NCBI RefSeq assembly: GCF_010993955.1
Contig: NZ_WIXL01000001.1
Location: forward strand, 97,317-161,316
Direction of reading: 5' to 3'
Source: Oceanobacillus halotolerans
Lineage (GTDB): Bacteria; Bacillota; Bacilli; Bacillales; Amphibacillaceae
Length of the DNA stretch: 64,000 nt
Below the pieces are notes generated by a model. That model ran no database searches and was not told the DNA's origin. It saw only the letters and a program-made list of their open reading frames with translations. This document shows, one piece after another, positions 1 through 64,000 of the stretch (positions within the stretch are counted from its first letter, which is position 1; every line of letters begins with the position of its first letter). Position numbers and translations under genes: made by a program.

Positions 1-995
1 TTGCAACAGATCAAAATGGCGCAGTTACGTTAATGAATGATGCTGCTGCTAAATTATTAGGCCAAAGTCCTGATGAAGCACGTGGCCGTTTTCTATTAGA
101 TGTTTTACAATTGGAAGATAAAATTGTTGATATCTGTGAATTACAAAATAGTGGTTCCATGATTATTGATTTTAGTGAGGATGACGATTATTTCCTAATC
201 CGTGCAAATTTCTCTACTATCTCAGATGAAGATGATGATATTACTGGGTTTATTACGGTTATTAGTGATGTTACAGAACAGGAAAAAGTAGAACAAGAGC
301 GAAGAGAGTTTGTTTCAAACGTTTCCCATGAGTTACGGACGCCGCTAACAACGATGCATAGCTATATCGAAGCATTAACTGATGGTGCATGGAAAGATAA
401 AGAACTAGCACCGCGGTTTTTAGGGGTAGCTCAGAACGAAACAGAGCGGATGATCCGCATGGTCAAAGATTTACTACAACTGTCCAAAATGGATACGAAA
501 GAATACCAATTACACAAGGAAAAAGTAGAGTTTATTTCCTATTTCCACGAAGTGATTGATCGCTTTGAAATGAATATAGAAGAAGATATATCGTTAAAAA
601 GAGACTTGCCAAAAGGAAACTATTATGTCTGGATGGACAAAGATAAGATGACTCAAGTATTGGATAACATTATCTCTAATGCCATTAAGTATTCTCCGGA
701 TGGTGGGACCATTCGATTTAAAGTAGAGAAACAGAAATATCATTTAATGGTAAGTGTTCAAGATGAAGGCTTAGGAATTGACTATGATAAGTTAGACAAA
801 ATATTTGAACGCTTTTATCGGGCAGATAAAGCAAGATCTCGTAAACTGGGTGGTACAGGTCTAGGGTTAGCCATATCCAAGGAGTTAGTAGAAGCCCATC
901 ACGGAAAAATATGGGCCAATAGCAAAGAAGGTAAAGGGACAACAATCCTCTTTACACTTCCGCTGATGAAACAGAAGCGGAGGGGTACGAAATGA
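1..995 (+). CDS. walK: WalK sensor histidine kinase, 3' part (5' end outside the window)
   Basis: Membrane sensor kinase of the essential WalRK two-component system, which controls peptidoglycan hydrolase genes and wall homeostasis. The reading frame is open from base 3, so the gene is cut by the window edge and only the PAS and kinase portions are present. Visible in order: the end of a PAS domain (roughly the first 90 residues), a HisKA dimerisation helix with the phospho-acceptor motif VSNVSHELRTPLTT, then a HATPase domain with the N box (NIISNAIKYSPDGG), the G1 box (VQDEGLGID), the F box (FERFYRADKARS) and the G2 box (LGGTGLGLAI). The stop overlaps the next start (ATGA), so walK and walH are translationally coupled. 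Identity is strongly supported by the walH-walI-walJ genes that follow in the conserved Bacillales order. Confidence 0.96.
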   Translation, partial: ATDQNGAVTLMNDAAAKLLGQSPDEARGRFLLDVLQLEDKIVDICELQNSGSMIIDFSEDDDYFLIRANFSTISDEDDDITGFITVISDVTEQEKVEQERREFVSNVSHELRTPLTTMHSYIEALTDGAWKDKELAPRFLGVAQNETERMIRMVKDLLQLSKMDTKEYQLHKEKVEFISYFHEVIDRFEMNIEEDISLKRDLPKGNYYVWMDKDKMTQVLDNIISNAIKYSPDGGTIRFKVEKQKYHLMVSVQDEGLGIDYDKLDKIFERFYRADKARSRKLGGTGLGLAISKELVEAHHGKIWANSKEGKGTTILFTLPLMKQKRRGTK

Positions 996-2284
996 AGTGG
1001 GAAACGGTAAAAACAATTATATTAACCCTTTTAGTAGGATTTAGTTTTGTGCTGACATTTGGACTGTGGAATTTTCAACCAAATGATGATTTACTATATG
1101 ACCAAACATATGTGAATGAAGTTAATGTTGGTGGAACAGAACAAGAAAGACAAGATATTATCCAGCCAAGTTCAATCATTTTTCATAGTAACTATAATTA
1201 TTTTGGATTTACTGACCCAATGAAACAGCAGCAATTGTACGAGGAAATGCAGTCTTGGGTGTTATTTGATTTACAAACAGTTGATCAAGCGGAAGTCCCG
1301 ATGGAAAATTTTCAAGTTGAAGTAAGATTTCCAGATGCGTTGCCAATGGAGATCATTAGTAATCTATTCTCTGTTCATGAAGATGAGACATTACCACAAT
1401 GGTCTTTTGATCGTATTATGATTACGTTTGATGAAGATTCTACATCATTAATGTTTCATTTTATTGGAATTGATGGAGAACACCAAGCGCAAGCTATTGT
1501 GAATAATACAGCAAGTTATGAACAAATGTGGGAGTATGTGACAGCGCATGATTCGTTAGGCAATTTCATTGTATTTGAACATGCTGAGGATCCAATTTAT
1601 ATTCCAGAGAATCCAGATGCAATGATACGTTGGTCGTTAACTGTAAATAACATTGAACCAACATTGTTAGTGAATACATTATTTAATAATCCATCGATTG
1701 TTAGCCGTAATATATCGAATGCAGGGGAAGCTTACTTTACCGATGGACAACGAGAGATGCGTGTGTTCCGCGATGAACGCAATATGGAGTTTTTTAATCC
1801 ATTTGACTCCACATACGAGCGTCTTGATGCGGTTAATTTGTTAGATATTAGTATTTCTAATATTAATGAACATAATGGATGGACAGATGATTATCAATTA
1901 GTCGATTTGAACCATGCAACAAGTAGCTTGAAATATCAAATGTATTTTGAAGGCCATCCAATATTTAATCGAAGAGATTTAACGATTATGGAACAACAAT
2001 GGCGAGAGCAAGAATTATATCAATATAATCGTCCCCTATTTCAGTTAAATGACTCGTTAGGGGGAGATTCAATAGACCTACCAAGTGGCCATGACATTAT
2101 TTACGCTTTAGAAAATACAAGTGCAAATTATAATTTAGAAAATATCGCTGATATCCAAGTAGGCTATCGACTCACCTTTCAAGATAGTGCATCTAACGTG
2201 CTGACACTTATACCATCATGGTATATGAAATATAATGAGAGCTGGCAAGAAATTAATATAGAAGAATTGAAAGGAGGGGGTTGA
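992..2284 (+). CDS. walH: WalH (YycH) accessory regulator of WalK
   Basis: Predicted single-pass membrane protein of 430 residues with one N-terminal transmembrane helix (about residues 7-27) and a large extracytoplasmic domain. In Bacillus subtilis the YycH and YycI proteins form a membrane complex with WalK and modulate its activity; that role is inferred here from family and position. The ATG overlaps the walK stop by four bases. The length is close to the usual ~450 residues. Its 3' end carries the ribosome binding site (AAGGAGGGGG) for walI, and the two genes are nearly contiguous. No unusual feature was seen. Confidence 0.93.
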   Translation: MKWETVKTIILTLLVGFSFVLTFGLWNFQPNDDLLYDQTYVNEVNVGGTEQERQDIIQPSSIIFHSNYNYFGFTDPMKQQQLYEEMQSWVLFDLQTVDQAEVPMENFQVEVRFPDALPMEIISNLFSVHEDETLPQWSFDRIMITFDEDSTSLMFHFIGIDGEHQAQAIVNNTASYEQMWEYVTAHDSLGNFIVFEHAEDPIYIPENPDAMIRWSLTVNNIEPTLLVNTLFNNPSIVSRNISNAGEAYFTDGQREMRVFRDERNMEFFNPFDSTYERLDAVNLLDISISNINEHNGWTDDYQLVDLNHATSSLKYQMYFEGHPIFNRRDLTIMEQQWREQELYQYNRPLFQLNDSLGGDSIDLPSGHDIIYALENTSANYNLENIADIQVGYRLTFQDSASNVLTLIPSWYMKYNESWQEINIEELKGGG

Positions 2285-2286
2285 GG

Positions 2287-3198
2287 ATGCAATGGGGTCA
2301 AATTAAAACACTATTTATTCTCTGCTTCCTTCTATTAGATATCTATTTATTACTTCAGTATATGGAAAAACAGGAACAAGCAGACATTGGTGTATTAGAA
2401 CGGGAAGAATCAACCATTGAAGAACAACTAGAACTCGAGGATATTACGATTGAGGCTTCAATGGAAGAAGAAGCGATTGAGGAGTATTATATATCTGCTA
2501 GACCAAAACCGTTTACAGAAGAAGACTTAAGTGAACTAGAAGATCGGGATGATATAACCTATACAACGATTGATGGAACAATTCTTGCTGCACAATTAGA
2601 GGACACAATTGTCATACCCCCTGAAGGATCGGAAGTATTTATTAGAGACATTATTTCCTCCTATGTTTTACATTCAGATGAGTATGTATATTGGGGAAAG
2701 AATGACAATTTAAATGCCTATGTTTTTTTTCAAGAAAAAAATGACCGCCCAGTCTACTATAATCAAAATGGCATGATTCTTGTCTTTTTTAATGAAGATA
2801 ATGAAATGATTTCTTATACACAAACCATGCTTGGAGAAGCAGATACAAGAGGAGATGCCAAAACGTTAATAGAACCAATCAAAGCAATAGAGACATTATA
2901 CGATACCAATGAATTTTATAGTGGAGATACGATTACGACTATCGATATTGGCTTCCATACAAGGGTTCCATTAGAAAATGGTGTACAAGTCTTTGCACCA
3001 ACATGGAAGGTAACAGTCAATGATACACGTAATTATTTTGTCAATGCGATTGAGGGCTTATCCTTTTCAAGCCAAGAAACAATATTTTTAGAAGAAGCCG
3101 TGTCCAATATTATTAGTAGATTGCGGACATCCGAAATGGATGAGACCTTAAAGAATGAATTGATCTTACGCTTAAGTTCAGGATTAGAAGAAAATTAG
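2287..3198 (+). CDS. walI: WalI (YycI) accessory regulator of WalK
   Basis: Predicted single-pass membrane protein (one helix near residues 6-22, WGQIKTLFILCFLLLDIYLL) with an acidic extracellular region; partner of WalH in regulating WalK. An in-frame TTG lies at 2281, but it sits one base after the Shine-Dalgarno sequence. The ATG at 2287 lies about nine bases from AAGGAGG (2271-2277) and gives the usual MQWGQIK start, so it is chosen. The walH stop (TGA, 2282-2284) lies just upstream, consistent with coupled translation. About 303 residues, slightly longer than the B. subtilis homologue as I remember it. Confidence 0.93.
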   Translation: MQWGQIKTLFILCFLLLDIYLLLQYMEKQEQADIGVLEREESTIEEQLELEDITIEASMEEEAIEEYYISARPKPFTEEDLSELEDRDDITYTTIDGTILAAQLEDTIVIPPEGSEVFIRDIISSYVLHSDEYVYWGKNDNLNAYVFFQEKNDRPVYYNQNGMILVFFNEDNEMISYTQTMLGEADTRGDAKTLIEPIKAIETLYDTNEFYSGDTITTIDIGFHTRVPLENGVQVFAPTWKVTVNDTRNYFVNAIEGLSFSSQETIFLEEAVSNIISRLRTSEMDETLKNELILRLSSGLEEN

Positions 3199-3226
3199 GA
3201 GAAACCAAATAACGGAGTGACCAATT

Positions 3227-4012
3227 ATGACTTTACGCTTTAGTGTTTTAGCATCTGGTAGTACGGGGAATGCTTTTTATATAGAATCAGATAAAGAAAG
3301 ACTTCTAGTTGATGCAGGATTAAGTGGCAAGAAAATGGATGAGTTAATGACAATGGTACAAGTAAATCCTACGAGGCTAACAGGAATACTTGTCACCCAT
3401 GAACATTCGGATCATATAAAAGGATTGGGAATTATGGCTCGAAAATATAATTTACCAATCTATGCGAATGAGAAGACATGGAATGCGATGGAAGGATCAT
3501 TGGGGAAACTATCATTAGATCAGAAATTCCATTTTGACCTTGGCGAAGTAAAAACATTTGGTGATATCGATATAGAGTCATTTGGTGTTTCTCACGATGC
3601 AGCTGAGCCAATGTTTTTTACATTCCATCATGATGGAAAAAAAGTAGCACTTGTAACAGATTTAGGCTATGTTTCCGAACGGATTAAGAAAACAGTTGAA
3701 AATGCTGATGCTTATATATTTGAAGCAAATCATGATGTTGATATGTTACGAATGGGCCGCTATCCTTGGAATGTGAAGCGGCGTATTCTAGGTGATTCTG
3801 GTCATGTATCAAATGAAGACTGTGGGTTAGCTTTAAGTGAAATTATTGGAAATGATACGAAGCGTATTTATTTAGCCCATTTAAGTTTAGATAATAATAT
3901 AAAGGATTTAGCACGAATGTCTGTGGAAAATGTTTTAAACGAACGAGGAATTTCGGTGGATCTTTTTGATACAGATCCTAAAAAAGCGACCTCCTTATAT
4001 GAAGTGGTTTAA
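3227..4012 (+). CDS. walJ: WalJ (YycJ) metallo-beta-lactamase-fold hydrolase
   Basis: Cytoplasmic MBL-fold protein of 261 residues. The zinc-binding signature HEHSDH is at about residue 58, with further metal ligands expected at GVSHD and at the C-terminal LAHLS segment. The family is described as an exonuclease-like protein that links wall metabolism, division and DNA repair; the biochemical role here is inferred. The ATG is preceded by GGAGTG. The gene follows walI by 28 bases in the conserved operon order. About 640 bases of repeat-containing intergenic DNA separate it from the HtrA gene, so the operon may end here, although no good intrinsic terminator was seen directly behind it. Confidence 0.94.
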
Positions 4013-4074
4013 CGTACAGGCTATTTTATAGTTTTTTCACCATCTGAATTGATGTGAATTGTGACGTAACATAG

Positions 4075-4505
4075 TAGTCCTGATTACCGCTTCGGACAGT
4101 CGCTTTCCGCAGGCACGGCCTCAGCCTCCTCGGAAGAAAACCACTTCCTGTAGGGTCTTCGGACACGTGCTGTTCCTGCAGGAGTCGACTGTCCTACGCT
4201 TCAATCAACTATCGTGTTAGCAATTTAAATGACACGAGTTAGAATAGCACAAACAAGCGGAGTAAAAACACGAAGACTCCTACGTCGTCGGCTAAAAACG
4301 ATCACGTCCTGTGACCAATGCCGACACTAGAACGTCCTATTCGTCGAAACGAGCCTAAGAGACCCCGCAGTGTGGGTTTCGCAACGGAGGCTCGTGGGGA
4401 GTCCGCGGTAAAGTAGACACTGTCAAAACGAAAAGTTTGAACAGATGTCGCACTTATGCACCTGGTGAAAGCGAAGTATATTTCCGGAGAGGATAAAAGC
4501 TCCAT
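4075..4505. repeat. Intergenic repeat family A, copy 1
   Basis: This fills most of the 640-base gap between walJ and the protease gene. The stretch is richer in G+C than its flanks and made of two arms. The left arm contains CGGCCTCAGCCTCCTCGG and GGACACGTGCTGTTCC. The right arm contains GAGCCTAAGAGACCCCGCAG and GAGGCTCGTGGGGAGTCCGC. The arms are partly inverted relative to each other, so a cruciform or long RNA hairpin is possible. The same strings recur at about 8450-8900 and 53605-53850. The short reading frames inside carry no recognisable protein. Confidence 0.75.
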
Positions 4506-4652
4506 TTCAAGTTATGTCGCATTTTAGGTGTATTATTCTTTAAGATGTCATACTAGGAAGTAGCAAACAGCCATTGTAAAATCACCTGTTTAAGATATGT
4601 ACTTTTTACCAATAATAAAGTTGATGAAATGGATTAATAAGGGGGCGTTTCG

Positions 4653-5858
4653 TTGGGTTATTACAATCAGCATTATCCACCAAATCCACATCGCAAGAAA
4701 AAACGTAACTGGATTGTCCCAACCTTAACTGGTGTTGTAATAGGAATTGTATTTACATTATTAATTGGTTCAAGTATTTTTCCAGATAATTGGATAAACC
4801 AAACAGGCAATTCGTCTGAAGAGAACCAGATCGGACAAAATGAGACTGGAGGAACAACAAATCCTGTCAGTGTGGATGTCACATCACAAATAACAGATAT
4901 AGTTGAAGCGGTGGCTCCAGCTGTTGTCGGGGTTGTCAATATTCAACAACAATCTAGCTTTTGGGAGCAACAAGAGGGTAGTGAAGCAGGAACTGGCTCT
5001 GGTGTCATTTATAAACGGGATAATGGTTATGCCTATGTGGTAACGAACCATCATGTGATTGAAGGTGCCGATACGATTGAAGTGGTCCTTTCAAATGAAA
5101 CACATATTGAAGCAGAACTGCTAGGAAGTGATTTGTTCTCTGATTTAGCCGTATTACGAATGGATGCAACGGAAGTCCAGCAAGTGATTGAAATGGGAAG
5201 TTCTGATAATGTAAAAGTTGGAGAACCAGCTGTCGCAATTGGGAATCCCTTAGGACTTATGTTTTCTGGATCTGTCACACAGGGTGTTATTAGTGGGAAA
5301 AAACGGACTATTCCGCAAGACTTTAATTTGGATGGACGTGCAGATTGGCAAGCTGAAGTCATCCAAACAGATGCTGCGATTAACCCAGGGAATAGTGGTG
5401 GTGCTCTCATTAATATAAATGGACAACTTATTGGAATTAACTCTATGAAAATTAATCAGGCTGCTGTTGAAGGAATTGGCTTTGCTATCCCAATCGATAC
5501 GGCTAGACCAATTATTCAAGAATTGGAAGAAACAGGTGAAGTGACACGTGCTTATTTAGGTGTTGAAATTTACTCTTTAGAGGAGGTACCACAGGCTGAG
5601 TGGCGGGATACGTTAAATCTCCCCCGTGATGTTGATGGTGGTGTTTATGTATGGAGTGTTGAACCGTTATCACCAGCAGATGAAGCAGGTCTACAACAAT
5701 TAGATGTGATTACTGAATTGGATGGTACCGAAGTGGACAATATGATTGATTTACGTAAAATCTTGTACCAAGAGAAGGAAGTTGGCGAAGATGTTGTCGT
5801 TACATTTTATCGAGATGGCGAGCGACAGGAAACAACAATAACGCTTGGTACGCAATAA
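4653..5858 (+). CDS. htrC: HtrA/DegP-type membrane-anchored serine protease
   Basis: Surface quality-control protease of 401 residues. A short cytoplasmic basic N-terminus (HRKKKRNW) is followed by a transmembrane helix (about 20-42), a Ser/Thr/Asn-rich linker, a trypsin-like domain and one C-terminal PDZ domain (about 300-400). The catalytic triad is visible: His in VTNHHVIEGAD (near 132), Asp in LFSDLAVLRM (near 165) and Ser in NPGNSGGALI (near 249). The start is a TTG placed about nine bases behind AAGGGGG. The position after walJ matches htrC (yycK) of B. subtilis; the exact HtrA paralogue is inferred from synteny. A strong terminator follows at 5868. Confidence 0.93.
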   Translation: MGYYNQHYPPNPHRKKKRNWIVPTLTGVVIGIVFTLLIGSSIFPDNWINQTGNSSEENQIGQNETGGTTNPVSVDVTSQITDIVEAVAPAVVGVVNIQQQSSFWEQQEGSEAGTGSGVIYKRDNGYAYVVTNHHVIEGADTIEVVLSNETHIEAELLGSDLFSDLAVLRMDATEVQQVIEMGSSDNVKVGEPAVAIGNPLGLMFSGSVTQGVISGKKRTIPQDFNLDGRADWQAEVIQTDAAINPGNSGGALININGQLIGINSMKINQAAVEGIGFAIPIDTARPIIQELEETGEVTRAYLGVEIYSLEEVPQAEWRDTLNLPRDVDGGVYVWSVEPLSPADEAGLQQLDVITELDGTEVDNMIDLRKILYQEKEVGEDVVVTFYRDGERQETTITLGTQ

Positions 5859-5867
5859 TAAGTAGAG

Positions 5868-5904
5868 AAAGCTACTTTTCCACAACCTGAAAAGTAGCTT
5901 TTTT
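5868..5904 (+). terminator. Rho-independent terminator after the HtrA gene
   Basis: A 13-bp stem (AAAGCTACTTTTC pairing with GAAAAGTAGCTTT) with an 8-base loop, followed by a T-run, ten bases after the stop codon. Confidence 0.9.
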
Positions 5905-5915
5905 CTGCAAAAAAA

Positions 5916-6048
5916 TGTGTATAAGTCACAAAGTTATACACATTCAGTGGATAACCTGTTAAGAAATGCTATATATAGTAGGAAATATTTGTTCTATCAC
6001 AAAACTAAGTACGAACATTTGTGCATATGTGGATAAAGTTGTGGATAT
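5916..6048. promoter_or_regulatory. DnaA-box cluster
   Basis: Six matches or near matches to the DnaA 9-mer TTATNCACA lie in 133 bases. TGTGTATAA (5916-5924), TTATACACA (5934-5942) and TGTGGATAA (6028-6036) fit the consensus exactly on one strand or the other. AGTGGATAA (5946-5954), TGTGCATAT (6020-6028) and TGTGGATAT (6040-6048) have one mismatch. The stretch is non-coding, between the HtrA terminator and a convergent gene. In B. subtilis, DnaA-box clusters outside oriC, including one in the yydA (rlmH)/yycS neighbourhood as I recall, help restrain initiation; equivalence is inferred from sequence and location. Confidence 0.75.
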
Positions 6049-6060
6049 GTTTATGGATGA

Positions 6061-6438
6061 TTAACCTGAGCCTGTTTTTCCTGGTACGTGTTGCCAGATA
6101 AGTAATAAGAGAATGACCATGACAATATCCAGTCTTGCTTCAAATAGAAATGCCAACAAACCTTGTTGTAAAAGAATTGGCAGTTTCGTTAAGTAGAGTG
6201 CTCCAAACATAATGAGGATTAATGGTGCAGTGGCCAGTTTAATATATAATCTACTGATAATAAGTGCTCCACAAGTAAGCTCAGCTATGGCAACAAGGAA
6301 TAAGGTAGATTCTGGAAAAGGTAATCCTAAGCTAATAAACGTTCCTTTAAAATCAGGTACAATCAGCTTGAGCATACCAGATGTAATAAATACGTAGCCC
6401 ACAGCATAACAGATCCATGTGGATAGATGCATCTTCAT
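6061..6438 (-). CDS. DoxX-like integral membrane protein
   Basis: Small membrane protein (about 126 residues) with four hydrophobic helices, of the DoxX/MauE-like type. The first helix region contains YVFITSGMLKL, followed by PDFKGTFISLGLPFPE, a typical DoxX arrangement. Members are associated with quinone or redox partner functions, but no activity can be assigned here. An upstream in-frame start would give 147 residues. The ATG at 6438 is preferred because GGAGGG lies about ten bases ahead and the hydrophobic domain begins soon after. The stop codon directly abuts the DnaA-box cluster, and the gene is convergent with the HtrA gene. Confidence 0.72.
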   Translation of the reverse strand: MKMHLSTWICYAVGYVFITSGMLKLIVPDFKGTFISLGLPFPESTLFLVAIAELTCGALIISRLYIKLATAPLILIMFGALYLTKLPILLQQGLLAFLFEARLDIVMVILLLLIWQHVPGKTGSG

Positions 6439-6603
6439 GTAATTAATTCCCTCCAATCCATTCACTTGTTCTATCCTATGCATGGTTGTGGACAAAGTTG
6501 ACAAGCAATTTTAACTGGGAAACATTTTGTAGCTCATTTGATTGCGTGAAGTTTAAAATAAGCTTATAATTTCTCATAGACTAAAATAAAGGAAGTGCCA
6601 CAT

Positions 6604-8319
6604 GTGTTAAGGCGTTTTTTCTCGTATTATAAACCACATAAACGACTATTTATCATAGACTTTACTTCTGCTGTTATTGTTGCGTTATTAGAGCTTGCGT
6701 TTCCAATTGCAGTACAATGGTTTATTGATGAACTATTACCAGCAGGGGATTGGGATTTAATTGTAACCGTAAGTGTACTACTTCTTTTTGTGTACTTACT
6801 TAGTACATTTTTACAATATATTGTCACCTATTTAGGTCACAAACTTGGTGTTAATATTGAGACGGATATGCGACAAGACTTATTTCACCATGTTCAACGG
6901 CAGTCATTTCGGTTCTTTGACAATACAAAAACAGGCCATATTATGAGCCGTATTACAAATGACCTATTTGATATAGGAGAGCTTGCACACCATGGACCAG
7001 AGGACTTTTTTATTGCCATGATGACCTTTGTCGGTGCATTTTTGATTATGTTTACAGTTAACATACAGCTAGCACTAATCATTTTGTTTTCTGTTCCAGT
7101 TCTCATTTTCCTAATAACGTATAGCAATATTAAAATGGGAAAAGCTTGGCAGAAGATGTACAAAGATATTGCAGCAGTCAATGCTCGTGTAGAAGATTCT
7201 GTTTCAGGCGTTAGGGTTGTTCAATCATTTACAAATGAAAACTATGAAATGGAACGATTTACAGATGATAACTATAGTTTTCGTAAAGCGAAAGTAGGCG
7301 CCTATAAGGTAATGGCTTTTGTCCATTCGAATATTTATATGATGATGCGTCTGATTGTATTGCTTGTTCTAGTAGTTGGTGCATGGATGAGTTTTAATGA
7401 TCAATTGTCCTATGGGGAATTAGTTGGTTTTGTCTTATATGTAAATGTATTATTTAATCCAATTCAAAAGATAAGTGCATTATTAGAAATTTATCCGAAA
7501 GGGATGGCTGGCTTTAAGCGCTTTATTGATATTTTGGATGTGGAACCAGAAGTGAAAAATCGTGAAAATGCTATGGAAGTGGATCAGTTAAAAGGTGATA
7601 TCTCTTTTGATCATGTCACCTTTAATTATGAAAAGACACAAAAGCCAGTTTTAGATGATTTAAGTTTTACTATTCATAAAGGGGAAACAGTTGCATTTGT
7701 AGGCCCATCTGGTGCTGGAAAAACAACAATTACGTCTTTAATCCCAAGATTTTATGATGTGGATGGTGGTTCCATTACGGTTGATGGGATTGATGTTTGT
7801 GACATGACAAAGGAATCGTTACGAAGCCAGATTGGTATTGTGCAACAGGATGTATTTTTATTTACGGGTACGTTAAGGGAAAACATTGCCTATGGCCGGT
7901 TAGATGCAACAAACGAAGAAATTGAAGAAGCAGCAAGGCAAGCTCATATGGAAGGATTTATAAAAGAACTACCAGATGGCTATGAAACCCAAGTCGGAGA
8001 ACGCGGGTTGAAGTTATCAGGTGGTCAGAAGCAACGGATTGCGATTGCAAGGATGTTTTTAAAGAATCCGCCAATTTTAATATTGGATGAGGCAACATCT
8101 GCACTGGATACGGAAACGGAAATGATGATACAACAAGCCTTAACAGAACTTGCAAAAGACCGCACAACCTTAGTAATTGCACATCGACTCGCTACCATTA
8201 GAAATGCAGATCGAATTATGGTTATTACGAAGGATGGAATTGCAGAAGAAGGAACACATGAGGAACTATTAAATCAAAATGGCATTTTTGCGAAATTGCA
8301 TCGAGTACAACTTCGCTAA
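6604..8319 (+). CDS. ABC transporter, fused permease-ATPase (exporter half-transporter)
   Basis: A type-I ABC exporter half-molecule of about 571 residues. Six transmembrane helices fill the N-terminal ~310 residues. The nucleotide-binding domain follows, with Walker A GPSGAGKTT, Q-loop IVQQDVFLF, signature LSGGQKQR, Walker B ILILDEATSALD and the switch histidine in VIAHRLAT. It probably works as a homodimer, or as a heterodimer with a partner elsewhere, because only one half is encoded here. A multidrug or lipid substrate is likely but unproven. Two in-frame GTG codons exist; the second (6604) lies about eight bases behind AAAGGAAG and is preferred over 6595, which touches it. A terminator follows directly. 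Confidence 0.93.
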   Translation: MLRRFFSYYKPHKRLFIIDFTSAVIVALLELAFPIAVQWFIDELLPAGDWDLIVTVSVLLLFVYLLSTFLQYIVTYLGHKLGVNIETDMRQDLFHHVQRQSFRFFDNTKTGHIMSRITNDLFDIGELAHHGPEDFFIAMMTFVGAFLIMFTVNIQLALIILFSVPVLIFLITYSNIKMGKAWQKMYKDIAAVNARVEDSVSGVRVVQSFTNENYEMERFTDDNYSFRKAKVGAYKVMAFVHSNIYMMMRLIVLLVLVVGAWMSFNDQLSYGELVGFVLYVNVLFNPIQKISALLEIYPKGMAGFKRFIDILDVEPEVKNRENAMEVDQLKGDISFDHVTFNYEKTQKPVLDDLSFTIHKGETVAFVGPSGAGKTTITSLIPRFYDVDGGSITVDGIDVCDMTKESLRSQIGIVQQDVFLFTGTLRENIAYGRLDATNEEIEEAARQAHMEGFIKELPDGYETQVGERGLKLSGGQKQRIAIARMFLKNPPILILDEATSALDTETEMMIQQALTELAKDRTTLVIAHRLATIRNADRIMVITKDGIAEEGTHEELLNQNGIFAKLHRVQLR

Positions 8320-8321
8320 GT

Positions 8322-8362
8322 GAAAAAGATCTCCTCGCTTCTCTAGCATGGAGATCTTTTTC
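8322..8362 (+). terminator. Rho-independent terminator after the ABC exporter gene
   Basis: A 13-bp perfect stem, GAAAAAGATCTCC pairing with GGAGATCTTTTTC, starting two bases after the stop codon. Confidence 0.85.
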
Positions 8363-8449
8363 ATACGCTGTTTTATAAAGGTTGCTTTTAGGTATCAAAC
8401 GTCATGCATATAAGATGGATGATGCGCAATAACTAAATTATGCACATTG

Positions 8450-8900
8450 CTCCGCCTCGGAAAAACACTTCGCTTTCACCAGGGGCATAAGCGCGACATC
8501 TGTTCAAACTATTCGTTTTCACAGTGTCTTCCTAGCCATGGACACGGCCTCAGCCTCCTCAGAAGAACAGAACGCTTCTTCTGGGGTCTTTGGACACGTG
8601 CTGTTCCCATAGGAGTCTCCGTATTCTGCCTTCATTGTAGAGATTTTCTAGTCAAAATGTCATTTAAGAGTTACGGAAATAGCAAAATCCTACAGAATAG
8701 GAGTTGGCTCCCTTCTCTAATCACTAATAATAAAGCCTATATATTGCAATAGCTGAATCTAGCGGAGGAAAAACATGGAGACTCCTGCGGAAAAACGAGC
8801 CTAAGAGACCCCGCAGTATGGGTTTTCACGAGGAGGCTCGTGGGGAGTCCGCGGAAAGCGAAATGTTTTTCTGTAGCGGTAATTTTAGCTAAATGTTATT
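8450..8900. repeat. Intergenic repeat family A, copy 2
   Basis: This occupies most of the 700-base gap between the ABC exporter gene and the convergent formate/nitrite channel gene. It shares GGACACGGCCTCAGCCTCCTC, ACACGTGCTGTTCC, GAGCCTAAGAGACCCCGCAG and GAGGCTCGTGGGGAGTCCGC with copy 1, in the same order and orientation, with AAGCGAAATG-type ends. A 101-codon reading frame inside (8447-8752) is an artefact of the GC-richer repeat. Confidence 0.75.
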
Positions 8901-9068
8901 GCACATTATATAGATTATGCGTCGTAGAAAACAACAAAGTATACGAAAAGAATTTTAATATGAACTGTTCGTTCTCTAAAAACTTATGCCCTTCGTGAAA
9001 GTGATTGTCCGAAGCAGATATCACTGACGCAATTTTATTAATTACTGATAGAAATCTTACAAAGCTTG

Positions 9069-9896
9069 TTAAGAAGCTTTTTTAGTTGTTGGTATATTCA
9101 TTTCATCTGGTTGGTTCTTCTTTGTAACAATATGTAGTGCTAATCCAGTAAATAAAAATCCACTAACAAAGTTTCCGATCGTGACGGGAATCTGGTTCCA
9201 TAGCCACCAATCACCAAAACTAATATCGGCACCAATCATCATCGCAGTTGGAATGACAAACATATTAACGACAGCATGCTCAAACCCTTGAGCAAAGAAA
9301 ATAAAAACAGGTAACCACATGGCAACAATTTTTCCAATGGTGGCATTAGAGGTAAAGGCCATGATTGCCCCCATTGTTACCATCCAGTTACATAATAAGG
9401 CTTTTACAAATAGTACAATCATACCATCTGATCCATACCCTTGATAATCTAATGTTTTTCCCTCAGCTACAGAAATAATTTTTTGCATCAGTAATGAATC
9501 CTCTACATGGCCAAACTTGGTTATATAGATACTAAATAATACCGCATAGAACAAACTACCAAGTAAATTTCCGATGAATGCCCATAAAAAATTTCGAGCC
9601 ATTAGCGGAATGGTTGTTTGTTGACGCATTTTTGCAATTGGCAGCATTGCAAAAGAACCTGTAACTAATTCTAAATTTAGTAATAGTATCAATACAAATC
9701 CAACTGGAAAAATGAGAGCACCTAAAATATCCAGTCCAGTTTCCGTTGCAGCCGTGTAGGCTAACGTGGTAGCATACCCTAAAAAGGCACCAGATAAACC
9801 CGCCTTAATAAGAATTTGATGAATTGGCAGTTTTGACTTTTTACCGCCAGCATCCGCAACAGCGTTTATGACATCATTTGGTTTTACATAATCCAT
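9069..9896 (-). CDS. Formate/nitrite transporter (FNT) family channel
   Basis: Integral membrane channel of the FocA/NirC family, about 275 residues with six hydrophobic segments; it moves small monovalent anions such as formate, nitrite or acetate. Family-type features include the early helix with LIKAGLSGAFLGYATTLAY and a later VNMFVIPTAM segment, the usual arrangement for FNT pores. The substrate cannot be assigned. The ATG at 9896 (MDYVKPNDVI) is chosen because GAGAGGAG lies just upstream; a longer frame to 9932 has no better signal. The leader contains two mutually overlapping hairpins (9961-10027) that may regulate expression. Confidence 0.9.
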   Translation of the reverse strand: MDYVKPNDVINAVADAGGKKSKLPIHQILIKAGLSGAFLGYATTLAYTAATETGLDILGALIFPVGFVLILLLNLELVTGSFAMLPIAKMRQQTTIPLMARNFLWAFIGNLLGSLFYAVLFSIYITKFGHVEDSLLMQKIISVAEGKTLDYQGYGSDGMIVLFVKALLCNWMVTMGAIMAFTSNATIGKIVAMWLPVFIFFAQGFEHAVVNMFVIPTAMMIGADISFGDWWLWNQIPVTIGNFVSGFLFTGLALHIVTKKNQPDEMNIPTTKKAS

Positions 9897-9960
9897 CCGT
9901 TCACTCCTCTCATTATTTTCCTCAAAAATCACATTTGCTCACCTTAGAAAATATGTTTGC

Positions 9961-10027
9961 TTTTTTGTCACGTTGAACTTATTGTTCTAACGTGAAAAAA
10001 CCGCTTTCATAAAGTGAGCGGTTTTTT
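9961..10027 (-). promoter_or_regulatory. Overlapping leader hairpins upstream of the FNT gene
   Basis: Read towards the channel gene, a terminator-shaped hairpin comes first (AAAAAACCGCT at 9995-10005 pairing with AGCGGTTTTTT at 10017-10027), with a T-run on the exit side. A second dyad follows: TCACGTTGAAC (9968-9978) against GTTC-T-AACGTGA (9985-9995), flanked by T6 and A6 that extend the stem. The T-run of the first structure forms the base of the second, so they exclude each other. It could be an attenuator, an operator dyad, or simply a leftover terminator. Confidence 0.45.
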
Positions 10028-10145
10028 TAGTTTACGAATAATATTTCTAATTGCCTGTGATTTCAGTCACTATTTTGACATTTTTATTACAAAAATGTGA
10101 CTATTTTGTGTATTAAATCTTAGCACTATTAATATAGAATAAATT

Positions 10146-10299
10146 CCCGCATGTAACGGGCGTAAAATCCCCACTTCAAGATTTTCTTAAGAGATCCAAG
10201 AAAGGTAAGTGGGGTTTAAACTGCTCCTAAAAATCGGATTCGTTTAACAAACCATCAGTTGGGAAGGAAAAAACTCCACGGATTGAAGTTTTCCTTTAT
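10146..10299 (+). repeat. Structured ~155-bp repeat family E, copy 1
   Basis: Begins CCCGCATGTAACGGGC (a short hairpin), followed by a long imperfect stem (CCCCACTTCAAG ... TAAGTGGGG), the block GGATTCGTTTAACAAACCATC, then a second hairpin ending near GAAGTTTTCCTTTAT. Three more copies lie at 51389, 52846 and 53379, all in the same orientation. No reading frame is conserved. It could be a non-autonomous IS200/IS605-type element or a structured RNA. Confidence 0.75.
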
Positions 10300-10351
10300 T
10301 TTGGAAGGTACTAATCTTTTAGAGTGTAGATCATTTATTTGATCATATTTT

Positions 10352-11359
10352 TTACTGATCGGCTAGTTTATCTCGGTTACTAGCATGAGGTGGTTCTTCC
10401 ATCCATCCAAAATCAATCATGAGATTTGCTCCATCCTCTGAATATTTTAGTACTTCATCGATAAAACGGTGGTAGTGTGCTGTTAAATCACGTCTTAAGT
10501 TTGTCGACATACTTGTACCATAATATCCAAGTCCCAGGGATATCAATGATGTGATAGCAAATAGCATTAGCCGTTCAGAAATAGGTGCAACGGTGGACTT
10601 GGTAATAAAATTATCTGAATTCATTGGGACAGGAAGATCATTTTCCCGTAAAATAGACTCAAGTACCTCCATTTGTTTAGCAGCAATTTGTTTACCACGC
10701 TCAAAAAACTCCGATATTTCTTTTGTGTTTGTTACTTGGCGAAAAGCAATTAATATTGCTTCACCTATGGCATTTCGCTGATGGTTTGAGAATATGTTAG
10801 CAATCTCCAGCGCTGTTAATGGTCGTCTATTACCAAACCAGCCTGTTAAAAAGGACTGTTTTTTTACGAAGTCAACTTTCTCCGGATACGGAATCACTGG
10901 TGCTCTTGTGAATACCCCCTTTTCTAACAGAAGGCTTTTTGTCATCGTATTCAGTTTATTGGACTCATTAAGACACTTACTATAAAAATCGTCTATATCT
11001 GATCTAGTAGCTAATGATTTTGCCATGGTATAAGCATTAAGTGATTGTTGAGAAGATTGGTTCATAAATTCCATGATAAAGACATCTGTAAATAGTGGTG
11101 GTGCATCTAAATTTAGATCCTCCTCCTTAGAAAATCCCTTTGGAACAGGTAAATTTTCCTGTTCAAATAGTGTTGTTAATGTTTGGATGTGAGATTTCGA
11201 TAATTGTAAGGAATGTTCTAGGAGTGCCTTAAGATCTGGATCCTTCACGATTTTCAACAGATACGTTACCATACATATGGAACCACTATCATTTTGGTAA
11301 GACGTCCATAATTGGGATAATTCCCCTGATGTTAGCTGAACTGCTTGATTGTTTTCCAT
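10352..11359 (-). CDS. DUF3231 family protein (two tandem ferritin-like helical halves)
   Basis: Protein of 335 residues without signal peptide or membrane helix. It reads as two similar helical halves: each has a QLWTSY-like or ALEIANIFSNH-like opening and a later PVPKGF/PVPMN-like turn preceded by a helix with IQTLTTLFEQENL or MEVLESILRENDL. This repeated four-helix layout fits DUF3231, common in spore-forming Bacillaceae and of unknown function. The ATG is preceded by GGAGGAAATG. A paralogue with the same layout lies at 17818-18822, and the shared C-terminal WMEEPPHA/WVEKPPHA tail shows they are related. A spore or stress role is a guess from phylogenetic distribution only. Confidence 0.82.
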   Translation of the reverse strand: MENNQAVQLTSGELSQLWTSYQNDSGSICMVTYLLKIVKDPDLKALLEHSLQLSKSHIQTLTTLFEQENLPVPKGFSKEEDLNLDAPPLFTDVFIMEFMNQSSQQSLNAYTMAKSLATRSDIDDFYSKCLNESNKLNTMTKSLLLEKGVFTRAPVIPYPEKVDFVKKQSFLTGWFGNRRPLTALEIANIFSNHQRNAIGEAILIAFRQVTNTKEISEFFERGKQIAAKQMEVLESILRENDLPVPMNSDNFITKSTVAPISERLMLFAITSLISLGLGYYGTSMSTNLRRDLTAHYHRFIDEVLKYSEDGANLMIDFGWMEEPPHASNRDKLADQ

Positions 11360-11469
11360 TTTACATTTCCTCCGTTGTTTTTATCTGTTATTTACATAGT
11401 GTTTGCATGTAGATAAGTTGTATTCTTGTTACAATGAAGCTAACAAAACGCTAAAAAAGGAGGATATGT

Positions 11470-11769
11470 ATGCGGAGGCTAACAGAATCGGAAATATCAG
11501 AAGCTCTGGAAAAAGTACCGAAATGGGAACGGTTAGATGAAAAGTGGATTCAACGAAGGTACCGGTTTAAGGAGTTTTTAACCGGCATTCAATTTGTGGA
11601 TCAACTAGCAGCATATGCAGAGGAAAAGCAGCATCACCCTTTTATGTCGATTGATTATAAAGTTGTAACAGTAAAGATCTCTTCTTGGCAGGCAAAAGGA
11701 CTAACAGATCTGGATTTTGAAATGGTACAACACTTTGAGGAGCTATATGAAAAAGTAAACCAAACATAA
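11470..11769 (+). CDS. Pterin-4a-carbinolamine dehydratase
   Basis: Small cytoplasmic enzyme (99 residues) that dehydrates 4a-hydroxytetrahydrobiopterin during pterin cofactor recycling. The family signature is visible: EEKQHHPFMSIDYKVVTVKI, with the HHP motif, and the C-terminal GLTDLDFEMV segment with the conserved T-x-x-D. Length is normal for the family. The ATG follows AAAAAAGGAGGATATGT. It stands alone between divergent and downstream genes and ends in a strong terminator. No phenylalanine hydroxylase gene is in this window, so the substrate pathway is not shown here; homologues also occur in bacteria as moonlighting coactivators. Confidence 0.93.
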   Translation: MRRLTESEISEALEKVPKWERLDEKWIQRRYRFKEFLTGIQFVDQLAAYAEEKQHHPFMSIDYKVVTVKISSWQAKGLTDLDFEMVQHFEELYEKVNQT

Positions 11770-11770
11770 T

Positions 11771-11810
11771 AAAACATGTCGACATTTCCTGGGAAATGTC
11801 GACATGTTTT
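11771..11810. terminator. Terminator hairpin after the pterin dehydratase gene
   Basis: A perfect 19-bp stem (AAAACATGTCGACATTTCC and its complement) with a 2-base loop, starting two bases after the stop codon and followed by T. Confidence 0.9.
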
Positions 11811-12050
11811 TACCAGATAAGAAGTGGAACCGACTGGCTCTAATTTAATATATCTAGTATAAGGAAAACGCTCTTTTTGCATACTTTGTTTTTTTTACCG
11901 CGCATAATCCATCTTTTAGAAAAAGCCAAGAAAAACAACATTTTCGCTAAGGTGGGAATGCGAATCTTTATAATGTTTCTATTCTTTTACTAATATGCTA
12001 TCATAGTTAAAACAATGTAAATTTTCTAAATAAGGTAGGAGTGGTAATCA

Positions 12051-12644
12051 GTGAATAAAACTCCACAATCATTATTTAACGAAATCACGCAAGATAATGA
12101 TGTATTACGGGAATTTAAAAACCATTCGAATCGAGTCATGTACTTAACGACCATGCTAGGAAAAGCAATTAATTGCTATGATGAGGAACTTAAAGTAGCA
12201 GCATTGCTACATGATATTGGAAAAATGGGATTATCGAAATCAATCCTATTTAAACCTGAAAAGCTAACCCCTTTAGAAAAAAGAATTATAGAAAGTCATA
12301 GTCATGTTGGTAATTTGATTGTGCGAAAGGAATTAAATATGCCACGTGCTGCACAATTTGTGCGGGATCACCATGAAAATTGGGATGGGTCTGGATATCC
12401 AAGAGGCTTAAAAGGGGAAGATATATCGATTCAGGGCCGGATGATTCGGATTTGCGATACGTTTGATACCATGACATACGAGGTTAGACATTATAGTACA
12501 TACAAAATGTCTCATGAAGAAGCATTTGAAGAGCTGAGACGGTGTGCTTGGAGAGAATTCGATGGCCAATTGGTGGAGACATTTATTTCATTAGTTAAGG
12601 AACACGGTACATCCAATGATTGGTCTACTGCCATGAAAACATGA
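12051..12644 (+). CDS. HD-GYP-like phosphohydrolase
   Basis: Cytoplasmic HD-domain protein of 197 residues consisting almost only of the catalytic domain. The HD motif is in ALLHDIGKMG (near residue 55), and the HD-GYP hallmark is DHHENWDGSGYPRGLKGEDI (near 105-124), followed by RMIRICDTFDTMT. HD-GYP proteins hydrolyse cyclic di-GMP or related nucleotides; the substrate is inferred. There is no receiver or membrane sensor domain, so regulation must come from partners or expression. The GTG start sits behind AGGTAGGAG. A PAS-GGDEF-EAL protein encoded at 59327-61030 shows that cyclic di-GMP signalling exists in this organism. Confidence 0.85.
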   Translation: MNKTPQSLFNEITQDNDVLREFKNHSNRVMYLTTMLGKAINCYDEELKVAALLHDIGKMGLSKSILFKPEKLTPLEKRIIESHSHVGNLIVRKELNMPRAAQFVRDHHENWDGSGYPRGLKGEDISIQGRMIRICDTFDTMTYEVRHYSTYKMSHEEAFEELRRCAWREFDGQLVETFISLVKEHGTSNDWSTAMKT

Positions 12645-12735
12645 AGGTAAAATGGAACAGATTATTTTTACTTTTTAATGGATTCTGTTTATAATGAATA
12701 GCTAAGAGGACTTATTTCGATAAGGGGGACTTATA

Positions 12736-12939
12736 ATGAGTGAAAAGGTACAAATCAAAGTAAATGATAATGGATCTTATCGTGTAACGGGTGATGTGGA
12801 ATTAGTGGATAAAGAAGGAAATGTGTTTGAAACAAAAAAGTCTTTCTCACTATGCCGTTGCGGACATTCAGCCAATAAGCCATTCTGTGATGGAACACAT
12901 AAAAAAATTGGCTTTGAAAGTGCACCAAGAGCAGAGTAA
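12736..12939 (+). CDS. CDGSH iron-sulfur domain protein
   Basis: Small protein of 67 residues containing one CDGSH-type motif, CRCGHSANKPFCDGTH (about 41-56). The three cysteines and one histidine (C-x-C ... C-D-G-T-H) are the expected 2Fe-2S ligands. Family members are redox- or cluster-transfer proteins; the specific role is unknown. The N-terminal part (VQIKVNDNGSYRVTGDVELV) is a short beta-rich extension typical of bacterial single-CDGSH proteins. The ATG follows TAAGGGGGAC. The gene ends just before a terminator shared with the convergent LysM/GH18 gene. Confidence 0.92.
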   Translation: MSEKVQIKVNDNGSYRVTGDVELVDKEGNVFETKKSFSLCRCGHSANKPFCDGTHKKIGFESAPRAE

Positions 12940-12948
12940 GGGAATGAG

Positions 12949-12988
12949 AAAAGCTCCGTATCCCATTAGGAAAGTACGGAGCTTTTTT
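12949..12988. terminator. Bidirectional terminator between CDGSH and LysM/GH18 genes
   Basis: A 12-bp stem, AAAAGCTCCGTA pairing with TACGGAGCTTTT, with A and T runs on both sides, between two convergent genes. Confidence 0.88.
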
Positions 12989-12990
12989 GT

Positions 12991-15900
12991 TTATACAATC
13001 GGAATTTTTAATACCTGGCCAATGTAAATCATATCACTCGTTAAATTATTGGCTTCACGAATTTGGTCAATGGTAACATTATTTTTCAATGCTATACGAT
13101 ACAAGCTATCTCCAGAAACAACGGTATAGTTATTATAGGTTGCTTGTTCTTCTTGGATAGTTTCTTCGTTATTACCTTCCATTTCACCTATATTAGAAAC
13201 TTCTATCACTTTATCTTTTGTGGTATACCAAGTTGGATACGCATTCCAAATCGACGTATCTTCTTGTCCAATACTCCAATGACCAACCCCTCTAATCCCA
13301 TACTGATCGACTAGTGCTAATTTAGCTTGATAGGACTGTTCATTTTCATACCAAATGGTGTAGGTCCCTTCTGGTAAGGCTTTACCCAGGATATACATAT
13401 GTGGATCATCTTCCTTAATCGTAACGACTGCTTTTGCACTTTGGCTCTCTTCGTCAAATGTAATGGTATGTTCGTATTTATCTAGCATGTCTTTCACTTG
13501 TGAGTTGGAAATACCGTTTCCTCCAACTGCTTGACCTTCCACCCAATAGCGTCCATAATGGGCAAGTCCAAAAACAATCTTATCCGCCTCTACCCCTTGT
13601 GACAGGGCATACTGAATGGATTTTTCTACCCAAGGTAAGCTTGCAACTGGTCCGGGGTCTGAACCTTGATAGCTTTCATCATAGGTCATCATCATTAAAT
13701 AATCAGCATGTTGACTGAGAGCATTATAATCATATGCTCCATGCCAGCCTTGTTCCCAACCATAAGGATTTGCAGCTACAGCTACGGAGACCTCTTTTGA
13801 TGCTGGTAGCAATTCCCGCAACAGTTTTACAAATGCTGTAAACTTATCCCGGTCTTCGTGTGTAATATTTTCAATATCAACATTTACCCCATCTAAATTA
13901 TACTTCATTACAGCATCTGCTATTTGTTGAGCTGTTTGCTCATAATTGGCAAGCATAGCACGTCCTATTTCACGATCCCAATGGTTACTTAAGAATGGAA
14001 CGACACGAATCCCTTGATGATGCATATTTTCTACAAAGGTAGCATCCACAAGATACGTTAATTGTAGTGATCCATCTTTATTTAAGTCAAAATAACTTGG
14101 TGCTACTACATTAAATGCTCGTTCTGTTCTCAATACTTGATTCGTAAACGTCTTTACATCGCCAAAATACATATATCCCAGATTTAGTGTTGTGTTTGCG
14201 GTAACGGGGAGCTGTAATAGTTGGTTTACGTAAATAATGTCCCCTTCTAAACGATTGACACGTTTAATCGCTTCAACTGTTGTATTGTATTGCTTAGCAA
14301 TCAGTGATAAATTCTCTCCTGATTGAACCGTATGGGTTAGTGCTGTCGGCGCAATAGATTCACTATAATTTCCGGCATGATCAGATTGAGTCACTATAAA
14401 GGAATAGTCCTCATTTTCTGGAAGGTCTTTCAGGTCTATATCTAGGTTAAAGACACCAGTAGGATTCATAGTATGCTGAATTTGTTTGACAACTTCCCCA
14501 TTTTCATTAATCACGTCAATTGTAATGGTTCCTAATGCTTCAGCTACCCCTACTACATTATAAACGATCGTATCCCCGACAATAGCATAGCCACTGCGAT
14601 TAAGCGTTGGGTTGGAAATTTGTGTGTCTTTTTCAAATAAGATTGTTTCGGTTTCACTTTGGTTTCCTGCCTCATCGACTTGGGTAACCTCCATGGTTAA
14701 TGGACCATCCTTTAACATGGAAAGGTCAACTGTCACACGAAAGTGCCCATTTTCTGCGATGGCATCACTTGTAATGGTCTCTTCTCCATCTGTTATTCGT
14801 AATAATACGTGAATGCGCGCTTCCCCCGTTATTCCAGATATAGGAAAATGATTGGTATTATGCTGGTTTACATAATCATTCATGTCTAGCTGTATATTGT
14901 CTGGAGCTGTTGTGTCTTTTACAACAGTATGGGTGTCATTTTCCCCTTTATTTCCAAACGAAGAGGAAGCCTGTAAACTTATTTCGATATCTCCGTCATT
15001 TAAAGAACTGACATTAATCGGCAGTGTGAAATTCCCTTGTTCATCTGTAGAGGCTGTGCGATTGATCGTTGTACTGCCGTCAGTAACTTGGATACGAATT
15101 ATACTGTCGGGTGTAGCAGTACCAGCAATCATATAATCGGTTTCATTACTAGTCGATATTGTTTCAAACGAAGCAGTAGAGACAATTTCAGGGATCTCTG
15201 TATTTTTGATTAATGTGCTTACTGTTTGCTCACTACTATTGTTGGCTTTGTCATACAGTACTGCTGCAACTCTTATCTCTCCGTCTCTTAGATCAGAGAA
15301 ATTAATCGGGATGGAAAAATTGCCGTCTTCATCTGTTGTCCCTGATTGCTCTTTTATTACCTCGTCATGTTCAAAAATAAGTAATTTTACCGTCGCATTT
15401 GCCTCTCCATTTCCATTAATGACATAGGCTGTTTCATTTTCAGTTGTAATGTAGGCTTCATGATCAATAGTCGGTGTATCTGGTGCTGTTGTATCTTTAT
15501 CAATATACCGTATATTCACAGAACTTTTATTACCAACTGTATCATGTTGGAATACACGAAAGGTTAAGGTAGAATCTGCAAAATTACTTACATCTAAAAC
15601 CACCTCATACGTACCATCATCTTGCACTAGGGCTTCTGTTGTTGTTTCAATTCCAGTTGTATCGGTCACGGTAACGAAAACAGTGGCATTCTTTTTTGCT
15701 GTTCCAGAAATGGAAAAGGCTGATTCATTTTCTTGGTTCACGATATCGGCAATACGTACTTCTGGCACATCGATAGTGGTATCCTTCTGAATGATAGTTT
15801 CTGTCCTTTCACTTTCTCCGCCACTTTTATGAAGCGCATTGGCTGTAATGGTAAGATTGCCGTCCTGTAAAGTTGCCAGACTCATCGTTGCTTCAAAGAA

Positions 15901-17397
15901 ACCAGTTTCATCTGTTTCCACTTTCTCGGTTACCAAGCCATTTCCAGCATCTCGAATAGAAATTGTAATCGTTGTTGCTGGATCAGCCATTCCACTAACA
16001 GAATAGGTCCCTTGGTTATCCTGGTTGACAGGGTGAAGGGAACCAATAGTTGGCTTGGCAGGAGTAATGATCTCTTGTATTGGTTCTGCCGTTTCTTGAA
16101 CAGGGGTTGATAGTAATAACGTTTGCCCTACAAAAATACGATCTGACGGTAAATTATTCACCTCTTTGATCTCGGTTACCGTTGTTTGAAATTTTTTCGC
16201 GATGACAGATAGGGAGTCACCAGCAACGACTGTATACGTAATGGGTACTTCTTCAACAGATTCAACTGGAGCTGCAGGTTGTTCTGTTTCTATGTTTACT
16301 TCTTCCTCAGTAGGTTCTGGCGTTGTGGTTGGTGTTGTCTCTTGTTTAGGAACGTTTAACGTTTGACCAATGACAATACGATCCGTTGTTAAATTATTTA
16401 AATCTTTTAATTCGGTTACGGTAGTGTTAAACCGCTTTGCAATCACAGATAGAGAATCCCCTGCTACAACTGTATATGTACTTGTGGCTATTTCCATAGG
16501 TGTTTCAACAGGTGCAGCAGGTTCTGCAGCAACTTCTTCTGTCAGAGTAGGATCAAGTTGTTGTTGTTGTGGAAGTTTAAGATTTTGTCCAACCACAATA
16601 CGATCCGAAGTTAGGTTATTTAATTCTTTTATTTCCGTAACGGATGTATTAAACTTTTTTGCAATCGCCGATAAGGAGTCTCCTGCTACAACGGTGTAAG
16701 CGGTCGTCTCTACTTCTGGCGTATTAGCTACACTTGGTTCTTCAATTGGTTCTGTTTTGGTTACTTCTGGTGTTGTATTTTGTGTTATAGCTGTTTGTTC
16801 ATTGACTTTTAAAGGGATTTGAAGCCTCTGTCCAATAGATAGTGTGTTTGTTTTTAAGTTATTGATGGACTTAATCGCATCTACGGATGAATCATATCGT
16901 TGTGCAAGACGAAACAAATTATCACCAGAAATGACCGTGTGTGTCGTAAATGGCATTTGCAGCTGTTGGCCGACAACAATACGATCGGAAGTTAAGTTAT
17001 TTAATGTTTTGATAGAATCAACTGATATATTTGCGTTTTTAGCTATAAGCGACAAACTATCCCCTTTTTTTACAGTATAGATGTCATAGGGCTGGCTTTC
17101 GGTTTGTACTTGAGTCGTCGTCCCCTCACTTGTTGGCGTTGCAGCGGCTGTAGTCACTACATTTCCGATAAATAAGGAGGATACGAGTAATGCACCTGCC
17201 ATAACCCGTACATAATTAATTTTTAAGTGAGGAAATTTACTTTTAACAATCTTTGCAATCCGCTGACTTAGGTCTTCCTTTTCATCGGTTAGCTGACCCA
17301 ATTCTTGAGCAAATTCCGTCCTTTGTGGATCTATATAAACAATGAGCGTATAATCATTGCCACTTTTTGTTAATTCAAATCGCTGTATTGCTGTCAA
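12991..17397 (-). CDS. Large LysM / Ig-like repeat / GH18 cell-wall glycosidase
   Basis: Very long secreted or membrane-anchored protein, about 1468 residues from the chosen start. Order: a cytoplasmic-looking ~60-residue N-terminus, a hydrophobic segment (near 65-83, VMAGALLVSSLFIGN), five LysM modules each opening YTVxxGDSLS or HTVxSGDNL, about six ~85-residue Ig-like repeats with AGNxS/DGxLT motifs, a sixth LysM, a GH18 domain with the catalytic LDGVNVDIENI (DxxDxE complete), and a seventh C-terminal LysM. LysM binds peptidoglycan; GH18 LysM proteins such as YaaH/SleL cleave cortex or wall glycans. The TTG at 17397 is chosen over 17493 because AAAGGAG precedes it by eight bases. The substrate and a spore role are inferred. 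Confidence 0.88.
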   Translation of the reverse strand: MTAIQRFELTKSGNDYTLIVYIDPQRTEFAQELGQLTDEKEDLSQRIAKIVKSKFPHLKINYVRVMAGALLVSSLFIGNVVTTAAATPTSEGTTTQVQTESQPYDIYTVKKGDSLSLIAKNANISVDSIKTLNNLTSDRIVVGQQLQMPFTTHTVISGDNLFRLAQRYDSSVDAIKSINNLKTNTLSIGQRLQIPLKVNEQTAITQNTTPEVTKTEPIEEPSVANTPEVETTAYTVVAGDSLSAIAKKFNTSVTEIKELNNLTSDRIVVGQNLKLPQQQQLDPTLTEEVAAEPAAPVETPMEIATSTYTVVAGDSLSVIAKRFNTTVTELKDLNNLTTDRIVIGQTLNVPKQETTPTTTPEPTEEEVNIETEQPAAPVESVEEVPITYTVVAGDSLSVIAKKFQTTVTEIKEVNNLPSDRIFVGQTLLLSTPVQETAEPIQEIITPAKPTIGSLHPVNQDNQGTYSVSGMADPATTITISIRDAGNGLVTEKVETDETGFFEATMSLATLQDGNLTITANALHKSGGESERTETIIQKDTTIDVPEVRIADIVNQENESAFSISGTAKKNATVFVTVTDTTGIETTTEALVQDDGTYEVVLDVSNFADSTLTFRVFQHDTVGNKSSVNIRYIDKDTTAPDTPTIDHEAYITTENETAYVINGNGEANATVKLLIFEHDEVIKEQSGTTDEDGNFSIPINFSDLRDGEIRVAAVLYDKANNSSEQTVSTLIKNTEIPEIVSTASFETISTSNETDYMIAGTATPDSIIRIQVTDGSTTINRTASTDEQGNFTLPINVSSLNDGDIEISLQASSSFGNKGENDTHTVVKDTTAPDNIQLDMNDYVNQHNTNHFPISGITGEARIHVLLRITDGEETITSDAIAENGHFRVTVDLSMLKDGPLTMEVTQVDEAGNQSETETILFEKDTQISNPTLNRSGYAIVGDTIVYNVVGVAEALGTITIDVINENGEVVKQIQHTMNPTGVFNLDIDLKDLPENEDYSFIVTQSDHAGNYSESIAPTALTHTVQSGENLSLIAKQYNTTVEAIKRVNRLEGDIIYVNQLLQLPVTANTTLNLGYMYFGDVKTFTNQVLRTERAFNVVAPSYFDLNKDGSLQLTYLVDATFVENMHHQGIRVVPFLSNHWDREIGRAMLANYEQTAQQIADAVMKYNLDGVNVDIENITHEDRDKFTAFVKLLRELLPASKEVSVAVAANPYGWEQGWHGAYDYNALSQHADYLMMMTYDESYQGSDPGPVASLPWVEKSIQYALSQGVEADKIVFGLAHYGRYWVEGQAVGGNGISNSQVKDMLDKYEHTITFDEESQSAKAVVTIKEDDPHMYILGKALPEGTYTIWYENEQSYQAKLALVDQYGIRGVGHWSIGQEDTSIWNAYPTWYTTKDKVIEVSNIGEMEGNNEETIQEEQATYNNYTVVSGDSLYRIALKNNVTIDQIREANNLTSDMIYIGQVLKIPIV

Positions 17398-17641
17398 TGG
17401 AAACACTCCTTTTACCCTTTCTCTCTTTATTGGTTTCCTTTTACGGATTTCTTCATGCAAAAATCTTTTAAGGCATCGGACAAAGTGTTCCAAATAATTT
17501 GTTAACGGACTCCCATTTTATGGTGGTATGGATACAAAAGGTTATAAGGAGTTAAAGTTGTTATTAAGTAGGTTTAGGTAGGACTAGGTATTAAGTCGAG
17601 CTTGGTAGCGATAGATTACTCGTAATATTTTAGAAATAACA

Positions 17642-17672
17642 AAAGGCTTGCATATTCAATATCCAAGCCTTT
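17642..17672 (-). terminator. Hairpin, probable terminator of the leftward DUF3231 gene
   Basis: AAAGGCTTG pairs with CAAGCCTTT across a 13-base loop. Read leftwards it is followed by a T-rich tract. It lies about 145 bases beyond the stop of the gene at 17818. Confidence 0.55.
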
Positions 17673-17680
17673 CTAAAAAT

Positions 17681-17800
17681 AAGTAGTTCCGGTACCGTGT
17701 GTGGAGAAAATGTAAAAAAGTAGGTGAAATGTGAAATAACATACTAAAACACCTGGATTTTTATCCAAGCGGTCTGTTTTTATATTATCTTGTTAACTTA
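17681..17800 (+). repeat. Repeat family C, partial copy
   Basis: Opens AAGTAGTTCCG, then TGTGGAGAAAATG and GAAATAACATA, matching the left part of the element at 61873-62110. It fills much of the 320-base gap between the LysM/GH18 and DUF3231 genes. Confidence 0.5.
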
Positions 17801-17817
17801 AAGCCCCCGATAGTTTT

Positions 17818-18822
17818 TTATGCTTTTTCTTGAACCTTTTTTCTATCCACTGCATGAGGTGGCTTTTCTACCCAACTGTTTTTTATAGCCAGTTTCGCTC
17901 CTGAGCTTGTGTACTTTGCAATTTGTGCCATTAAACTTGTGTAATGCGCCACTATATCACTTCTCATACTCGTAGAAATACCTAAACTTATATTTCCAGT
18001 TGATAGAGAATTTAAAGACAAAATCATTCCCATCATCAATTTATCTGAGAACGGAGAAATGGTGCTATTCGTTATATCTGAATCCCAAGTAAATGGAGCA
18101 TTGATGCTATCATCTGAAAGAATTTCGCTTAAAGATGATATGATTTTCCTGCTTAACTTAATCCCCTTTTGAAAATAATTTTTAACTTCCTCATTTTCAG
18201 CTAATTGTGCAAAGCCTGTAATAAGTACTCCACCAATTAAATTTGATTCAATATTATTTGATATATGAGTAATTTCCACTGACAACAAAGGTCTCTTGTG
18301 TGGTGTTAAATATCCAGCCATAAAATTTTCATCTTGAATAAATTCCACTTTATCAGGATAAGAAATAATCGGTGTACGGACAAGAATCCCCTTTTCCACC
18401 ATTAAGTTAGTAACCCTATCGTATAGTTTTGCACTTTCATTTAAAGCAGCTAAATAAAACGATTTAACATCTTTCCGATATGAGGTTCCTAATGCAATAC
18501 CATATAGATTTGATCCGTCTCTACCCATCATTTGTAAATAACGCAAAAAAAATATATCTGAAAAGATCCTTGGTGCATTTTCAACTACATCGGTATTATT
18601 ATAACCTTGTGGAATTGGAATTTTTTCTTGCTGAAAAATCGTTGAAACACTAGACAAATGACCTTCAGAAAGCATTTTTGAATGCTTAAGAATTTCTTCA
18701 ATTTCTTTGTCTTCTACAATATTCAAGAAATGATTCACCACACATACATTCATACTATCAGACATGTAAGAACTCCATAAATTTGCTATTTCAGATGAAG
18801 TTAATTTAGGATTATGTTCCAT
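17818..18822 (-). CDS. DUF3231 family protein, paralogue
   Basis: Protein of 334 residues with the same two-half helical architecture as the one at 10352-11359. Shared landmarks are the opening LTSSEIANLWSSYMSDS, the IPIPQGYNN turn after the second helix, the RTPIISYPDKVEFI link between halves, and the C-terminal WVEKPPHAVDRKK. No signal peptide or membrane segment is evident. The ATG has AAAGGAGG upstream. The two paralogues are clearly diverged and have separate promoters, so they are an old duplication rather than a recent one. Function is unknown; the neighbouring DUF2935 gene encodes another probable helical-bundle protein. Confidence 0.82.
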   Translation of the reverse strand: MEHNPKLTSSEIANLWSSYMSDSMNVCVVNHFLNIVEDKEIEEILKHSKMLSEGHLSSVSTIFQQEKIPIPQGYNNTDVVENAPRIFSDIFFLRYLQMMGRDGSNLYGIALGTSYRKDVKSFYLAALNESAKLYDRVTNLMVEKGILVRTPIISYPDKVEFIQDENFMAGYLTPHKRPLLSVEITHISNNIESNLIGGVLITGFAQLAENEEVKNYFQKGIKLSRKIISSLSEILSDDSINAPFTWDSDITNSTISPFSDKLMMGMILSLNSLSTGNISLGISTSMRSDIVAHYTSLMAQIAKYTSSGAKLAIKNSWVEKPPHAVDRKKVQEKA

Positions 18823-18939
18823 AACTAAGCGATTTCCTCCTTTTATTTAAATACACTATTACCTTTTGTAAATATTAGGAAGTCTAATTATGGAAATAAC
18901 TGTATTATAAACTTGGAGACATAACCCAATAGCACTGTA

Positions 18940-19140
18940 ATCAAATCAATATAGTAATTAACACGTTGATATAATAGCTATTGTCAATATGTTATTTAGC
19001 TTGCGATTCGTATGCTAATTTATATGTTGAAACCGACAATCGTTGATACAACAAGGAATAATAAGTGACCAAATGCGATTTGGTCTTCTAATTACTATGC
19101 TTTTTCGTTTGTTTCTCCACAGAAGCGGAGCTACCTACCC
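18940..19140 (-). repeat. Repeat family C, inverted copy
   Basis: Reverse complement matches the element at 61873-62110 over about 200 bases. Shared blocks are GTGGAGAAACA, a GACCAAAT...ATTTGGTC hairpin, GTATCAACGATT, AATTAGCATAC and GTCAATAGCT or its close variant. It fills the gap between the DUF3231 and DUF2935 genes; the hairpin lies at 19071-19089. Confidence 0.7.
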
Positions 19141-19155
19141 TAAAACTATTACCTT

Positions 19156-19962
19156 TTAACTTTCCTTTCTTGGCTTTGTTGGGTCACAATTTGGTATAGA
19201 CACATTGGTGGATTCGGCTAGCTTTATTAAATAATAACATTCCTCCCGATACATATGATCTGCCATTAAGGTAGAAAAGGTACTTAGAACGGTATACGAC
19301 ACTTCCATTTCTTCTACTTCATGGAGGAAGGAACGAAATAAATTCATTTCAACTTCCACATCATTGTTGAATTTGTTGAGTGCAGGAAAGGATGTAATAT
19401 TGGATCGGAGGTAGCCGGTTAGTTCGATCGCTTTTACATAAAAATGGTCGAAATGATCAGCGAATTGTTTGCTTTTTTCCTTTAGCCTTTTTTCAACTCC
19501 ATCCAATTCATCATTAATAGCTCCAGCGTGACCAGAGGCAGCGGGCAGCCAAACTAAGTGATGGTGTAATTCATGAAAGATTGGAGGTGCTTCTCCTTGT
19601 TTTAAGTAGCTGATAACAAGTTCATATTCCTCGAGTTCATTGACCATATGATTTAGAAACGTTGGGGTTAAGTGAATTCCAATACCCCCTTTTAAGTGAC
19701 GCTTTATGATGGATAGCTTAAAAGACTTCATGTCATCTGCAGCTGATTCTGCTTTTTTTGTAAAGGCAATTACATTATCCTCTTTTAGTGATTTGGATTC
19801 TTCTAATAATGTATCAAACGTGTCAACGAATGTTCTTGCTGTTTGTACATCCTTTTCTTCAGATGGAAAAAGAGAATCTCTTATAAATCGTGCATGGTCA
19901 CCTAGTACTTGTAACCAAAAGTTGTGTTCAAATGTAGCACTACGTAATAATTCCTCCATCAT
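19156..19962 (-). CDS. DUF2935 family protein (ferritin-like helical bundle)
   Basis: Protein of about 268 residues, all-helical in appearance and without signal peptide. Two related halves open with LLRSATFEHNFWLQVLGDHARFIRD and LHEVEEMEVSYTVL...MADHMYREECYYL; histidine and glutamate residues recur at ferritin-like spacing (HARFI, ELHHHLVWLP, DHMYREE). This fits DUF2935, often found in spore formers, of unknown function, and a metal-binding bundle is plausible. The third Met codon (19962) is preferred as it lies six bases from AAAAGGGG, whereas 19968 touches it. The gene is divergent from rlmH, with about 130 bases between them. Confidence 0.8.
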   Translation of the reverse strand: MMEELLRSATFEHNFWLQVLGDHARFIRDSLFPSEEKDVQTARTFVDTFDTLLEESKSLKEDNVIAFTKKAESAADDMKSFKLSIIKRHLKGGIGIHLTPTFLNHMVNELEEYELVISYLKQGEAPPIFHELHHHLVWLPAASGHAGAINDELDGVEKRLKEKSKQFADHFDHFYVKAIELTGYLRSNITSFPALNKFNNDVEVEMNLFRSFLHEVEEMEVSYTVLSTFSTLMADHMYREECYYLIKLAESTNVSIPNCDPTKPRKES

Positions 19963-20095
19963 GGTCATCCCCTTTTGTATGTTATCGATAATATTTATTC
20001 AATTTTTTGGTGAAATATTAGTTTGTTTTAGGAGATATAGTTGGTTTTTGGTAAACTAACAACGATGAATCGTAATTAAAGGACGTGTGTTGACG

Positions 20096-20575
20096 TTGAA
20101 AATAGCTGTTGTGGCAGTTGGTAAGTTAAAAGAAAAATATTTGAAACAAGGCATTCAGGAATATGTGAAGCGGCTAGGTGCCTATGCGAAGATCGATATA
20201 AAAGAAGTAGCGGATGAAAAAGCACCAGAAAATATGAGCCAAGCTGAAATGAAGGAAGTAAAAAACAAAGAAGGAGAACGAATTCTCGCTAATATAAGTC
20301 AAGATACATATGTCATTACCTTGGAAATAAATGGAAGAATGTTAACATCAGAACAATTTGCAGCTAAAATGGATGAGTTAGCCACCTATGGAAAAAGTAA
20401 AATTGCGTTTGTGATTGGTGGCTCATTAGGTTTGAGTGAAGAAGTCCGTAAGCGGAGTAATCTGGCATTGTCCTTTTCCAAAATGACATTTCCACACCAA
20501 GTTATGCGGTTGGTTTTGTTAGAGCAGGTTTATCGGGGGTTTCGGATTAATCGGGGTGAACCTTATCACAAATAG
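20096..20575 (+). CDS. rlmH: 23S rRNA (pseudouridine1915-N3)-methyltransferase RlmH
   Basis: SPOUT-class methyltransferase that methylates pseudouridine 1915 of 23S rRNA in the assembled ribosome. Conserved segments are [12 protein letters not shown] at the N-terminus, the SAM-binding knot [10 protein letters not shown] (about 100-110) and the C-terminal [20 protein letters not shown] and [10 protein letters not shown]. Several in-frame starts exist (GTG 20087, TTG 20090, TTG 20096); 20096 gives exactly 159 residues, the usual length, and aligns with the typical family N-terminus. The 3' end (TTATCACAAATAG) corresponds to the site used by staphylococcal SCC elements, and a defence island begins right after it. 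Confidence 0.96.
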
Positions 20576-20669
20576 TGGTAAAACAGAGAATTGAATTGTT
20601 AATTAAAAAGGAATGGTTAGAAAAGATAAATCTTTAAAATATATAGATACTATTTTAATTTAAAGAGTT

Positions 20670-20705
20670 AAGACAGGGGTGTACTGGTATCCCCTGTCTT
20701 TTCAA
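20670..20705 (+). terminator. Terminator downstream of rlmH
   Basis: AAGACAGGGG pairs with CCCCTGTCTT around an 11-base loop, followed by a T-rich tract. It separates rlmH from the convergent unknown gene. Confidence 0.8.
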
Positions 20706-20725
20706 TTTTAAATTGGTGGTTTCCC

Positions 20726-21247
20726 TCAATCTTGCTTCCTTCCTTTTTGCCTTATTCTATTTATAAACCAACTAATTAAGGAATTTGTAGATTTATTTTG
20801 AATGATTAATAACTTGCCTTTAATTATCTCTACTATTTCCCTATATATTGTATCGATATCCTTGAAGTTTTCTCTACCTTCTATGTTTGCGATTTCTTCA
20901 TCCATATGCTGAATGGAAACCTGCTCTTTAAGGCAATTATCAATTCTACTTATAATAGATTCTATAGAGGATTTAATTTCATCTTCGTTAATAGGTAAGT
21001 CATATAGTACATTATTCAGTTTGGTAATAATTTTTTCATAAGATTTTTCACTACCTCTTATATATTTTCGCTTATTCTCGCGTGTTTCTTCTGCAATGTT
21101 TTTTATTCTTGAAAGAATATCAGTATATGTATATTGCATTGTTGTATTTTTAAAATATTTCACTGTCTTACTAGCAAATATAGATGAAATTACAGCCCCA
21201 CCTAAAGAGACTATACTTGAGATACTCCCTAAAGTGCTTAAGTCCAA
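20726..21247 (-). CDS. Unknown membrane-anchored helical protein
   Basis: Not recognised. About 173 residues. The first ~25 residues (STLGSISSIVSLGGAVISSIF) are hydrophobic and probably form one membrane anchor; the rest is charged and helical, likely coiled coil, ending in a basic tail (RQKGRKQD). The start is TTG at 21247, three bases after the upstream stop, so translation is probably coupled to the 122-residue gene before it. The pair lies at the left edge of an AT-rich defence island next to Gabija genes but on the opposite strand. Whether it takes part in defence is unknown. Confidence 0.6.
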   Translation of the reverse strand: MDLSTLGSISSIVSLGGAVISSIFASKTVKYFKNTTMQYTYTDILSRIKNIAEETRENKRKYIRGSEKSYEKIITKLNNVLYDLPINEDEIKSSIESIISRIDNCLKEQVSIQHMDEEIANIEGRENFKDIDTIYREIVEIIKGKLLIIQNKSTNSLISWFINRIRQKGRKQD

Positions 21248-21250
21248 TAT

Positions 21251-21619
21251 TTAGTTACCATCCTTTTCACTGATAATATGCTTGTACTTTGGAAAATCAC
21301 CATATAGTGCGGGAAAAACATTTTCCCATCTTTCATCTTCCCAAAATGCTTTTACTATATACTCGGCTAAATGGTAGTCACCTTCATTTCCAGTAATCTC
21401 ATAAATTCTAGTTTCATATTCGACATTACTAACTTCTTCGTTTCGATCTATCCTGTCTCTAATTTCGTCCATTAGATTCATAATTTCGTTATACTGACTT
21501 TTGGTGATATTGTATTCATAGAGGACCCTGTTGATGTTGGAATCATGAAACATCAAATCTAACTTAAACTCTAAATGTTGAACTTTTTCTTCTAATAATT
21601 TTACTCTTTCATCGCTCAT
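21251..21619 (-). CDS. DUF1878-like small helical protein
   Basis: Protein of 122 residues. It starts with a coiled-coil segment (VKLLEEKVQHLEFKLDLMF) followed by helices containing YNITKSQYNEIMNLMDEIRD and a C-terminal EYIVKAFWEDERWENVFPAL. The layout (short coiled coil, then acidic helical domain) resembles DUF1878/YhaI-like proteins, but the match is only by eye. The ATG is preceded by GGAGTATAT. It is the first gene of a two-gene leftward operon and diverges from gajA with about 165 bases between them, so a bidirectional promoter region is shared. Confidence 0.55.
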   Translation of the reverse strand: MSDERVKLLEEKVQHLEFKLDLMFHDSNINRVLYEYNITKSQYNEIMNLMDEIRDRIDRNEEVSNVEYETRIYEITGNEGDYHLAEYIVKAFWEDERWENVFPALYGDFPKYKHIISEKDGN

Positions 21620-21786
21620 ATATACTCCTCCTTTTAGTAATTCCTTAGTACCATTATAGCAAAATTATCCATTAGCAGATATATAATAAATTTTATCAAT
21701 ATCAACCTTTTTCTATTTTCCAGTGCAAATCAACAATATTTTGTAATTATGTTATTGTAAATGTATAAATAATTTGGAGGGTAATT

Positions 21787-23634
21787 ATGTACATTTCGAA
21801 GATGTCTATTAAAAATTATCGTAATTTTGGCAATATACCATTTGAAATGAAGTTGAAGAAATTTACAACAATAATTGGTTCGAATAATGTTGGTAAAACA
21901 AATTTACTAGAATCCATTGGATTGATATTAAGCCAAGATATAACTATGTTTAGGAAAAGAATATTGCAGGTTGAAGATATTAATTATGCAACTAGATTAA
22001 AATTTAAACAAGATATACTAAATCAATCAATACCATTTGATAAACTTGAATTCCCAGAGGTAAAAGTCCAGTTAACATTTGAAGGGATGGATAATAAGCA
22101 ATTATCTGTTGTGGGTGATTGGTTTTCAACTAAAGCAATGGATAAGGCTAAATTAACCTATGTATTCAAACCAACTAATAACTTTGATAAAGAAGCATGG
22201 GTTACAAAACAGAGGGAAAATATTAAACAACTTATGAGCGAAAGAAAGGGAATAAAACAGGAAGACCTTTTAAAATTTATTGAATTCCCAATTAAAAGTT
22301 ATCATTACATAATTTACGGAGGAAATGACCGTACTAATCGTGTTGATCCATATTTCCTTAGTATGTTGAAGTTAGAACTATTAGATGCTATTCGAGACGC
22401 AAAACGGGAGTTAATTGCTAATGGGGATTATAAGTTGCTATACCGAATTTTAAATCAAGGTGAAGAGAATGCATATGAAGATATAAAGGAAGTACTAAGC
22501 GATTTAGATGAGAAGATTAGAGGAAACGATCAACTTAGTGATATTAGAAAAACATTAATTGAACAATTGAATAAGATTTCTTTACAAGGTACAGGAGAAA
22601 ATAATATAGACTTTCACTTTTCAACGCTTGAAACGGGCGATATTTTAAAGAAACTAAGTTTGATTTATGGCCAAGAACCGATAACTATTGATAGAAATGG
22701 ACTGGGCAGGAATAATCTTTTATACATTTCATTAATACTATCTCGTTTAGCGCCAGAAGAAAACATAGAAACTTGTTTTAGGGTTGTAGGCATTGAGGAA
22801 CCGGAAGCACATCTTCATCCTCACTTACAAAAGCATCTTGCCACAAACATAGAACAGATAAATGCAAAAAGAGATGATTTACAAATCATTTTAACATCAC
22901 ATTCCACTCATATTACAAGTTCACTTAATACAGAAAATATGGCAGTTTTATTTAGAGATGGGTCGGATATTAAAAAGCATTACATAACTGATGGTTTTGA
23001 AGAAAATAAAAAAGGGAAGGAACACAGACGATATCTTGAAAAGTATTTAGATGCCACCAAATCTAGTATGTTTTATGCTCGAAGGATATTGTTAGTAGAA
23101 GGAATTGCGGAACAGATTCTAGTGCCGTTATTATTTAATCTATCTTATGGTAAAACACTAGATAGCATTGGCTGCAATATATTAAACGTGAATGGAGTTG
23201 CTTTTAGACACTTTTTGGAAATTATAAAAAATGGGTACTTCATAAAATGCGTTGTATTAACTGATGGTGACGTGGGTAAGAAAACGGAAAATCGTTCAGT
23301 TAATTTAAAAAATGACTATGAAAAACCCTATAGCACCATAAAAGTTGAGGTTAACAAGGAAACTTTTGAAAAAGAACTTATTGAAGTAAACAAAAGTGGT
23401 TTTGGGAAGGAGATACTACTTAAAGCACTTAACAATACAAGGCCAAATAAAGGGCCAGAATATGCGAAGGAAATAAAAAATAATGAAATTGAAACCGATG
23501 TTTTCTTTGGAATGATAGAAGATTATAAATCAGAATTCGCATTCAACTTAGGTGATGAAATTAAAAATGTAAGTAAAGATGCATTTCAAGTTCCCAAATA
23601 TATTAAGGAAGGTTTTGAATTTATCTTAGATTGA
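21787..23634 (+). CDS. gajA: Gabija component GajA (OLD-family ATPase/TOPRIM nuclease)
   Basis: Protein of 615 residues with an N-terminal ABC-type ATPase and a C-terminal TOPRIM nuclease domain. Walker A is GSNNVGKTN (31-39). The Walker B/D-loop region is GIEEPEAHLHPHLQ (near 334-347), followed by the switch region ILTSHSTHI. The TOPRIM acidic residues are in LLVEGIAEQ (near 434) and VVLTDGDVGK (near 489). In Gabija anti-phage defence GajA forms a tetramer that nicks DNA when nucleotides are depleted by phage. The next gene encodes a UvrD-like helicase, the canonical GajB arrangement. ATG behind GGAGGG; a -10-like TATAAAT lies upstream. The gene is AT-rich relative to the backbone, consistent with transfer. 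Confidence 0.88.
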   Translation: MYISKMSIKNYRNFGNIPFEMKLKKFTTIIGSNNVGKTNLLESIGLILSQDITMFRKRILQVEDINYATRLKFKQDILNQSIPFDKLEFPEVKVQLTFEGMDNKQLSVVGDWFSTKAMDKAKLTYVFKPTNNFDKEAWVTKQRENIKQLMSERKGIKQEDLLKFIEFPIKSYHYIIYGGNDRTNRVDPYFLSMLKLELLDAIRDAKRELIANGDYKLLYRILNQGEENAYEDIKEVLSDLDEKIRGNDQLSDIRKTLIEQLNKISLQGTGENNIDFHFSTLETGDILKKLSLIYGQEPITIDRNGLGRNNLLYISLILSRLAPEENIETCFRVVGIEEPEAHLHPHLQKHLATNIEQINAKRDDLQIILTSHSTHITSSLNTENMAVLFRDGSDIKKHYITDGFEENKKGKEHRRYLEKYLDATKSSMFYARRILLVEGIAEQILVPLLFNLSYGKTLDSIGCNILNVNGVAFRHFLEIIKNGYFIKCVVLTDGDVGKKTENRSVNLKNDYEKPYSTIKVEVNKETFEKELIEVNKSGFGKEILLKALNNTRPNKGPEYAKEIKNNEIETDVFFGMIEDYKSEFAFNLGDEIKNVSKDAFQVPKYIKEGFEFILD

Positions 23635-23696
23635 GATAGTTCATAGACTATCCTGTTGACACTAGTCTATGAATGGAAAGATAAGGAGCGGTGTAA

Positions 23697-25250
23697 ATGG
23701 TAAAAAAATTAAAACCTACTTTGGTTCTTGCGGGACCCGGTGCTGGTAAAACTCATCATATTATAAAGAGAATTAGTGATAAAATACCATTACTGGATTC
23801 AAAAAGATTCCTTGCTGTAATTACATACACAAATGCGGCTGCTCTTGAGATTAAGGAACGACTATCTAAAAAAATTGAAGTGCCGCCAAACGTTTTCATT
23901 GGAACAATTCATAGTTTTTTAGTTCGCTTTTTCCTAAAGCCATTTGGGAAACTGCATGGCTATTTACCGGAAAACGTAATATACAAAGGTGTTAAAATTG
24001 TCGCTGAAGATAAAATCGAAGAAAATAAAATTAAGAGTAATATAGTTCGTAAGGGAGTAGTACCCTATGACAAAATAGTTTCACTTTCGAATAACCTAAT
24101 TGAAAATAAAGTGGTAAGAAACCTTATTTCTCAAAGAATACAGTTTTTGTTTGTAGACGAGTTTCAAGATGCTGATGCAGGGCAGTATAAAATTTTTGAG
24201 CAAATTAGAATTGCGGGTTCAACGGAGATGTATTTTGTAGGGGACCCAGAACAGAGTATAATGTCATTTCAAAACAAAGGGCGCAAAATACCTACAATGG
24301 ATAAAAGAGCAATTTCAAAGGCAATTAATAGTCGTATGATAAATACTGAGTACTTATATGGGAATCACCGCTCAAGTAAACCAATTATAGATTTTATAAA
24401 TAATTTTCATACCTCTATTAATCAAAGATATTCCAACGATAGAAATAGGGCTCAAACTAAAGTAACCTTCATTTCAGTAGCCAAAGATATAGGTGAAATA
24501 ATTGAACAATTTAATTTGCTTTGTAATGATAGGGCTTATTGTGAAAGTCGACCTAAACGAAGGTTTTTCTTAGCATACGAGGGTAATACTTATAAACCCG
24601 TCGAAAGTGAATTTGGGTTAATTAAAAAAGAGGATAAAGACTCCGTTGATATAAATTTTTTACAAGAGAGTTCCAAATTCATTTGTGAGGTGCTAAATAA
24701 AGGGAAAAATACAATTATTGATGAAATGGAAATAGATAACTTAAAATATAGACAACTTTGTTTGAAGTTAATTAATAGTATAAGAGAAAATCCATTTATG
24801 AACAGCAAGGATTTAATTAATAACATTAAATTCCTTTTTAAGTATGACCCATATAGTCTTGTTCATAGCAAAGTAAAACATAGCCCAGAAGAAATTGCAG
24901 AGGATTTCCTTAAAAAAGTTAATTTTGAAATGAACTATAACAATAATAAAGAGAGTGAGGATTTTTGTCTTACTATTCATAAAGCAAAAGGATTACAGGC
25001 TGATGCAGTCTTAATAATCGCAAAGACACAAAATGAGTTGAAAAAATGGTTGGAACAAGATGAACAAAAAAGGGCATTGGACAAAAAAGATACTTGTAGG
25101 ATTGGTTATGTTGGATTTAGCCGTGCGAAAAAGTTTTTGTGTATTGCTTGTTTGGAGGATATAGATGATAGTTTGAAGAAACAATTAACTAATCTTAATG
25201 TAAATATGATACCAGTTAAACAGAAGGTTAATGCAGGAGTTGGACACTAA
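23697..25250 (+). CDS. gajB: Gabija component GajB (UvrD/Rep-like SF1 helicase)
   Basis: Superfamily-1 helicase of 517 residues that associates with GajA. Motifs in order: Walker A GPGAGKTHH (13-21), motif Ia ITYTNAAALEI, motif II VDEFQDADAGQY (near 153-164), motif III GDPEQSI (near 181), motif IV region YGNHRSSKPI, motif V TIHKAKGLQADAV (near 425) and motif VI YVGFSRAKKF (near 470). All catalytic motifs look intact. It follows gajA by 62 bases with its own GGAGCGGTG-type ribosome site and ends in a terminator, so gajA-gajB is a two-gene operon. Length fits GajB (about 490-500 residues). Confidence 0.88.
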   Translation: MVKKLKPTLVLAGPGAGKTHHIIKRISDKIPLLDSKRFLAVITYTNAAALEIKERLSKKIEVPPNVFIGTIHSFLVRFFLKPFGKLHGYLPENVIYKGVKIVAEDKIEENKIKSNIVRKGVVPYDKIVSLSNNLIENKVVRNLISQRIQFLFVDEFQDADAGQYKIFEQIRIAGSTEMYFVGDPEQSIMSFQNKGRKIPTMDKRAISKAINSRMINTEYLYGNHRSSKPIIDFINNFHTSINQRYSNDRNRAQTKVTFISVAKDIGEIIEQFNLLCNDRAYCESRPKRRFFLAYEGNTYKPVESEFGLIKKEDKDSVDINFLQESSKFICEVLNKGKNTIIDEMEIDNLKYRQLCLKLINSIRENPFMNSKDLINNIKFLFKYDPYSLVHSKVKHSPEEIAEDFLKKVNFEMNYNNNKESEDFCLTIHKAKGLQADAVLIIAKTQNELKKWLEQDEQKRALDKKDTCRIGYVGFSRAKKFLCIACLEDIDDSLKKQLTNLNVNMIPVKQKVNAGVGH

Positions 25251-25268
25251 ACTAGATCCTATTTATGT

Positions 25269-25298
25269 AGACAAGGAATAATTATTCCTTGTCTTTTT
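25269..25298 (+). terminator. Terminator after gajB
   Basis: A perfect palindrome, AGACAAGGAATAA and its complement TTATTCCTTGTCT, followed by TTTTATT. Confidence 0.9.
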
Positions 25299-25404
25299 AT
25301 TGCCATTAATTAAAAAATTACATGGAAGGGTACAAAAGATAGTTGTAAAAATGCAGTGAAAGGCTGTTTAATATAGAAATAAAACGGTAAAGGGGGTGGA
25401 AAAA

Positions 25405-25773
25405 TTGATTAGATTAAGTGTAGAAGAATTGGTTGAAATTAATGATTTTTACAATGGCTCCTCAAAAATAACGATCACATATGCAACAGGTAATACTGTT
25501 CTACTGGAACTTAATGAAGATGGCGATACAGAATTATTTATCCTAAGTAAAAGAGATTTGATAATGATACAAAGAAACTTTTATGTAGAGGATATATGTG
25601 AAATTGTTCGTTCAAGTGTGTATGGCCATATTGAAGTGAAGGTCGATGAATCCATAGAACAGTATCCAGTGCAGATTTCCGTGGAAGATGGACATAAGTA
25701 TTATTGTAATGTAGAAGAACTTAATTACATAAAACGAATTATCGATAATCAAAAAGGTGTGATAGACAGATAA
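25405..25773 (+). CDS. Unknown 122-residue protein between Gabija and McrBC genes
   Basis: Not recognised. About 122 residues, soluble, with alternating beta-like and helical stretches (KITITYATGNTVLLEL, YGHIEVKVDESIEQYP) and no metal or nucleotide motif that I can see. A GTG at 25396 lies inside the AAAGGGGG ribosome site, so the TTG at 25405, eight bases further, is chosen. It has its own spacing from gajB (a terminator lies between) and faces the mcrC-like gene convergently. Its place inside the island suggests an accessory or cargo gene, but nothing in the sequence ties it to either system. Confidence 0.6.
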   Translation: MIRLSVEELVEINDFYNGSSKITITYATGNTVLLELNEDGDTELFILSKRDLIMIQRNFYVEDICEIVRSSVYGHIEVKVDESIEQYPVQISVEDGHKYYCNVEELNYIKRIIDNQKGVIDR

Positions 25774-25781
25774 AGTTATTA

Positions 25782-25810
25782 ATTGAGAGTGGTGTTTCAC
25801 CACTCTCAAT
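25782..25810. terminator. Hairpin between convergent genes
   Basis: ATTGAGAGTGGTG pairs with CACCACTCTCAAT around a 3-base loop, in the 48-base gap between convergent genes. It is a very stable stem but has no clean T-run. Confidence 0.6.
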
Positions 25811-25821
25811 TCTCAATTATA

Positions 25822-27117
25822 TTAAAAGATTATTTCCTTCAATTTTTTTACTATATTCCATTCTTCTTCCTTGGTGTATATTCTTCCATTAAGGTTAATA
25901 GTAGATATATTTAGATTTGTATCCGATTCTATATAAAAAGAGTAAACGTCAGAGACAGCCGCTTCATATTCAGGATACAGTAAAATAATTCTAGGTTTTT
26001 GATATTTATGGTAATAACCAAACATTTGGTAAATATCCTTATCACTGACACCTTTTCTTGGCTGATCTTGTACTAATTTTTTGTACTTTGTATCGATAAT
26101 TACTTGCACACCGTTTTCATTTTCAATCGAGATATCTGGTTGTAAGTTAAAACATCCTTTATTCAATTGATTATAAATAAGATGATTCCCGCTTTTTTGT
26201 GTATAAACTTTACTGTGCACTAAAATTTCATTAGAATATTCTTTGATTAACTCTGATATATAGTCTTGATAAACAGTATTCATATCTATATTAAAGATAA
26301 ACACATCATTCTCGTTATTACCTCTGAAGTCAATGGATTGGTTTAGTATATAGAACCTTGCAAAGTTCAATAAATTCTCATAATCAGCCAAAAGCCGGTC
26401 ATGCTTAACTAGGGTAAATGTTGATCTGCTTATATTTATATCACTGACATCTGATAATTTTAATAAAATTTGTTTTGCAATCATCTTGTTTTGTGGCCAT
26501 ACTGTATTTCTACTCATATCTTTTACGACAAATTTAAAGATTTGGTTGACTATATTATCTTCAGTATAATTATCAAATTCACTATACATTTTTAGATTTA
26601 ATGGATTTTTTATTATATTTTTACTAACCAATATCTTTCCTTTTATAAAATTAGAGTTTTCCTCCTCTCTGACATATGTTCTATATAAACCCCGCAGTAT
26701 TTTTAGTGAAAGGTTTTGCAAAAAGAGATTAATAAAAAAATCCAGAATCATTCCTCTAGATACATCAAAATTGTTAAAGTTAATGTTATTATTGGGAACC
26801 TTCAATGCTTTGTTAATCATATAATATAAATTTCTATATATTTCTGTTTTAGTATCATCATTGATTTTTACGTTAGCATGATTATATATTTTAGGTAATA
26901 TTTCTATAAGGATATCTTCTCTTAACTTGATTACCCCAACAAAATTCTTTATATGAATCCCTTCTAGGTCAGTCTTTAATACATGTGAGTAATTACTTGA
27001 AATTAAATGGTTGAGTTCGTATAGGCTGTCATAATTAAATGGTGTTTCTACTTTTTTCATTATCTCTTTGTAAGGGAGATATGAATATTCAAAAGTTGTT
27101 ATAATTTTCATTTGCAT
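25822..27117 (-). CDS. McrC-like restriction endonuclease subunit (LlaJI type)
   Basis: Nuclease partner of the McrB-like GTPase/ATPase encoded just upstream. About 431 residues. The C-terminal half shows a PD-(D/E)xK nuclease core: LQPDISIENENGVQVIIDTKYKK read as PD at about 322, then D-T-K some 18 residues later, followed by DIYQMFGYYH, a typical McrC arrangement. The N-terminal ~200 residues would contact McrB and DNA. Its first ATG overlaps the mcrB stop (TGATG), so the two are coupled; a second ATG at 27111 is equally well spaced from AAGGG. With two cytosine methyltransferases nearby, this resembles the R subunits of LlaJI rather than a stand-alone McrBC. Confidence 0.85.
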   Translation of the reverse strand: MQMKIITTFEYSYLPYKEIMKKVETPFNYDSLYELNHLISSNYSHVLKTDLEGIHIKNFVGVIKLREDILIEILPKIYNHANVKINDDTKTEIYRNLYYMINKALKVPNNNINFNNFDVSRGMILDFFINLFLQNLSLKILRGLYRTYVREEENSNFIKGKILVSKNIIKNPLNLKMYSEFDNYTEDNIVNQIFKFVVKDMSRNTVWPQNKMIAKQILLKLSDVSDINISRSTFTLVKHDRLLADYENLLNFARFYILNQSIDFRGNNENDVFIFNIDMNTVYQDYISELIKEYSNEILVHSKVYTQKSGNHLIYNQLNKGCFNLQPDISIENENGVQVIIDTKYKKLVQDQPRKGVSDKDIYQMFGYYHKYQKPRIILLYPEYEAAVSDVYSFYIESDTNLNISTINLNGRIYTKEEEWNIVKKLKEIIF

Positions 27118-28679
27118 CAACCCTTAGTTGCTATTTGTTTAAGAGTTTCTATTAATTGGTCATCAGAGATATCGTAATTAATAGAGAATGACAAATTTTG
27201 TCCTTCATCTATTGTAAGGTTACCTAATAGAGAAGTAATTTCGGCTGGGTTTGTATAAAAGTATTCTTGGAGTAACGGAAGTATTTGATAAACCCATATA
27301 TGTTTTAAATCATTTGTAATTTTGTCCTCAGGTGTATCCAATAGACTGAAGAAATAACTATGGCCAATAATATGCTCTTTATCAATAGAACTTTTAATCT
27401 TATTATTAATTACCTGTACTGCATTAATGGCAGTTAATATTAATTCATTTGTAGTGTTTAATAATGAGAAATCAGGGGTGATTTCAAAGAAAGTGAACCT
27501 TCTCCTTAGTGCAATGTCGATTAATGCAATAGATCTATCAGAGGTATTCATTGTTCCAATAATATATAAATTATTTGGTACCGCAAATGAGTTATTTGAA
27601 TAAGGTAACTTTACTACTGTCTCTTCATGCTGATTAAGCCTTTTGGTTTTTTCAATGAGTGTAATTAATTCCCCAAAAATTTTAGATATATTTCCACGAT
27701 TTATTTCGTCTATAATCAAACCGTATTTAAGATCGGGATTTTTCTTTGCCTCATTACATAATTTTAGAAATATGCCATCCTGAACAAAATATTGTAATTG
27801 CCCAGTAGAATCATTTACCTTCGCTGTAATTCCTTCAACAAATTGTTCATAGGAATATGATTGGTGGAAAGTAATCATTTCACTGTAATCAAAAACATCT
27901 TTTAATTGATTTGTGTAATACGTTTTCCCAGTACCCGGAGGTCCATAGAGTATTAAATTTGGGTTGTGATCAAGGAGTTCTATTATTTTTGTTATTTTTT
28001 GGTTTTGGTACAAACTCTGCTTTTCCTTTATTATTGGTGATAAACCATCAGTAACATTAACATGTGTAGGATTTACTTTTTTGCTTACCGATAGCCCCTT
28101 ATAAGCGGTTAAATTGTATTTTTGTTCATCTGATTCTTTAATACCTAATACAAGGTATTTTAGTTGTTTTCTGTATTTTAGAAAGATAATATAGTCACCA
28201 GTATATAATTGCTTTCTAAAATCAGTGAATTTATTAGAATCCTCCTCAATATAAGAAATCTCCACTTGTTGAGAATTATCTCCTCTTCTACTCCTTGCAG
28301 TTGTTGTAAAGCATTCTAGACCCGTATCATTTTCTTCTATTGAGTTTCCCTTTAGATAGTTTATGTTATTTGATGTTATTGTAATGGGTAATTCAAGAAT
28401 GAATCTTCTTTTAAAAGAGTTATCTTTATCTTGATTTTCAAGATAATTAAAATTATGTAAATACGGGAATATATCCATTTCACGAGAAGTAAGTGCAATA
28501 TGAGTTTGATTTGCTGAAGAACTATGTGTAATTGTATTCGTGGTTGCTAACTTTTTGATCAGTATTGCGTCAAAAGTTTCACTTAAATCTTCATGGTTGA
28601 TATTAAGATCGCTGCTATATAATTTTTGATCTTTAATTATTGTTTCAATGGGCTCTAAGGCGTTATCAAAAGCCGACAT
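27117..28679 (-). CDS. McrB-like AAA+ NTPase restriction subunit (LlaJI type)
   Basis: Motor subunit of 520 residues. The N-terminal ~230 residues are a variable, presumably DNA-recognition region. The AAA+ domain has Walker A LYGPPGTGKTYY (near 240-252), Walker B GLIIDEINRGNISKIFGELI (near 316-335, with the McrB-family NRGN after the acid), NTSDRS and an arginine cluster DIALRRRFTFFEI. Family members use GTP to translocate DNA and activate the McrC nuclease. The ATG at 28679 lies eight bases behind AAGGAG; the GTG at 28688 is less likely. It diverges from the regulator-methyltransferase operon with 142 bases between, so both halves of the system share one control region. Confidence 0.87.
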   Translation of the reverse strand: MSAFDNALEPIETIIKDQKLYSSDLNINHEDLSETFDAILIKKLATTNTITHSSSANQTHIALTSREMDIFPYLHNFNYLENQDKDNSFKRRFILELPITITSNNINYLKGNSIEENDTGLECFTTTARSRRGDNSQQVEISYIEEDSNKFTDFRKQLYTGDYIIFLKYRKQLKYLVLGIKESDEQKYNLTAYKGLSVSKKVNPTHVNVTDGLSPIIKEKQSLYQNQKITKIIELLDHNPNLILYGPPGTGKTYYTNQLKDVFDYSEMITFHQSYSYEQFVEGITAKVNDSTGQLQYFVQDGIFLKLCNEAKKNPDLKYGLIIDEINRGNISKIFGELITLIEKTKRLNQHEETVVKLPYSNNSFAVPNNLYIIGTMNTSDRSIALIDIALRRRFTFFEITPDFSLLNTTNELILTAINAVQVINNKIKSSIDKEHIIGHSYFFSLLDTPEDKITNDLKHIWVYQILPLLQEYFYTNPAEITSLLGNLTIDEGQNLSFSINYDISDDQLIETLKQIATKG

Positions 28680-28821
28680 TACGTACACTCCTTAAAATTT
28701 ATTTTATTTTAAGGATATCACAAATAATAAAATCTATTAAATGTAAGTGCTAATCATTTATACCCTGATAAAAACATGATATAATATTTATGCAAACAAA
28801 TGATCCTATAAGGGGATGAAA

Positions 28822-29034
28822 ATGGTGAAAAAAGTAGGGAGGCCCTCTGGGAGAAGGAAAACTAGTAAGATTGAGATTTTATTAGAACCTGCTACAAAAG
28901 AAAAATTTATGAGATGCCTACAAGAAGAAGGAAAGTGCGCATCAACCGAAATTGGATATTGGATTAATGATTATATAAGAGAGCGTGAAAAAATTACATA
29001 TAAAAGTGTTAACGGGGGAAATAAAAATGAATAA
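28822..29034 (+). CDS. Putative ribbon-helix-helix DNA-binding regulator of the RM locus
   Basis: Small basic protein, about 70 residues. A positively charged N-terminus (KKVGRPSGRRKTSK) leads into a likely beta strand (KIEILLEPA) and two helices (TKEKFMRCLQEEG, STEIGYWINDYIRER), the pattern of a ribbon-helix-helix domain. It probably binds DNA and may control the divergent restriction and methyltransferase promoters, as controller proteins do in many RM systems; this is inference from size, fold pattern and position. The ATG at 28822 follows AAGGGG by six bases. The 3' end overlaps the first methyltransferase by eight bases, so the two are co-translated. Confidence 0.65.
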   Translation: MVKKVGRPSGRRKTSKIEILLEPATKEKFMRCLQEEGKCASTEIGYWINDYIREREKITYKSVNGGNKNE

Positions 29035-29971
29035 AGTAGTTTCTTTGTTTAGTGGTTGTGGCGGATTGGATTATGGTTTTATGAAGGCTGGTTTTGATGT
29101 TATTTGGGCAAATGATTCTGATAAGTTTGCTGTCCAAACATATAAAGAAAACTTTGGAGATCACATAGTTTTAGATGATATACAGGATATTGATATTGAC
29201 TCAATTCCTAATCCAGATTTATTGTTAGCCGGGTTTCCTTGTCAACCTTTTAGTATGATGGGGAGTAAGTTAGGATTTGATGACGTAAGAGGGACATTGT
29301 TTTTTCATATAGCAAAAATAATAGACAAAAAGAAGCCAGAAATTGTAGTTTTGGAAAATGTAAGGACACTTAGAACCCATGATGGTGGGAAAACTTATAA
29401 AGTAATTATGAATATACTTGAGAATGAATTGGGATACAAAGTTTTTGATCAAGTGTTAAATAGTGCTGATTTTGGTGTTCCTCAAAAAAGAAATAGAACT
29501 TTTATAGTTGGTTTCAAGGACCATTCAGTAGAATATGAATTCCCTAAACCAGTTCCTTTAAATAATACTATGCAAGATTTATTAGAAAAAAATGTTCCAG
29601 AAAAGTACTTTTTATCTGATAGAATTTTAAAAACTATTCTTTCACATGGAACTAAGAATTATAGAGCAAATCCCGAAATTGACTTAAAGGTTGCTAGACC
29701 TCTATGTGCCACAATGGCAAAAATGCATCGTGCTAGTCAAGATAATTATGTAACTGATAATGGAAAGGTTAGAAGGTTAACCCCTAGGGAATGTGCAAGG
29801 CTCCAAGGGTTTCCAGATGACTTTAAAATAGAGGTATCGGATTCACAAGCATATAAGCAATTTGGTAATGCAGTTACTGTCAATGTAGCAAATTACGTTG
29901 CTAACAGTATTATTAATGCAATCAAAAATAATACAAATAATGAGGTGCAGGAGATTGCAACCACTTTATGA
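29027..29971 (+). CDS. DNA (cytosine-5) methyltransferase 1 of the LlaJI-like system
   Basis: C5-cytosine methyltransferase of 314 residues that would protect one strand or half of the recognition site. Motifs in order: I SLFSGCGGLDYGF (5-17), IV catalytic GFPCQPFSMMG (near 73), VI LENVRTL (near 110), VIII QKRNRTFIVG (near 153), IX RRLTPRECARLQGFP and X FGNAVTVNVA. The target-recognition region between VIII and IX is short (~85 residues). The ATG at 29027 lies eight bases behind GGGGG; a longer frame from 28985 would overlap the regulator without a better signal. The 3' end overlaps the second methyltransferase. Confidence 0.92.
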   Translation: MNKVVSLFSGCGGLDYGFMKAGFDVIWANDSDKFAVQTYKENFGDHIVLDDIQDIDIDSIPNPDLLLAGFPCQPFSMMGSKLGFDDVRGTLFFHIAKIIDKKKPEIVVLENVRTLRTHDGGKTYKVIMNILENELGYKVFDQVLNSADFGVPQKRNRTFIVGFKDHSVEYEFPKPVPLNNTMQDLLEKNVPEKYFLSDRILKTILSHGTKNYRANPEIDLKVARPLCATMAKMHRASQDNYVTDNGKVRRLTPRECARLQGFPDDFKIEVSDSQAYKQFGNAVTVNVANYVANSIINAIKNNTNNEVQEIATTL

Positions 29972-31502
29972 TATAGAGAGTAAGGAAAGAAGGGATTATA
30001 AAACATCCCTAAATGAAATAAAAACACTTCTTTCATTGGCTTTTGATAATAATAGACCTAAAGAACAATTAGTGTTAGAGGAAGTCTATAATTATGTATA
30101 TGAAAGAATTGGTATTATACAAGATGCTAATAATAAAAATGAGGTTGAAGAACTAAAAGCATTGATTAATAAATATATGGAATTTGATTATGAGACTTTC
30201 TTTAACCTAATTATTGAACTATCAAATAATTGTTGTGTAGAGGACTCTCCAACATGTGGAGATTGCCCAATACGTAATTATTGTGAACAGTACAGAACAA
30301 AAAAGGTTATGGAACAAAAAAACAGTGATAATCCTTTGTTAATTGACTTATTTTCAGGGGCTGGGGGTATGTCGTTAGGTTTTAAACATGCGGGATTCAA
30401 TATTGCCTTAGCAAATGATGTTGAAAAGTGCTGTATTGATACTTATACACATAACCACCCAGAAGTTCCTATAGAAAGTGTAGTACTAGATGATATAAAA
30501 AATCTATTAACTTATGCTGAACAGTTACTTCCGAATAAAGAAATTGATCTTATTATTGGTGGCCCCCCTTGCCAAGGATTTAGTAATGCTAATCGACAAC
30601 GTTTGATCGATGATCCAAGGAATAAACTTTACAAGCATTTTGTAGAGTTTGTAAATTTAATAAAGCCTAACTTTTTTGTTATGGAAAACGTTCGTGGCAT
30701 GCAGTCAATATCTGATCAGATTATAGAGGACTTTGAACAATTAGGTTATAATGTCCATTGTGAAATTTTAAATGCTGCGGACTTTGGAGTTCCCCAAAAT
30801 AGGGAGAGAATAATATTCATTGGCAATTTAATAGGAGTAGATAGTAAACAGATTTTTTCAGAAATACGTCAAAAGGCTAAAGAAATAGATACACATGTTT
30901 TAAAGGATGCCTTATATGGTTTGAGAGAACTTAAGGCATCAACAATTAAGAATTCAACTGAACTTGATACTGAGAAATCTGGACGTAAAATTGATAAGAA
31001 CAATTACTACGGAAAAGAAAATGAATATATTAACCTAATTAATAATAGTAAAAAATCGAAGTTTGTCTTCAATCATAAGGCCCGTTATAATAACGATAGA
31101 GATATTGAAATTTTTGGTAGACTGAATCAAGGGGATAAATCTGATGATCCCAAAATTGCAGATATAATGCCATATAAAAATAGAAACCACATATTTAAGG
31201 ATAAATACTTTAAACTTCAAAATGATAAGTTTTCCAAAACTATTACTGCACATATGAAATTTGATTGTAATATGTATATTCATCCAACCCAAGCAAGAGG
31301 ATTAACGCCAAGAGAGGCTGCAAGGGTACAGTCCTTCCCAGATATTTATTTTTTTAAAGGACCATATACTAAGACTTATATGCAAGTAGGTAATTCAGTG
31401 CCTCCGTTAATGGGGAGAGGTATTGCTAAAGTTATTAAAGAATATATAGATAAGTTTAAAGAGGATAAGTCACTGAATGAGAAGTCTAGTGTAGGAGTGT
31501 AA
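29940..31502 (+). CDS. DNA (cytosine-5) methyltransferase 2 with N-terminal iron-sulfur-type extension
   Basis: Protein of about 520 residues. The C-terminal ~390 residues are a complete C5 methyltransferase: motif I IDLFSGAGGMSLGF (near 135), catalytic GGPPCQGFSNANR (near 207), MENVRGM (near 247), QNRERIIFIG, then ARGLTPREAARVQSFP and MQVGNSVPP at the end. The N-terminal ~120 residues are unusual: a helical region ending in CVEDSPTCGDCPIRNYC, which has exactly the Cx6Cx2Cx5C spacing of the endonuclease III/MutY [4Fe-4S] loop, but no glycosylase HhH-GPD core is visible. The start is uncertain: ATG 29940 overlaps methyltransferase 1 by 32 bases and lacks a clear ribosome site, and TTG 29955 is an alternative. 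A paired second methyltransferase is typical of LlaJI and BsuMI systems. Confidence 0.88.
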   Translation: MRCRRLQPLYDIESKERRDYKTSLNEIKTLLSLAFDNNRPKEQLVLEEVYNYVYERIGIIQDANNKNEVEELKALINKYMEFDYETFFNLIIELSNNCCVEDSPTCGDCPIRNYCEQYRTKKVMEQKNSDNPLLIDLFSGAGGMSLGFKHAGFNIALANDVEKCCIDTYTHNHPEVPIESVVLDDIKNLLTYAEQLLPNKEIDLIIGGPPCQGFSNANRQRLIDDPRNKLYKHFVEFVNLIKPNFFVMENVRGMQSISDQIIEDFEQLGYNVHCEILNAADFGVPQNRERIIFIGNLIGVDSKQIFSEIRQKAKEIDTHVLKDALYGLRELKASTIKNSTELDTEKSGRKIDKNNYYGKENEYINLINNSKKSKFVFNHKARYNNDRDIEIFGRLNQGDKSDDPKIADIMPYKNRNHIFKDKYFKLQNDKFSKTITAHMKFDCNMYIHPTQARGLTPREAARVQSFPDIYFFKGPYTKTYMQVGNSVPPLMGRGIAKVIKEYIDKFKEDKSLNEKSSVGV

Positions 31503-31504
31503 AA

Positions 31505-31666
31505 ATGATTTGTGAATGCGGAGGAGTATTTTTAGTTGAAAAGATTCATAAATCCAAAAATGAAAAATCTAGGTTATGTGATGTGAAGTGTGTGAAATGT
31601 GACATTTACCAGTATTATCAGCCTTATGGAAAAATTAACTTGATTCCAAAAATCACTGAGAAATAG
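31505..31666 (+). CDS. Small zinc-ribbon-like protein
   Basis: A 53-residue ORF with a good ribosome site (AGGAG, overlapping the methyltransferase 2 stop region) and only two bases after that stop, so it is probably the last gene of the operon. It begins MICECGGVFLV and later has LCDVKCVKCDIYQYYQ: two cysteine pairs (CxC near residue 3 and CxxC near residue 29) about 25 residues apart, consistent with a zinc ribbon. Function unknown; it could be a regulatory or DNA-binding accessory of the restriction-modification locus. Confidence 0.55.
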   Translation: MICECGGVFLVEKIHKSKNEKSRLCDVKCVKCDIYQYYQPYGKINLIPKITEK

Positions 31667-31854
31667 TCTTAGTGCTTTTTACATTATTTGATAAGAAGAA
31701 TTAGGTAAAAATTTTGCCCCATTAAAAGTGGACGTTCATTTACTTTTAAGTGCTTTTAATATATTTACTATTGTCTTTGTTTTAGAAGGAGATTTTTTAG
31801 TATTTTATCCATTCTAAACCATTCAAAATTAGGAAATAATTCAAGTAGGACACT

Positions 31855-32211
31855 CTATCCAACACGATTATATTCTGAAGGAGATTTGACCGATTTCATT
31901 ACTGATGTATTTTGTTCGTTATCAACTAATCCGATGTCTAAATTAAGTTTATATTTATTTGGCAAATTACGGGGTTTGTTATCTTCTAGATATATTGGTG
32001 ACCTAGTTACTTCAACTGCCCCCGCTTCTTCTAATAATTTCACATGATTAATTGCCGTTGTTTTTGAATAATCACCCGCTTCCATTAATTGACTATAGGT
32101 CATGAAAAACTCTCCATTTTCATCTCCATATCGTTTTGAATGAATAAACAAGAAATAGAGAGTACTTCTTGCTACCTTACCGTAATAATGTAGGGTTAAT
32201 AATTCGTTATT
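31855..32211 (-). pseudogene. Winged-helix protein remnant lacking its 5' end
   Basis: A leftward frame stays open from 32211 to its stop at 31855 but has no ATG near its upstream end. The readable protein runs GKVARSTLYFLFIHSKRYGD, then EFFMTYSQLMEAGDYSKTTA and INHVKLLEEAGAVEVTRS, a convincing winged helix-turn-helix of the plasmid or phage replication/regulator type. The frame is well formed upstream of the only possible TTG start (32151), which implies coding sequence was lost. It overlaps the last ~15 bases of the amidohydrolase, marking a recombination junction at the right edge of the defence island. Confidence 0.55.
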
Positions 32212-33701
32212 TTAGCTTCTTTAACCATTTCTCTCACATCATTAAGGAGTTCTTTCGCATCATATACGATTCCATCTTTAATGGTATAGGACACACCGCC
32301 AGTTTTTTCTGCTTGGCCAGTTTCTGGATTAAACTTCAAGGTTCCGGTGCCATAAAGTGATTTGAAATTCTTAAGTGGATTTTCCTCTACAAGAACAAGG
32401 TCTGCTAACATATCTTGCTGGATAACGCCAAATTCTAATGGTTTTCCATTTTCCTTCGATAAACTTTCAGCGCCTTTCATGGTAGCTGCACGTATCACCT
32501 CTAGTGGATGGAATCCAGCTTCTTGAAGGAGTTCAAATTCTCTAATATAATCAAATCCATATGTCTTGTAGATAAAGCCAGAGTCTGAACCAGTACAAAT
32601 TCTTCCGCCACGGTTTTTGAATTCATTTACAAACATCATCCATAAACGATAATTTTCTTTCCATTCTATTTCATCTTTGGTTGTCCAATCACCAAAAAAG
32701 GATCCATGGTTATTTAAATTTGGTTGGAAGTATTCCCAAAGTGACGGCATCGTATATTCCTCATGATAATCAGCCGTTTGTGCTCGAGCAGCATCTCTTG
32801 TAGCCTCATAGATGGCAAAAGTAGGATTCATCGTAAAGTCGAGTTCAATTAATTCATCCATCACTTTATTCCATTTGTCGCTATAAGGAGCTGCCGCTTG
32901 CTTCCATATTCTGCCTGACTGGCTAAAGCGGTGGTATTCATTGGAATAATTATAGTGTTCTGGGTAATGCTGAACCGTTTTGGTAGCAAATAGTGCTTCT
33001 GGTAGTCCATACCAATGCTCTATAGAACCAAGTCCAGCACGAGCTGCCTCTAACGCATCTAAGCGAGCAACCGTTGTTTGCGATAAATGTGCCATCGTGC
33101 CAAGGTTTTGGTTATTTGCTTCCGCTATTACTGCTTTGGCGACATTAGGATCCCATCTATTGATGAATTTAAATCCATCAAAGCCTTTTTCTAGTGCCCA
33201 GTTTACAAATTCAGGAGCTGAATCAACCGTTAAAGCAGAGAATCCTTTATCCCAATTTCGTGGACAAGTATACGCATAAATCCGAGGAGCGACGATTTCA
33301 TTTTTAGCACTTCTCTCTTTTTCATATATCGTCCAATCTGCTCCATTAAAAGAACCAGGATCACGGATGGTTGTTACCCCATGTGCCAGCCAAAGTTTGT
33401 GTACATATTCTGCAGGCACACCTTGATTCACACCACCAATATGGGCGTGCGTATCAACAAATCCAGGCATAATATACATACCTTCTGCTTCTATCACATG
33501 GGCATTTTCCAAAGCAGATTCTGGAAGTCCCCCTTGATTAATATCTTTAATTCTATTTTTTTCTACGATGATATCTACAGGTCCATCAGGTGGTGCACCA
33601 GTTCCATCAATCATGGTAACCCCACGTATAATTAACCTTTCATAAGGTCCATTTCCAGTATTGCGATCGGGTGCATGTGGTACAGTTTGGTTCGTTTGCA
33701 A
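32196..33701 (-). CDS. Amidohydrolase-family metal-dependent hydrolase
   Basis: Protein of about 501 residues with the amidohydrolase layout: a beta-sandwich start (RLIIRGVTMIDGTG), the metal motif PGFVDTHAHIGG (near 80), a TIM barrel with HLSQT and SIEHWYG as later metal-ligand candidates, the late aspartate in ICTGSDSGF, and a C-terminal ADLVLVEENPL sandwich return. No signal peptide was seen. The substrate (a cyclic amide, peptide-like or imidazolone compound) cannot be told. The start is moved to a TTG at 33701, eight bases behind GGGAGG. Its 3' end is directly abutted by the truncated winged-helix remnant, so this gene belongs to the backbone on the right side of the island. Confidence 0.85.
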   Translation of the reverse strand: MQTNQTVPHAPDRNTGNGPYERLIIRGVTMIDGTGAPPDGPVDIIVEKNRIKDINQGGLPESALENAHVIEAEGMYIMPGFVDTHAHIGGVNQGVPAEYVHKLWLAHGVTTIRDPGSFNGADWTIYEKERSAKNEIVAPRIYAYTCPRNWDKGFSALTVDSAPEFVNWALEKGFDGFKFINRWDPNVAKAVIAEANNQNLGTMAHLSQTTVARLDALEAARAGLGSIEHWYGLPEALFATKTVQHYPEHYNYSNEYHRFSQSGRIWKQAAAPYSDKWNKVMDELIELDFTMNPTFAIYEATRDAARAQTADYHEEYTMPSLWEYFQPNLNNHGSFFGDWTTKDEIEWKENYRLWMMFVNEFKNRGGRICTGSDSGFIYKTYGFDYIREFELLQEAGFHPLEVIRAATMKGAESLSKENGKPLEFGVIQQDMLADLVLVEENPLKNFKSLYGTGTLKFNPETGQAEKTGGVSYTIKDGIVYDAKELLNDVREMVKEAKITNY

Positions 33702-33891
33702 AATGTTTTCCTCCCTCAATAATGTTAATTTTTCTTTTAATTACTCACTTATTCAGCCTAAATTTTCACCTCCTTTACTTTTTTAAGTGTAAGTTATAAG
33801 GGGGCATGCCCTTAATGACACGGATTTTCCTTATAAAAGGCTCATTTCCCATAATTTGTTGTTTTCGCATCATCGGAGTATACATGCTCCT

Positions 33892-34038
33892 CGCACGACA
33901 TTTGAGGTGTTCCGCACGAGTTTGTCAGCTTCTCGCACGACTATTGTGGTGTTCCGCACGAATTTGTCAGCTTCTCGCATGACATTTGTGCTTCACCGCA
34001 CGAGTTTGCTTGCTCCATGCATGACTTTTGAGGATTCA
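33892..34038. repeat. Array of seven 21-bp tandem repeats (family F, copy 1)
   Basis: Seven consecutive 21-base units, each beginning CGCACGA or CGCATGA (the last TGCATGA) with a TTTG or TTG core and then alternating tails (GGTGTTC or CAGCTTCT). The region lies in the 620-base gap between the amidohydrolase and the gene at 34327; the rest of the gap is AT-rich without a clear feature. The related array at 48711-48857 is its reverse complement. Confidence 0.85.
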
Positions 34039-34326
34039 TATTTATGTGTGTATAGTACTAAATCTCTTTAAGAATTGTTGTGTTTTTACTCTATACCAGG
34101 TAGTTAAATATTGAATATTGCTAATACCATGTTAATTTAAGTAAAAGTTTATTTCAATTAATCTGGCTAGTCTTGGTAAGGAAAAATCATCTTTTACGGG
34201 ATGTTCCACTACTAATTGCATTGTCAAATGGAAAAAGCATACTGTTTACTGGTAGAATAGAATTATAGAAATCATTTATTTAAGACATTATTAAGTATAT
34301 CGTGTTTGGAAAGAAGGGGGTGTGAA

Positions 34327-34857
34327 ATGAGTGCAGTAGACAAACAAAACCTGAGTAAACGTGATATTTACACCAAGTTTATTACACTTGCCATCCAACA
34401 AAGCGGATGGGACATACAACGAGTAGTATTAATAGATGTTGATTCGCTTGAAACAATAATTAAATTCCACCATCAAATTCCACTGCAAGCAAATGCTTAT
34501 AATAAAATTTTTTCGCAAGCAGGAAAAGTTGATATTAGTTGTTTAGAATTTGAAAGGCAGGAAATTCAAAGATCAGGTAAACTATTAAAAGTAGTTATGG
34601 ATTGTCTTGTAGTTGAAAGTAATGATCCGGTAACTGAGGGGCTATTACAAGAAAAAGATATATATAGGACATTAAGACATAATGATGACTTTGATACCCC
34701 ACCATCACTAGATGAGATAGCTGAAATGCTGCTATTTTTATCTTCACCATTAGTTGGTTGTGTTGGACGTTCTAAAGAAGGCTTTTATGCTTTAGGCACA
34801 TTATCTGATGCTATGAATAAGTTTAATTTTTATGCCCAGTCATGCTTAATAAAGTAA
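34327..34857 (+). CDS. Unknown 176-residue protein
   Basis: Not recognised with confidence. The N-terminal SKRDIYTKFITLAIQQSGWD resembles the first residues of type I restriction HsdR-type proteins (SERDI.TKFITPA...GWD), but the remainder does not continue that domain, so a remnant or coincidental likeness is possible. The middle is helical (LEFERQEIQRSGKLLKVVMD) and the end contains SLDEIAEMLLFLSS. No signal peptide. The ATG at 34327 follows AAGAAGGGGG; a TTG at 34306 lies ahead of that site and is rejected. An Mrr-like endonuclease gene follows 99 bases later in the same direction. Confidence 0.6.
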   Translation: MSAVDKQNLSKRDIYTKFITLAIQQSGWDIQRVVLIDVDSLETIIKFHHQIPLQANAYNKIFSQAGKVDISCLEFERQEIQRSGKLLKVVMDCLVVESNDPVTEGLLQEKDIYRTLRHNDDFDTPPSLDEIAEMLLFLSSPLVGCVGRSKEGFYALGTLSDAMNKFNFYAQSCLIK

Positions 34858-34956
34858 TTCCAATAAAAATAAAAACTCATATAGATATAGTGCAAAAAAC
34901 TGCAACCTGATACGAGGGAACTGGTGTCTGCCCCCAATAGATAAAAAAGGAGTTTT

Positions 34957-35985
34957 ATGATGACTGTTTGGTTATTTCGTGCAGGAAAACAGGGAGAATT
35001 TGAAAATAAGTATCTTGATGATGAAAGAGTCTATCTTACGTGGGATGACCTCAATATGGACCTAAAAGAGATTGAATCAAAGGAAAGTCTATACAAACGA
35101 TTAGTTGAGCATTATGATTTAGATAAAGAGAAAACGGCAATAAACTGGGCTTCACAAATTTGGCCAATAGCCCATGCGATGGTACAAGGAGATTTGGTGA
35201 TCTTACCTTCAAAGTTTAATCGCACCATTCATATAGGTGAAGTGACCGGAGATTATGTATATGATGAATCACTTGGCAGTCCTTATTATCATTATCGTAA
35301 TGTAAAATGGATTGCAAAAGATATACCAAGGGATCGGTTTGATCAAGATATCTTATATTCACTAGGTGCGTTTATGACAGTTTGTAAAATACATAGAAAT
35401 AATGCGGAAGAACGTATCAGAGAAATGCGTAAAAATAATTGGTATGTACCAAAAAATAAAAATGTGAAGGAACTAGTGGAGGAGACGGAAGATACCGTTT
35501 CGATTGATTTAGAAGAATATATTTATGATCAAATCTCAGAAAGAATTATTCAACGGTTTAAAGGTCATAAAATGGAAAATTTGGTGGAGGAAATTCTGAA
35601 AGCAAAAGGATTTACAACGTATCGAAGTCCAGAAGGTGCAGATCATGGTGTCGATATACTGGCCGCTTCGAACACATTAGGTTTTGGAGATCCAAAAATC
35701 TGTGTGCAAGTAAAGACTTCGGATACACCTCTTGATCGACCGACATTAGATCAATTAATAGGTACCATGAGCAATTATAGTGCAGACTTTGGATTGCTAG
35801 TTTCCTGGAGCGGTTTTAAATCATCTGTCACCAAAGAAATTCCTAAGCAATTCTTTAAGGTTCGTCTTTGGGATTCCAAAACGATTATTCAACAGATATT
35901 TGAAAACTATGAAAAACTGAGTGATGAAATAAAAAAAGAGATTCCTATCAAAAGAGTTTGGATGTTGGATAGTGAAGTGGAATAA
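34957..35985 (+). CDS. Mrr-like restriction endonuclease (probable type IV or DNA-damage-type nuclease)
   Basis: Protein of 342 residues. The C-terminal ~150 residues form an Mrr_cat nuclease core: MENLVEEILKAKGFTTYRSP supplies the first helix and glutamate, HGVDILAA the catalytic aspartate, and CVQVKTSD the QxK motif, followed by a helix in LIGTMSNYSADFGLLVSWSG. The N-terminal ~150 residues (VWLFRAGKQGEFE ... GDLVILPSK) look like a modified-base or nucleic-acid recognition domain. Mrr enzymes cut methylated or foreign DNA. ATG with AAAAAAGGAG upstream; no cognate methyltransferase is adjacent, which favours a type IV role. The start may be the second ATG. Confidence 0.82.
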   Translation: MMTVWLFRAGKQGEFENKYLDDERVYLTWDDLNMDLKEIESKESLYKRLVEHYDLDKEKTAINWASQIWPIAHAMVQGDLVILPSKFNRTIHIGEVTGDYVYDESLGSPYYHYRNVKWIAKDIPRDRFDQDILYSLGAFMTVCKIHRNNAEERIREMRKNNWYVPKNKNVKELVEETEDTVSIDLEEYIYDQISERIIQRFKGHKMENLVEEILKAKGFTTYRSPEGADHGVDILAASNTLGFGDPKICVQVKTSDTPLDRPTLDQLIGTMSNYSADFGLLVSWSGFKSSVTKEIPKQFFKVRLWDSKTIIQQIFENYEKLSDEIKKEIPIKRVWMLDSEVE

Positions 35986-36070
35986 CTGACATGCAGGAGA
36001 TAGTGTAAAGAATATTCCCTGCAAAATAAGCACATTTTGTTCAAATTCCTCCGGAGTTATCGTTGCACTC

Positions 36071-36112
36071 CTCCTTAGTAATATACTGGATTTTTTGTAT
36101 ATTACTAAGGGG
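36071..36112. repeat. Long hairpin in the Mrr/UDG intergenic region
   Basis: CTCCTTAGTAATATAC pairs with GTATATTACTAAGG plus G's around a short T-rich loop, nearly perfect over 16 bp. It does not end in a T-run and lies just before a family B repeat, so it may be the edge of that element or a weak terminator. Confidence 0.5.
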
Positions 36113-36120
36113 GATCGTTC

Positions 36121-36255
36121 TTTGTGTCAAAAGTTCGAGACGGCGCAGCTTCCGAGACCGGAACGTATGCTTTTAGATACGTGAGGACCTAAAAAAGCAA
36201 ACCAACTTGAAACACCGACTCATTTTACCGGGCTTTTTGAACTCAACTTTTAATT
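36121..36255 (-). repeat. Repeat family B, inverted copy
   Basis: The reverse complement of this stretch matches 43480-43625: GTTCAAAAAG, a GTTGG..TTACTTTT/GTTTGCTTTTTT-like block, CTCACGTAT, GCATACG, TCTCGAAC or CCTCGAAC. It lies in the 450-base gap after the Mrr-like gene. Confidence 0.6.
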
Positions 36256-36437
36256 ACTCATTTAGATATACCATGGTAAACCATACCATTAACAGATGTG
36301 GTTTCTGTAATCTCAAATAATCCTTAGGAGTAAGGGTCATTCCGAAAAGAGTGTTTACAGTGATTTCGGTGATTCATTAAAAATTCAGATGAAATAACAA
36401 CATAAGACGAAAGCATTTGATCTCTCGTCCCACTTTT

Positions 36438-37187
36438 TCACTCTATCCTAGCAGCCCATGCCTTCACTTTTTCGCGAAGTTGCTGTTTTTGTTGCTGAAA
36501 TTGCTTTATGCGATGTCCGTTTGCCCCAGATGGATGTGGAAAACCAGTTAGATAGTCGTGATTGGGCAGTTTCCGTTCTTGAGATAGCCTGATAATTGTT
36601 TGTTCAACTGTTTTTCCGAGTGGGATTACTAGTGCAGGTGGAGCAATTTGTGCTAACTCATTTGGGAACTCTCTGTAGGCATAACGCTGTAATAAAGGTG
36701 AACGATCTATAGGCGGTTGATGTCCGGTATAGTTTTTCCCCTTGATAAATACTGGATATTTAATAATTGATGTCGTGTGGAGGAAGTGTCTGTCTTTACC
36801 GAACAAATAGGATGAGTTAGGGATATCCAATATTTTGTGGATGTCACATTGATCAAGCATGTTAATGAGGTTTTTTCTCATTACCTCAGCAAACCCAGCA
36901 GCCCTTTTTGCTTCTTTCAGACACATTTCCAGAGTATCATCAGATTCGTTACTTTTTATGAATTGCTCAAAGGCAGTTTTCATTTGGCTCCATCCTGGGG
37001 TAATTCCAACAATAACAACCCTCGCTTCCTTGTTGATGTATTCGTTATGAGGAGCATAGTATATTTCCATATCCCCGTCTTTTTCCATCAAAAATGTTTC
37101 TGTTAATAAATCCTCTTTTGTAAGTGGTTTATCAGCATGTAATGTTTGAATTGCTGGCAGAAATTGCTGTAATGGTTTATGTACCAT
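36438..37187 (-). CDS. Uracil-DNA-glycosylase-fold family protein
   Basis: Protein of about 249 residues with the two hallmarks of the UDG superfamily. An early segment VVIVGITPGWSQMKTAFE carries the GxxPG motif, and a late GFPHPSGANGHR carries the HPSG-type motif. Between them is a helical region. These residues form the base-binding pocket in characterised members, although the exact substrate family cannot be assigned because the middle differs from textbook UDG. The ATG at 37187 has GGAG upstream; a longer frame begins at 37214 with no ribosome site. It diverges from the des gene. Confidence 0.75.
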   Translation of the reverse strand: MVHKPLQQFLPAIQTLHADKPLTKEDLLTETFLMEKDGDMEIYYAPHNEYINKEARVVIVGITPGWSQMKTAFEQFIKSNESDDTLEMCLKEAKRAAGFAEVMRKNLINMLDQCDIHKILDIPNSSYLFGKDRHFLHTTSIIKYPVFIKGKNYTGHQPPIDRSPLLQRYAYREFPNELAQIAPPALVIPLGKTVEQTIIRLSQERKLPNHDYLTGFPHPSGANGHRIKQFQQQKQQLREKVKAWAARIE

Positions 37188-37297
37188 GTCCACTCTCCTT
37201 ACGTTTAAAATCAATTTGGGAGAACACGCCGAAAATAGTCATAACACTTCCACCTTGAAAGTTATTCGGTTTTCTAAAATGTTTAGTTTAGGGACAC

Positions 37298-37340
37298 ATG
37301 ACATTTGTCATATATCTTCCCTGACGTTTATGTCTTATAT
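37298..37340 (+). promoter_or_regulatory. DesR-like operator in the des promoter
   Basis: ATGACATTTGTCAT (37298-37311) is an inverted repeat like the DesR box of the B. subtilis des promoter; a weaker second half-site (TGACGTTTATGTC, about 37322-37334) follows. Both lie 70-110 bases upstream of des, with desK-desR downstream of it. Confidence 0.7.
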
Positions 37341-37406
37341 AGTTCGTAAAATTTGTCTAATATAAAAGTATCCATAAAATTAGCTAGAGCTATATAGGAG
37401 GATAAC

Positions 37407-38459
37407 ATGAGTAAACAAAAACAAGCACAATTAAGAAAAAGTGTTGCAGCTTTTGCAAATTCAGATGGAAAAGCAAGTATCATTCAGTTAGTCAATACCA
37501 TTTTACCATTTTTCCTACTTTGGTTTCTTGCATACCAGAGCCTATCTATTTCCATTTGGCTGTCGTTTGCACTTTCGATTATCGCAGCAGGGTTTGTAAT
37601 CCGTATCTTTATTATTTTCCATGATTGCACACATGGCTCCTTTTTTAAAAGTGGCAAGGCTAATCGGGTAGTTGGTACCATAACTGGAATTATCACATTG
37701 TTTGCCTTTGAAAAATGGAAGCGAAGCCACGCGATCCATCATGCTACCAGCAGTAACTTAGACAAGCGGGGTACAGGTGATGTATGGGTAATGACAGTTG
37801 ACGAGTATATTGCTGCATCATTTTGGGGTAGATTAGCTTATCGACTTTATCGTAATCCCATTATTATGTTTGGGTTAGGCCCACTTTACCTTTTCTTAAT
37901 ATCCAATCGTTTTAACCGAAAAGGCGCAAAACGAAAGGAACGAATGAATACGTATGTCATTAACCTATCCATTGGTGTTATATATGCAATCTTAATATGG
38001 GCAGTCGGTTGGCAGGCATTTCTATTGGTCCAACTCCCAATTGTATTTGTATCAGGTTCGTTAGGCATTTGGTTGTTCTATGTGCAGCACCAATTCGAGG
38101 ATTCCTACTTTGAAAATGAAGACGAGTGGGATTTCGTAAAAGCTGCTGTAGATGGTAGTTCCTATTACAAGCTTCCAAAAGTAATGCAGTGGATAACAGG
38201 TAGTATTGGATTTCATCATGTACATCATCTAAGTCCAAAAGTACCTAATTATAACCTGGAAAAAGCACATGAATCCACACCTCCATTACAAAAGGCAACT
38301 ACGATCACATTAGCCTCCAGTTTAAAATCGATTCGTTTTCGTCTTTATGATGAGGCTTCGAAGTCATTTGTAAGTTTTAAAGAAGTCAAATCGCTATTGA
38401 AAAAGAATAAGCTTAATATCCAAATGAATCCAGGAAAGTCAAGAGTGCAAGAAGAATAA
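37407..38459 (+). CDS. des: Membrane fatty-acid desaturase Des
   Basis: Integral membrane delta-5-type acyl-lipid desaturase, 350 residues, that introduces double bonds into existing membrane lipids when temperature falls. All three histidine boxes are present: HDCTHGSFF (HxxxH, near 73), HAIHHATS (HxxHH, near 110) and HHVHHLSP (HxxHH, near 271), separated by hydrophobic pairs (about residues 28-65 and 170-220). Length matches B. subtilis Des. A DesR-like operator lies upstream and desK-desR follow on the same strand with a weak hairpin between, reproducing the des-desK-desR thermosensing module. The ATG follows TATAGGAGG. Confidence 0.94.
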   Translation: MSKQKQAQLRKSVAAFANSDGKASIIQLVNTILPFFLLWFLAYQSLSISIWLSFALSIIAAGFVIRIFIIFHDCTHGSFFKSGKANRVVGTITGIITLFAFEKWKRSHAIHHATSSNLDKRGTGDVWVMTVDEYIAASFWGRLAYRLYRNPIIMFGLGPLYLFLISNRFNRKGAKRKERMNTYVINLSIGVIYAILIWAVGWQAFLLVQLPIVFVSGSLGIWLFYVQHQFEDSYFENEDEWDFVKAAVDGSSYYKLPKVMQWITGSIGFHHVHHLSPKVPNYNLEKAHESTPPLQKATTITLASSLKSIRFRLYDEASKSFVSFKEVKSLLKKNKLNIQMNPGKSRVQEE

Positions 38460-38471
38460 CGGACATAACTA

Positions 38472-38504
38472 AAATGCTCTTCAATCGTGTATTGGAGGGC
38501 ATTT
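38472..38504 (+). terminator. Hairpin between des and desK
   Basis: AAATGCTCTTCAAT pairs imperfectly with ATTGGAGGGCATTT; the trailing T tract is weak, so it probably terminates only part of the des transcripts. Confidence 0.55.
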
Positions 38505-38546
38505 GTTCTGTTATACTTACATAAAAGAACGAAGGAGGGGATTCAC

Positions 38547-39659
38547 ATGCAAAATTGGTATCATATATTCCCAAAAAACACTGGCCTTAGCGCCTTTGCG
38601 TGGATTGTGTTTTGTATTCTTCCATTCTATTTTATATTTCGGTCCTCCTCTTTTGTCGAAATTGTGATTGGTATTTTATTAATCGTCTTATTTTTCACGA
38701 CATATCGCCTGTCATTTATTAAAAAGGGCTGGACGGTTTATGTGTCCGTAGGGATAGAAATGGCGATAAGCATCGGAATGACATTATATTTTGGGTATGT
38801 TTATTTTTCGCTCTTTTTAGCCTTTTTTATTGGAAACATACAAAATAAAATTGGATTTATAACGTTATATATCGTCCATCTACTCACCACAATCACTGCA
38901 ATTTCATTTGGATTTTTTATACAGAATCAAACCTTTTTTACACAACTTCCATTTATTATCATATGTATCATTGGTGTCATTCTCCTCCCGTTTAATATGT
39001 ATAATCGAAATAAACGGGAAAAATTAGAAGGCCAATTGGAAGATGCAAATGAAAGGATCTCACAATTAATGGTTATTGAAGAACGCCAACGGATAGCAAG
39101 GGATCTGCATGATACTTTGGGGCAAAAGCTTTCCCTAATAGGCATGAAAAGCGACTTAGCTAAAAAGTTAATCCAGATGGACCCAGAGTTAGTAAAAAAG
39201 GAAATTAATGATATTCACCAAACAGCAAGAACGGCTTTAAATGAAGTACGAGAGATGGTTTACGATATGAAGCGTGTTAAATTGAAAGAAGAAATTAATC
39301 ACGTAGAGCAAATGTTAGGAGCTGCACAGATTGATTTTAAGATAGAAGGAAATCCAGAGGTCAGTCATACACCTTTATTAGTCGAAAGTATGCTGAGCTT
39401 GTGTTTAAAAGAGGCTGTTACAAATGTTGTTAAACATAGTCAAGCTACCTCCTGTCATGTCTTAATTAAACAGACATCTAGCGAACTGCTTATACAGGTC
39501 AAGGATAATGGAATAGGTATATCTGGAAAAAAGGAGACAAGTAAAGGACATGGACTAGTCGGGATGAGAGAAAGACTTGAATTTGTAAATGGAAGTTTGG
39601 ATATAGCAGCTTCTAATGGAACGACAATGACATTTTGGGTGCCAAATGTTATTCAATAA
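38547..39659 (+). CDS. desK: DesK thermosensor histidine kinase
   Basis: Membrane thermosensor of about 370 residues. Five hydrophobic helices occupy residues ~10-145, then a coiled-coil linker (EKLEGQLEDANERISQLMV) and a HisKA_3 domain with the phospho-acceptor in RQRIARDLHDTLGQ (near 188), followed by an HPK7-type ATPase (EAVTNVVKHSQA, VKDNGIGI, GHGLVGMRERLE). In B. subtilis DesK acts as phosphatase at growth temperature and kinase when lipids stiffen, phosphorylating DesR. A longer frame exists from 38487, but GGAGGGG six bases before ATG 38547 fixes the start. The desR gene follows after 21 bases. Confidence 0.93.
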   Translation: MQNWYHIFPKNTGLSAFAWIVFCILPFYFIFRSSSFVEIVIGILLIVLFFTTYRLSFIKKGWTVYVSVGIEMAISIGMTLYFGYVYFSLFLAFFIGNIQNKIGFITLYIVHLLTTITAISFGFFIQNQTFFTQLPFIIICIIGVILLPFNMYNRNKREKLEGQLEDANERISQLMVIEERQRIARDLHDTLGQKLSLIGMKSDLAKKLIQMDPELVKKEINDIHQTARTALNEVREMVYDMKRVKLKEEINHVEQMLGAAQIDFKIEGNPEVSHTPLLVESMLSLCLKEAVTNVVKHSQATSCHVLIKQTSSELLIQVKDNGIGISGKKETSKGHGLVGMRERLEFVNGSLDIAASNGTTMTFWVPNVIQ

Positions 39660-39680
39660 ACGAGGATGGGAGGAGCTATT

Positions 39681-40280
39681 TTGATTCGCATTGTAATAGC
39701 TGAGGATCAGGGGATGCTACTTGGTGCACTTGGCTCACTACTTAATTTAGAAGAAGACATGGAAGTTGTAGGTAAAGCCAAAAATGGAGAAGAAGCATTA
39801 CATTTCGTGAAACAACAGCAACCAGATATTTGTATTATGGATATTGAAATGCCAATAAAAAGTGGACTGGATGCAGCAGAAGAATTAAAGGATCATGCTT
39901 GTAAAGTAATTATTTTAACAACCTTTGCACGATCAGGATATTTTGAACGTGCTAGAAATGCTGGTGTATGTGGATATTTGCTAAAAGATAGCCCTATTGA
40001 AGAATTAGCGAACTCCATTCGCATTATTATGAAGGATCGAAAAGTTTACGCTCCAGAGTTAGTAGATATGGCATATAGCAATAAAAGTCCTTTGACTGAT
40101 CGAGAAGAGCAAGTGATCAGCTTGATTGCAGACGGGAAAAATACGAATGAAATTGCAAAAGAACTTTTTATTACAACTGGAACGGTCCGTAATTACGTTT
40201 CCGTTATTCTAGATAAATTGGATGTTAGTAATCGCATTGAAGCTGTTTCCCGTTTCAGGGATAATGGCTGGTTTAAATAA
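39681..40280 (+). CDS. desR: DesR response regulator
   Basis: NarL/FixJ-type response regulator of 199 residues. The receiver domain opens IRIVIAEDQGMLLGALGSLL, has the phosphorylated aspartate in CIMDIEMPIKSG (near 54), threonine in ILTTFARS and lysine in LLKDSPIEE. The C-terminal LuxR-type HTH contains LTDREEQVISLIADGKNTNE and GTVRNYVSVILDKL. It is closely similar by eye to B. subtilis DesR throughout. TTG at 39681 gives MIRIVIAEDQ and lies seven bases from GGAGG; an ATG at 39666 would add five residues. Phosphorylated DesR activates des through the operator at 37298. Confidence 0.94.
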   Translation: MIRIVIAEDQGMLLGALGSLLNLEEDMEVVGKAKNGEEALHFVKQQQPDICIMDIEMPIKSGLDAAEELKDHACKVIILTTFARSGYFERARNAGVCGYLLKDSPIEELANSIRIIMKDRKVYAPELVDMAYSNKSPLTDREEQVISLIADGKNTNEIAKELFITTGTVRNYVSVILDKLDVSNRIEAVSRFRDNGWFK

Positions 40281-40457
40281 GGTGTCCTACTTGCTATAAA
40301 TGGTTATTTTGGGTGAATAGTTTCTGTATGACTTGTCTTAGGTTACCTAGGGAAAGCATAGTTAATGAAGGGGACTTAATAAAAGATGACATGATAGAAT
40401 GATATAATAGTAGAGTGCGAACGGAAAATTTCTTCAAGTGAAAATCTAGGGGGAAGG

Positions 40458-41183
40458 ATGATGAACCAATTTTGGAGTGAAGATGTAGGGTTTATTAGTC
40501 CCTTTGATCTGCAACACTTATTCTATATAGCAATCGTGGTGGCATTACTTTTGTTACTACACACTAATCGTGACAATGTACGTAAAAATGGAAGAAGAAT
40601 TGGGATAGGAATTCTAATCGTTTCACTTAGTCAGCAGATTATGCTGTATTCCTGGTATGGGTTAGAGACAGGCTTTGATATTGGTGAATCCTTACCACTA
40701 CATATCTCTCGTGTCACGTCCTTACTTGGTATATATTTTCTCCTTACAAGAAATGAAAAGGTATTGGATATTATTTTTTACTTCAGCCTTTTTGCATATG
40801 GGTCATTTTTGTATCCACAAAGAGTATATCCAATCACACATATCATTGGTATTTCCTTCTTAGTGAATCATGCCATAACCATTTTACTTCCATACTATGG
40901 GTACATCGCTTATCGCTGGAGACCTAATCGGAAAGGGTTTGTGAGGGCCTATACAATCTTTCTTACTTATTTTTTCTTTGTATACTTTCTAAACCCCTTA
41001 ATTGATGGTAATTATTTTTATTTAAAGTATAGACCATTCTTTTCGGAGTGGCCTGACTATCTTTATGTCCCTTCCGTACTAATCGTTACGTTAGTTGGAT
41101 TTTATGCTGCATATCGGGTCGTAACACGTAAAGAGAAAAAATATGAAGCATTACTTGACCAATATAAAAAGTGTTCATCCTAA
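40458..41183 (+). CDS. YwaF/TIGR02206-type integral membrane protein
   Basis: Membrane protein of 241 residues with about seven hydrophobic helices. It begins MMNQFWSEDVGFISPFDLQH, and the following LFYIAIVVALLLLL, YSWYGL and SLPLHISRV segments match the TIGR02206/YwaF pattern (the W..LPLH..R element). No enzymatic motif is evident; function unknown. ATG tandem start after AGGGGGAAGG. It follows desR by about 180 bases with a separate promoter-like region. The C-terminus ends in a short charged tail (RKEKKYEALLDQYKK). Confidence 0.75.
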   Translation: MMNQFWSEDVGFISPFDLQHLFYIAIVVALLLLLHTNRDNVRKNGRRIGIGILIVSLSQQIMLYSWYGLETGFDIGESLPLHISRVTSLLGIYFLLTRNEKVLDIIFYFSLFAYGSFLYPQRVYPITHIIGISFLVNHAITILLPYYGYIAYRWRPNRKGFVRAYTIFLTYFFFVYFLNPLIDGNYFYLKYRPFFSEWPDYLYVPSVLIVTLVGFYAAYRVVTRKEKKYEALLDQYKKCSS

Positions 41184-41258
41184 AGAGTGGATGGGAGTGG
41201 CGGTTTATATTGGAAAGCGTGTGTGTGATCTCGGTTTCGTTTTAGTAATTTATGTTGG

Positions 41259-41405
41259 GAGAAAAGTCACTGAGAGGTGATCTCAATGCCTATTTAGTGA
41301 TTGGTGTTGTTGAAAAGGTCACAGAGAAGCGGTCTCTGTTCTAATTTAGCTATTGATGGCACAGAAAAAGTTACTGAGAAATCATCTCTTCTCTATTAGC
41401 ATTTT
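41259..41405 (+). repeat. Three degenerate ~50-bp tandem repeats
   Basis: Three units start GAGAAAAGTCACTGAGAGGTGATCTC, GAAAAGGTCACAGAGAAGCGGTCTCTG and AGAAAAAGTTACTGAGAAATCATCTC, each continuing with an ATTTAG/ATTAGC-type tail. They contain partial inverted repeats (GAGA..TCTC). They precede a terminator and fill the gap after the YwaF-like gene. Confidence 0.65.
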
Positions 41406-41449
41406 TTCCTTACTAAAAAAGTCACCAATAGCTATTGATTACTCCATAC

Positions 41450-41485
41450 AAAACCCACTTGGTATTAATCTGCCAAGTGGGTTTT
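41450..41485. terminator. Terminator hairpin
   Basis: AAAACCCACTTGG pairs with CCAAGTGGGTTTT over a 10-base loop. It probably ends transcripts coming from the YwaF-like gene. Confidence 0.8.
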
Positions 41486-42520
41486 CGTTAACATGATAGG
41501 GGACCCAACCATGTCACATCCTTAATTGGGAATGCTACTTTTTTTCAAGTTACATCATGATTCGTTTTACATAAAGGAAGTGTTGTTTTATTCTTTTTTT
41601 TCAGGATGTGTGTTAGTTTCGTTGATTACGATCCTGAATCTTAGTAGACTCATCTTGATATTTCGAATATACATCCTTGCGAAAAGCTTTGGTCCAATCA
41701 CTTTTCCCATTCTAAAGCGCATTGAATTTCCATTGCACACTTAAAAAAAATGGTACTTTTTTAAAGGTTTCACGTTCCTCCAAATTGCTTTTTAAAAGGG
41801 GGTTGTATCCTTTTGCTTTCTAGATGTTTCTGTTAAATTCGATTGATTGGTGAATGATCACCATTTCCCTTATTTCAGATTTCGAATTGTTCCTAGTTGT
41901 TACTTCATTCATGTTACGTTAAACGAAACTAACTAGGATGGTTGAGTCTCCTAACATGTTAACCTGAAAGAAAGAACTTTTTTATCTATCTTCCTTTCAT
42001 CTTTATTATAACACCTCTTACTGGAAAATACTGTGACATATTAATGACACTAAAGAATAATGAAATAATGTTTGCCTAAACTAAACAAAAGTATTTAGGT
42101 ATAGGGCACCTTAACATGATAAAACAAATTTTAATGATAGCTTGTTTATCGGTAGATTCTCTCACACTATACGATGAAGGACAAAAGCTTTTCAGCAATT
42201 AAAATTTTTCACCTTACTAACACCTATTAGCAATATGTTAATTCGAGTCCTATTTTTATTGTTAAGAGAGAGATTATTTATTATTAAATGTTGTCATATC
42301 AACTAAAAATAGCATACCAACTATTCTATTTGATATACTATTTCGATTGTTAATTTAGATTTTCATCATAAGTGAGCTACTTAAACCTACTGAACGATTT
42401 TATTTACTTATTATTCGTTATCTGCTCCTCTTCAAATAACATATTTGTATGTCCCTCCCTGTATTCCCTTATCGTAAAATGATAAACTTTAAAAAAGAAG
42501 CTAAAGAAGTAGGTGTGTTT
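41486..42520. other. AT-rich intergenic stretch without a convincing gene
   Basis: About one kilobase. Two or three short frames occur (for example 41526-41744, hydrophobic but without a good ribosome site). Several promoter-like AT tracts and a T-run (41746-41763) are present, but no conserved element, repeat family or RNA gene was identified. Confidence 0.5.
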
Positions 42521-43240
42521 GTGGAAATTATCATTTTTGGCTTAATTATTCTTATAGCAGCTGTTTTACAAACGAGTACGGGTTTTGGTTTTTCTATCAT
42601 GGCAACGCCGTTTCTACTTTTGCTTTTTGAACCGAGGGAAGCAATTCAAATTAATTTAGTACTATCATTATGTATATCCTTGGCACTGATTTCTAAGATC
42701 AGGAAGGATGTTAATATTGGAATGTTAAAGCGTTTTGTGATAGGAAGTGTTGCAGGATTGCCAATTGGCATTATGACATTTTTGCTAATCGATGTTAGCC
42801 TATTAAAGTTCGTTGTAAGTATCGTGATCCTAGTACTTACAATATTATTGATTCTTCATTTTCGTATTACACAGCATAAGCGACGTGATTTGTTAGTAGG
42901 CGGGGTATCTGGTTCTCTCACTACGAGTATAGGGATGCCTGGACCACCATTATTATTATATTTTTCTGGAACAGACACGAAAAAGGAAACCTTAAGAGGA
43001 ACAACATTAGCTTTCTATCTCTTTATCTATTTTTCTAGCTTAGTAATCCAAGTAATAATGGCCGGAACCAGTAAAACGGTTTGGATCTCTAGTATCATTT
43101 CTTTACCACTTATATTTATTGGATTAATCCTTGGCCAATTTCTTTTTAAATGGGTTAATCAACGTCTCTTTCAGTGGTTTACCTATACTATTTTAATGAT
43201 AACAGGGATTTACCTGCTTATGGAAAGTATACATAGTTGA
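42521..43240 (+). CDS. TauE/SafE family membrane transporter
   Basis: Integral membrane protein of about 239 residues with seven to eight helices, in the TauE/SafE family (putative sulfite/organosulfonate or anion exporter). Family-like segments are AAVLQTSTGFGFSIMATPFLL near the N-terminus and GGVSGSLTTSIGMPGPPLLLYF in the middle, the repeated glycine-rich gate. The GTG at 42521 begins just before the first helix; longer frames (42449, 42479) add a hydrophilic extension of 24 or 14 residues and cannot be excluded. The substrate is unknown. Confidence 0.82.
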   Translation: MEIIIFGLIILIAAVLQTSTGFGFSIMATPFLLLLFEPREAIQINLVLSLCISLALISKIRKDVNIGMLKRFVIGSVAGLPIGIMTFLLIDVSLLKFVVSIVILVLTILLILHFRITQHKRRDLLVGGVSGSLTTSIGMPGPPLLLYFSGTDTKKETLRGTTLAFYLFIYFSSLVIQVIMAGTSKTVWISSIISLPLIFIGLILGQFLFKWVNQRLFQWFTYTILMITGIYLLMESIHS

Positions 43241-43311
43241 TGACAGAAATCACTGGATAGTAAAAAACCTAACGCTATAATTGAATTATTAAATTTGTTA
43301 GGGAGATGATG

Positions 43312-43443
43312 ATGGAAATGACCATTATGTCGGATGTAATAGAAGACTATTTAGTGGAAACACAAGTTATTCATTATCGGAATCCTGTCATCCAAGAAAA
43401 AGTAGCAGAAATGAAACGGTTGGGCATACGAAAAGAGACTTGA
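43312..43443 (+). CDS. Small ORF, possible remnant of a transglutaminase-like protein
   Basis: A 43-residue ORF with GGGAG directly upstream of three overlapping ATG codons. The readable sequence MSDVIEDYLVETQVIHYRNP resembles, from memory, the N-terminus of bacterial transglutaminase-domain proteins (…EDYL..…VI.…P.IQ), but no catalytic domain follows. It may be a 3'-truncated remnant or a genuine micropeptide. Confidence 0.35.
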   Translation: MEMTIMSDVIEDYLVETQVIHYRNPVIQEKVAEMKRLGIRKET

Positions 43444-43479
43444 TGAGATAAGAATTATATTATGTAAAGAGCAAGTTCA

Positions 43480-43690
43480 AAAAGTCCGGAAAAAATGACA
43501 CATCTAGTTTCTTCGTTGGCTTACTTTTCCGCCGCTCACGTATTAATTGCATACGCTCCGCTGCTGGGAGCTTCGCCGCCTCGAACTTTCGACTCGACAG
43601 GACGTTAGCGTGAGGCGTTGCAACAGTACGCCTTAGACTTTAGCCGACTCAGCCCTTTTTTATCCTCCTTTTTGAACACGTAACTTAAAG
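43480..43690 (+). repeat. Repeat family B, copy 1
   Basis: Starts GTTCAAAAAGTCCGG and ends CCTTTTTGAAC, so the two ends form an inverted repeat. Inside it carries CTCACGTAT, GCATACG and CCTCGAACTTTCGACTC. The family B copy at 36121-36255 is inverted. GC-richer than its surroundings and non-coding. Confidence 0.65.
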
Positions 43691-43732
43691 GGTTTAGCAC
43701 TTAATTATTTTATGTTGTCTCATATTGACAAG

Positions 43733-43783
43733 TGACGCTTTGTCATATAAAATTAGACATGTAAGATTAGTGACAGTATGTCA
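43733..43783 (+). promoter_or_regulatory. Two direct copies of a TGAC-N5-GTCATATA motif
   Basis: TGACGCTTTGTCATATA (43733) and TGACAGTATGTCATATA (43771) start 38 bases apart; each holds an inverted TGAC-N5-GTCA. A TTGACA (-35-like) lies just ahead of the first. Possibly an operator pair for a regulator such as the TetR-family gene downstream at 44519; the regulator is not known. Confidence 0.5.
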
Positions 43784-43798
43784 TATAGGAGTGAAGAA

Positions 43799-43918
43799 AT
43801 GTCAGTAAATTGTCTATACGTGAAAGATTTAAAGAAATTGGTTGATGAATTACAACTAAAAGGGGTACAGGCGGAATTGTGTACCAAACCAAAGGGAATA
43901 CAAAATAATGCAAATTGA
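43799..43918 (+). CDS. Small ORF, 39 residues
   Basis: Short frame (MSVNCLYVKDLKKLVDELQL ... NAN) with a good ribosome site (AGGAGTGAAGAA) and directly preceded by the TGAC-N5-GTCATATA pair. No family recognised. Codons are ordinary. It may be a real micropeptide. Confidence 0.45.
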   Translation: MSVNCLYVKDLKKLVDELQLKGVQAELCTKPKGIQNNAN

Positions 43919-44018
43919 GGTATTACTTAGGGAGTAAAGGTTAAAAATGGTAGAAAACAGCTAACATCATATCGTTTTGTGTACGAAATGATTTGAATTA
44001 TATATAGGAGGAATTAGC

Positions 44019-44447
44019 ATGAATGTGCCCATGACAAACATGCCTCAATTTATTAAACGAGAGATTGAAGCCATTGAAGATAAGTTACATCCATTCATGA
44101 AGAAAATGTCAAGGTATGCTTTTTGGTCATTGCCACTGATCGTTATTTCCATCATGAATCTATTCGTTTTATTGTTTATGATTCCACAAGATCAACGTTC
44201 CATTGTTTCCATTATCATATATGCTGTAATTGGTGCAATTGGCTTTGCTTTATCAAAAGAAGTAAAATTACAGAAAAAAGAGGTAAGGCAACATAGTGTG
44301 AATTATATAGTTGAACGTATCCAACGAAGTAATATTGTTTCAGAAACTGTAAAAGCTAATTATATAAATCAGGTAAAACAGCATCCAGATAGAGCAATGA
44401 ATCAATTTGTTGCATTCTTACAAGAAGAAAATCAATTTAGATCATAA
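44019..44447 (+). CDS. DUF5392-like membrane protein
   Basis: Protein of 142 residues with a hydrophilic N-terminus, two central transmembrane helices (YAFWSLPLIVISIMNLFVLLF and SIVSIIIYAVIGAIGFAL) and a basic cytoplasmic C-terminus with coiled-coil potential (KEVKLQKKEVRQHSVNYIVE). It resembles the YwnF/DUF5392 proteins by architecture and length; function unknown. The ATG follows TATAGGAGG. A terminator lies 22 bases after the stop, then a TetR-family gene in the same direction. The promoter region upstream holds the repeated TGAC-N5-GTCATATA element. Confidence 0.65.
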   Translation: MNVPMTNMPQFIKREIEAIEDKLHPFMKKMSRYAFWSLPLIVISIMNLFVLLFMIPQDQRSIVSIIIYAVIGAIGFALSKEVKLQKKEVRQHSVNYIVERIQRSNIVSETVKANYINQVKQHPDRAMNQFVAFLQEENQFRS

Positions 44448-44468
44448 ACGCATCGAAAGTGTAGGTAG

Positions 44469-44497
44469 GAAACACCATATTAGTTGGTGTTTCTTTT
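44469..44497 (+). terminator. Terminator after the DUF5392-like gene
   Basis: GAAACACCA pairs with TGGTGTTTC over a 7-base loop, then TTTT. Confidence 0.8.
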
Positions 44498-44518
44498 ACA
44501 TTAACAGGGGGAATAAAG

Positions 44519-45127
44519 GTGCCAAAATCTACTTTTTATAACTTACCAAGTGAAAAAAAAGACACGTTAATGCACGCATTGGAAAATGAATTTTCTAGAG
44601 TCCCATTGCATGTAGCATCGATTTCCAATATCGTGAATGAAGCTGGCATACCACGAGGTAGTTTTTACCAATATTTTGCAGACAAAGAAGATGCTTTTTT
44701 CTTTTTATTGCATGAACAAAATAAAAAACGGAAGAGCCAATTTAATTCCTTGTTACAGCAATATGATGGTGACTTATGTGAATCGATATTAGCCTTTTTC
44801 CAATCAATGATAAGCGAGAAAGAAAATATTGCCTTTATGCGGAATGTATTCTTACACATGACACATAAGATGGAAGATACCTTTATAAAGATATTTAGCG
44901 ATCCACAAAACGAGGAAGACTTTCAAGAAATAAGTGAATGGATTGATAAGGACAAATTAAATATAAATAATGAAAAGGAATTAGCGCATATGATGCAAAT
45001 TATGATGGCAGTGATGTTCCGTAATTTCGTTATAAAGTTTGCGGAGGACTTATCGAACCAAGCAGCATATGATCATTTTAAGGTGGAATTGGATATTTTA
45101 AAACGAGGAATTTATCGGTACGATTAA
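44519..45127 (+). CDS. TetR/AcrR-family transcriptional regulator
   Basis: Protein of 202 residues with an N-terminal TetR-type helix-turn-helix: the recognition segment ISNIVNEAGIPRGSFYQYFADK (about residues 33-54) is a textbook TetR signature, preceded by a first helix KKDTLMHALENEFSRVPL. The C-terminal ~140 residues form an all-helical ligand-binding domain without a recognisable ligand class. GTG start behind GGGGGAATAAAG. The regulated genes are not shown; the neighbouring CorC/CNNM gene and the repeated operator-like motif upstream (43733-43783) are candidates. Confidence 0.88.
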   Translation: MPKSTFYNLPSEKKDTLMHALENEFSRVPLHVASISNIVNEAGIPRGSFYQYFADKEDAFFFLLHEQNKKRKSQFNSLLQQYDGDLCESILAFFQSMISEKENIAFMRNVFLHMTHKMEDTFIKIFSDPQNEEDFQEISEWIDKDKLNINNEKELAHMMQIMMAVMFRNFVIKFAEDLSNQAAYDHFKVELDILKRGIYRYD

Positions 45128-45208
45128 GCGAAGAATAAGATAGTTGGATGAGTCATTGTTTGTATGGGTTATGGCATATGGGTTTTTAAGTGAAGGAGGG
45201 AAAGTTTT

Positions 45209-46450
45209 TTGCTTTTAGCTATTATTGTTTTAATATTTGTCTCATTTTTCTTTTCTGGTAGTGAAACGGCATTAACCGCAACGAATAAAATGAGAGTCCA
45301 AACAAAAGCAACGAATGGGGACCGAAAATCGGAGAAGTTATTAGCACTTATATCGAAACCACAGGAGTTTATCACCGCAATTTTAATTGGAAACAACATC
45401 TCAAACATTTTATTACCAACACTTGTCACCATGCTGGCAATTGAGTATGGGTTTAATGTTGCGTTGGCATCTGCAATCTTAACGATCACGATTATTATCG
45501 TATCGGAGGTGATTCCGAAGTCAGTGGCAGCAACGTTTCCTGACCGAATATCCTATATTGTATTACCCGTTATTCGATTTATCGTATGGGTGCTAAAACC
45601 CTTTACACTTCTACTAAATGGATTAACTGGTTTCATTATTCGCTTTCTCTCTAAAGGGGAAAAGGAAAATACGACGATATCGAAAGAAGAATTCCGTGCA
45701 ATGGTCGATATTGCCGATACAGAGGGTACTTTTGAAAAGGAAGAATCCCATCGTATAAAAGGGTTGCTTGATTTTTATAACTTAAATGTGAATGATGCGT
45801 TGAAGACACCTCGTGTGGATATGATTGCATTACCATATACCGCAACGTATGAAGAGGTGCGTGATATTGTTTTGCGAAATCCTTTTACGCGTTATCCCGT
45901 TTTTAAAGAGGATATGGATGAAATCATTGGAATCTTCCATTCTAAATTTCTAATATCTTGGTCAATGGAGCCAGAAAAACCGCTTGATACTTACATTGAT
46001 ACAGATTCATTGATGGTGTATGAATTTCATTCGATTGAATTAATTTTTAGAAAAATGACGCAAGAAAAAAAGCATATGGCAATTGTACTGGATGAGTATG
46101 GTGGAACAGAGGGTATTATTACACTAGAGGATATTATTGAAGCGATGATTGGCCTCGAAATTGAAGATGAAACCGATACAGATGGAGACCAGTTGATTGA
46201 AAAATTAACGGATACAGAACTTATTTGTAACGGGAAAATTCCATTGAATCGCTTGAACTCTATTTTTGATACTGAAATCCCAGAAGAAGAGGACGTATTG
46301 GTTGGGTACTTATTACGAGAAATGAATGGCTTTCCAAAAGAGGGAGACACCTTAAAGCGAGGTAATATTACGTTTACGATCCTTGGGACGGAGGGTAGAA
46401 CGATTAAACGAGTGCAGCTAATAAAAGAAGAAAGTACTATTGACGGGTAG
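45209..46450 (+). CDS. CorC/CNNM-type hemolysin-family transporter protein
   Basis: Membrane protein of 413 residues. An N-terminal DUF21 (CNNM) transmembrane domain (about 1-145) begins FFFSGSETALTATNKMRVQT and has the IVSEVIPKSVA motif. Two CBS motifs follow (RVDMIALPYTAT, HMAIVLDEYGGTEGIITLED), and a C-terminal CorC/HlyC domain ends the protein. These proteins are implicated in magnesium or cobalt export and ion homeostasis; MpfA-like activity is a reasonable inference. The TTG start (45209) lies eight bases after GGAGGG. A terminator overlaps the stop codon. Confidence 0.88.
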   Translation: MLLAIIVLIFVSFFFSGSETALTATNKMRVQTKATNGDRKSEKLLALISKPQEFITAILIGNNISNILLPTLVTMLAIEYGFNVALASAILTITIIIVSEVIPKSVAATFPDRISYIVLPVIRFIVWVLKPFTLLLNGLTGFIIRFLSKGEKENTTISKEEFRAMVDIADTEGTFEKEESHRIKGLLDFYNLNVNDALKTPRVDMIALPYTATYEEVRDIVLRNPFTRYPVFKEDMDEIIGIFHSKFLISWSMEPEKPLDTYIDTDSLMVYEFHSIELIFRKMTQEKKHMAIVLDEYGGTEGIITLEDIIEAMIGLEIEDETDTDGDQLIEKLTDTELICNGKIPLNRLNSIFDTEIPEEEDVLVGYLLREMNGFPKEGDTLKRGNITFTILGTEGRTIKRVQLIKEESTIDG

Positions 46451-46486
46451 TGAGGAAGAGATCTTATGATTTTTCCTCACTTTTTT
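46449..46486 (+). terminator. Terminator after the CorC/CNNM gene
   Basis: AGTGAGGAA pairs with TTCCTCACT, followed by TTTTT; the stem begins within the stop codon. Confidence 0.82.
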
Positions 46487-46576
46487 GCGATTATTGTAAT
46501 GGTTCTTGTATTTGATTCTTTTCTAAACTTCGACATAAGGTAGATTTTCAAAAAGCAGCTTAAGTTATAATAAATA

Positions 46577-46608
46577 AAATGAGCTTAGATAGATTTCTAA
46601 GCCCATTT
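46577..46608 (-). terminator. Terminator of the leftward antiporter gene
   Basis: AAATGAGCTTAGA pairs with TCTAAGCCCATTT; read leftwards it runs into a T-rich stretch. It lies within six bases of the antiporter stop. Confidence 0.75.
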
Positions 46609-46613
46609 ATACA

Positions 46614-48143
46614 TTAGTGGTGTCCTTTGTCTTTTCTTTTTTCCCAAAAACGCCAGTTGAATTTTTTTGCCTCATTTTTGGCTTTGTCTTTTTTAACAAT
46701 TTTCTTTCCTAACAAAGCTTCTTTTGCATGTTCTCTACTTTTTTTATGGCTAAGTACAAATAATTTGTCCCCGTCTTGGATAATAGTTGTTCCAGTTGGG
46801 GTAATTACCTTTTCCTCTCGAACAATGCCAATAATTAAAGTATCATCTGGAAGTTCCAAGTCTATTAAGGATGTATCAACAGCCGGAGATGACTTTGAAA
46901 TAAACATTTCTACAATTTCTGAATCCGTATTCCCAAGGTTGATAATCTCCATTAATGGTAGCTCATGTTGATCTGTTCCACCAGTTAATTTTAACTTTGT
47001 GGCAACCCATGATAAGGTACTTCCCTGTATTAATGCCGAAATAAGGACAACGAAGAAAACTGCATTAAAAATGATATGGCTATTTTCAACTCCTGCTACT
47101 ATCGGATAGGTTGCTAGTACGATTGGAACAGCACCTTTTAATCCAGCCCATGAAATAAAGAATTGTTCTTTCATATTGTACTTCATAAAGAGCATAGAGA
47201 TGAAGACAGCAACAGGCCTTGCAATAAACATAAGAATGATCGCCAGTAATATGCCTTGCCATAACACATCAAGTAATTGATTAGGGAACACAAGTAATCC
47301 TAATAAGATAAACATAACAATCTGCATCATCCATGCAAATCCTTCACTAAATCGAAGAATCGTGAAGCGGTACATCAGATCATGATTTCCTAAATACACT
47401 GCCATGACATAAACAGCAAGTAGTCCACTACCACCCATTACATCGGTGAGTGCAAATGTCAATCCTGCACTCCCCATTGCTAGAACGGGATACAAACCAG
47501 AAATATCTAGTTTTATATGATTAATGATAACAACAGTTACCTTTCCTAGGATAAGCCCAACAATTAATCCTAGACCCATTTGAATAAAAAATCCGCCGAT
47601 TGCAGACCAAATGGAACTATCTGGTATTTGGATTAATTCAATAACGGTAATCGTTAAAAAAACAGCCATCGGGTCATTGGAACCAGATTCAGCCTCTAAG
47701 GTAGCAGTTAGACGTTTTTTAATATTCTTATTACCTAATACAGAAAATACTGCTGCAGCATCGGTTGAACCAACAATCGCACCAAATAACATGCCTTCTA
47801 ATATGGAAAAATCGAGTATATATACGGCGGCTAACCCAACCACTAAGGATGTAATTAAGACTCCAAAGGTAGCAAGTACACCGGCAGCACCAATCACAGG
47901 TCGGATGTGGTCCCATTTTGTTTGGGTACCACCTTCAAATAAAATAATAATTAAGGCTAGCATACCAATGAATTGTGTAAGTTGAACATCTTCAAAGAAA
48001 ATAATACGGTTCAGAAACATTCCGACAACTAAGAATAAAACGAGAGAAGGTAATCCAAGTCGAGATGAGAATTTAGTGGCAAGTACACCAACAAGTAGCA
48101 TTGCTGATAGTAAAAAAATTAAAGCTTCAACTGATACATCCAA
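46614..48143 (-). CDS. K+/H+ (or Na+/H+) antiporter, CPA2/NhaP2-like, with RCK_C domain
   Basis: Integral membrane antiporter of about 509 residues. Twelve or so helices fill the first ~380 residues, including FEGGTQT and ESGSNDPMAVFLT (the conserved acid-rich exchanger motif, near 150-165). A hydrophilic TrkA-C/RCK_C domain follows (about 400-480: VDTSLIDLELPDDTLIIGIV), then a basic C-terminal tail (WRFWEKRKDKGHH). This layout matches potassium/proton antiporters of the NhaP2 type used in pH and salt adaptation. The frame extends to a TTG at 48152, but TTG 48143 sits nine bases behind AAAGG and is preferred. Confidence 0.9.
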   Translation of the reverse strand: MDVSVEALIFLLSAMLLVGVLATKFSSRLGLPSLVLFLVVGMFLNRIIFFEDVQLTQFIGMLALIIILFEGGTQTKWDHIRPVIGAAGVLATFGVLITSLVVGLAAVYILDFSILEGMLFGAIVGSTDAAAVFSVLGNKNIKKRLTATLEAESGSNDPMAVFLTITVIELIQIPDSSIWSAIGGFFIQMGLGLIVGLILGKVTVVIINHIKLDISGLYPVLAMGSAGLTFALTDVMGGSGLLAVYVMAVYLGNHDLMYRFTILRFSEGFAWMMQIVMFILLGLLVFPNQLLDVLWQGILLAIILMFIARPVAVFISMLFMKYNMKEQFFISWAGLKGAVPIVLATYPIVAGVENSHIIFNAVFFVVLISALIQGSTLSWVATKLKLTGGTDQHELPLMEIINLGNTDSEIVEMFISKSSPAVDTSLIDLELPDDTLIIGIVREEKVITPTGTTIIQDGDKLFVLSHKKSREHAKEALLGKKIVKKDKAKNEAKKFNWRFWEKRKDKGHH

Positions 48144-48260
48144 ATAAAACAACCTTTCTAATATGCCTGTTATCTACCATGTGTATATTAATTTTACATT
48201 TATTTTAAAAAATACTCCAAGCAATTTAAACGGATATAAGAAAGGGTGCAAAGAACAATT

Positions 48261-48617
48261 TTAATGATTTACTCGTTCTATGGTGTAAGTGCCTCGTTCT
48301 GTTATTAAGCGAAATTGATTCCCATCAAACTGATAAATGGTGGAATCCTCTAACGGAATCTCATATAACGAAGATGGTAGTGGTTGGTATTCTTGCACAT
48401 CATCTGTTTCTGTGAATCCAGTCCCATTTAAATGAAGAGAATGCATTGGCTCATAGTCATCAATTCTTCTTGTATCTTTTGAATAGGAAATATTATCTAA
48501 GTCTAAAATGGTTTCATCATGATCATCTAGTTCTTCTTTGGATATCTTAATGGTTTCTCCGTTCCATTGATGTAGCATTTCATTAAACTCTTCCACGCTT
48601 AAGTACTGTGGTGTCAT
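48261..48617 (-). CDS. Unknown 118-residue acidic protein
   Basis: Not recognised. About 118 residues, soluble, with an excess of Asp/Glu and no hydrophobic segment. It starts MTPQYLSVEEFNEMLHQWNG and ends FRLITERGTYTIERVNH, with beta-like repeats. The ATG follows GGAGGGATTTTTG; the preceding TTG at 48620 is less likely. It lies between the antiporter gene and a 21-bp repeat array, transcribed leftwards like the antiporter, about 110 bases ahead of it. Confidence 0.65.
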   Translation of the reverse strand: MTPQYLSVEEFNEMLHQWNGETIKISKEELDDHDETILDLDNISYSKDTRRIDDYEPMHSLHLNGTGFTETDDVQEYQPLPSSLYEIPLEDSTIYQFDGNQFRLITERGTYTIERVNH

Positions 48618-48710
48618 CAAAAATCCCTCCTATAGACTTACATTACCCACTAGGAATGTGTTTCATACAGACGGAAATTTTGGGATATATGGTTATCGTG
48701 TGAGCACTCT

Positions 48711-48857
48711 ACGAATTCATGCGACATCTCCACAAATTCGTGCAGGTTCTGTGCAAAGTCGTGCAACAACGCCGCAAAGTCGTGCAACAGCACCGCAAAG
48801 TCGTGCAACACCACCGCGAAGTCATGCAACACCACCGTAAAATCATACAACAAACAT
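48711..48857. repeat. Array of seven 21-bp tandem repeats (family F, copy 2)
   Basis: Seven consecutive 21-base units of the form GCAAAGTCGTGCAACACCACC with mostly single changes. The outer units are more diverged. The unit is the reverse complement of the one at 33892-34038 (shared GCACGA and TTTG). Intergenic, between the gene at 48261 and TraB. One minus-strand frame (48650-48907) is open only because the period is a multiple of three. Confidence 0.85.
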
Positions 48858-48989
48858 CCCAAACTCACTCGACTATCCCAAAAAAACAAAGGGAAATCTA
48901 TTCTCATTCAAGCATTTCTAGTTTAAGATAGTAATAAGATGAATATAATTGGACAAGTAATGATTCGTTCATTAAAGGAAGGTTAATCT

Positions 48990-50156
48990 ATGAGTGAGGA
49001 AAATATTACACGAATCCATTTAAATGGAAAAGAATATATCTTAATTGGAACAGCACATGTCTCCAAACACAGTACACAACAAGTTAAAGAAGTGATAGAA
49101 ACGGAAAACCCAGATGCTGTCTGTGTAGAATTGGATGAGCAACGGTATCAATCCATTCAAGAAGGCAGCAAATGGCAAGATATGGATATTTTTAAAGTTA
49201 TTAAGGAAAAGAAATCAACTCTTTTGTTAATGAATATCGCAATCTCCTCTTTCCAAAAGCGAATGGCTAAGCAGTTAGGCATTAATCCTGGTCAGGAAAT
49301 GATTCAGGGAATTGAATCGGCAAAGGAAACTAATGCTGAGCTCGTCTTAGCAGATCGTAATATCCAAACAACGTTTTCTCGTATTTGGCGAGGCCTTGGT
49401 TTAAAAGGGAAAATGATGCTGCTTATGCAAGTGGTTGGTGGAATTTTTACCAACGAAAAAATATCCGAAGAAGAACTGGAAAAAATGAAATCAAAAGATA
49501 TGATTGACTCAATCTTGCAGGAGTTTACAGAGTACTTTCCCGAACTAAAACGTCCATTAATTGACGAGCGTGATCAATACTTATCACAAAAAATTAAAAA
49601 TGCACCAGGTGAAAAAGTGGTGGCTGTATTAGGAGCAGCACACGTACCAGGGATTACAAAAGAAATTCAAAAAGATCATGACCTAAAACGGTTAACGAAG
49701 GTCCCACCAAAATCCAAGGCACCGAAAATTATAGGATGGGCAATACCAATTTTGATTATCAGTATTATTGCCTATACATTTTATGCAAATCCTTCAGCAG
49801 GTTTAGATCAAACCATTCGCTGGTTACTATGGAATGGATCATTCTCAGCACTTGGAACAGCACTTGCATTTGGGCATCCACTTGCAGTAATAACTGCCTT
49901 CTTTGCTGCACCGCTGACCTCACTTAATCCCTTGCTAGCAGCAGGATGGTTTGCAGGAATTGTACAAGCCTATGTTAAGAAACCAAATGTCCGTGATTTT
50001 GAAATGCTTTCAGAGGATTCCCATACGGTAAAAGGCTTTTGGCGCAACAAAGTAACGAGGATTTTACTCATCGTTATATTAGCTAATATTGGAAGTGGAA
50101 TTGGTACCTTTGTTGGTGGAGCCGATGTTGTACGATTATTCTTTGAAAATATTTAA
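48990..50156 (+). CDS. TraB/GumN-type membrane-associated protein
   Basis: Protein of 388 residues. The N-terminal ~240 residues are the TraB domain: GTAHVSKHSTQQV near residue 18, CVELDEQRY and LADRNIQTT, ERDQYLSQK and AVLGAAHVPGI (near 215-225), the set of conserved residues thought to form a metal-dependent hydrolase site. The C-terminal ~140 residues hold about four hydrophobic helices (near 250-268, 285-310, 315-335 and 360-385). The family was first linked to pheromone shutdown in enterococci; the role in this organism is unknown. ATG behind AAAGGAAGG; terminator at 50219. Confidence 0.85.
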   Translation: MSEENITRIHLNGKEYILIGTAHVSKHSTQQVKEVIETENPDAVCVELDEQRYQSIQEGSKWQDMDIFKVIKEKKSTLLLMNIAISSFQKRMAKQLGINPGQEMIQGIESAKETNAELVLADRNIQTTFSRIWRGLGLKGKMMLLMQVVGGIFTNEKISEEELEKMKSKDMIDSILQEFTEYFPELKRPLIDERDQYLSQKIKNAPGEKVVAVLGAAHVPGITKEIQKDHDLKRLTKVPPKSKAPKIIGWAIPILIISIIAYTFYANPSAGLDQTIRWLLWNGSFSALGTALAFGHPLAVITAFFAAPLTSLNPLLAAGWFAGIVQAYVKKPNVRDFEMLSEDSHTVKGFWRNKVTRILLIVILANIGSGIGTFVGGADVVRLFFENI

Positions 50157-50218
50157 GGAGTGCATGTTACCATAACGGGGTTCTGTTACTTATCGCAAAC
50201 ATTTAATGGTGATTTTCC

Positions 50219-50266
50219 AAAGAAGATAACATGATTGATGAAATTGTTCGTCTGTTATCTTCTTTT
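50219..50266 (+). terminator. Terminator after the TraB gene
   Basis: AAAGAAGATAACA pairs with TGTTATCTTCTTT over a 21-base loop, followed by T. It lies in the 370-base gap before the convergent sirtuin gene; the rest of that gap shows nothing else clear. Confidence 0.7.
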
Positions 50267-50484
50267 CCATATTCTGTAAAGATGGTTGAGCAAGGATCTT
50301 TTAAAGGTTTGGCGTTGAATCATCGATACTGTATTAAACGGTTGGATATTTGTGCATAAGTTAAAAACTTGTCTTCATAGTAAAGTTTTTCCTTAGTGCA
50401 AGTTATATGCAATAATGTTAGAAAGTCAACGTTTTATTATAAATTTTCAAAAAATAAAACTTTTGCCTTATCGAAAACCAAAGA

Positions 50485-50515
50485 AAAAAGCACCTTTCTT
50501 AAAGAAAGCTGCTTT
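50485..50515 (-). terminator. Terminator of the sirtuin gene
   Basis: Read leftwards, AAAGC-AG-CTTTCTT pairs with AAGAAAGGTGCTTT, followed by a T-run. Confidence 0.75.
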
Positions 50516-50525
50516 GGTACTTGTA

Positions 50526-51230
50526 TTAGGTGAGACTTTCTAAAACATCTCCAATTGCTTTATGGTGAATTACCTCATCGGCAAAATGATCTAATTCCGT
50601 TTTATCCCGATTCACAATAACTAATTTTGCACCATGATCTTTTGCAATTAGTGGAAACTGGTTTGCAGGGGTTACACTTAAGGAGGAACCTAATACGATA
50701 AATAGGTCTGCTTTTTCTGCTTCATTCAAAGCAAATTGAAAAGCTTCTTGCGGTAACGCCTCTCCAAACAAAACAACTGATGGTCGAAGTACTCCTCCAC
50801 ATGTACAGTGATAGTCCTTGTTTAGAAATGCTTCACTCTTGTAGACCTTGCCGCATTGTTGACAATGAACTTGTTGTAAGGTTCCATGTAATTCAGCTAC
50901 CCGCCTACTACCAGCTTCTTGATGAAACCCGTCCACATTTTGGGTAATAATTGATTTGATTATCCCCTCTTTTTCCCAGTCTGCTAAGATGTAATGCCCT
51001 TTATGAGGGGTATATTGTTTAACACCAAGTACGCGTTCACGATAAAAATCCATAAATGCTTCCACATTGTTATTTAATGCATCTGTACTAGCAATCTTGC
51101 TGGGGTCTTGTTGGTTCCATAATCCTTGATTGGTTGAACGGAAATCAGGCAGACCACTTTCTGTTGACATGCCAGCACCAGTAAATACTACGGTATAATT
51201 CGATTCGTGAAGCCATTTGGAAAGAATCAA
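50526..51230 (-). CDS. NAD-dependent protein deacylase (sirtuin, SrtN/CobB-like)
   Basis: Class III deacylase, about 235 residues. The Rossmann nicotinamide site shows FTGAGMSTESGLPDFRS near the N-terminus, the catalytic region ITQNVDGFHQEAG with the conserved histidine in ELHGTLQ, a structural zinc ribbon CQQCGK ... HCTCG (two cysteine pairs), then VVLFGEALP and LGSSLSVTPAN. These are the sirtuin hallmarks. The TTG at 51230 lies nine bases from CGGAGG; the long frame to 51290 adds residues with no signal. No deacylated target can be read from context. Confidence 0.92.
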   Translation of the reverse strand: MILSKWLHESNYTVVFTGAGMSTESGLPDFRSTNQGLWNQQDPSKIASTDALNNNVEAFMDFYRERVLGVKQYTPHKGHYILADWEKEGIIKSIITQNVDGFHQEAGSRRVAELHGTLQQVHCQQCGKVYKSEAFLNKDYHCTCGGVLRPSVVLFGEALPQEAFQFALNEAEKADLFIVLGSSLSVTPANQFPLIAKDHGAKLVIVNRDKTELDHFADEVIHHKAIGDVLESLT

Positions 51231-51388
51231 GTTTATCAACCTCCGTATTGTATTCGCTCCCATTATACAAGGAGTAAAAGCGAATGACAAAAGATGATTC
51301 GTTTGGGAAAATAGGTATGAAGATAATGGGAATCCTAGGTATAAAATAAAACTGTTTTTTTACAACGAATAATCTATCTTATATTTAT

Positions 51389-51544
51389 CCCGCATGTAAC
51401 GGGCAGTAAGCCCCCCACTTCAAGCTTTCTTAGGAGATCTAAGAAAGCTAAGTGGGGGATCAAACTGCCCGTAAATGTCCGATTCGTTCAACTAACCATC
51501 AGTGGGAAGGAAGGTAACCCCCATTGATTGAAGTTTCGCTTTAT
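51389..51544 (+). repeat. Structured ~155-bp repeat family E, copy 2
   Basis: Preceded by TTTAT. Begins CCCGCATGTAACGGGCAGTA, then the stem CCCCCCACTTCAAGC ... AAGTGGGGGATC, ACTGCCCGTAAATGTCC, the block GATTCGTTCAACTAACCATC, a hairpin (AGTGGG ... CCCAT) and the end GAAGTTTCGCTTTAT. It lies in the 380-base gap between the sirtuin and thioredoxin-like genes. Confidence 0.8.
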
Positions 51545-51609
51545 GACATTCCTTACCTAAAAGCATCAATCTTTTAGAAAATAGCCAAAGCCAATTAGGA
51601 GGGTTTATT

Positions 51610-51948
51610 ATGCGTGAATTTAAAGAGATGAAAAGTATAGATGATATCGAGTCATTTATAAATAAACATACATTAGCTTTTCTTTATATCACACGGCCTA
51701 ACTGTAGTGTCTGTCATGGACTAAAGCCACAAGTGTTACAACTGATGGAGAAATACCCTGAAATTCAGTTAGGATCCATTGATACACTAGAAGTGGAAGA
51801 GGTAGCTGGTTACTTTTCTATCTTTACCGTACCCGTATTATTGCTATTTGTGGAAGGGAAAGAATATGTTCGAGAAGCACGTATTGTTCATATGGATTTA
51901 TATGAAGAAAAGCTAGATAATATTTATGAAAATGTTGTTGGCTCATGA
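51610..51948 (+). CDS. Thioredoxin-like protein
   Basis: Small cytoplasmic protein of 112 residues with a thioredoxin fold. The active site reads RPNCSVCHGLKP (CxxC, about residues 34-37), with the later cis-proline segment FTVPVLLLFVEG. The CSVC dipeptide differs from the standard CGPC of thioredoxin, which suggests a specialised oxidoreductase or bacillithiol-type role; that is inference. The ATG follows AGGAGGG. The region upstream is a family E repeat, and family C/D repeats follow downstream, so the gene is embedded in repetitive DNA. Confidence 0.85.
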   Translation: MREFKEMKSIDDIESFINKHTLAFLYITRPNCSVCHGLKPQVLQLMEKYPEIQLGSIDTLEVEEVAGYFSIFTVPVLLLFVEGKEYVREARIVHMDLYEEKLDNIYENVVGS

Positions 51949-51970
51949 AAGAGTAGATCCAGTAAAAGCT

Positions 51971-52060
51971 AAGTAGTTCCGTTTAAGATGGAAAAGCATT
52001 ATAAATAGTATATGGAATAGCATATCAATTAGGTCCCAATTGGTATGTTATTTTTCATTG
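51971..52060 (+). repeat. Repeat family C, partial copy
   Basis: AAGTAGTTCCGTTTAAGATGG, GAATAGCATATCAATTAGG and a following hairpin-like GTCCCAATTGG; matches the 5' part of the element at 61873. Confidence 0.6.
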
Positions 52061-52063
52061 TAC

Positions 52064-52178
52064 GTTAGGAAAGTATAAAATTTTAGCTAGGAAGTGGAGT
52101 CGACGTGGCTAAAATTTTAATGTCCTAAGTATAAGTAAACGAATACATTCGCTAAGGACGATCGATGCGGGTTTTTCT
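52064..52178 (+). repeat. Repeat family D, copy 1
   Basis: GTTAGGAAAGTATAAAATTTT, AGAAGTGG-type block, CTAAAATTTTAATGTCC, AAGTATAAG and TTCGCTAAGG...ATGCG. Contains inverted AAAATTTT blocks (TAAAATTTTAGC / GCTAAAATTTTA). Two further copies at 53106 and 55880. The gap 51949-52434 otherwise has no gene. Confidence 0.6.
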
Positions 52179-52434
52179 AAAAATAACAATGATATTCATT
52201 AAGTTTTGTATGAATTAGCATAGTAAATAATATAACAAATAACAGAGTGACAATATCCATCTTGTGAATTAGGTTGCTAATGATACTGCTAATCACCACG
52301 TTTTTTAGCTCTTCCTAAATTGCTACAGTTGGTATTTGTTATTTTGTGTTAAACTAAATATAGATGATTAAGAGAACTCTGTTTCCCAACTGCCAGTAAG
52401 TTTAATAAGGAAAATCAACAAGGTGGGGGTTAAT

Positions 52435-52866
52435 ATGAAATATAAATTTTTAATATTGCTAATAGGCTCATATTTATTGGCTTTTTCAATAAATCTATTT
52501 CCTGCATTAAAGTATCCAGATTTAAATGTGGGCATTTTCAATTTACTTGTAACATTATTGTTTATGCTCTTATTTCTTATTTACTCTAAAAATGGAAGTA
52601 AGAAATTGAAGGTATTTACTATAGTTGGAGTCGCATCAGGTGTGCTTATATTCCTCATCACAACATTTGAACACCTTATGTTTGATAATGTTATTTTAGA
52701 TTCGATAGCCTCATTACAGTATCCCTTTTACCTAATATTCATCACGCCATTATTTGGTGGTAATATCTTGTTCGACCTCAGTTATGGAACATACTCATTG
52801 TTGATGTCCTTGTTCTATGGAGTTGTATTAGGTTTAACAATTTATCCCGCGTGTAACGAGCAGTAA
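52435..52866 (+). CDS. Small membrane protein truncated or ended inside a family E repeat
   Basis: Membrane protein of about 143 residues with four hydrophobic helices (about 3-20, 33-50, 58-78 and 105-135) and no recognisable family. The ATG follows AAGGTGGGGG. The last codons (PACNEQ) and the stop are encoded by the first bases of the family E repeat at 52846, so the original C-terminus was probably cut by insertion of that element. The protein may therefore be an inactive remnant, or the shortened form may be kept. Confidence 0.5.
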   Translation: MKYKFLILLIGSYLLAFSINLFPALKYPDLNVGIFNLLVTLLFMLLFLIYSKNGSKKLKVFTIVGVASGVLIFLITTFEHLMFDNVILDSIASLQYPFYLIFITPLFGGNILFDLSYGTYSLLMSLFYGVVLGLTIYPACNEQ

Positions 52867-53003
52867 GCCCCCCAATTTAAGCTTTCTTAGGAGATCTAAG
52901 AAAGATAAGTGGAGGATCAAACTGCCTGTAAATGTCAGATTCATTCAACTAACCATCAGTAGGGGAGGAAAGGTAACCCTCACTGATGGAAGTTTCACTT
53001 TAT
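52846..53003 (+). repeat. Structured ~155-bp repeat family E, copy 3
   Basis: Preceded by TTTAT. Begins CCCGCGTGTAACGAGCAGTA and continues with the same stems as copy 2, ending GAAGTTTCACTTTAT. Its first 21 bases provide the last codons and stop of the membrane-protein gene at 52435. Confidence 0.8.
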
Positions 53004-53105
53004 CTTAAAATAGCTTTACTAAGGTTGTTTAATAATTATGAACGTGTGTATTAAAGATGACATTATATGGAAATGTCAAGGACGATTTAAGTCAGGCTTT
53101 TTTTA

Positions 53106-53218
53106 CGTTAGGAAAATTTTAGCCAAGAAGTGGACTCGATGTAGCTAAAATTTTAATGACCCAAGTATAAGAAAAACTAACACCTTCGCTAAAAGGCGAG
53201 CAAATGCGAGATTTTCTA
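53106..53218 (+). repeat. Repeat family D, copy 2
   Basis: GTTAGGAAAATTTTAGCC, AAGAAGTGGACTCGA, GCTAAAATTTTAATGACCC, AAGTATAAGAAAAACTAACAC and CTTCGCTAAAAGGCG ... AAATGCGAGATTTTCT. It lies in the long gap before htpG (53004-53919), which is entirely repeats and short spacers. Confidence 0.6.
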
Positions 53219-53378
53219 TTGCGGATTATGCAGTTATTTAGTGTGCGGCTGTGGTTGCTAGTTAGTTTGTTTTTTCATATTGTTTTAGCATCGTAATTGA
53301 CACGAACTATAGGATATGATATTAAAATAAAAGAGTGTTATCACTTGCATAAGGTGAGTGCTAAAAAGAAACATTTAT

Positions 53379-53535
53379 CCCGCATATAACGGGCAGTAAG
53401 ACCCCCCACTTCAAGCTTTCTTAGGAGATCTAAGGAAGATAAGTGGAGGATCAAACTGCCTGTAAATGCCCGATTCGTTCAACTAACCATTAGTGGGGGA
53501 GGAAAGGAAACCCCCACTAATTGAAGTGTCACTTT
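53379..53535 (+). repeat. Structured ~155-bp repeat family E, copy 4
   Basis: Preceded by TTTAT. Begins CCCGCATATAACGGGCAGTA; same stems and the block CCCGATTCGTTCAACTAACC; ends GAAGTGTCACTTTTT. Confidence 0.8.
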
Positions 53536-53604
53536 TTCTATATAAAAAGCTCTTTCTTGCTGTTTTCTATGTCACATAATCCATATAATACGTCGTAAGG
53601 TGGC

Positions 53605-53850
53605 GAATTAATTTCCGCTTCAGACAGTCGCTTTCACCTCAAAGAGGATTGATTTAAGACCTCGAGGGGGTAGGTACTAGCCGATGAAAGCGCCACGTCC
53701 TTATGTCTATCGGCACTAGGACGTCCTGTCCGTCGAAACTAGCCTAGGAGACCCCGCAGTGTGGGTATCACCAGGAGCTTTGTGGCGAATCCACGGTAAA
53801 GTAGACACTATGACAACGAAATGCTTTACCGAAGCGGTAATGATAGAGAA
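53605..53850. repeat. Intergenic repeat family A, copy 3
   Basis: Shares CTTCAGACAGTCGCTTTC, GCCTAGGAGACCCCGCAGTG, CGGTAAAGTAGACACTATGAC and GCGGTAATG blocks with copy 1 (CTTCGGACAGTCGCTTTCCGC and GTAAAGTAGACACTGTC), with an internal deletion. It lies directly upstream of htpG. Confidence 0.7.
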
Positions 53851-53919
53851 AACATTCTTGTATGCTACTAGAAAGGTAACATATAGTTCTATAAAAAATC
53901 AGATGAAGGAGAGATGACA

Positions 53920-55800
53920 ATGGCAAAGCATGCTTTTCAGGCAGAGTCTAAACGACTACTCGAAATGATGATCAATTCGATTTATTCACAGCGGGAAGTG
54001 TTTTTACGTGAGTTGATTTCTAATGCAAGTGATGCGATTGATAAAATCTATTACAAAGCATTAACCGACGATTCGTTAAGCTTTGATCCAGAAAACTACT
54101 ACATAAAGATTTCTGCAGATAAAGACACACGAACCCTTAAAGTAGTGGATACTGGAATTGGGATGACCAAGGACGAAATGGAAAACAATCTTGGTATTAT
54201 TGCAAAAAGTGGGTCATTAGCCTTCAAAAATGAAAATGAAATAAAAGATGGACATGATATTATTGGCCAATTTGGGGTTGGTTTTTATGCTGCGTTTATG
54301 GTAGCAGATGTTGTAACGGTAAAAAGTAAAGCACTAAATAGTGATGAAGCTTTTAAATGGGAATCAGAAGGAACAGATGGGTATACAATTGAACCTTGTG
54401 ATAAGCAAGATGTTGGGACAGAAGTAACGCTAAAAATTAAGACGAACACAGAAGATGAGCGATTTGATGATTTTTTAGAAGAACATCGTTTACAAGAGAT
54501 TATTAAAAAGTATTCTGACTTTATTCGCTATCCAATTAAGATGGATGTTACTGTCAAAGAGCCAAAAGAGGATAATGAAGAAGAATACGACGAATATGTG
54601 GAAGAACAGACTGTTAACAGCATGGTGCCAATCTGGCGTAAAAATAAAAGTGAGCTAACCGATGAAGATTACGAGAATTTTTATAAGGAAAAACGGTATG
54701 GATTTGATAAGCCATTAAAACATATACACTTAAATGTGGATGGCACTGTGCGCTATAATGCGATTTTGTATATTCCAGAAAATGTGCCATTTGATTATTA
54801 CACAAAGGAATATGAAAAAGGCTTAGAGCTATATTCAAATGGTGTATTAATTATGGAAAAATGTTCAGATCTTTTACCAGATTTCTTCGGCTTTGTGAAA
54901 GGGATGGTGGATTCTGAGGATCTTTCGTTAAATATTTCACGGGAAATGCTGCAGCATGACCGCCAGCTAAAAGTCATTGCGAAAAACATTCAAAAGAAAA
55001 TCAAAAGCCAATTAAAAAGTATGTTAAAAAATGAACGGGAAGACTATGAGAAATTCTATGATTCCTTTGGTAAACAGCTGAAGTTTGGTGTGTACAATGA
55101 TTTTGGTGCAAACAAAGATGTGCTAAAAGATTTATTGTTATTCTATTCCTCTACTGAGAAAAAGCTAGTTACATTAGACGAATATGTTTCTAGAATGCCA
55201 GAGGATCAAAAATATATTTACTATGCTGCTGGTGAATCGTATGACAAGATTGAAAAGCTTCCGCAAACTGAAGTGGTTGCTGACAAAGGATATGAAATTC
55301 TTTACTTCACCGATGAAGTCGATGAATTTGCGATCAAAATACTAATGTCCTATGACGATAAAGAGTTCCGTTCCGTATCCAGTGGGGACTTAGGTATTGA
55401 AGAAGACGACGAAAAAGCGAGTGAAGAAGATAAGGAAGAGAATAAAGATCTCTTTGAGCATATGAAGAGTGTATTAGCTGGACAGGTGAAGGATGTGAAG
55501 GCATCAAATCGCTTGAAAACACATCCAGTATGCTTATCAGCAGATGGCGAAATCTCGATTGAAATGGAAAAAGTGATTAATTCAATGCCAGATAATCAAC
55601 AAATTCAAGCAGATAAAGTATTAGAAATAAATACGAATCATGAGGTCTTCCAATCCTTGAGAGATGCATTTGAAAATGACAAAGAAAAACTTGATTTATA
55701 TACGAAAATTTTATTTAACCAAGCTCTATTGATTGAAGGACTACCAGTAAGCGATCCAGTAGCCTTCACGAGTGATATGTGTAAAGTGATGGTATCGTAA
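53920..55800 (+). CDS. htpG: HSP90-family molecular chaperone HtpG
   Basis: ATP-dependent cytosolic chaperone, 626 residues, the expected length. The GHKL ATP-binding domain has [27 protein letters not shown] and [16 protein letters not shown]; the middle domain and C-terminal dimerisation domain follow, with [11 protein letters not shown] late. Two ATGs exist: 53914 and 53920. The second is chosen because it lies about eight bases after AAGGAG and gives [15 protein letters not shown] typical intrinsic terminator follows at 55832. Upstream DNA is filled with repeats, so the promoter lies close to the start; no CIRCE element (TTAGCACTC-N9-GAGTGCTAA) was noticed. Confidence 0.96.
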
Positions 55801-55831
55801 TGGCCTAAATATACAACATTTGGAAAATGGG

Positions 55832-55874
55832 AAAGGGAAGTAGCCTACTAAACTAGGCCACTTCCCTTTTTTCA
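55832..55874 (+). terminator. Terminator after htpG
   Basis: GGGAAGTAGCCT pairs with AGGCCACTTCCC, then TTTTTT. Confidence 0.88.
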
Positions 55875-55879
55875 TTCCA

Positions 55880-55958
55880 TGTTAGGAAAGTATAAAATTT
55901 TAGCTAAGAAGTGGATTCGACGTTGCCAAAATTTTAATGTCCCAAGTATAAGAAAAAC
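55880..55958 (+). repeat. Repeat family D, copy 3 (shortened)
   Basis: GTTAGGAAAGTATAAAATTTT, AGCTAAGAAGTGG, CCAAAATTTTAATGTCCC and AAGTATAAGAAAAACC, after which the family D sequence stops and a hairpin element begins at 55961. Confidence 0.6.
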
Positions 55959-55964
55959 CGGGTG

Positions 55965-56012
55965 GTGCCTGTCACTCCCCGAATTCGACAAAATTCGGGG
56001 AGTGACAGGCAC
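55965..56012. repeat. Perfect 21-bp inverted-repeat hairpin (REP-like)
   Basis: GTGCCTGTCACTCCCCGAATT pairs perfectly with its complement across a 6-base loop (CGACAA). No T-run follows, so it is not a normal terminator. It replaces the expected tail of a family D repeat, as if inserted there. GTGCCTGTCAC-type palindromes are known as REP-like mobile elements in Bacillaceae (from memory). Confidence 0.7.
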
Positions 56013-56094
56013 TCTTGTGATGTTTAGCACATCTAATTTGCTGCTTTTATGCTATGATCGCGTATAGATTGGGATAAGAAAGGTGTATGAAGGA

Positions 56095-57009
56095 ATGGTT
56101 GAATTAGTAGCAACAGCAGAATCAATTGATCAGGCGAAAGCTTTAGTAGAATCTGGAGTGGATACGCTTTATATCGGAAATGATGAGTTTGGATTACGTT
56201 TGCCAACCTCTTTTTCTAGTGAAGAAATGGAGGAAATAACAACGTTTGCCCATCTAAATGGCAAAAAAGTTACCGTAGCAGTTAATGCGATCATGCACAA
56301 TGATCGAATCGATAAAGTAGTTCCCTATGTCCAATCTTTAATAGACATTGGGGTAGATGCCATTACCGTTGGAGATCCTGGTGTTATTCACTTAATCCAG
56401 TCTAACAACTTAAAAATACCATACATTTATGATGCACAAACGTTAGTAACAAGTGCTAAACATATTAATTTTTGGGCAAAACGCGGTGCGACTGGTGCTG
56501 TCCTAGCCAGAGAAATCACCCATGAAGAATTAAAATCTATTGGGGAAAATGTAGTCGTACCAGCTGAAGTACAAGTTTACGGAGCAACGTGCATCCATCA
56601 CTCTAAGCGGCCACTAGTAGAAAATTATTATAATTTCACCCAAACAGCTAAACCAGAAGAAAATGATTTATACGTATCAGAACCGAAAAAACCAGAAACA
56701 CACTACTCGATTTACGAAGATATAAATGGGACACATGTGTTTAACACAGATGATATAAACTTGATGCCATTCATCAGACAATTAAGAGATGCAAATCTGA
56801 CCCACTGGAAATTGGATGGTATTTACACACCTGGTGATAACTTTGTGCAAATTGCACGTTTATTCGTAAAAGCAAAACAGGCAATTGCTGAAAATCAACT
56901 AACAGATGACGTAATTCAACAGTTAAATGAACAACTACTAACCTTACATCCGGCAGAACGAACACTGGATGCAGGATTCTTTGTGAAAGATCCAGACGAA
57001 GTACAATAG
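56095..57009 (+). CDS. trhP1: Peptidase U32-family tRNA hydroxylation protein TrhP1 (YrrN)
   Basis: U32-family protein of about 304 residues, the first partner in tRNA wobble-uridine hydroxylation (ho5U, prephenate-dependent) with the protein encoded next. Visible features are the N-terminal VATAESIDQAKALVESGVDT, the barrel segments DTLYIGNDEFGLRLP and VQVYGATCIHHSKRPLVENYY in place of the Fe-S-type cysteine cluster of its partner, and TLVTSAKHINFW. The ATG at 56095 fits the usual MVELVATAE start; the GTG at 56083 touches the ribosome site AAAGG. Order yrrN-yrrO matches B. subtilis, but the preceding yrrM-type methyltransferase gene is missing here. Confidence 0.88.
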   Translation: MVELVATAESIDQAKALVESGVDTLYIGNDEFGLRLPTSFSSEEMEEITTFAHLNGKKVTVAVNAIMHNDRIDKVVPYVQSLIDIGVDAITVGDPGVIHLIQSNNLKIPYIYDAQTLVTSAKHINFWAKRGATGAVLAREITHEELKSIGENVVVPAEVQVYGATCIHHSKRPLVENYYNFTQTAKPEENDLYVSEPKKPETHYSIYEDINGTHVFNTDDINLMPFIRQLRDANLTHWKLDGIYTPGDNFVQIARLFVKAKQAIAENQLTDDVIQQLNEQLLTLHPAERTLDAGFFVKDPDEVQ

Positions 57010-57023
57010 GTGGGGATGAAACA

Positions 57024-58259
57024 ATGATGAAAACAAAATTAAAAAAACCAGAAGTGTTAGCACCAGCTGGTACACTAGAAAAACTAAAAACGGCAATTCG
57101 TTATGGTGCAGATGCTGTCTATATTGGTGGAAATCAATATGGTTTAAGAAGTCGTGCTGGAAATTTTAGCTATGATGAAATGAAAGAAGGCGTGGCTTTT
57201 GCCAACAAACATGATGCAAAAGTATATGTCACAGCAAATATGGTGACCCATGAAGGAGATGAAGAAGGTGCGGGGGAATTTTTCCGCAAGTTGCGTGATA
57301 TTGGCATTGATGCCGTTATCGTTTCTGATCCAGCTTTAATCGAGATTTGTGCCATGGATGCACCTGGTTTGCCAATCCATCTTTCCACCCAAGCATCTGC
57401 AACGAACTACGAGACACTTAACTTCTGGCATAAAGAAGGCTTAGAACGTGTTGTGTTGGCTCGTGAAGTTGGGATGGACGAAATCAAAGAAATGCAGGAA
57501 AAGACAGACGTGGAAATTGAGGCCTTTATACATGGGGCGATGTGTATTTCGTATTCAGGACGCTGTACCTTGAGTAACCATATGTCCAATCGTGACGCCA
57601 ATCGCGGCGGGTGTTCACAGTCCTGTCGCTGGAAATACGATTTATTTGAAATGCCACAGCCTGAACAGCACGAATCTGTATTAGCTGGAGACCCAGTTGA
57701 AGATTTCTCGATGAGTGCAGTTGATATGTCCATGATTCGTCATATCCCTGATTTAGTGGAAAATGGTGTAGACAGCTTGAAAATTGAAGGGCGCATGAAG
57801 TCCATTCACTATGTATCAACGGTTGCCAATGTATATCGCAAAGCCGTGGATGCTTATTGTGAAGACCCTGAAAACTACGAGTTTAAACAGGAATGGGAAG
57901 ATGAGTTATGGAAGGTGGCAACACGTGAATTAGCATCAGGCTTTTACTATGGTATGCCAACAGAAAATGAACAGCTATTTGGCAAGCGCCGTAAAATTCC
58001 GGCTTATTCCTTTATTGGACAAGTTCTTCTTTATGATGAGGAAACCAAAATCGCAACCATTCAACAGCGTAATCTGTTTGAAGTTGGTGATGACATTGAA
58101 TTTTACGGACCAGGGTTTGATCATGTTTCCCAAACGATTCATCAAATGTGGGATGAAGAAGGAAACGAGATTGATCGCGCACCACGAGCAATGATGACTG
58201 TCAAAATGAAAGTAGATCACCCTGTAAAACCGTATGATATGATGCGAAAACGTAAATAG
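57024..58259 (+). CDS. trhP2: Peptidase U32-family tRNA hydroxylation protein TrhP2 (YrrO)
   Basis: Protein of 411 residues. The N-terminal barrel has the U32 opening KKPEVLAPAGTLEKLKTAIR and the conserved ADAVYIGG; near residues 170-200 are the cysteines GAMCISYSGRC, RGGCSQSCRWK, which probably bind an iron-sulfur cluster; the C-terminal domain has SFIGQVLLYDEETK, a typical U32 beta-barrel. It acts with TrhP1 in tRNA hydroxylation. It follows trhP1 by 14 bases with GGTGGGGATG upstream, so the two form an operon. The second ATG (57027) is an equally good start. Confidence 0.92.
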   Translation: MMKTKLKKPEVLAPAGTLEKLKTAIRYGADAVYIGGNQYGLRSRAGNFSYDEMKEGVAFANKHDAKVYVTANMVTHEGDEEGAGEFFRKLRDIGIDAVIVSDPALIEICAMDAPGLPIHLSTQASATNYETLNFWHKEGLERVVLAREVGMDEIKEMQEKTDVEIEAFIHGAMCISYSGRCTLSNHMSNRDANRGGCSQSCRWKYDLFEMPQPEQHESVLAGDPVEDFSMSAVDMSMIRHIPDLVENGVDSLKIEGRMKSIHYVSTVANVYRKAVDAYCEDPENYEFKQEWEDELWKVATRELASGFYYGMPTENEQLFGKRRKIPAYSFIGQVLLYDEETKIATIQQRNLFEVGDDIEFYGPGFDHVSQTIHQMWDEEGNEIDRAPRAMMTVKMKVDHPVKPYDMMRKRK

Positions 58260-58266
58260 ATTTCCT

Positions 58267-58500
58267 AAGTAGTTCCGTTAACGCAGAGAAAACAAGAAAT
58301 AACAATTAAATTAACAGGCATTTTAGCGATTGTTTTAGTACCTGCTGCTTGTTGATATAAAGCAATTTAATATTCTTTAACAAGGCAAATGGCATTACTA
58401 TTAGAAGTACAAACAGCAGGGTGACAGTTTTTATTGACATACGTTTGAAATGGTGCGAAAATCGTTGTTAATTCATGTGTTAATTAGGTAATTATTAGAA
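58267..58500 (+). repeat. Repeat family C, diverged copy
   Basis: Opens AAGTAGTTCCGTTAACGC, then AGAGAAAACAAGAAATAACA, similar to the start of the element at 61873 but diverging after about 60 bases. It fills most of the 480-base gap between trhP2 and the next gene. Confidence 0.45.
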
Positions 58501-58509
58501 GTGAAGAAA

Positions 58510-58537
58510 AAGGCATTGCTACTTTTAGCAATGCCTT
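58510..58537 (+). terminator. Hairpin, possible terminator for the trhP operon
   Basis: AAGGCATTGCT pairs with AGCAATGCCTT over a 6-base loop; the trailing bases (GTGTTAAATTT) are only partly T-rich. Confidence 0.6.
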
Positions 58538-58742
58538 GTGTTAAATTTAATTGAGCGTTCTTCAACGCACCCGTTACGTCAAGTCCATTTTTTCACAAAT
58601 CTTACTTAGTTTATAATATTTGATAGAAAATGAAGGATGGATTTACTCCATTTACGAAGATGAACGTCCACGCCTCCCATTTAGAGAATAGTTATTGGTT
58701 AATAAGGGAAAAGTAAAGCATTATTTGTTAGGAGGATAGAAA

Positions 58743-59162
58743 GTGTTGAAAAGATTTTTAACCACTGTACTAGCTACTATATTATTTGCAGCAATATTCT
58801 CTTGGGTTTCCTATGTGCCTAGTTCGCAACGTGACCCGAATGTTTATTATTTTGGGTTTTTTGAAACGGCTGTTTTTGTCGTTATTTATACTGGTCCAGC
58901 TTATTTACTTGCGGGTTTACCTGTTTCCATCTTAATTGATAAATTAGTTGGAAGTTTTAATAGAAAATCCAGATGGGTACGTTATTTTGTCGGATTCGGT
59001 TTGTACTCGTTAGCTGGTATACTCGTTGGCCTAATTTATCTTATCCTATTTTTCCAAAGCTTCTATTTATCTAATGTTGTTACATTCTCCATATACGGAT
59101 TTGTAGCATCTAACCTTTACTATCATTTGTCATTACTAGTTTCAATGATAAAGAAGAAGTAA
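58743..59162 (+). CDS. UPF0715-like small membrane protein
   Basis: Membrane protein of 139 residues with four hydrophobic helices: LTTVLATILFAAIFSWV, FFETAVFVVIYTGPAYLLAG, FVGFGLYSLAGILVGLIYLI and a C-terminal one ending in MIKKK. It resembles the UPF0715 family by length and helix pattern; function unknown. GTG start behind AGGAGGATAGAAA. No operon partner is close; a diguanylate cyclase/phosphodiesterase gene faces it from the right. Confidence 0.6.
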   Translation: MLKRFLTTVLATILFAAIFSWVSYVPSSQRDPNVYYFGFFETAVFVVIYTGPAYLLAGLPVSILIDKLVGSFNRKSRWVRYFVGFGLYSLAGILVGLIYLILFFQSFYLSNVVTFSIYGFVASNLYYHLSLLVSMIKKK

Positions 59163-59326
59163 AGCAATTTAGGACATCTTTTAGATGAGATTGGTATAAT
59201 AGGCTCTTTTCCCATTCTTTGTTGGTTTTTAACGTCACATCTTCTATCGTATCGTCCTAATTTTAACTTCCACCCCTTTTAACAGCACCACATTAACGGT
59301 GGTGCCACTATTCGCCATGTCCATCG

Positions 59327-61030
59327 TTATACACCAGCTGCCTTTTGCAGAAAAAGGGTTGGGATATCATCTGCTTCAACTGGTTTACTCCAATAATAAC
59401 CTTGGCCTTCATGACAATCTTGCTGCTTCAAGTACGCCAACTGCTCTTTATTTTCAATTCCTTCTGCTAATACATTAAATGTTAAGTTTTTCCCCATGTG
59501 AATAATCGTATCAATGATGATTTCTCCATCCATATTTAAGTCATCAATAAAGGATTTGTCTATTTTTAACGTATCGATTTCTAAACGATTCAAATAACTT
59601 AATGAAGAATAGCCTGTTCCAAAATCATCAATGGAAATCTTCACGCCTAATTCTTTTAGTGTTTCTATCGTTTTAATTGATTTGTCCATGTGAAGGATCG
59701 CATTCTCCGTAATCTCTAACTCTAAACAATGTGGATCGAGCCCAGTCTCGTTTAGGATCTGGCGTACATCGGAAATGAAATGTTCATGTCGAAATTGAAT
59801 GGGTGATACATTGACTGCAATCCGACCTATTCCCATTCCTAGATCAACCCATTGTTTCATTTGATGACAAACAGAACGCATGACCCATCGACCAACAGGA
59901 ATAATCAGACCAATGTCTTCTAGTAATGGAATGAATTCTGTAGGTGAAACAGTTCCTAGTTTCGGATTATCCCACCTTAGTAAAGCTTCCGCACCCACAA
60001 TTTGGTTACTTGTTAAATTCACAAGTGGTTGGTATACAATACGAAATTCATCTTTCGTTAATGCGTGTTTTATTTCTTGTTCTAGTTGGTAGAATCGTTC
60101 TAATTCCATATTTTGTTCCAGAGTATTAAAGCAATAAGAATTGCCACCTTGTTTTTTAGCATGGTACATGGCAGTATCCGCTTGTTTAATTAATGTTCCA
60201 ACGAATGACTCCAATTCAGAAGGCTCATGATTGGTTACGACTCCTGTACTAATTCCAATACTGGTAGAAGTGTAGATTTGTTTGCTATTACACTTAAATG
60301 GAAACGAAAATGCTTGTAGAATTTTGGTTGCAACGGTGTGCATATGATCCATTGAGTGATCCTCGTTTAATAAAATAACAAACTCATCGCCACCAAGTCG
60401 TGCAATGAAATCGGTTTTCCGGAGACAGCCTTTTAATCGTTTTGCAGCCTCTTGCAGTATAAGATCTCCTATATGATGACCAAACGTATCGTTGATCGAT
60501 TTAAATCGGTCAATATCTAGAAAGAAGGCAGTGAAACGATTTCCATTCATATGCTCTTTTAGCCATGCAGGTAGGCCATTACGATTTGGCAACTGAGTTA
60601 ATGCATCGAAATATGCCATTCGTTCAATTTTTTCTGCATAGCGTTTCCGTTTTGTAATATCATGGCGAATGGCAATATATTGGTATGGTTCTCCGTTTTC
60701 ATCTAAAAAAGGTACAATAGTGGAGTCCACCCAATAATATTTGCCATCCTTTGTTTTATTTTTAATTTCACCTTTCCAGACGTTACCTGAGCTAATGGTT
60801 TTCCACAAATTTGCGAAAAATTGTTTCGTATGATGACCAGAATTTACGACATTCTGCTTATTACCAATTAACTCTTCCCTACTATATTTGGAAACTTCAC
60901 AAAATCGATCATTTGCAAATTGAATCACACCCCTATGATCTGTAATAGCAACCATGGATGACTCGTTTAGGGCGAATTCAATTTCTTTTAATCGTTTCAA
61001 TGCATGATTTAGTTCTGTTTCATAGCGCAT
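59327..61030 (-). CDS. PAS-GGDEF-EAL cyclic di-GMP signalling protein
   Basis: Cytoplasmic-looking protein of 567 residues. A PAS/PAC sensor (about 15-130: SMVAITDHRGVIQFANDRFC) precedes a GGDEF diguanylate cyclase domain with FARLGGDEFVILL (motif intact, near 210) and an EAL phosphodiesterase domain with VGAEALLRWDNP (near 330) and ISIDDFGTGYSSLSYL. Both active sites look intact, so it may both make and break cyclic di-GMP under PAS control. The PAS ligand is unknown. ATG at 61030 behind GAGGTG; a longer frame adds three residues. The HD-GYP-like gene at 12051 is a second potential turnover enzyme in this genome. Confidence 0.92.
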   Translation of the reverse strand: MRYETELNHALKRLKEIEFALNESSMVAITDHRGVIQFANDRFCEVSKYSREELIGNKQNVVNSGHHTKQFFANLWKTISSGNVWKGEIKNKTKDGKYYWVDSTIVPFLDENGEPYQYIAIRHDITKRKRYAEKIERMAYFDALTQLPNRNGLPAWLKEHMNGNRFTAFFLDIDRFKSINDTFGHHIGDLILQEAAKRLKGCLRKTDFIARLGGDEFVILLNEDHSMDHMHTVATKILQAFSFPFKCNSKQIYTSTSIGISTGVVTNHEPSELESFVGTLIKQADTAMYHAKKQGGNSYCFNTLEQNMELERFYQLEQEIKHALTKDEFRIVYQPLVNLTSNQIVGAEALLRWDNPKLGTVSPTEFIPLLEDIGLIIPVGRWVMRSVCHQMKQWVDLGMGIGRIAVNVSPIQFRHEHFISDVRQILNETGLDPHCLELEITENAILHMDKSIKTIETLKELGVKISIDDFGTGYSSLSYLNRLEIDTLKIDKSFIDDLNMDGEIIIDTIIHMGKNLTFNVLAEGIENKEQLAYLKQQDCHEGQGYYWSKPVEADDIPTLFLQKAAGV

Positions 61031-61264
61031 GTTAAGCACCTCTATTCATGGATGAAGAAATTTTTTTCTTAAACATCGTTAATTATAATGGTCTAGTAAT
61101 AGTATAGGAAAAAAGTCTTGTAAATTATGTGATGAATGTCACAAAATGAAATGACAAAATAGTGACATTTGCCACATTCCACCTACATACGGTAGAGAAA
61201 AAATTAAGAATCTTATAGACATTTTTAGCGTATATGATAAAATTTATGTAAGAGGATGATGGCG

Positions 61265-61849
61265 ATGAAACAATGGATGAGAAAACTTTTTGTCATGTTT
61301 GTAGCGATTGTAACGCTAGGCATGTATGTACCACCCATTACAATGAACACGAATGCCGAGGAAGAAAAAGAAGCAGCCTCATCGAATCCCAATGTAGAGG
61401 CTGATGCAATAGCTACGCTTGTAGAAACGCACACAACGGATGAAGAGAGTGCTGAAGGACAGGATCTTTATTTCATTACGGAAAAAGCAAAAGAACAGAC
61501 GTTTCTAAAATTAGGACCAAGAATAACTTCTCAATTAGATAATAATTTAATGTCAACTATTTATGAAAATATGGAAGAAGCGATTCAATTGCTATTAGAT
61601 GAAGAGGAAATGGCTTATTACGGCATTACCGAAGACCCCTCCAATGGCACAGGGGAAAAGATTTTTCATCTATATGATACACGTACCGAAAATAATATTG
61701 CGATGTTTCACGTACGTCGTGATAAACGCCCGTTAGAGGGGTATTGGTTTAACTTCCACTACCATACATCACATGATGGGTTTTCCGAACATCATGTCCT
61801 TGGAGAGATTTTTTGGGATAAAAATACGCCACCTAATTGGATGACATAA
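61265..61849 (+). CDS. ypjP: YpjP-like protein with N-terminal signal
   Basis: Protein of about 194 residues with a hydrophobic N-terminal signal (WMRKLFVMFVAIVTLGMYVPP), then an acidic region, and a conserved C-terminal block FNFHYHTSHDGFSEHHVLGE, then NTPPNW. The histidine-rich FHYHTxHD and the final TPPxWM fit the YpjP family of Bacillaceae, of unknown function. It is probably exported or anchored outside. The third ATG of the cluster ATGATGGCGATG (61265) is preferred because AGAGGATGATGG lies before it. No operon partner. Confidence 0.75.
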   Translation: MKQWMRKLFVMFVAIVTLGMYVPPITMNTNAEEEKEAASSNPNVEADAIATLVETHTTDEESAEGQDLYFITEKAKEQTFLKLGPRITSQLDNNLMSTIYENMEEAIQLLLDEEEMAYYGITEDPSNGTGEKIFHLYDTRTENNIAMFHVRRDKRPLEGYWFNFHYHTSHDGFSEHHVLGEIFWDKNTPPNWMT

Positions 61850-61872
61850 AGAGAGCACCCCTAGTGAATGGT

Positions 61873-62110
61873 AAGTAGTTCCGTTTCGGTGGAGAAACAT
61901 ACGAAATAGCATATCAATTAGCAGACCAAATCACATATGATTTGGTCTTTTCTTTTTTCCCTATGTATCAACGATTATTGGTTTTAAACGCTTGAATTAG
62001 CATACAAAATCGCACCCCGAATAGCATAATGTCAATAGCTGTTGTCAATGTACTTTTTCCTATGTGAATTTGTATGTTATTTTCGATGCTGACTTTTTAA
62101 AACCAAGAGG
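61873..62110 (+). repeat. Repeat family C, longest copy
   Basis: Opens AAGTAGTTCCGTTTCGGTGG, then GAAATAGCATATCAATTAGC, a hairpin (GACCAAATCA ... TGATTTGGTC), GTATCAACGATT, GAATTAGCATACAAAATCG, GTCAATAGCTGTTGTCAATG and further AT-rich sequence. It fills the gap between ypjP and the 71-residue membrane-protein gene. The inverted copy is at 18940-19140. Confidence 0.7.
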
Positions 62111-62206
62111 ATAATTGTTATTTTATGTTAAAATAAATATAGAGTTTGTGAAAGAACGTACTTAAACTAACGGGGCAGGATAGTTTAAGAAAATGGAGGT
62201 GTTTTT

Positions 62207-62422
62207 ATGAAGACAAATAATTTTGGGATAAAGAGTATATACCGCAGTTTTTCCATTTGTTTAATAATGCTTTTGTCTTTAGCTGTCCTTGATGTATATA
62301 TATTCCCTGACAAAACAATACTATCAGAGATACTAATTATTGTATTGACTTGCATTTTAATGATTTTATTAATAGTTCCGAGTTGGGTATATGTATTAAA
62401 ACGAATGAAGCAAAACAATTAA
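62207..62422 (+). CDS. Unknown 71-residue membrane protein
   Basis: Protein with two transmembrane helices (about 18-37, SICLIMLLSLAVLDVYIF; 42-63, EILIIVLTCILMILLIV) and a basic C-terminal tail (KRMKQNN). No family recognised. ATG behind AATGGAGG. A terminator follows 24 bases after the stop. Confidence 0.65.
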   Translation: MKTNNFGIKSIYRSFSICLIMLLSLAVLDVYIFPDKTILSEILIIVLTCILMILLIVPSWVYVLKRMKQNN

Positions 62423-62445
62423 ATAATAGGGTGCAAGAGTTAAAC

Positions 62446-62475
62446 AAGGTGATCCTTCAAATTGATCACCTTTTC
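62446..62475 (+). terminator. Terminator
   Basis: AAGGTGATC pairs with GATCACCTT, followed by TTCC; ends the 71-residue membrane-protein gene. Confidence 0.7.
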
Positions 62476-62576
62476 CTTATGGTTAAAATTCTAATTTTAT
62501 TTTTGGAATATTATGTTAGTATTGAGGTAAAGTTATTAAGCTAACGGAGCAGTTTAGTGTAAGAAGGATTGTAAAA

Positions 62577-62617
62577 AACACAGAACGATTTCCTAATAAA
62601 AGAATCCGTTCTGTGTT
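62577..62617 (-). terminator. Terminator of the leftward membrane-protein/regulator operon
   Basis: AACACAGAACGATT pairs with AATCCGTTCTGTGTT; read leftwards it is followed by TTTTTTAC. It lies about 15 bases beyond the stop at 62632. Confidence 0.75.
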
Positions 62618-62631
62618 AACAATTAAATGAA

Positions 62632-63021
62632 CTAGATGATTTTCGAGTAGATGACCATAGTTCCTGGAATAGTAATTATCATGATACAAAAAAGTACAAT
62701 TAGTACCTGTGTTGCATCTAATGCCAAGAATCCAAAAGAACCTGTTGCTAAAAATAAAACTAATATTGTGGCAAAAAGAACAAAGTAATTTATGGTCATT
62801 GATTTCCCTATAATTTCTTTTGCTCGTTCATCTTTAGGGAAGATGTGAGGTGATAAATATGCTAAAAGCAACTGACTAATTCCCAGTGCAAGTAACATTA
62901 TTGCATCAGGAAATTCACCTTTTATTATGTCTCCATAGTTTAAATAGACACCCATTATAGTCAATAAAACTCCTGTACATAAATAGATGATTCGATTTTC
63001 TTTTGACTTATTACTTGCCAT
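62632..63021 (-). CDS. Four-helix membrane protein encoded with an XRE regulator
   Basis: Membrane protein of 129 residues with four hydrophobic helices and a hydrophilic loop IFPKDERAKEIIGKSM between the second and third. This layout is common for small DUF-type permease-like proteins whose gene is coupled to a short Cro/CI-type regulator. Function is unknown. The ATG has GAGGAGG upstream, inside the end of the regulator gene, and only two bases separate the two coding regions, so they are translationally coupled. Confidence 0.65.
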   Translation of the reverse strand: MASNKSKENRIIYLCTGVLLTIMGVYLNYGDIIKGEFPDAIMLLALGISQLLLAYLSPHIFPKDERAKEIIGKSMTINYFVLFATILVLFLATGSFGFLALDATQVLIVLFCIMIITIPGTMVIYSKII

Positions 63022-63023
63022 AG

Positions 63024-63221
63024 TTATTCCTCCTCATAGATAAAAATTTCTTCAATTTTACAGTTAAAAACTCTTGCTAGCTTAAAAGCTAAAGTAATTG
63101 AAGGATTGTACCGTCCTTTTTCTAGTGAAATAATCGTTTGTCTTGATACATCTAATCGTTCTGCCAATTCATCTTGAGTAAAACTATGTTTTGACCGCAT
63201 AGACTTAATATTATTTTTCAC
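63024..63221 (-). CDS. XRE-family (Cro/CI type) transcriptional regulator
   Basis: Protein of 65 residues that is almost only a helix-turn-helix domain: FTQDELAERLDVSRQTIISL (about residues 14-33) and EKGRYNPSITLAFKLARVFN. Such short regulators, with IEEIFIYEEE at the C-terminus, usually repress their own operon; the coupled membrane protein is the probable target. The promoter region to the right has a possible -35 TTGACT, a 17-base spacer and TAAAGT, read leftwards, overlapped by TTAAGTTAACTTGACGTTAAG, a TTAA-rich inverted repeat that may be the operator. GTG start. Confidence 0.85.
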   Translation of the reverse strand: MKNNIKSMRSKHSFTQDELAERLDVSRQTIISLEKGRYNPSITLAFKLARVFNCKIEEIFIYEEE

Positions 63222-63440
63222 AATATCACCACACTCATGTTAAGTTAACTTGACGTTAAGTACACTTTACACTGAATTTAAGTATAAGTCAAGCTAGCTT
63301 TACATTGTTATTAAGCTAACGGGTGGCTTATCTGGAATAAGAAATTTAGACTTTATTGTGTTAAAGGGCAGGATTATTGAATAAGGATTATGGATTTTTA
63401 TGGTGAAATATCCAATTATATAAAAGATAGGGGGATTATT

Positions 63441-63974
63441 TTGAGGAGGATTTTAAAAATTTCAACAATAATTTCAACTATAATTATGTTTTTAATTTTA
63501 ATAGGATGTGAACCCTTAGCGAAGGGAACGATGGATTTCTATGAAAGCACAGAGAGTATTGACCTCTCTGGTGAGAATATCAATTCTATATCAATAAATT
63601 CAAATAAGAACGATGTAATAAATGCTTTTGAAAATCCAACTGATGTCGAAGTAATAGAAAATCCAAAGTCAAAATATTTAAGTTACGATGGGATAGAGTT
63701 TGGTTTTATAGAAGACAGGGTTATTCGATTATTCATTCGAAGAGAACACAAAAACTCCAAAATATATGAAACTTCAAAAGAAATTAAAATTGGGGATACG
63801 AAAGAAAAGGTTATTAAAGAATATGGTGAGAACTATTATGAAAGAGTTCAAGATGGCTTAGATACGGTTGGATATTTTGATAAAGATAATATGATAAATG
63901 TAGAGTTTGGGTTTTATAAAAATAAAGTTATAGCCGTTATTATTCAGAAAATTGGATGGAGAGAAGATAATTAA
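63441..63974 (+). CDS. Putative lipoprotein of about 177 residues
   Basis: Signal peptide with a lipobox: the basic start MRRILK, a hydrophobic core (ISTIISTIIMFLIL) and LIGC at the cleavage site, then a mature domain rich in Asn, Lys and Glu. Two similar blocks in the mature part (INSISINSNKNDVINAFENP and TSKEIKIGDTKEKVIKEYGE) suggest a tandem SmpA/BamE-like or PepSY-like fold, but neither is certain. The TTG at 63441 follows AGGGGGATTATT; an earlier frame start (63390) lies before the ribosome site. Only 26 bases remain to the window edge. Confidence 0.7.
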   Translation: MRRILKISTIISTIIMFLILIGCEPLAKGTMDFYESTESIDLSGENINSISINSNKNDVINAFENPTDVEVIENPKSKYLSYDGIEFGFIEDRVIRLFIRREHKNSKIYETSKEIKIGDTKEKVIKEYGENYYERVQDGLDTVGYFDKDNMINVEFGFYKNKVIAVIIQKIGWREDN

Positions 63975-64000
63975 GCTAAACCAGCTAATAGTTTGTCAAT

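Follow-up and report, generated by a model that had tools for sequence, protein, structure and literature searches.

What keeps a dense group of DnaA boxes in place between two convergent genes outside the replication origin? We addressed this question in a window of 64 kb, by which we mean the whole stretch of DNA analysed (bases 97317-161316 of contig 1 in a draft genome of 3.3 Mb). The window starts inside walK and continues with yycH, yycI, walJ, htrA, the box cluster, a DoxX-like gene, and an ABC transporter. The closest named relatives of its HtrA belong to Virgibacillus, Oceanobacillus, and Ornithinibacillus, with identities of up to 74%, which we read as a placement in Amphibacillaceae. 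The dnaA gene resides on the same contig (55043-56392), so that approximately 47 kb lie between the cluster and dnaA/oriC, and the encoded DnaA has a normal C-terminal DNA-binding domain. A sequence-only reading of this DNA had reported three exact and three one-mismatch DnaA boxes in 133 non-coding bp (5916-6048), flanked by the htrA terminator and a convergent gene. All six boxes were located (Table 1); the interval from the htrA stop (5858) to the doxX-like open reading frame that converges on it (6061-6504, minus strand) contains no gene. A seventh, box-like site within the terminator is probably incidental. We consider it probable that the cluster is the ortholog of the Bacillus subtilis yydA/yyzF DnaA-box cluster, an oriC-proximal array that most likely serves as a sink for DnaA.

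Table 1. Features of the locus, in coordinates of the 64-kb window
Feature	Position	Strand	Remark
htrA/yycK serine protease gene	4653-5858	+	constant upstream neighbor of the cluster in its own family
htrA intrinsic terminator hairpin, 11-bp stem, loop of 10	5869-5900	+	read from the sequence; upstream border of the cluster
One-mismatch site TTTTCCACA	5876-5884		inside the htrA terminator hairpin
DnaA box TTATACACA, exact	5916-5924	-	
DnaA box TTATACACA, exact	5934-5942	+	left half of the conserved convergent pair
DnaA box TTATCCACT, one mismatch	5946-5954	-	right half of the convergent pair, 3 bp apart
Conserved non-box spacer CTATATATAGTAG	5969-5981		site of the yyzF "IY(M/L)V" codons in relatives
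Conserved non-box stretch ACAAAACTAAGTACGAACATT	5999-6019		CGAACA nearly invariant in 48 aligned sequences
Near-invariant 24-mer GAACATTTGTGCATATGTGGATAA	6013-6036		
DnaA box ATATGCACA, one mismatch	6020-6028	-	one-base overlap with the next box
DnaA box TTATCCACA, exact	6028-6036	-	
DnaA box ATATCCACA, one mismatch	6040-6048	-	3 bp past the preceding box
DoxX-like gene (Pfam DoxX)	6061-6504	-	convergent with htrA; neighbor in 41 of 75 loci, others differ
rlmH	20087-20575	+	downstream neighbor of the cluster in other families; here 14 kb away

A conserved two-armed array behind htrA

We scored clusters with two points for every exact box and one point for every one-mismatch box within 133 bp. 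The sequence-only reading had allowed that random places of the genome might be equally dense in boxes; the cluster scores 9, whereas no other independent place in the window exceeds 3. The highest score in any 133 bp of 200 dinucleotide-shuffled windows was usually 3 and rose once to 6. Single boxes are not enriched, as TTATNCACA occurs 194 times genome-wide versus 181 times for the reversed pattern, and sites with at most one mismatch number 83 in the window against 103 expected. The signal therefore resides in the clustering of the TTATNCACA-like boxes outside oriC, not in the individual boxes. An accumulation of AT-rich 9-mers by chance would fit the frequency of single boxes in the genome, but its probability is negligible: no shuffle attained the score of the cluster, and dozens of genera share the arrangement, a conservation that already refutes this reading.

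The suggestion to look for boxes at the same locus in relatives proved fruitful. Of 80 named Amphibacillaceae and Halobacillaceae loci, 76 have a cluster with a score of at least 6 no further than 900 bp from the htrA stop; the median score is 11, compared with a median of 3 for the best-scoring place in the rest of each locus. As for the remaining four loci, two stop at a contig end (L093 and L147), and the other two (L133 and L135) have the cluster further downstream, with the conserved motif in L133 at approximately 1.3 kb. Among the first 60 related genera, 50 of the 53 usable loci reach a score of at least 6. In nearly every usable locus, the best cluster is found directly behind htrA (own family) or in the gap between yyzF and rlmH (other families). 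The counts of absence leave out L055 and four loci at contig ends (L043, L048, L093, and L147). One family genome with htrA (L306, G017:C26) has no DnaA-box cluster within the 5 kb examined, which seems to be a natural loss. Across the class Bacilli, a cluster with a score of at least 5 near rlmH is present in about 37 of 63 distinct sampled loci and missing from about 26, in a sample biased towards close RlmH relatives; it also occurs near rlmH in loci devoid of htrA or yyzF (L253, L287, and L288). The apparent loss in L306 and the roughly 26 class Bacilli loci without a cluster indicate that it is not essential everywhere. The proximity to the origin is shared as well: in 51 genomes, a distance of 27-54 kb (median 35 kb) separates dnaA from walJ, which itself is approximately 2 kb away from the cluster. 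Two further observations came from the same loci. Second DnaA-box clusters occur several kb downstream in L038 (5527-5594), L044 (5319-5430), and L045 (8679-8762), some of them just past an ABC transporter gene. The htrA region of the locus L098 is Virgibacillus-like and includes the same cluster; the title of this record, "Roseburia sp. 1XD42-34", is probably a misnomer.

The alignment of 48 sequences revealed two arms. The left arm is a convergent pair, TTATNCACA-3 bp-TGTGNATAA, and the right arm, GAACATTTGTGCATATGTGGATAA-3 bp-TGTGGATAA, is a head-to-tail triplet with one overlap; the starts of the pair and the triplet are 84-87 bp apart. At the left box, the sequences hardly differ in the eight specified bases of TTATNCACA yet vary at its free fifth base N, which is the signature predicted by selection for DnaA recognition. 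Between the arms, TCnATATnTnGT and ACAAAA-TAnCTnCGAACA are conserved, too. Of 120 family genomes, 49 contain a single copy of the 19-mer GAACAYTTGTGCATATGTG, which comprises the first 19 bases of GAACATTTGTGCATATGTGGATAA, and none contains two; its reversed control is absent from all 120. The cluster very likely binds DnaA. A LexA-like reading of CGAAC-N4-RTTCC in the spacer and a Spo0A-box reading (TGNCGAA) were both rejected by eye, as neither is kept across Amphibacillaceae.

Retention of the boxes after the loss of yyzF

The B. subtilis site is located "upstream of yydA, spanning yyzF" (Smith and Grossman, PMC4447404). The sequence-only reading had proposed equivalence with this rlmH(yydA)/yyzF cluster, noting a different spacing and order. 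We found yyzF (TIGR04129) over the cut-off in 102 of 120 genomes of the order. In families with yyzF, the cluster is situated at the 3' end of the gene, just upstream of rlmH, and the left box is coding: TTATCCACA specifies Leu-Ser-Thr of the LSTxCxxC motif, which includes the CxxC of YyzF, and the conserved stretch after the left box encodes (A/I)Y(M/L)VAN. A sister family with an intact yyzF (L060 and L299) has the same pair and, 87 bp from the left box, the same TGTGCATATGTGGATAA. The spacer shows moderate homology to its counterpart in the yyzF-bearing sister (median z, 2.9), beating all shuffles in 27 of 52 cases.

The genome studied here lacks yyzF, which is also missing from several other lineages, including at least four losses within families whose other genera keep the gene (f2, f14, f73, and f77). 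A cluster with a score of at least 6 is kept in 12 of the 13 examined loci without an intact yyzF, among which L080 is weak and L308 has a yyzF remnant with a stop. In Halobacillus-group loci, remnants of yyzF are still in frame and begin exactly where the first box does, e.g., LSTACE*CSG*IAYMVANVNST, and Sediminibacillus and Aquibacillus retain only the yyzF end, e.g., EDNSPYLVANIHSS. In the window itself, the match to a yyzF protein remnant was below the shuffled background; the boxes, the spacing, and part of the spacer persist in its own clade.

The intermediates with the order htrA - yyzF - boxes - rlmH, the spacing in the sister family, and the in-frame remnants support the proposed equivalence, placing the cluster at the orthologous position of the B. 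subtilis locus, which itself was taken from PMC4447404. The decay of yyzF and the displacement of rlmH 14 kb downstream explain the different spacing and order. Both clusters are alike in box type, in proximity to oriC, and in their position relative to htrA, yyzF, and rlmH in the intermediates, and they comprise similar numbers of sites (seven in B. subtilis and six here). Unlike the B. subtilis cluster, which lies within an operon, ours sits between convergent genes, with yyzF lost and rlmH far off. The ancestor most likely had the left boxes inside the 3' end of yyzF and the right boxes between yyzF and rlmH. In the lineage of the window, yyzF would then have decayed and other genes would have separated rlmH, while the array would have stayed behind htrA under selection. 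Keeping the cluster where yyzF decayed suggests that the DNA itself serves replication control, and regulatory DNA overlapping a coding end can survive the loss of the gene. The kind of element is already known; the new and useful point, taken up below, is the evolutionary one concerning the target of selection. We found no paper on the retention of this cluster after the loss of yyzF in a literature search covering few subscription papers, so this absence carries little weight.

In staphylococci, rlmH is the insertion gene of SCC elements; the window contains no SCC-like repetition of the 3' end of rlmH. A complete Gabija-type pair (21787-25250) starts approximately 1.2 kb downstream of rlmH, with GajA (E 6e-294) and GajB (E 4e-238) as the best PADLOC matches. 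The segments 25822-31502 and 34957-35985 carry a likely McrBC-like pair, assigned by eye with PADLOC restriction-enzyme matches to one member only. They also encode two C5 DNA methyltransferases, which are adjacent, and a candidate defence protein (PDC-S02) that includes an Mrr-like part. Together with the Gabija genes, these genes constitute a defence island directly after rlmH.

A predicted sink for DnaA

The yydA cluster counts among the eight strong DnaA regions of B. subtilis, with apparent Kd values of 0.16 uM for the ATP form and 0.33 uM for the ADP form (PMC4447404), and DnaA regulates the yyzF operon (PMC8203912; PMC4447404). The clusters outside oriC are ambiguous in B. subtilis, as they combine gene regulation with an apparent titration of DnaA. 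The array could accordingly be thought of as a transcription switch, at which DnaA represses or activates the adjacent gene as it does for yyzF-yydABCD, and the position directly upstream of rlmH in many families would suit such a role. At the present locus, however, yyzF is absent and both neighbors, htrA and doxX, end at the cluster. A promoter scan detected no promoter-like site in the cluster, and an Rfam scan of the window detected no known RNA. Over 75 loci, the downstream neighbors fall into 14 unrelated groups, with a convergent doxX in 41 loci. Regulation of a neighbor is therefore an unlikely reason for the retention of the cluster here, and we regard the transcription switch as quite unlikely. 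The neighbors converge and leave the cluster no adjacent promoter that it could regulate, so that DnaA binding itself appears to be what selection acts on. Evolution has split the two roles at this locus: yyzF decayed several times and rlmH moved, yet the boxes, their orientation, and their spacing stayed, which argues that DnaA binding near oriC is the selected property.

As PMC5295017 and PMC13220808 report from Okumura et al. (2012), deletion of six clusters outside oriC caused early initiation, suggesting sensitivity to free DnaA; the effect is strong only when the six are removed together. By analogy with these accounts, the cluster would titrate DnaA or control the timing of initiation, and titration is rather likely to be the function for which it has been selected. 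The B. subtilis data and the matching set of clusters in the same genome (see below) therefore lead us to predict a DnaA-binding, oriC-proximal sink. We infer that DnaA occupies the cluster and that this occupancy affects initiation. DnaA would oligomerise on the phased boxes, i.e., the convergent pair, the 84-87 bp interval, and the head-to-tail triplet, and would thereby be drawn from oriC. An oriC-proximal cluster would be replicated soon after initiation, so that its copy number would double early, lowering free DnaA and restraining premature re-initiation. It would presumably act together with the clusters upstream of dnaA, at dnaA-dnaN, mnmE, and ywlC, and at tsaD-ydiF. Lying between convergent genes and containing no promoter, the cluster offers a clean test bed for the initiator-titration model in Gram-positive bacteria.

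One feature counts against simple titration. The non-box columns GAACATTTG and ATATnTnGT are conserved, and simple titration needs no such conservation. A composite element akin to datA or DARS of E. coli, in which a second protein on the spacer (ATATnTnGT, CGAACATTTG) and DnaA on the boxes would form a fixed complex and change the nucleotide state or assembly of DnaA instead of simply soaking it up, could account for these strongly conserved positions, for the rigid spacing of 84-87 bp, and for a motif present at most once per genome. We nevertheless hold it to be unlikely, because some of what is conserved in the spacer derives from yyzF codons, homologues of IHF, datA, and DARS are missing from B. 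subtilis (PMC13220808), and no second binding motif could be named. It is fairly unlikely, too, that the cluster represents a Bacillota counterpart of datA/DARS by convergence, that is, a complex of fixed geometry on the convergent pair, the 84-87 bp spacer with a site for a second protein, and the head-to-tail triplet. Such a complex would actively alter DnaA instead of being a passive sink, and the element would have been taken over from the coding part at the end of yyzF and then have outlived that gene. The cluster shares with datA, DARS1, and DARS2 the nature of non-coding DnaA-box clusters outside oriC tuning DnaA availability. However, they are not homologous, and datA needs IHF, which B. 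subtilis lacks. The E. coli type is defined by an IHF/Fis site next to the DnaA boxes and by a catalytic effect on the nucleotide state of DnaA.

The origin question and further clusters

The predicted sink has to be distinguished from a secondary or cryptic replication origin, an alternative raised by the sequence-only reading and suggested by the origin-like box density. DnaA-trios are an origin element (PMC10201434). The cluster and the oriC of the same genome at dnaA-dnaN both contain clustered DnaA boxes, but the latter has six trios in a row (TAATAATAAAAGTAATAA) and an unstable AT-rich stretch. The cluster lacks a run of at least four trios, and its least stable 50-mer is unexceptional, with 2% of the 50-mers in the window being less stable; the least stable 50-mer of the dnaA-dnaN region falls below every 50-mer of the window in stability. 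With neither trios nor an unwinding element beside the boxes, and with a full B. subtilis-type oriC 47 kb away, a secondary origin is very improbable.

The same genome contains clusters matching most of the B. subtilis set in a comparison that left out counterparts of sda and ywcI. They are located upstream of dnaA, between dnaA and dnaN, upstream of mnmE, between a GNAT gene (ywlB-like) and the Sua5/ywlC gene, and between tsaD and ydiF, with one further cluster. The B. subtilis clusters at trmE, ywlC, gcp/ydiF, ywcI, and sda are elements of the same kind as the array behind htrA, three of them with counterparts in this genome, but they occupy different loci, most of them beside promoters. In addition, we observed a dense cluster with no obvious B. 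subtilis counterpart in L033 (2310-2470; G000:C1:432809-432970). It contains four exact boxes and is flanked by a lipoprotein-like gene on one side and a GntR-type regulator on the other, approximately 376 kb from dnaA.
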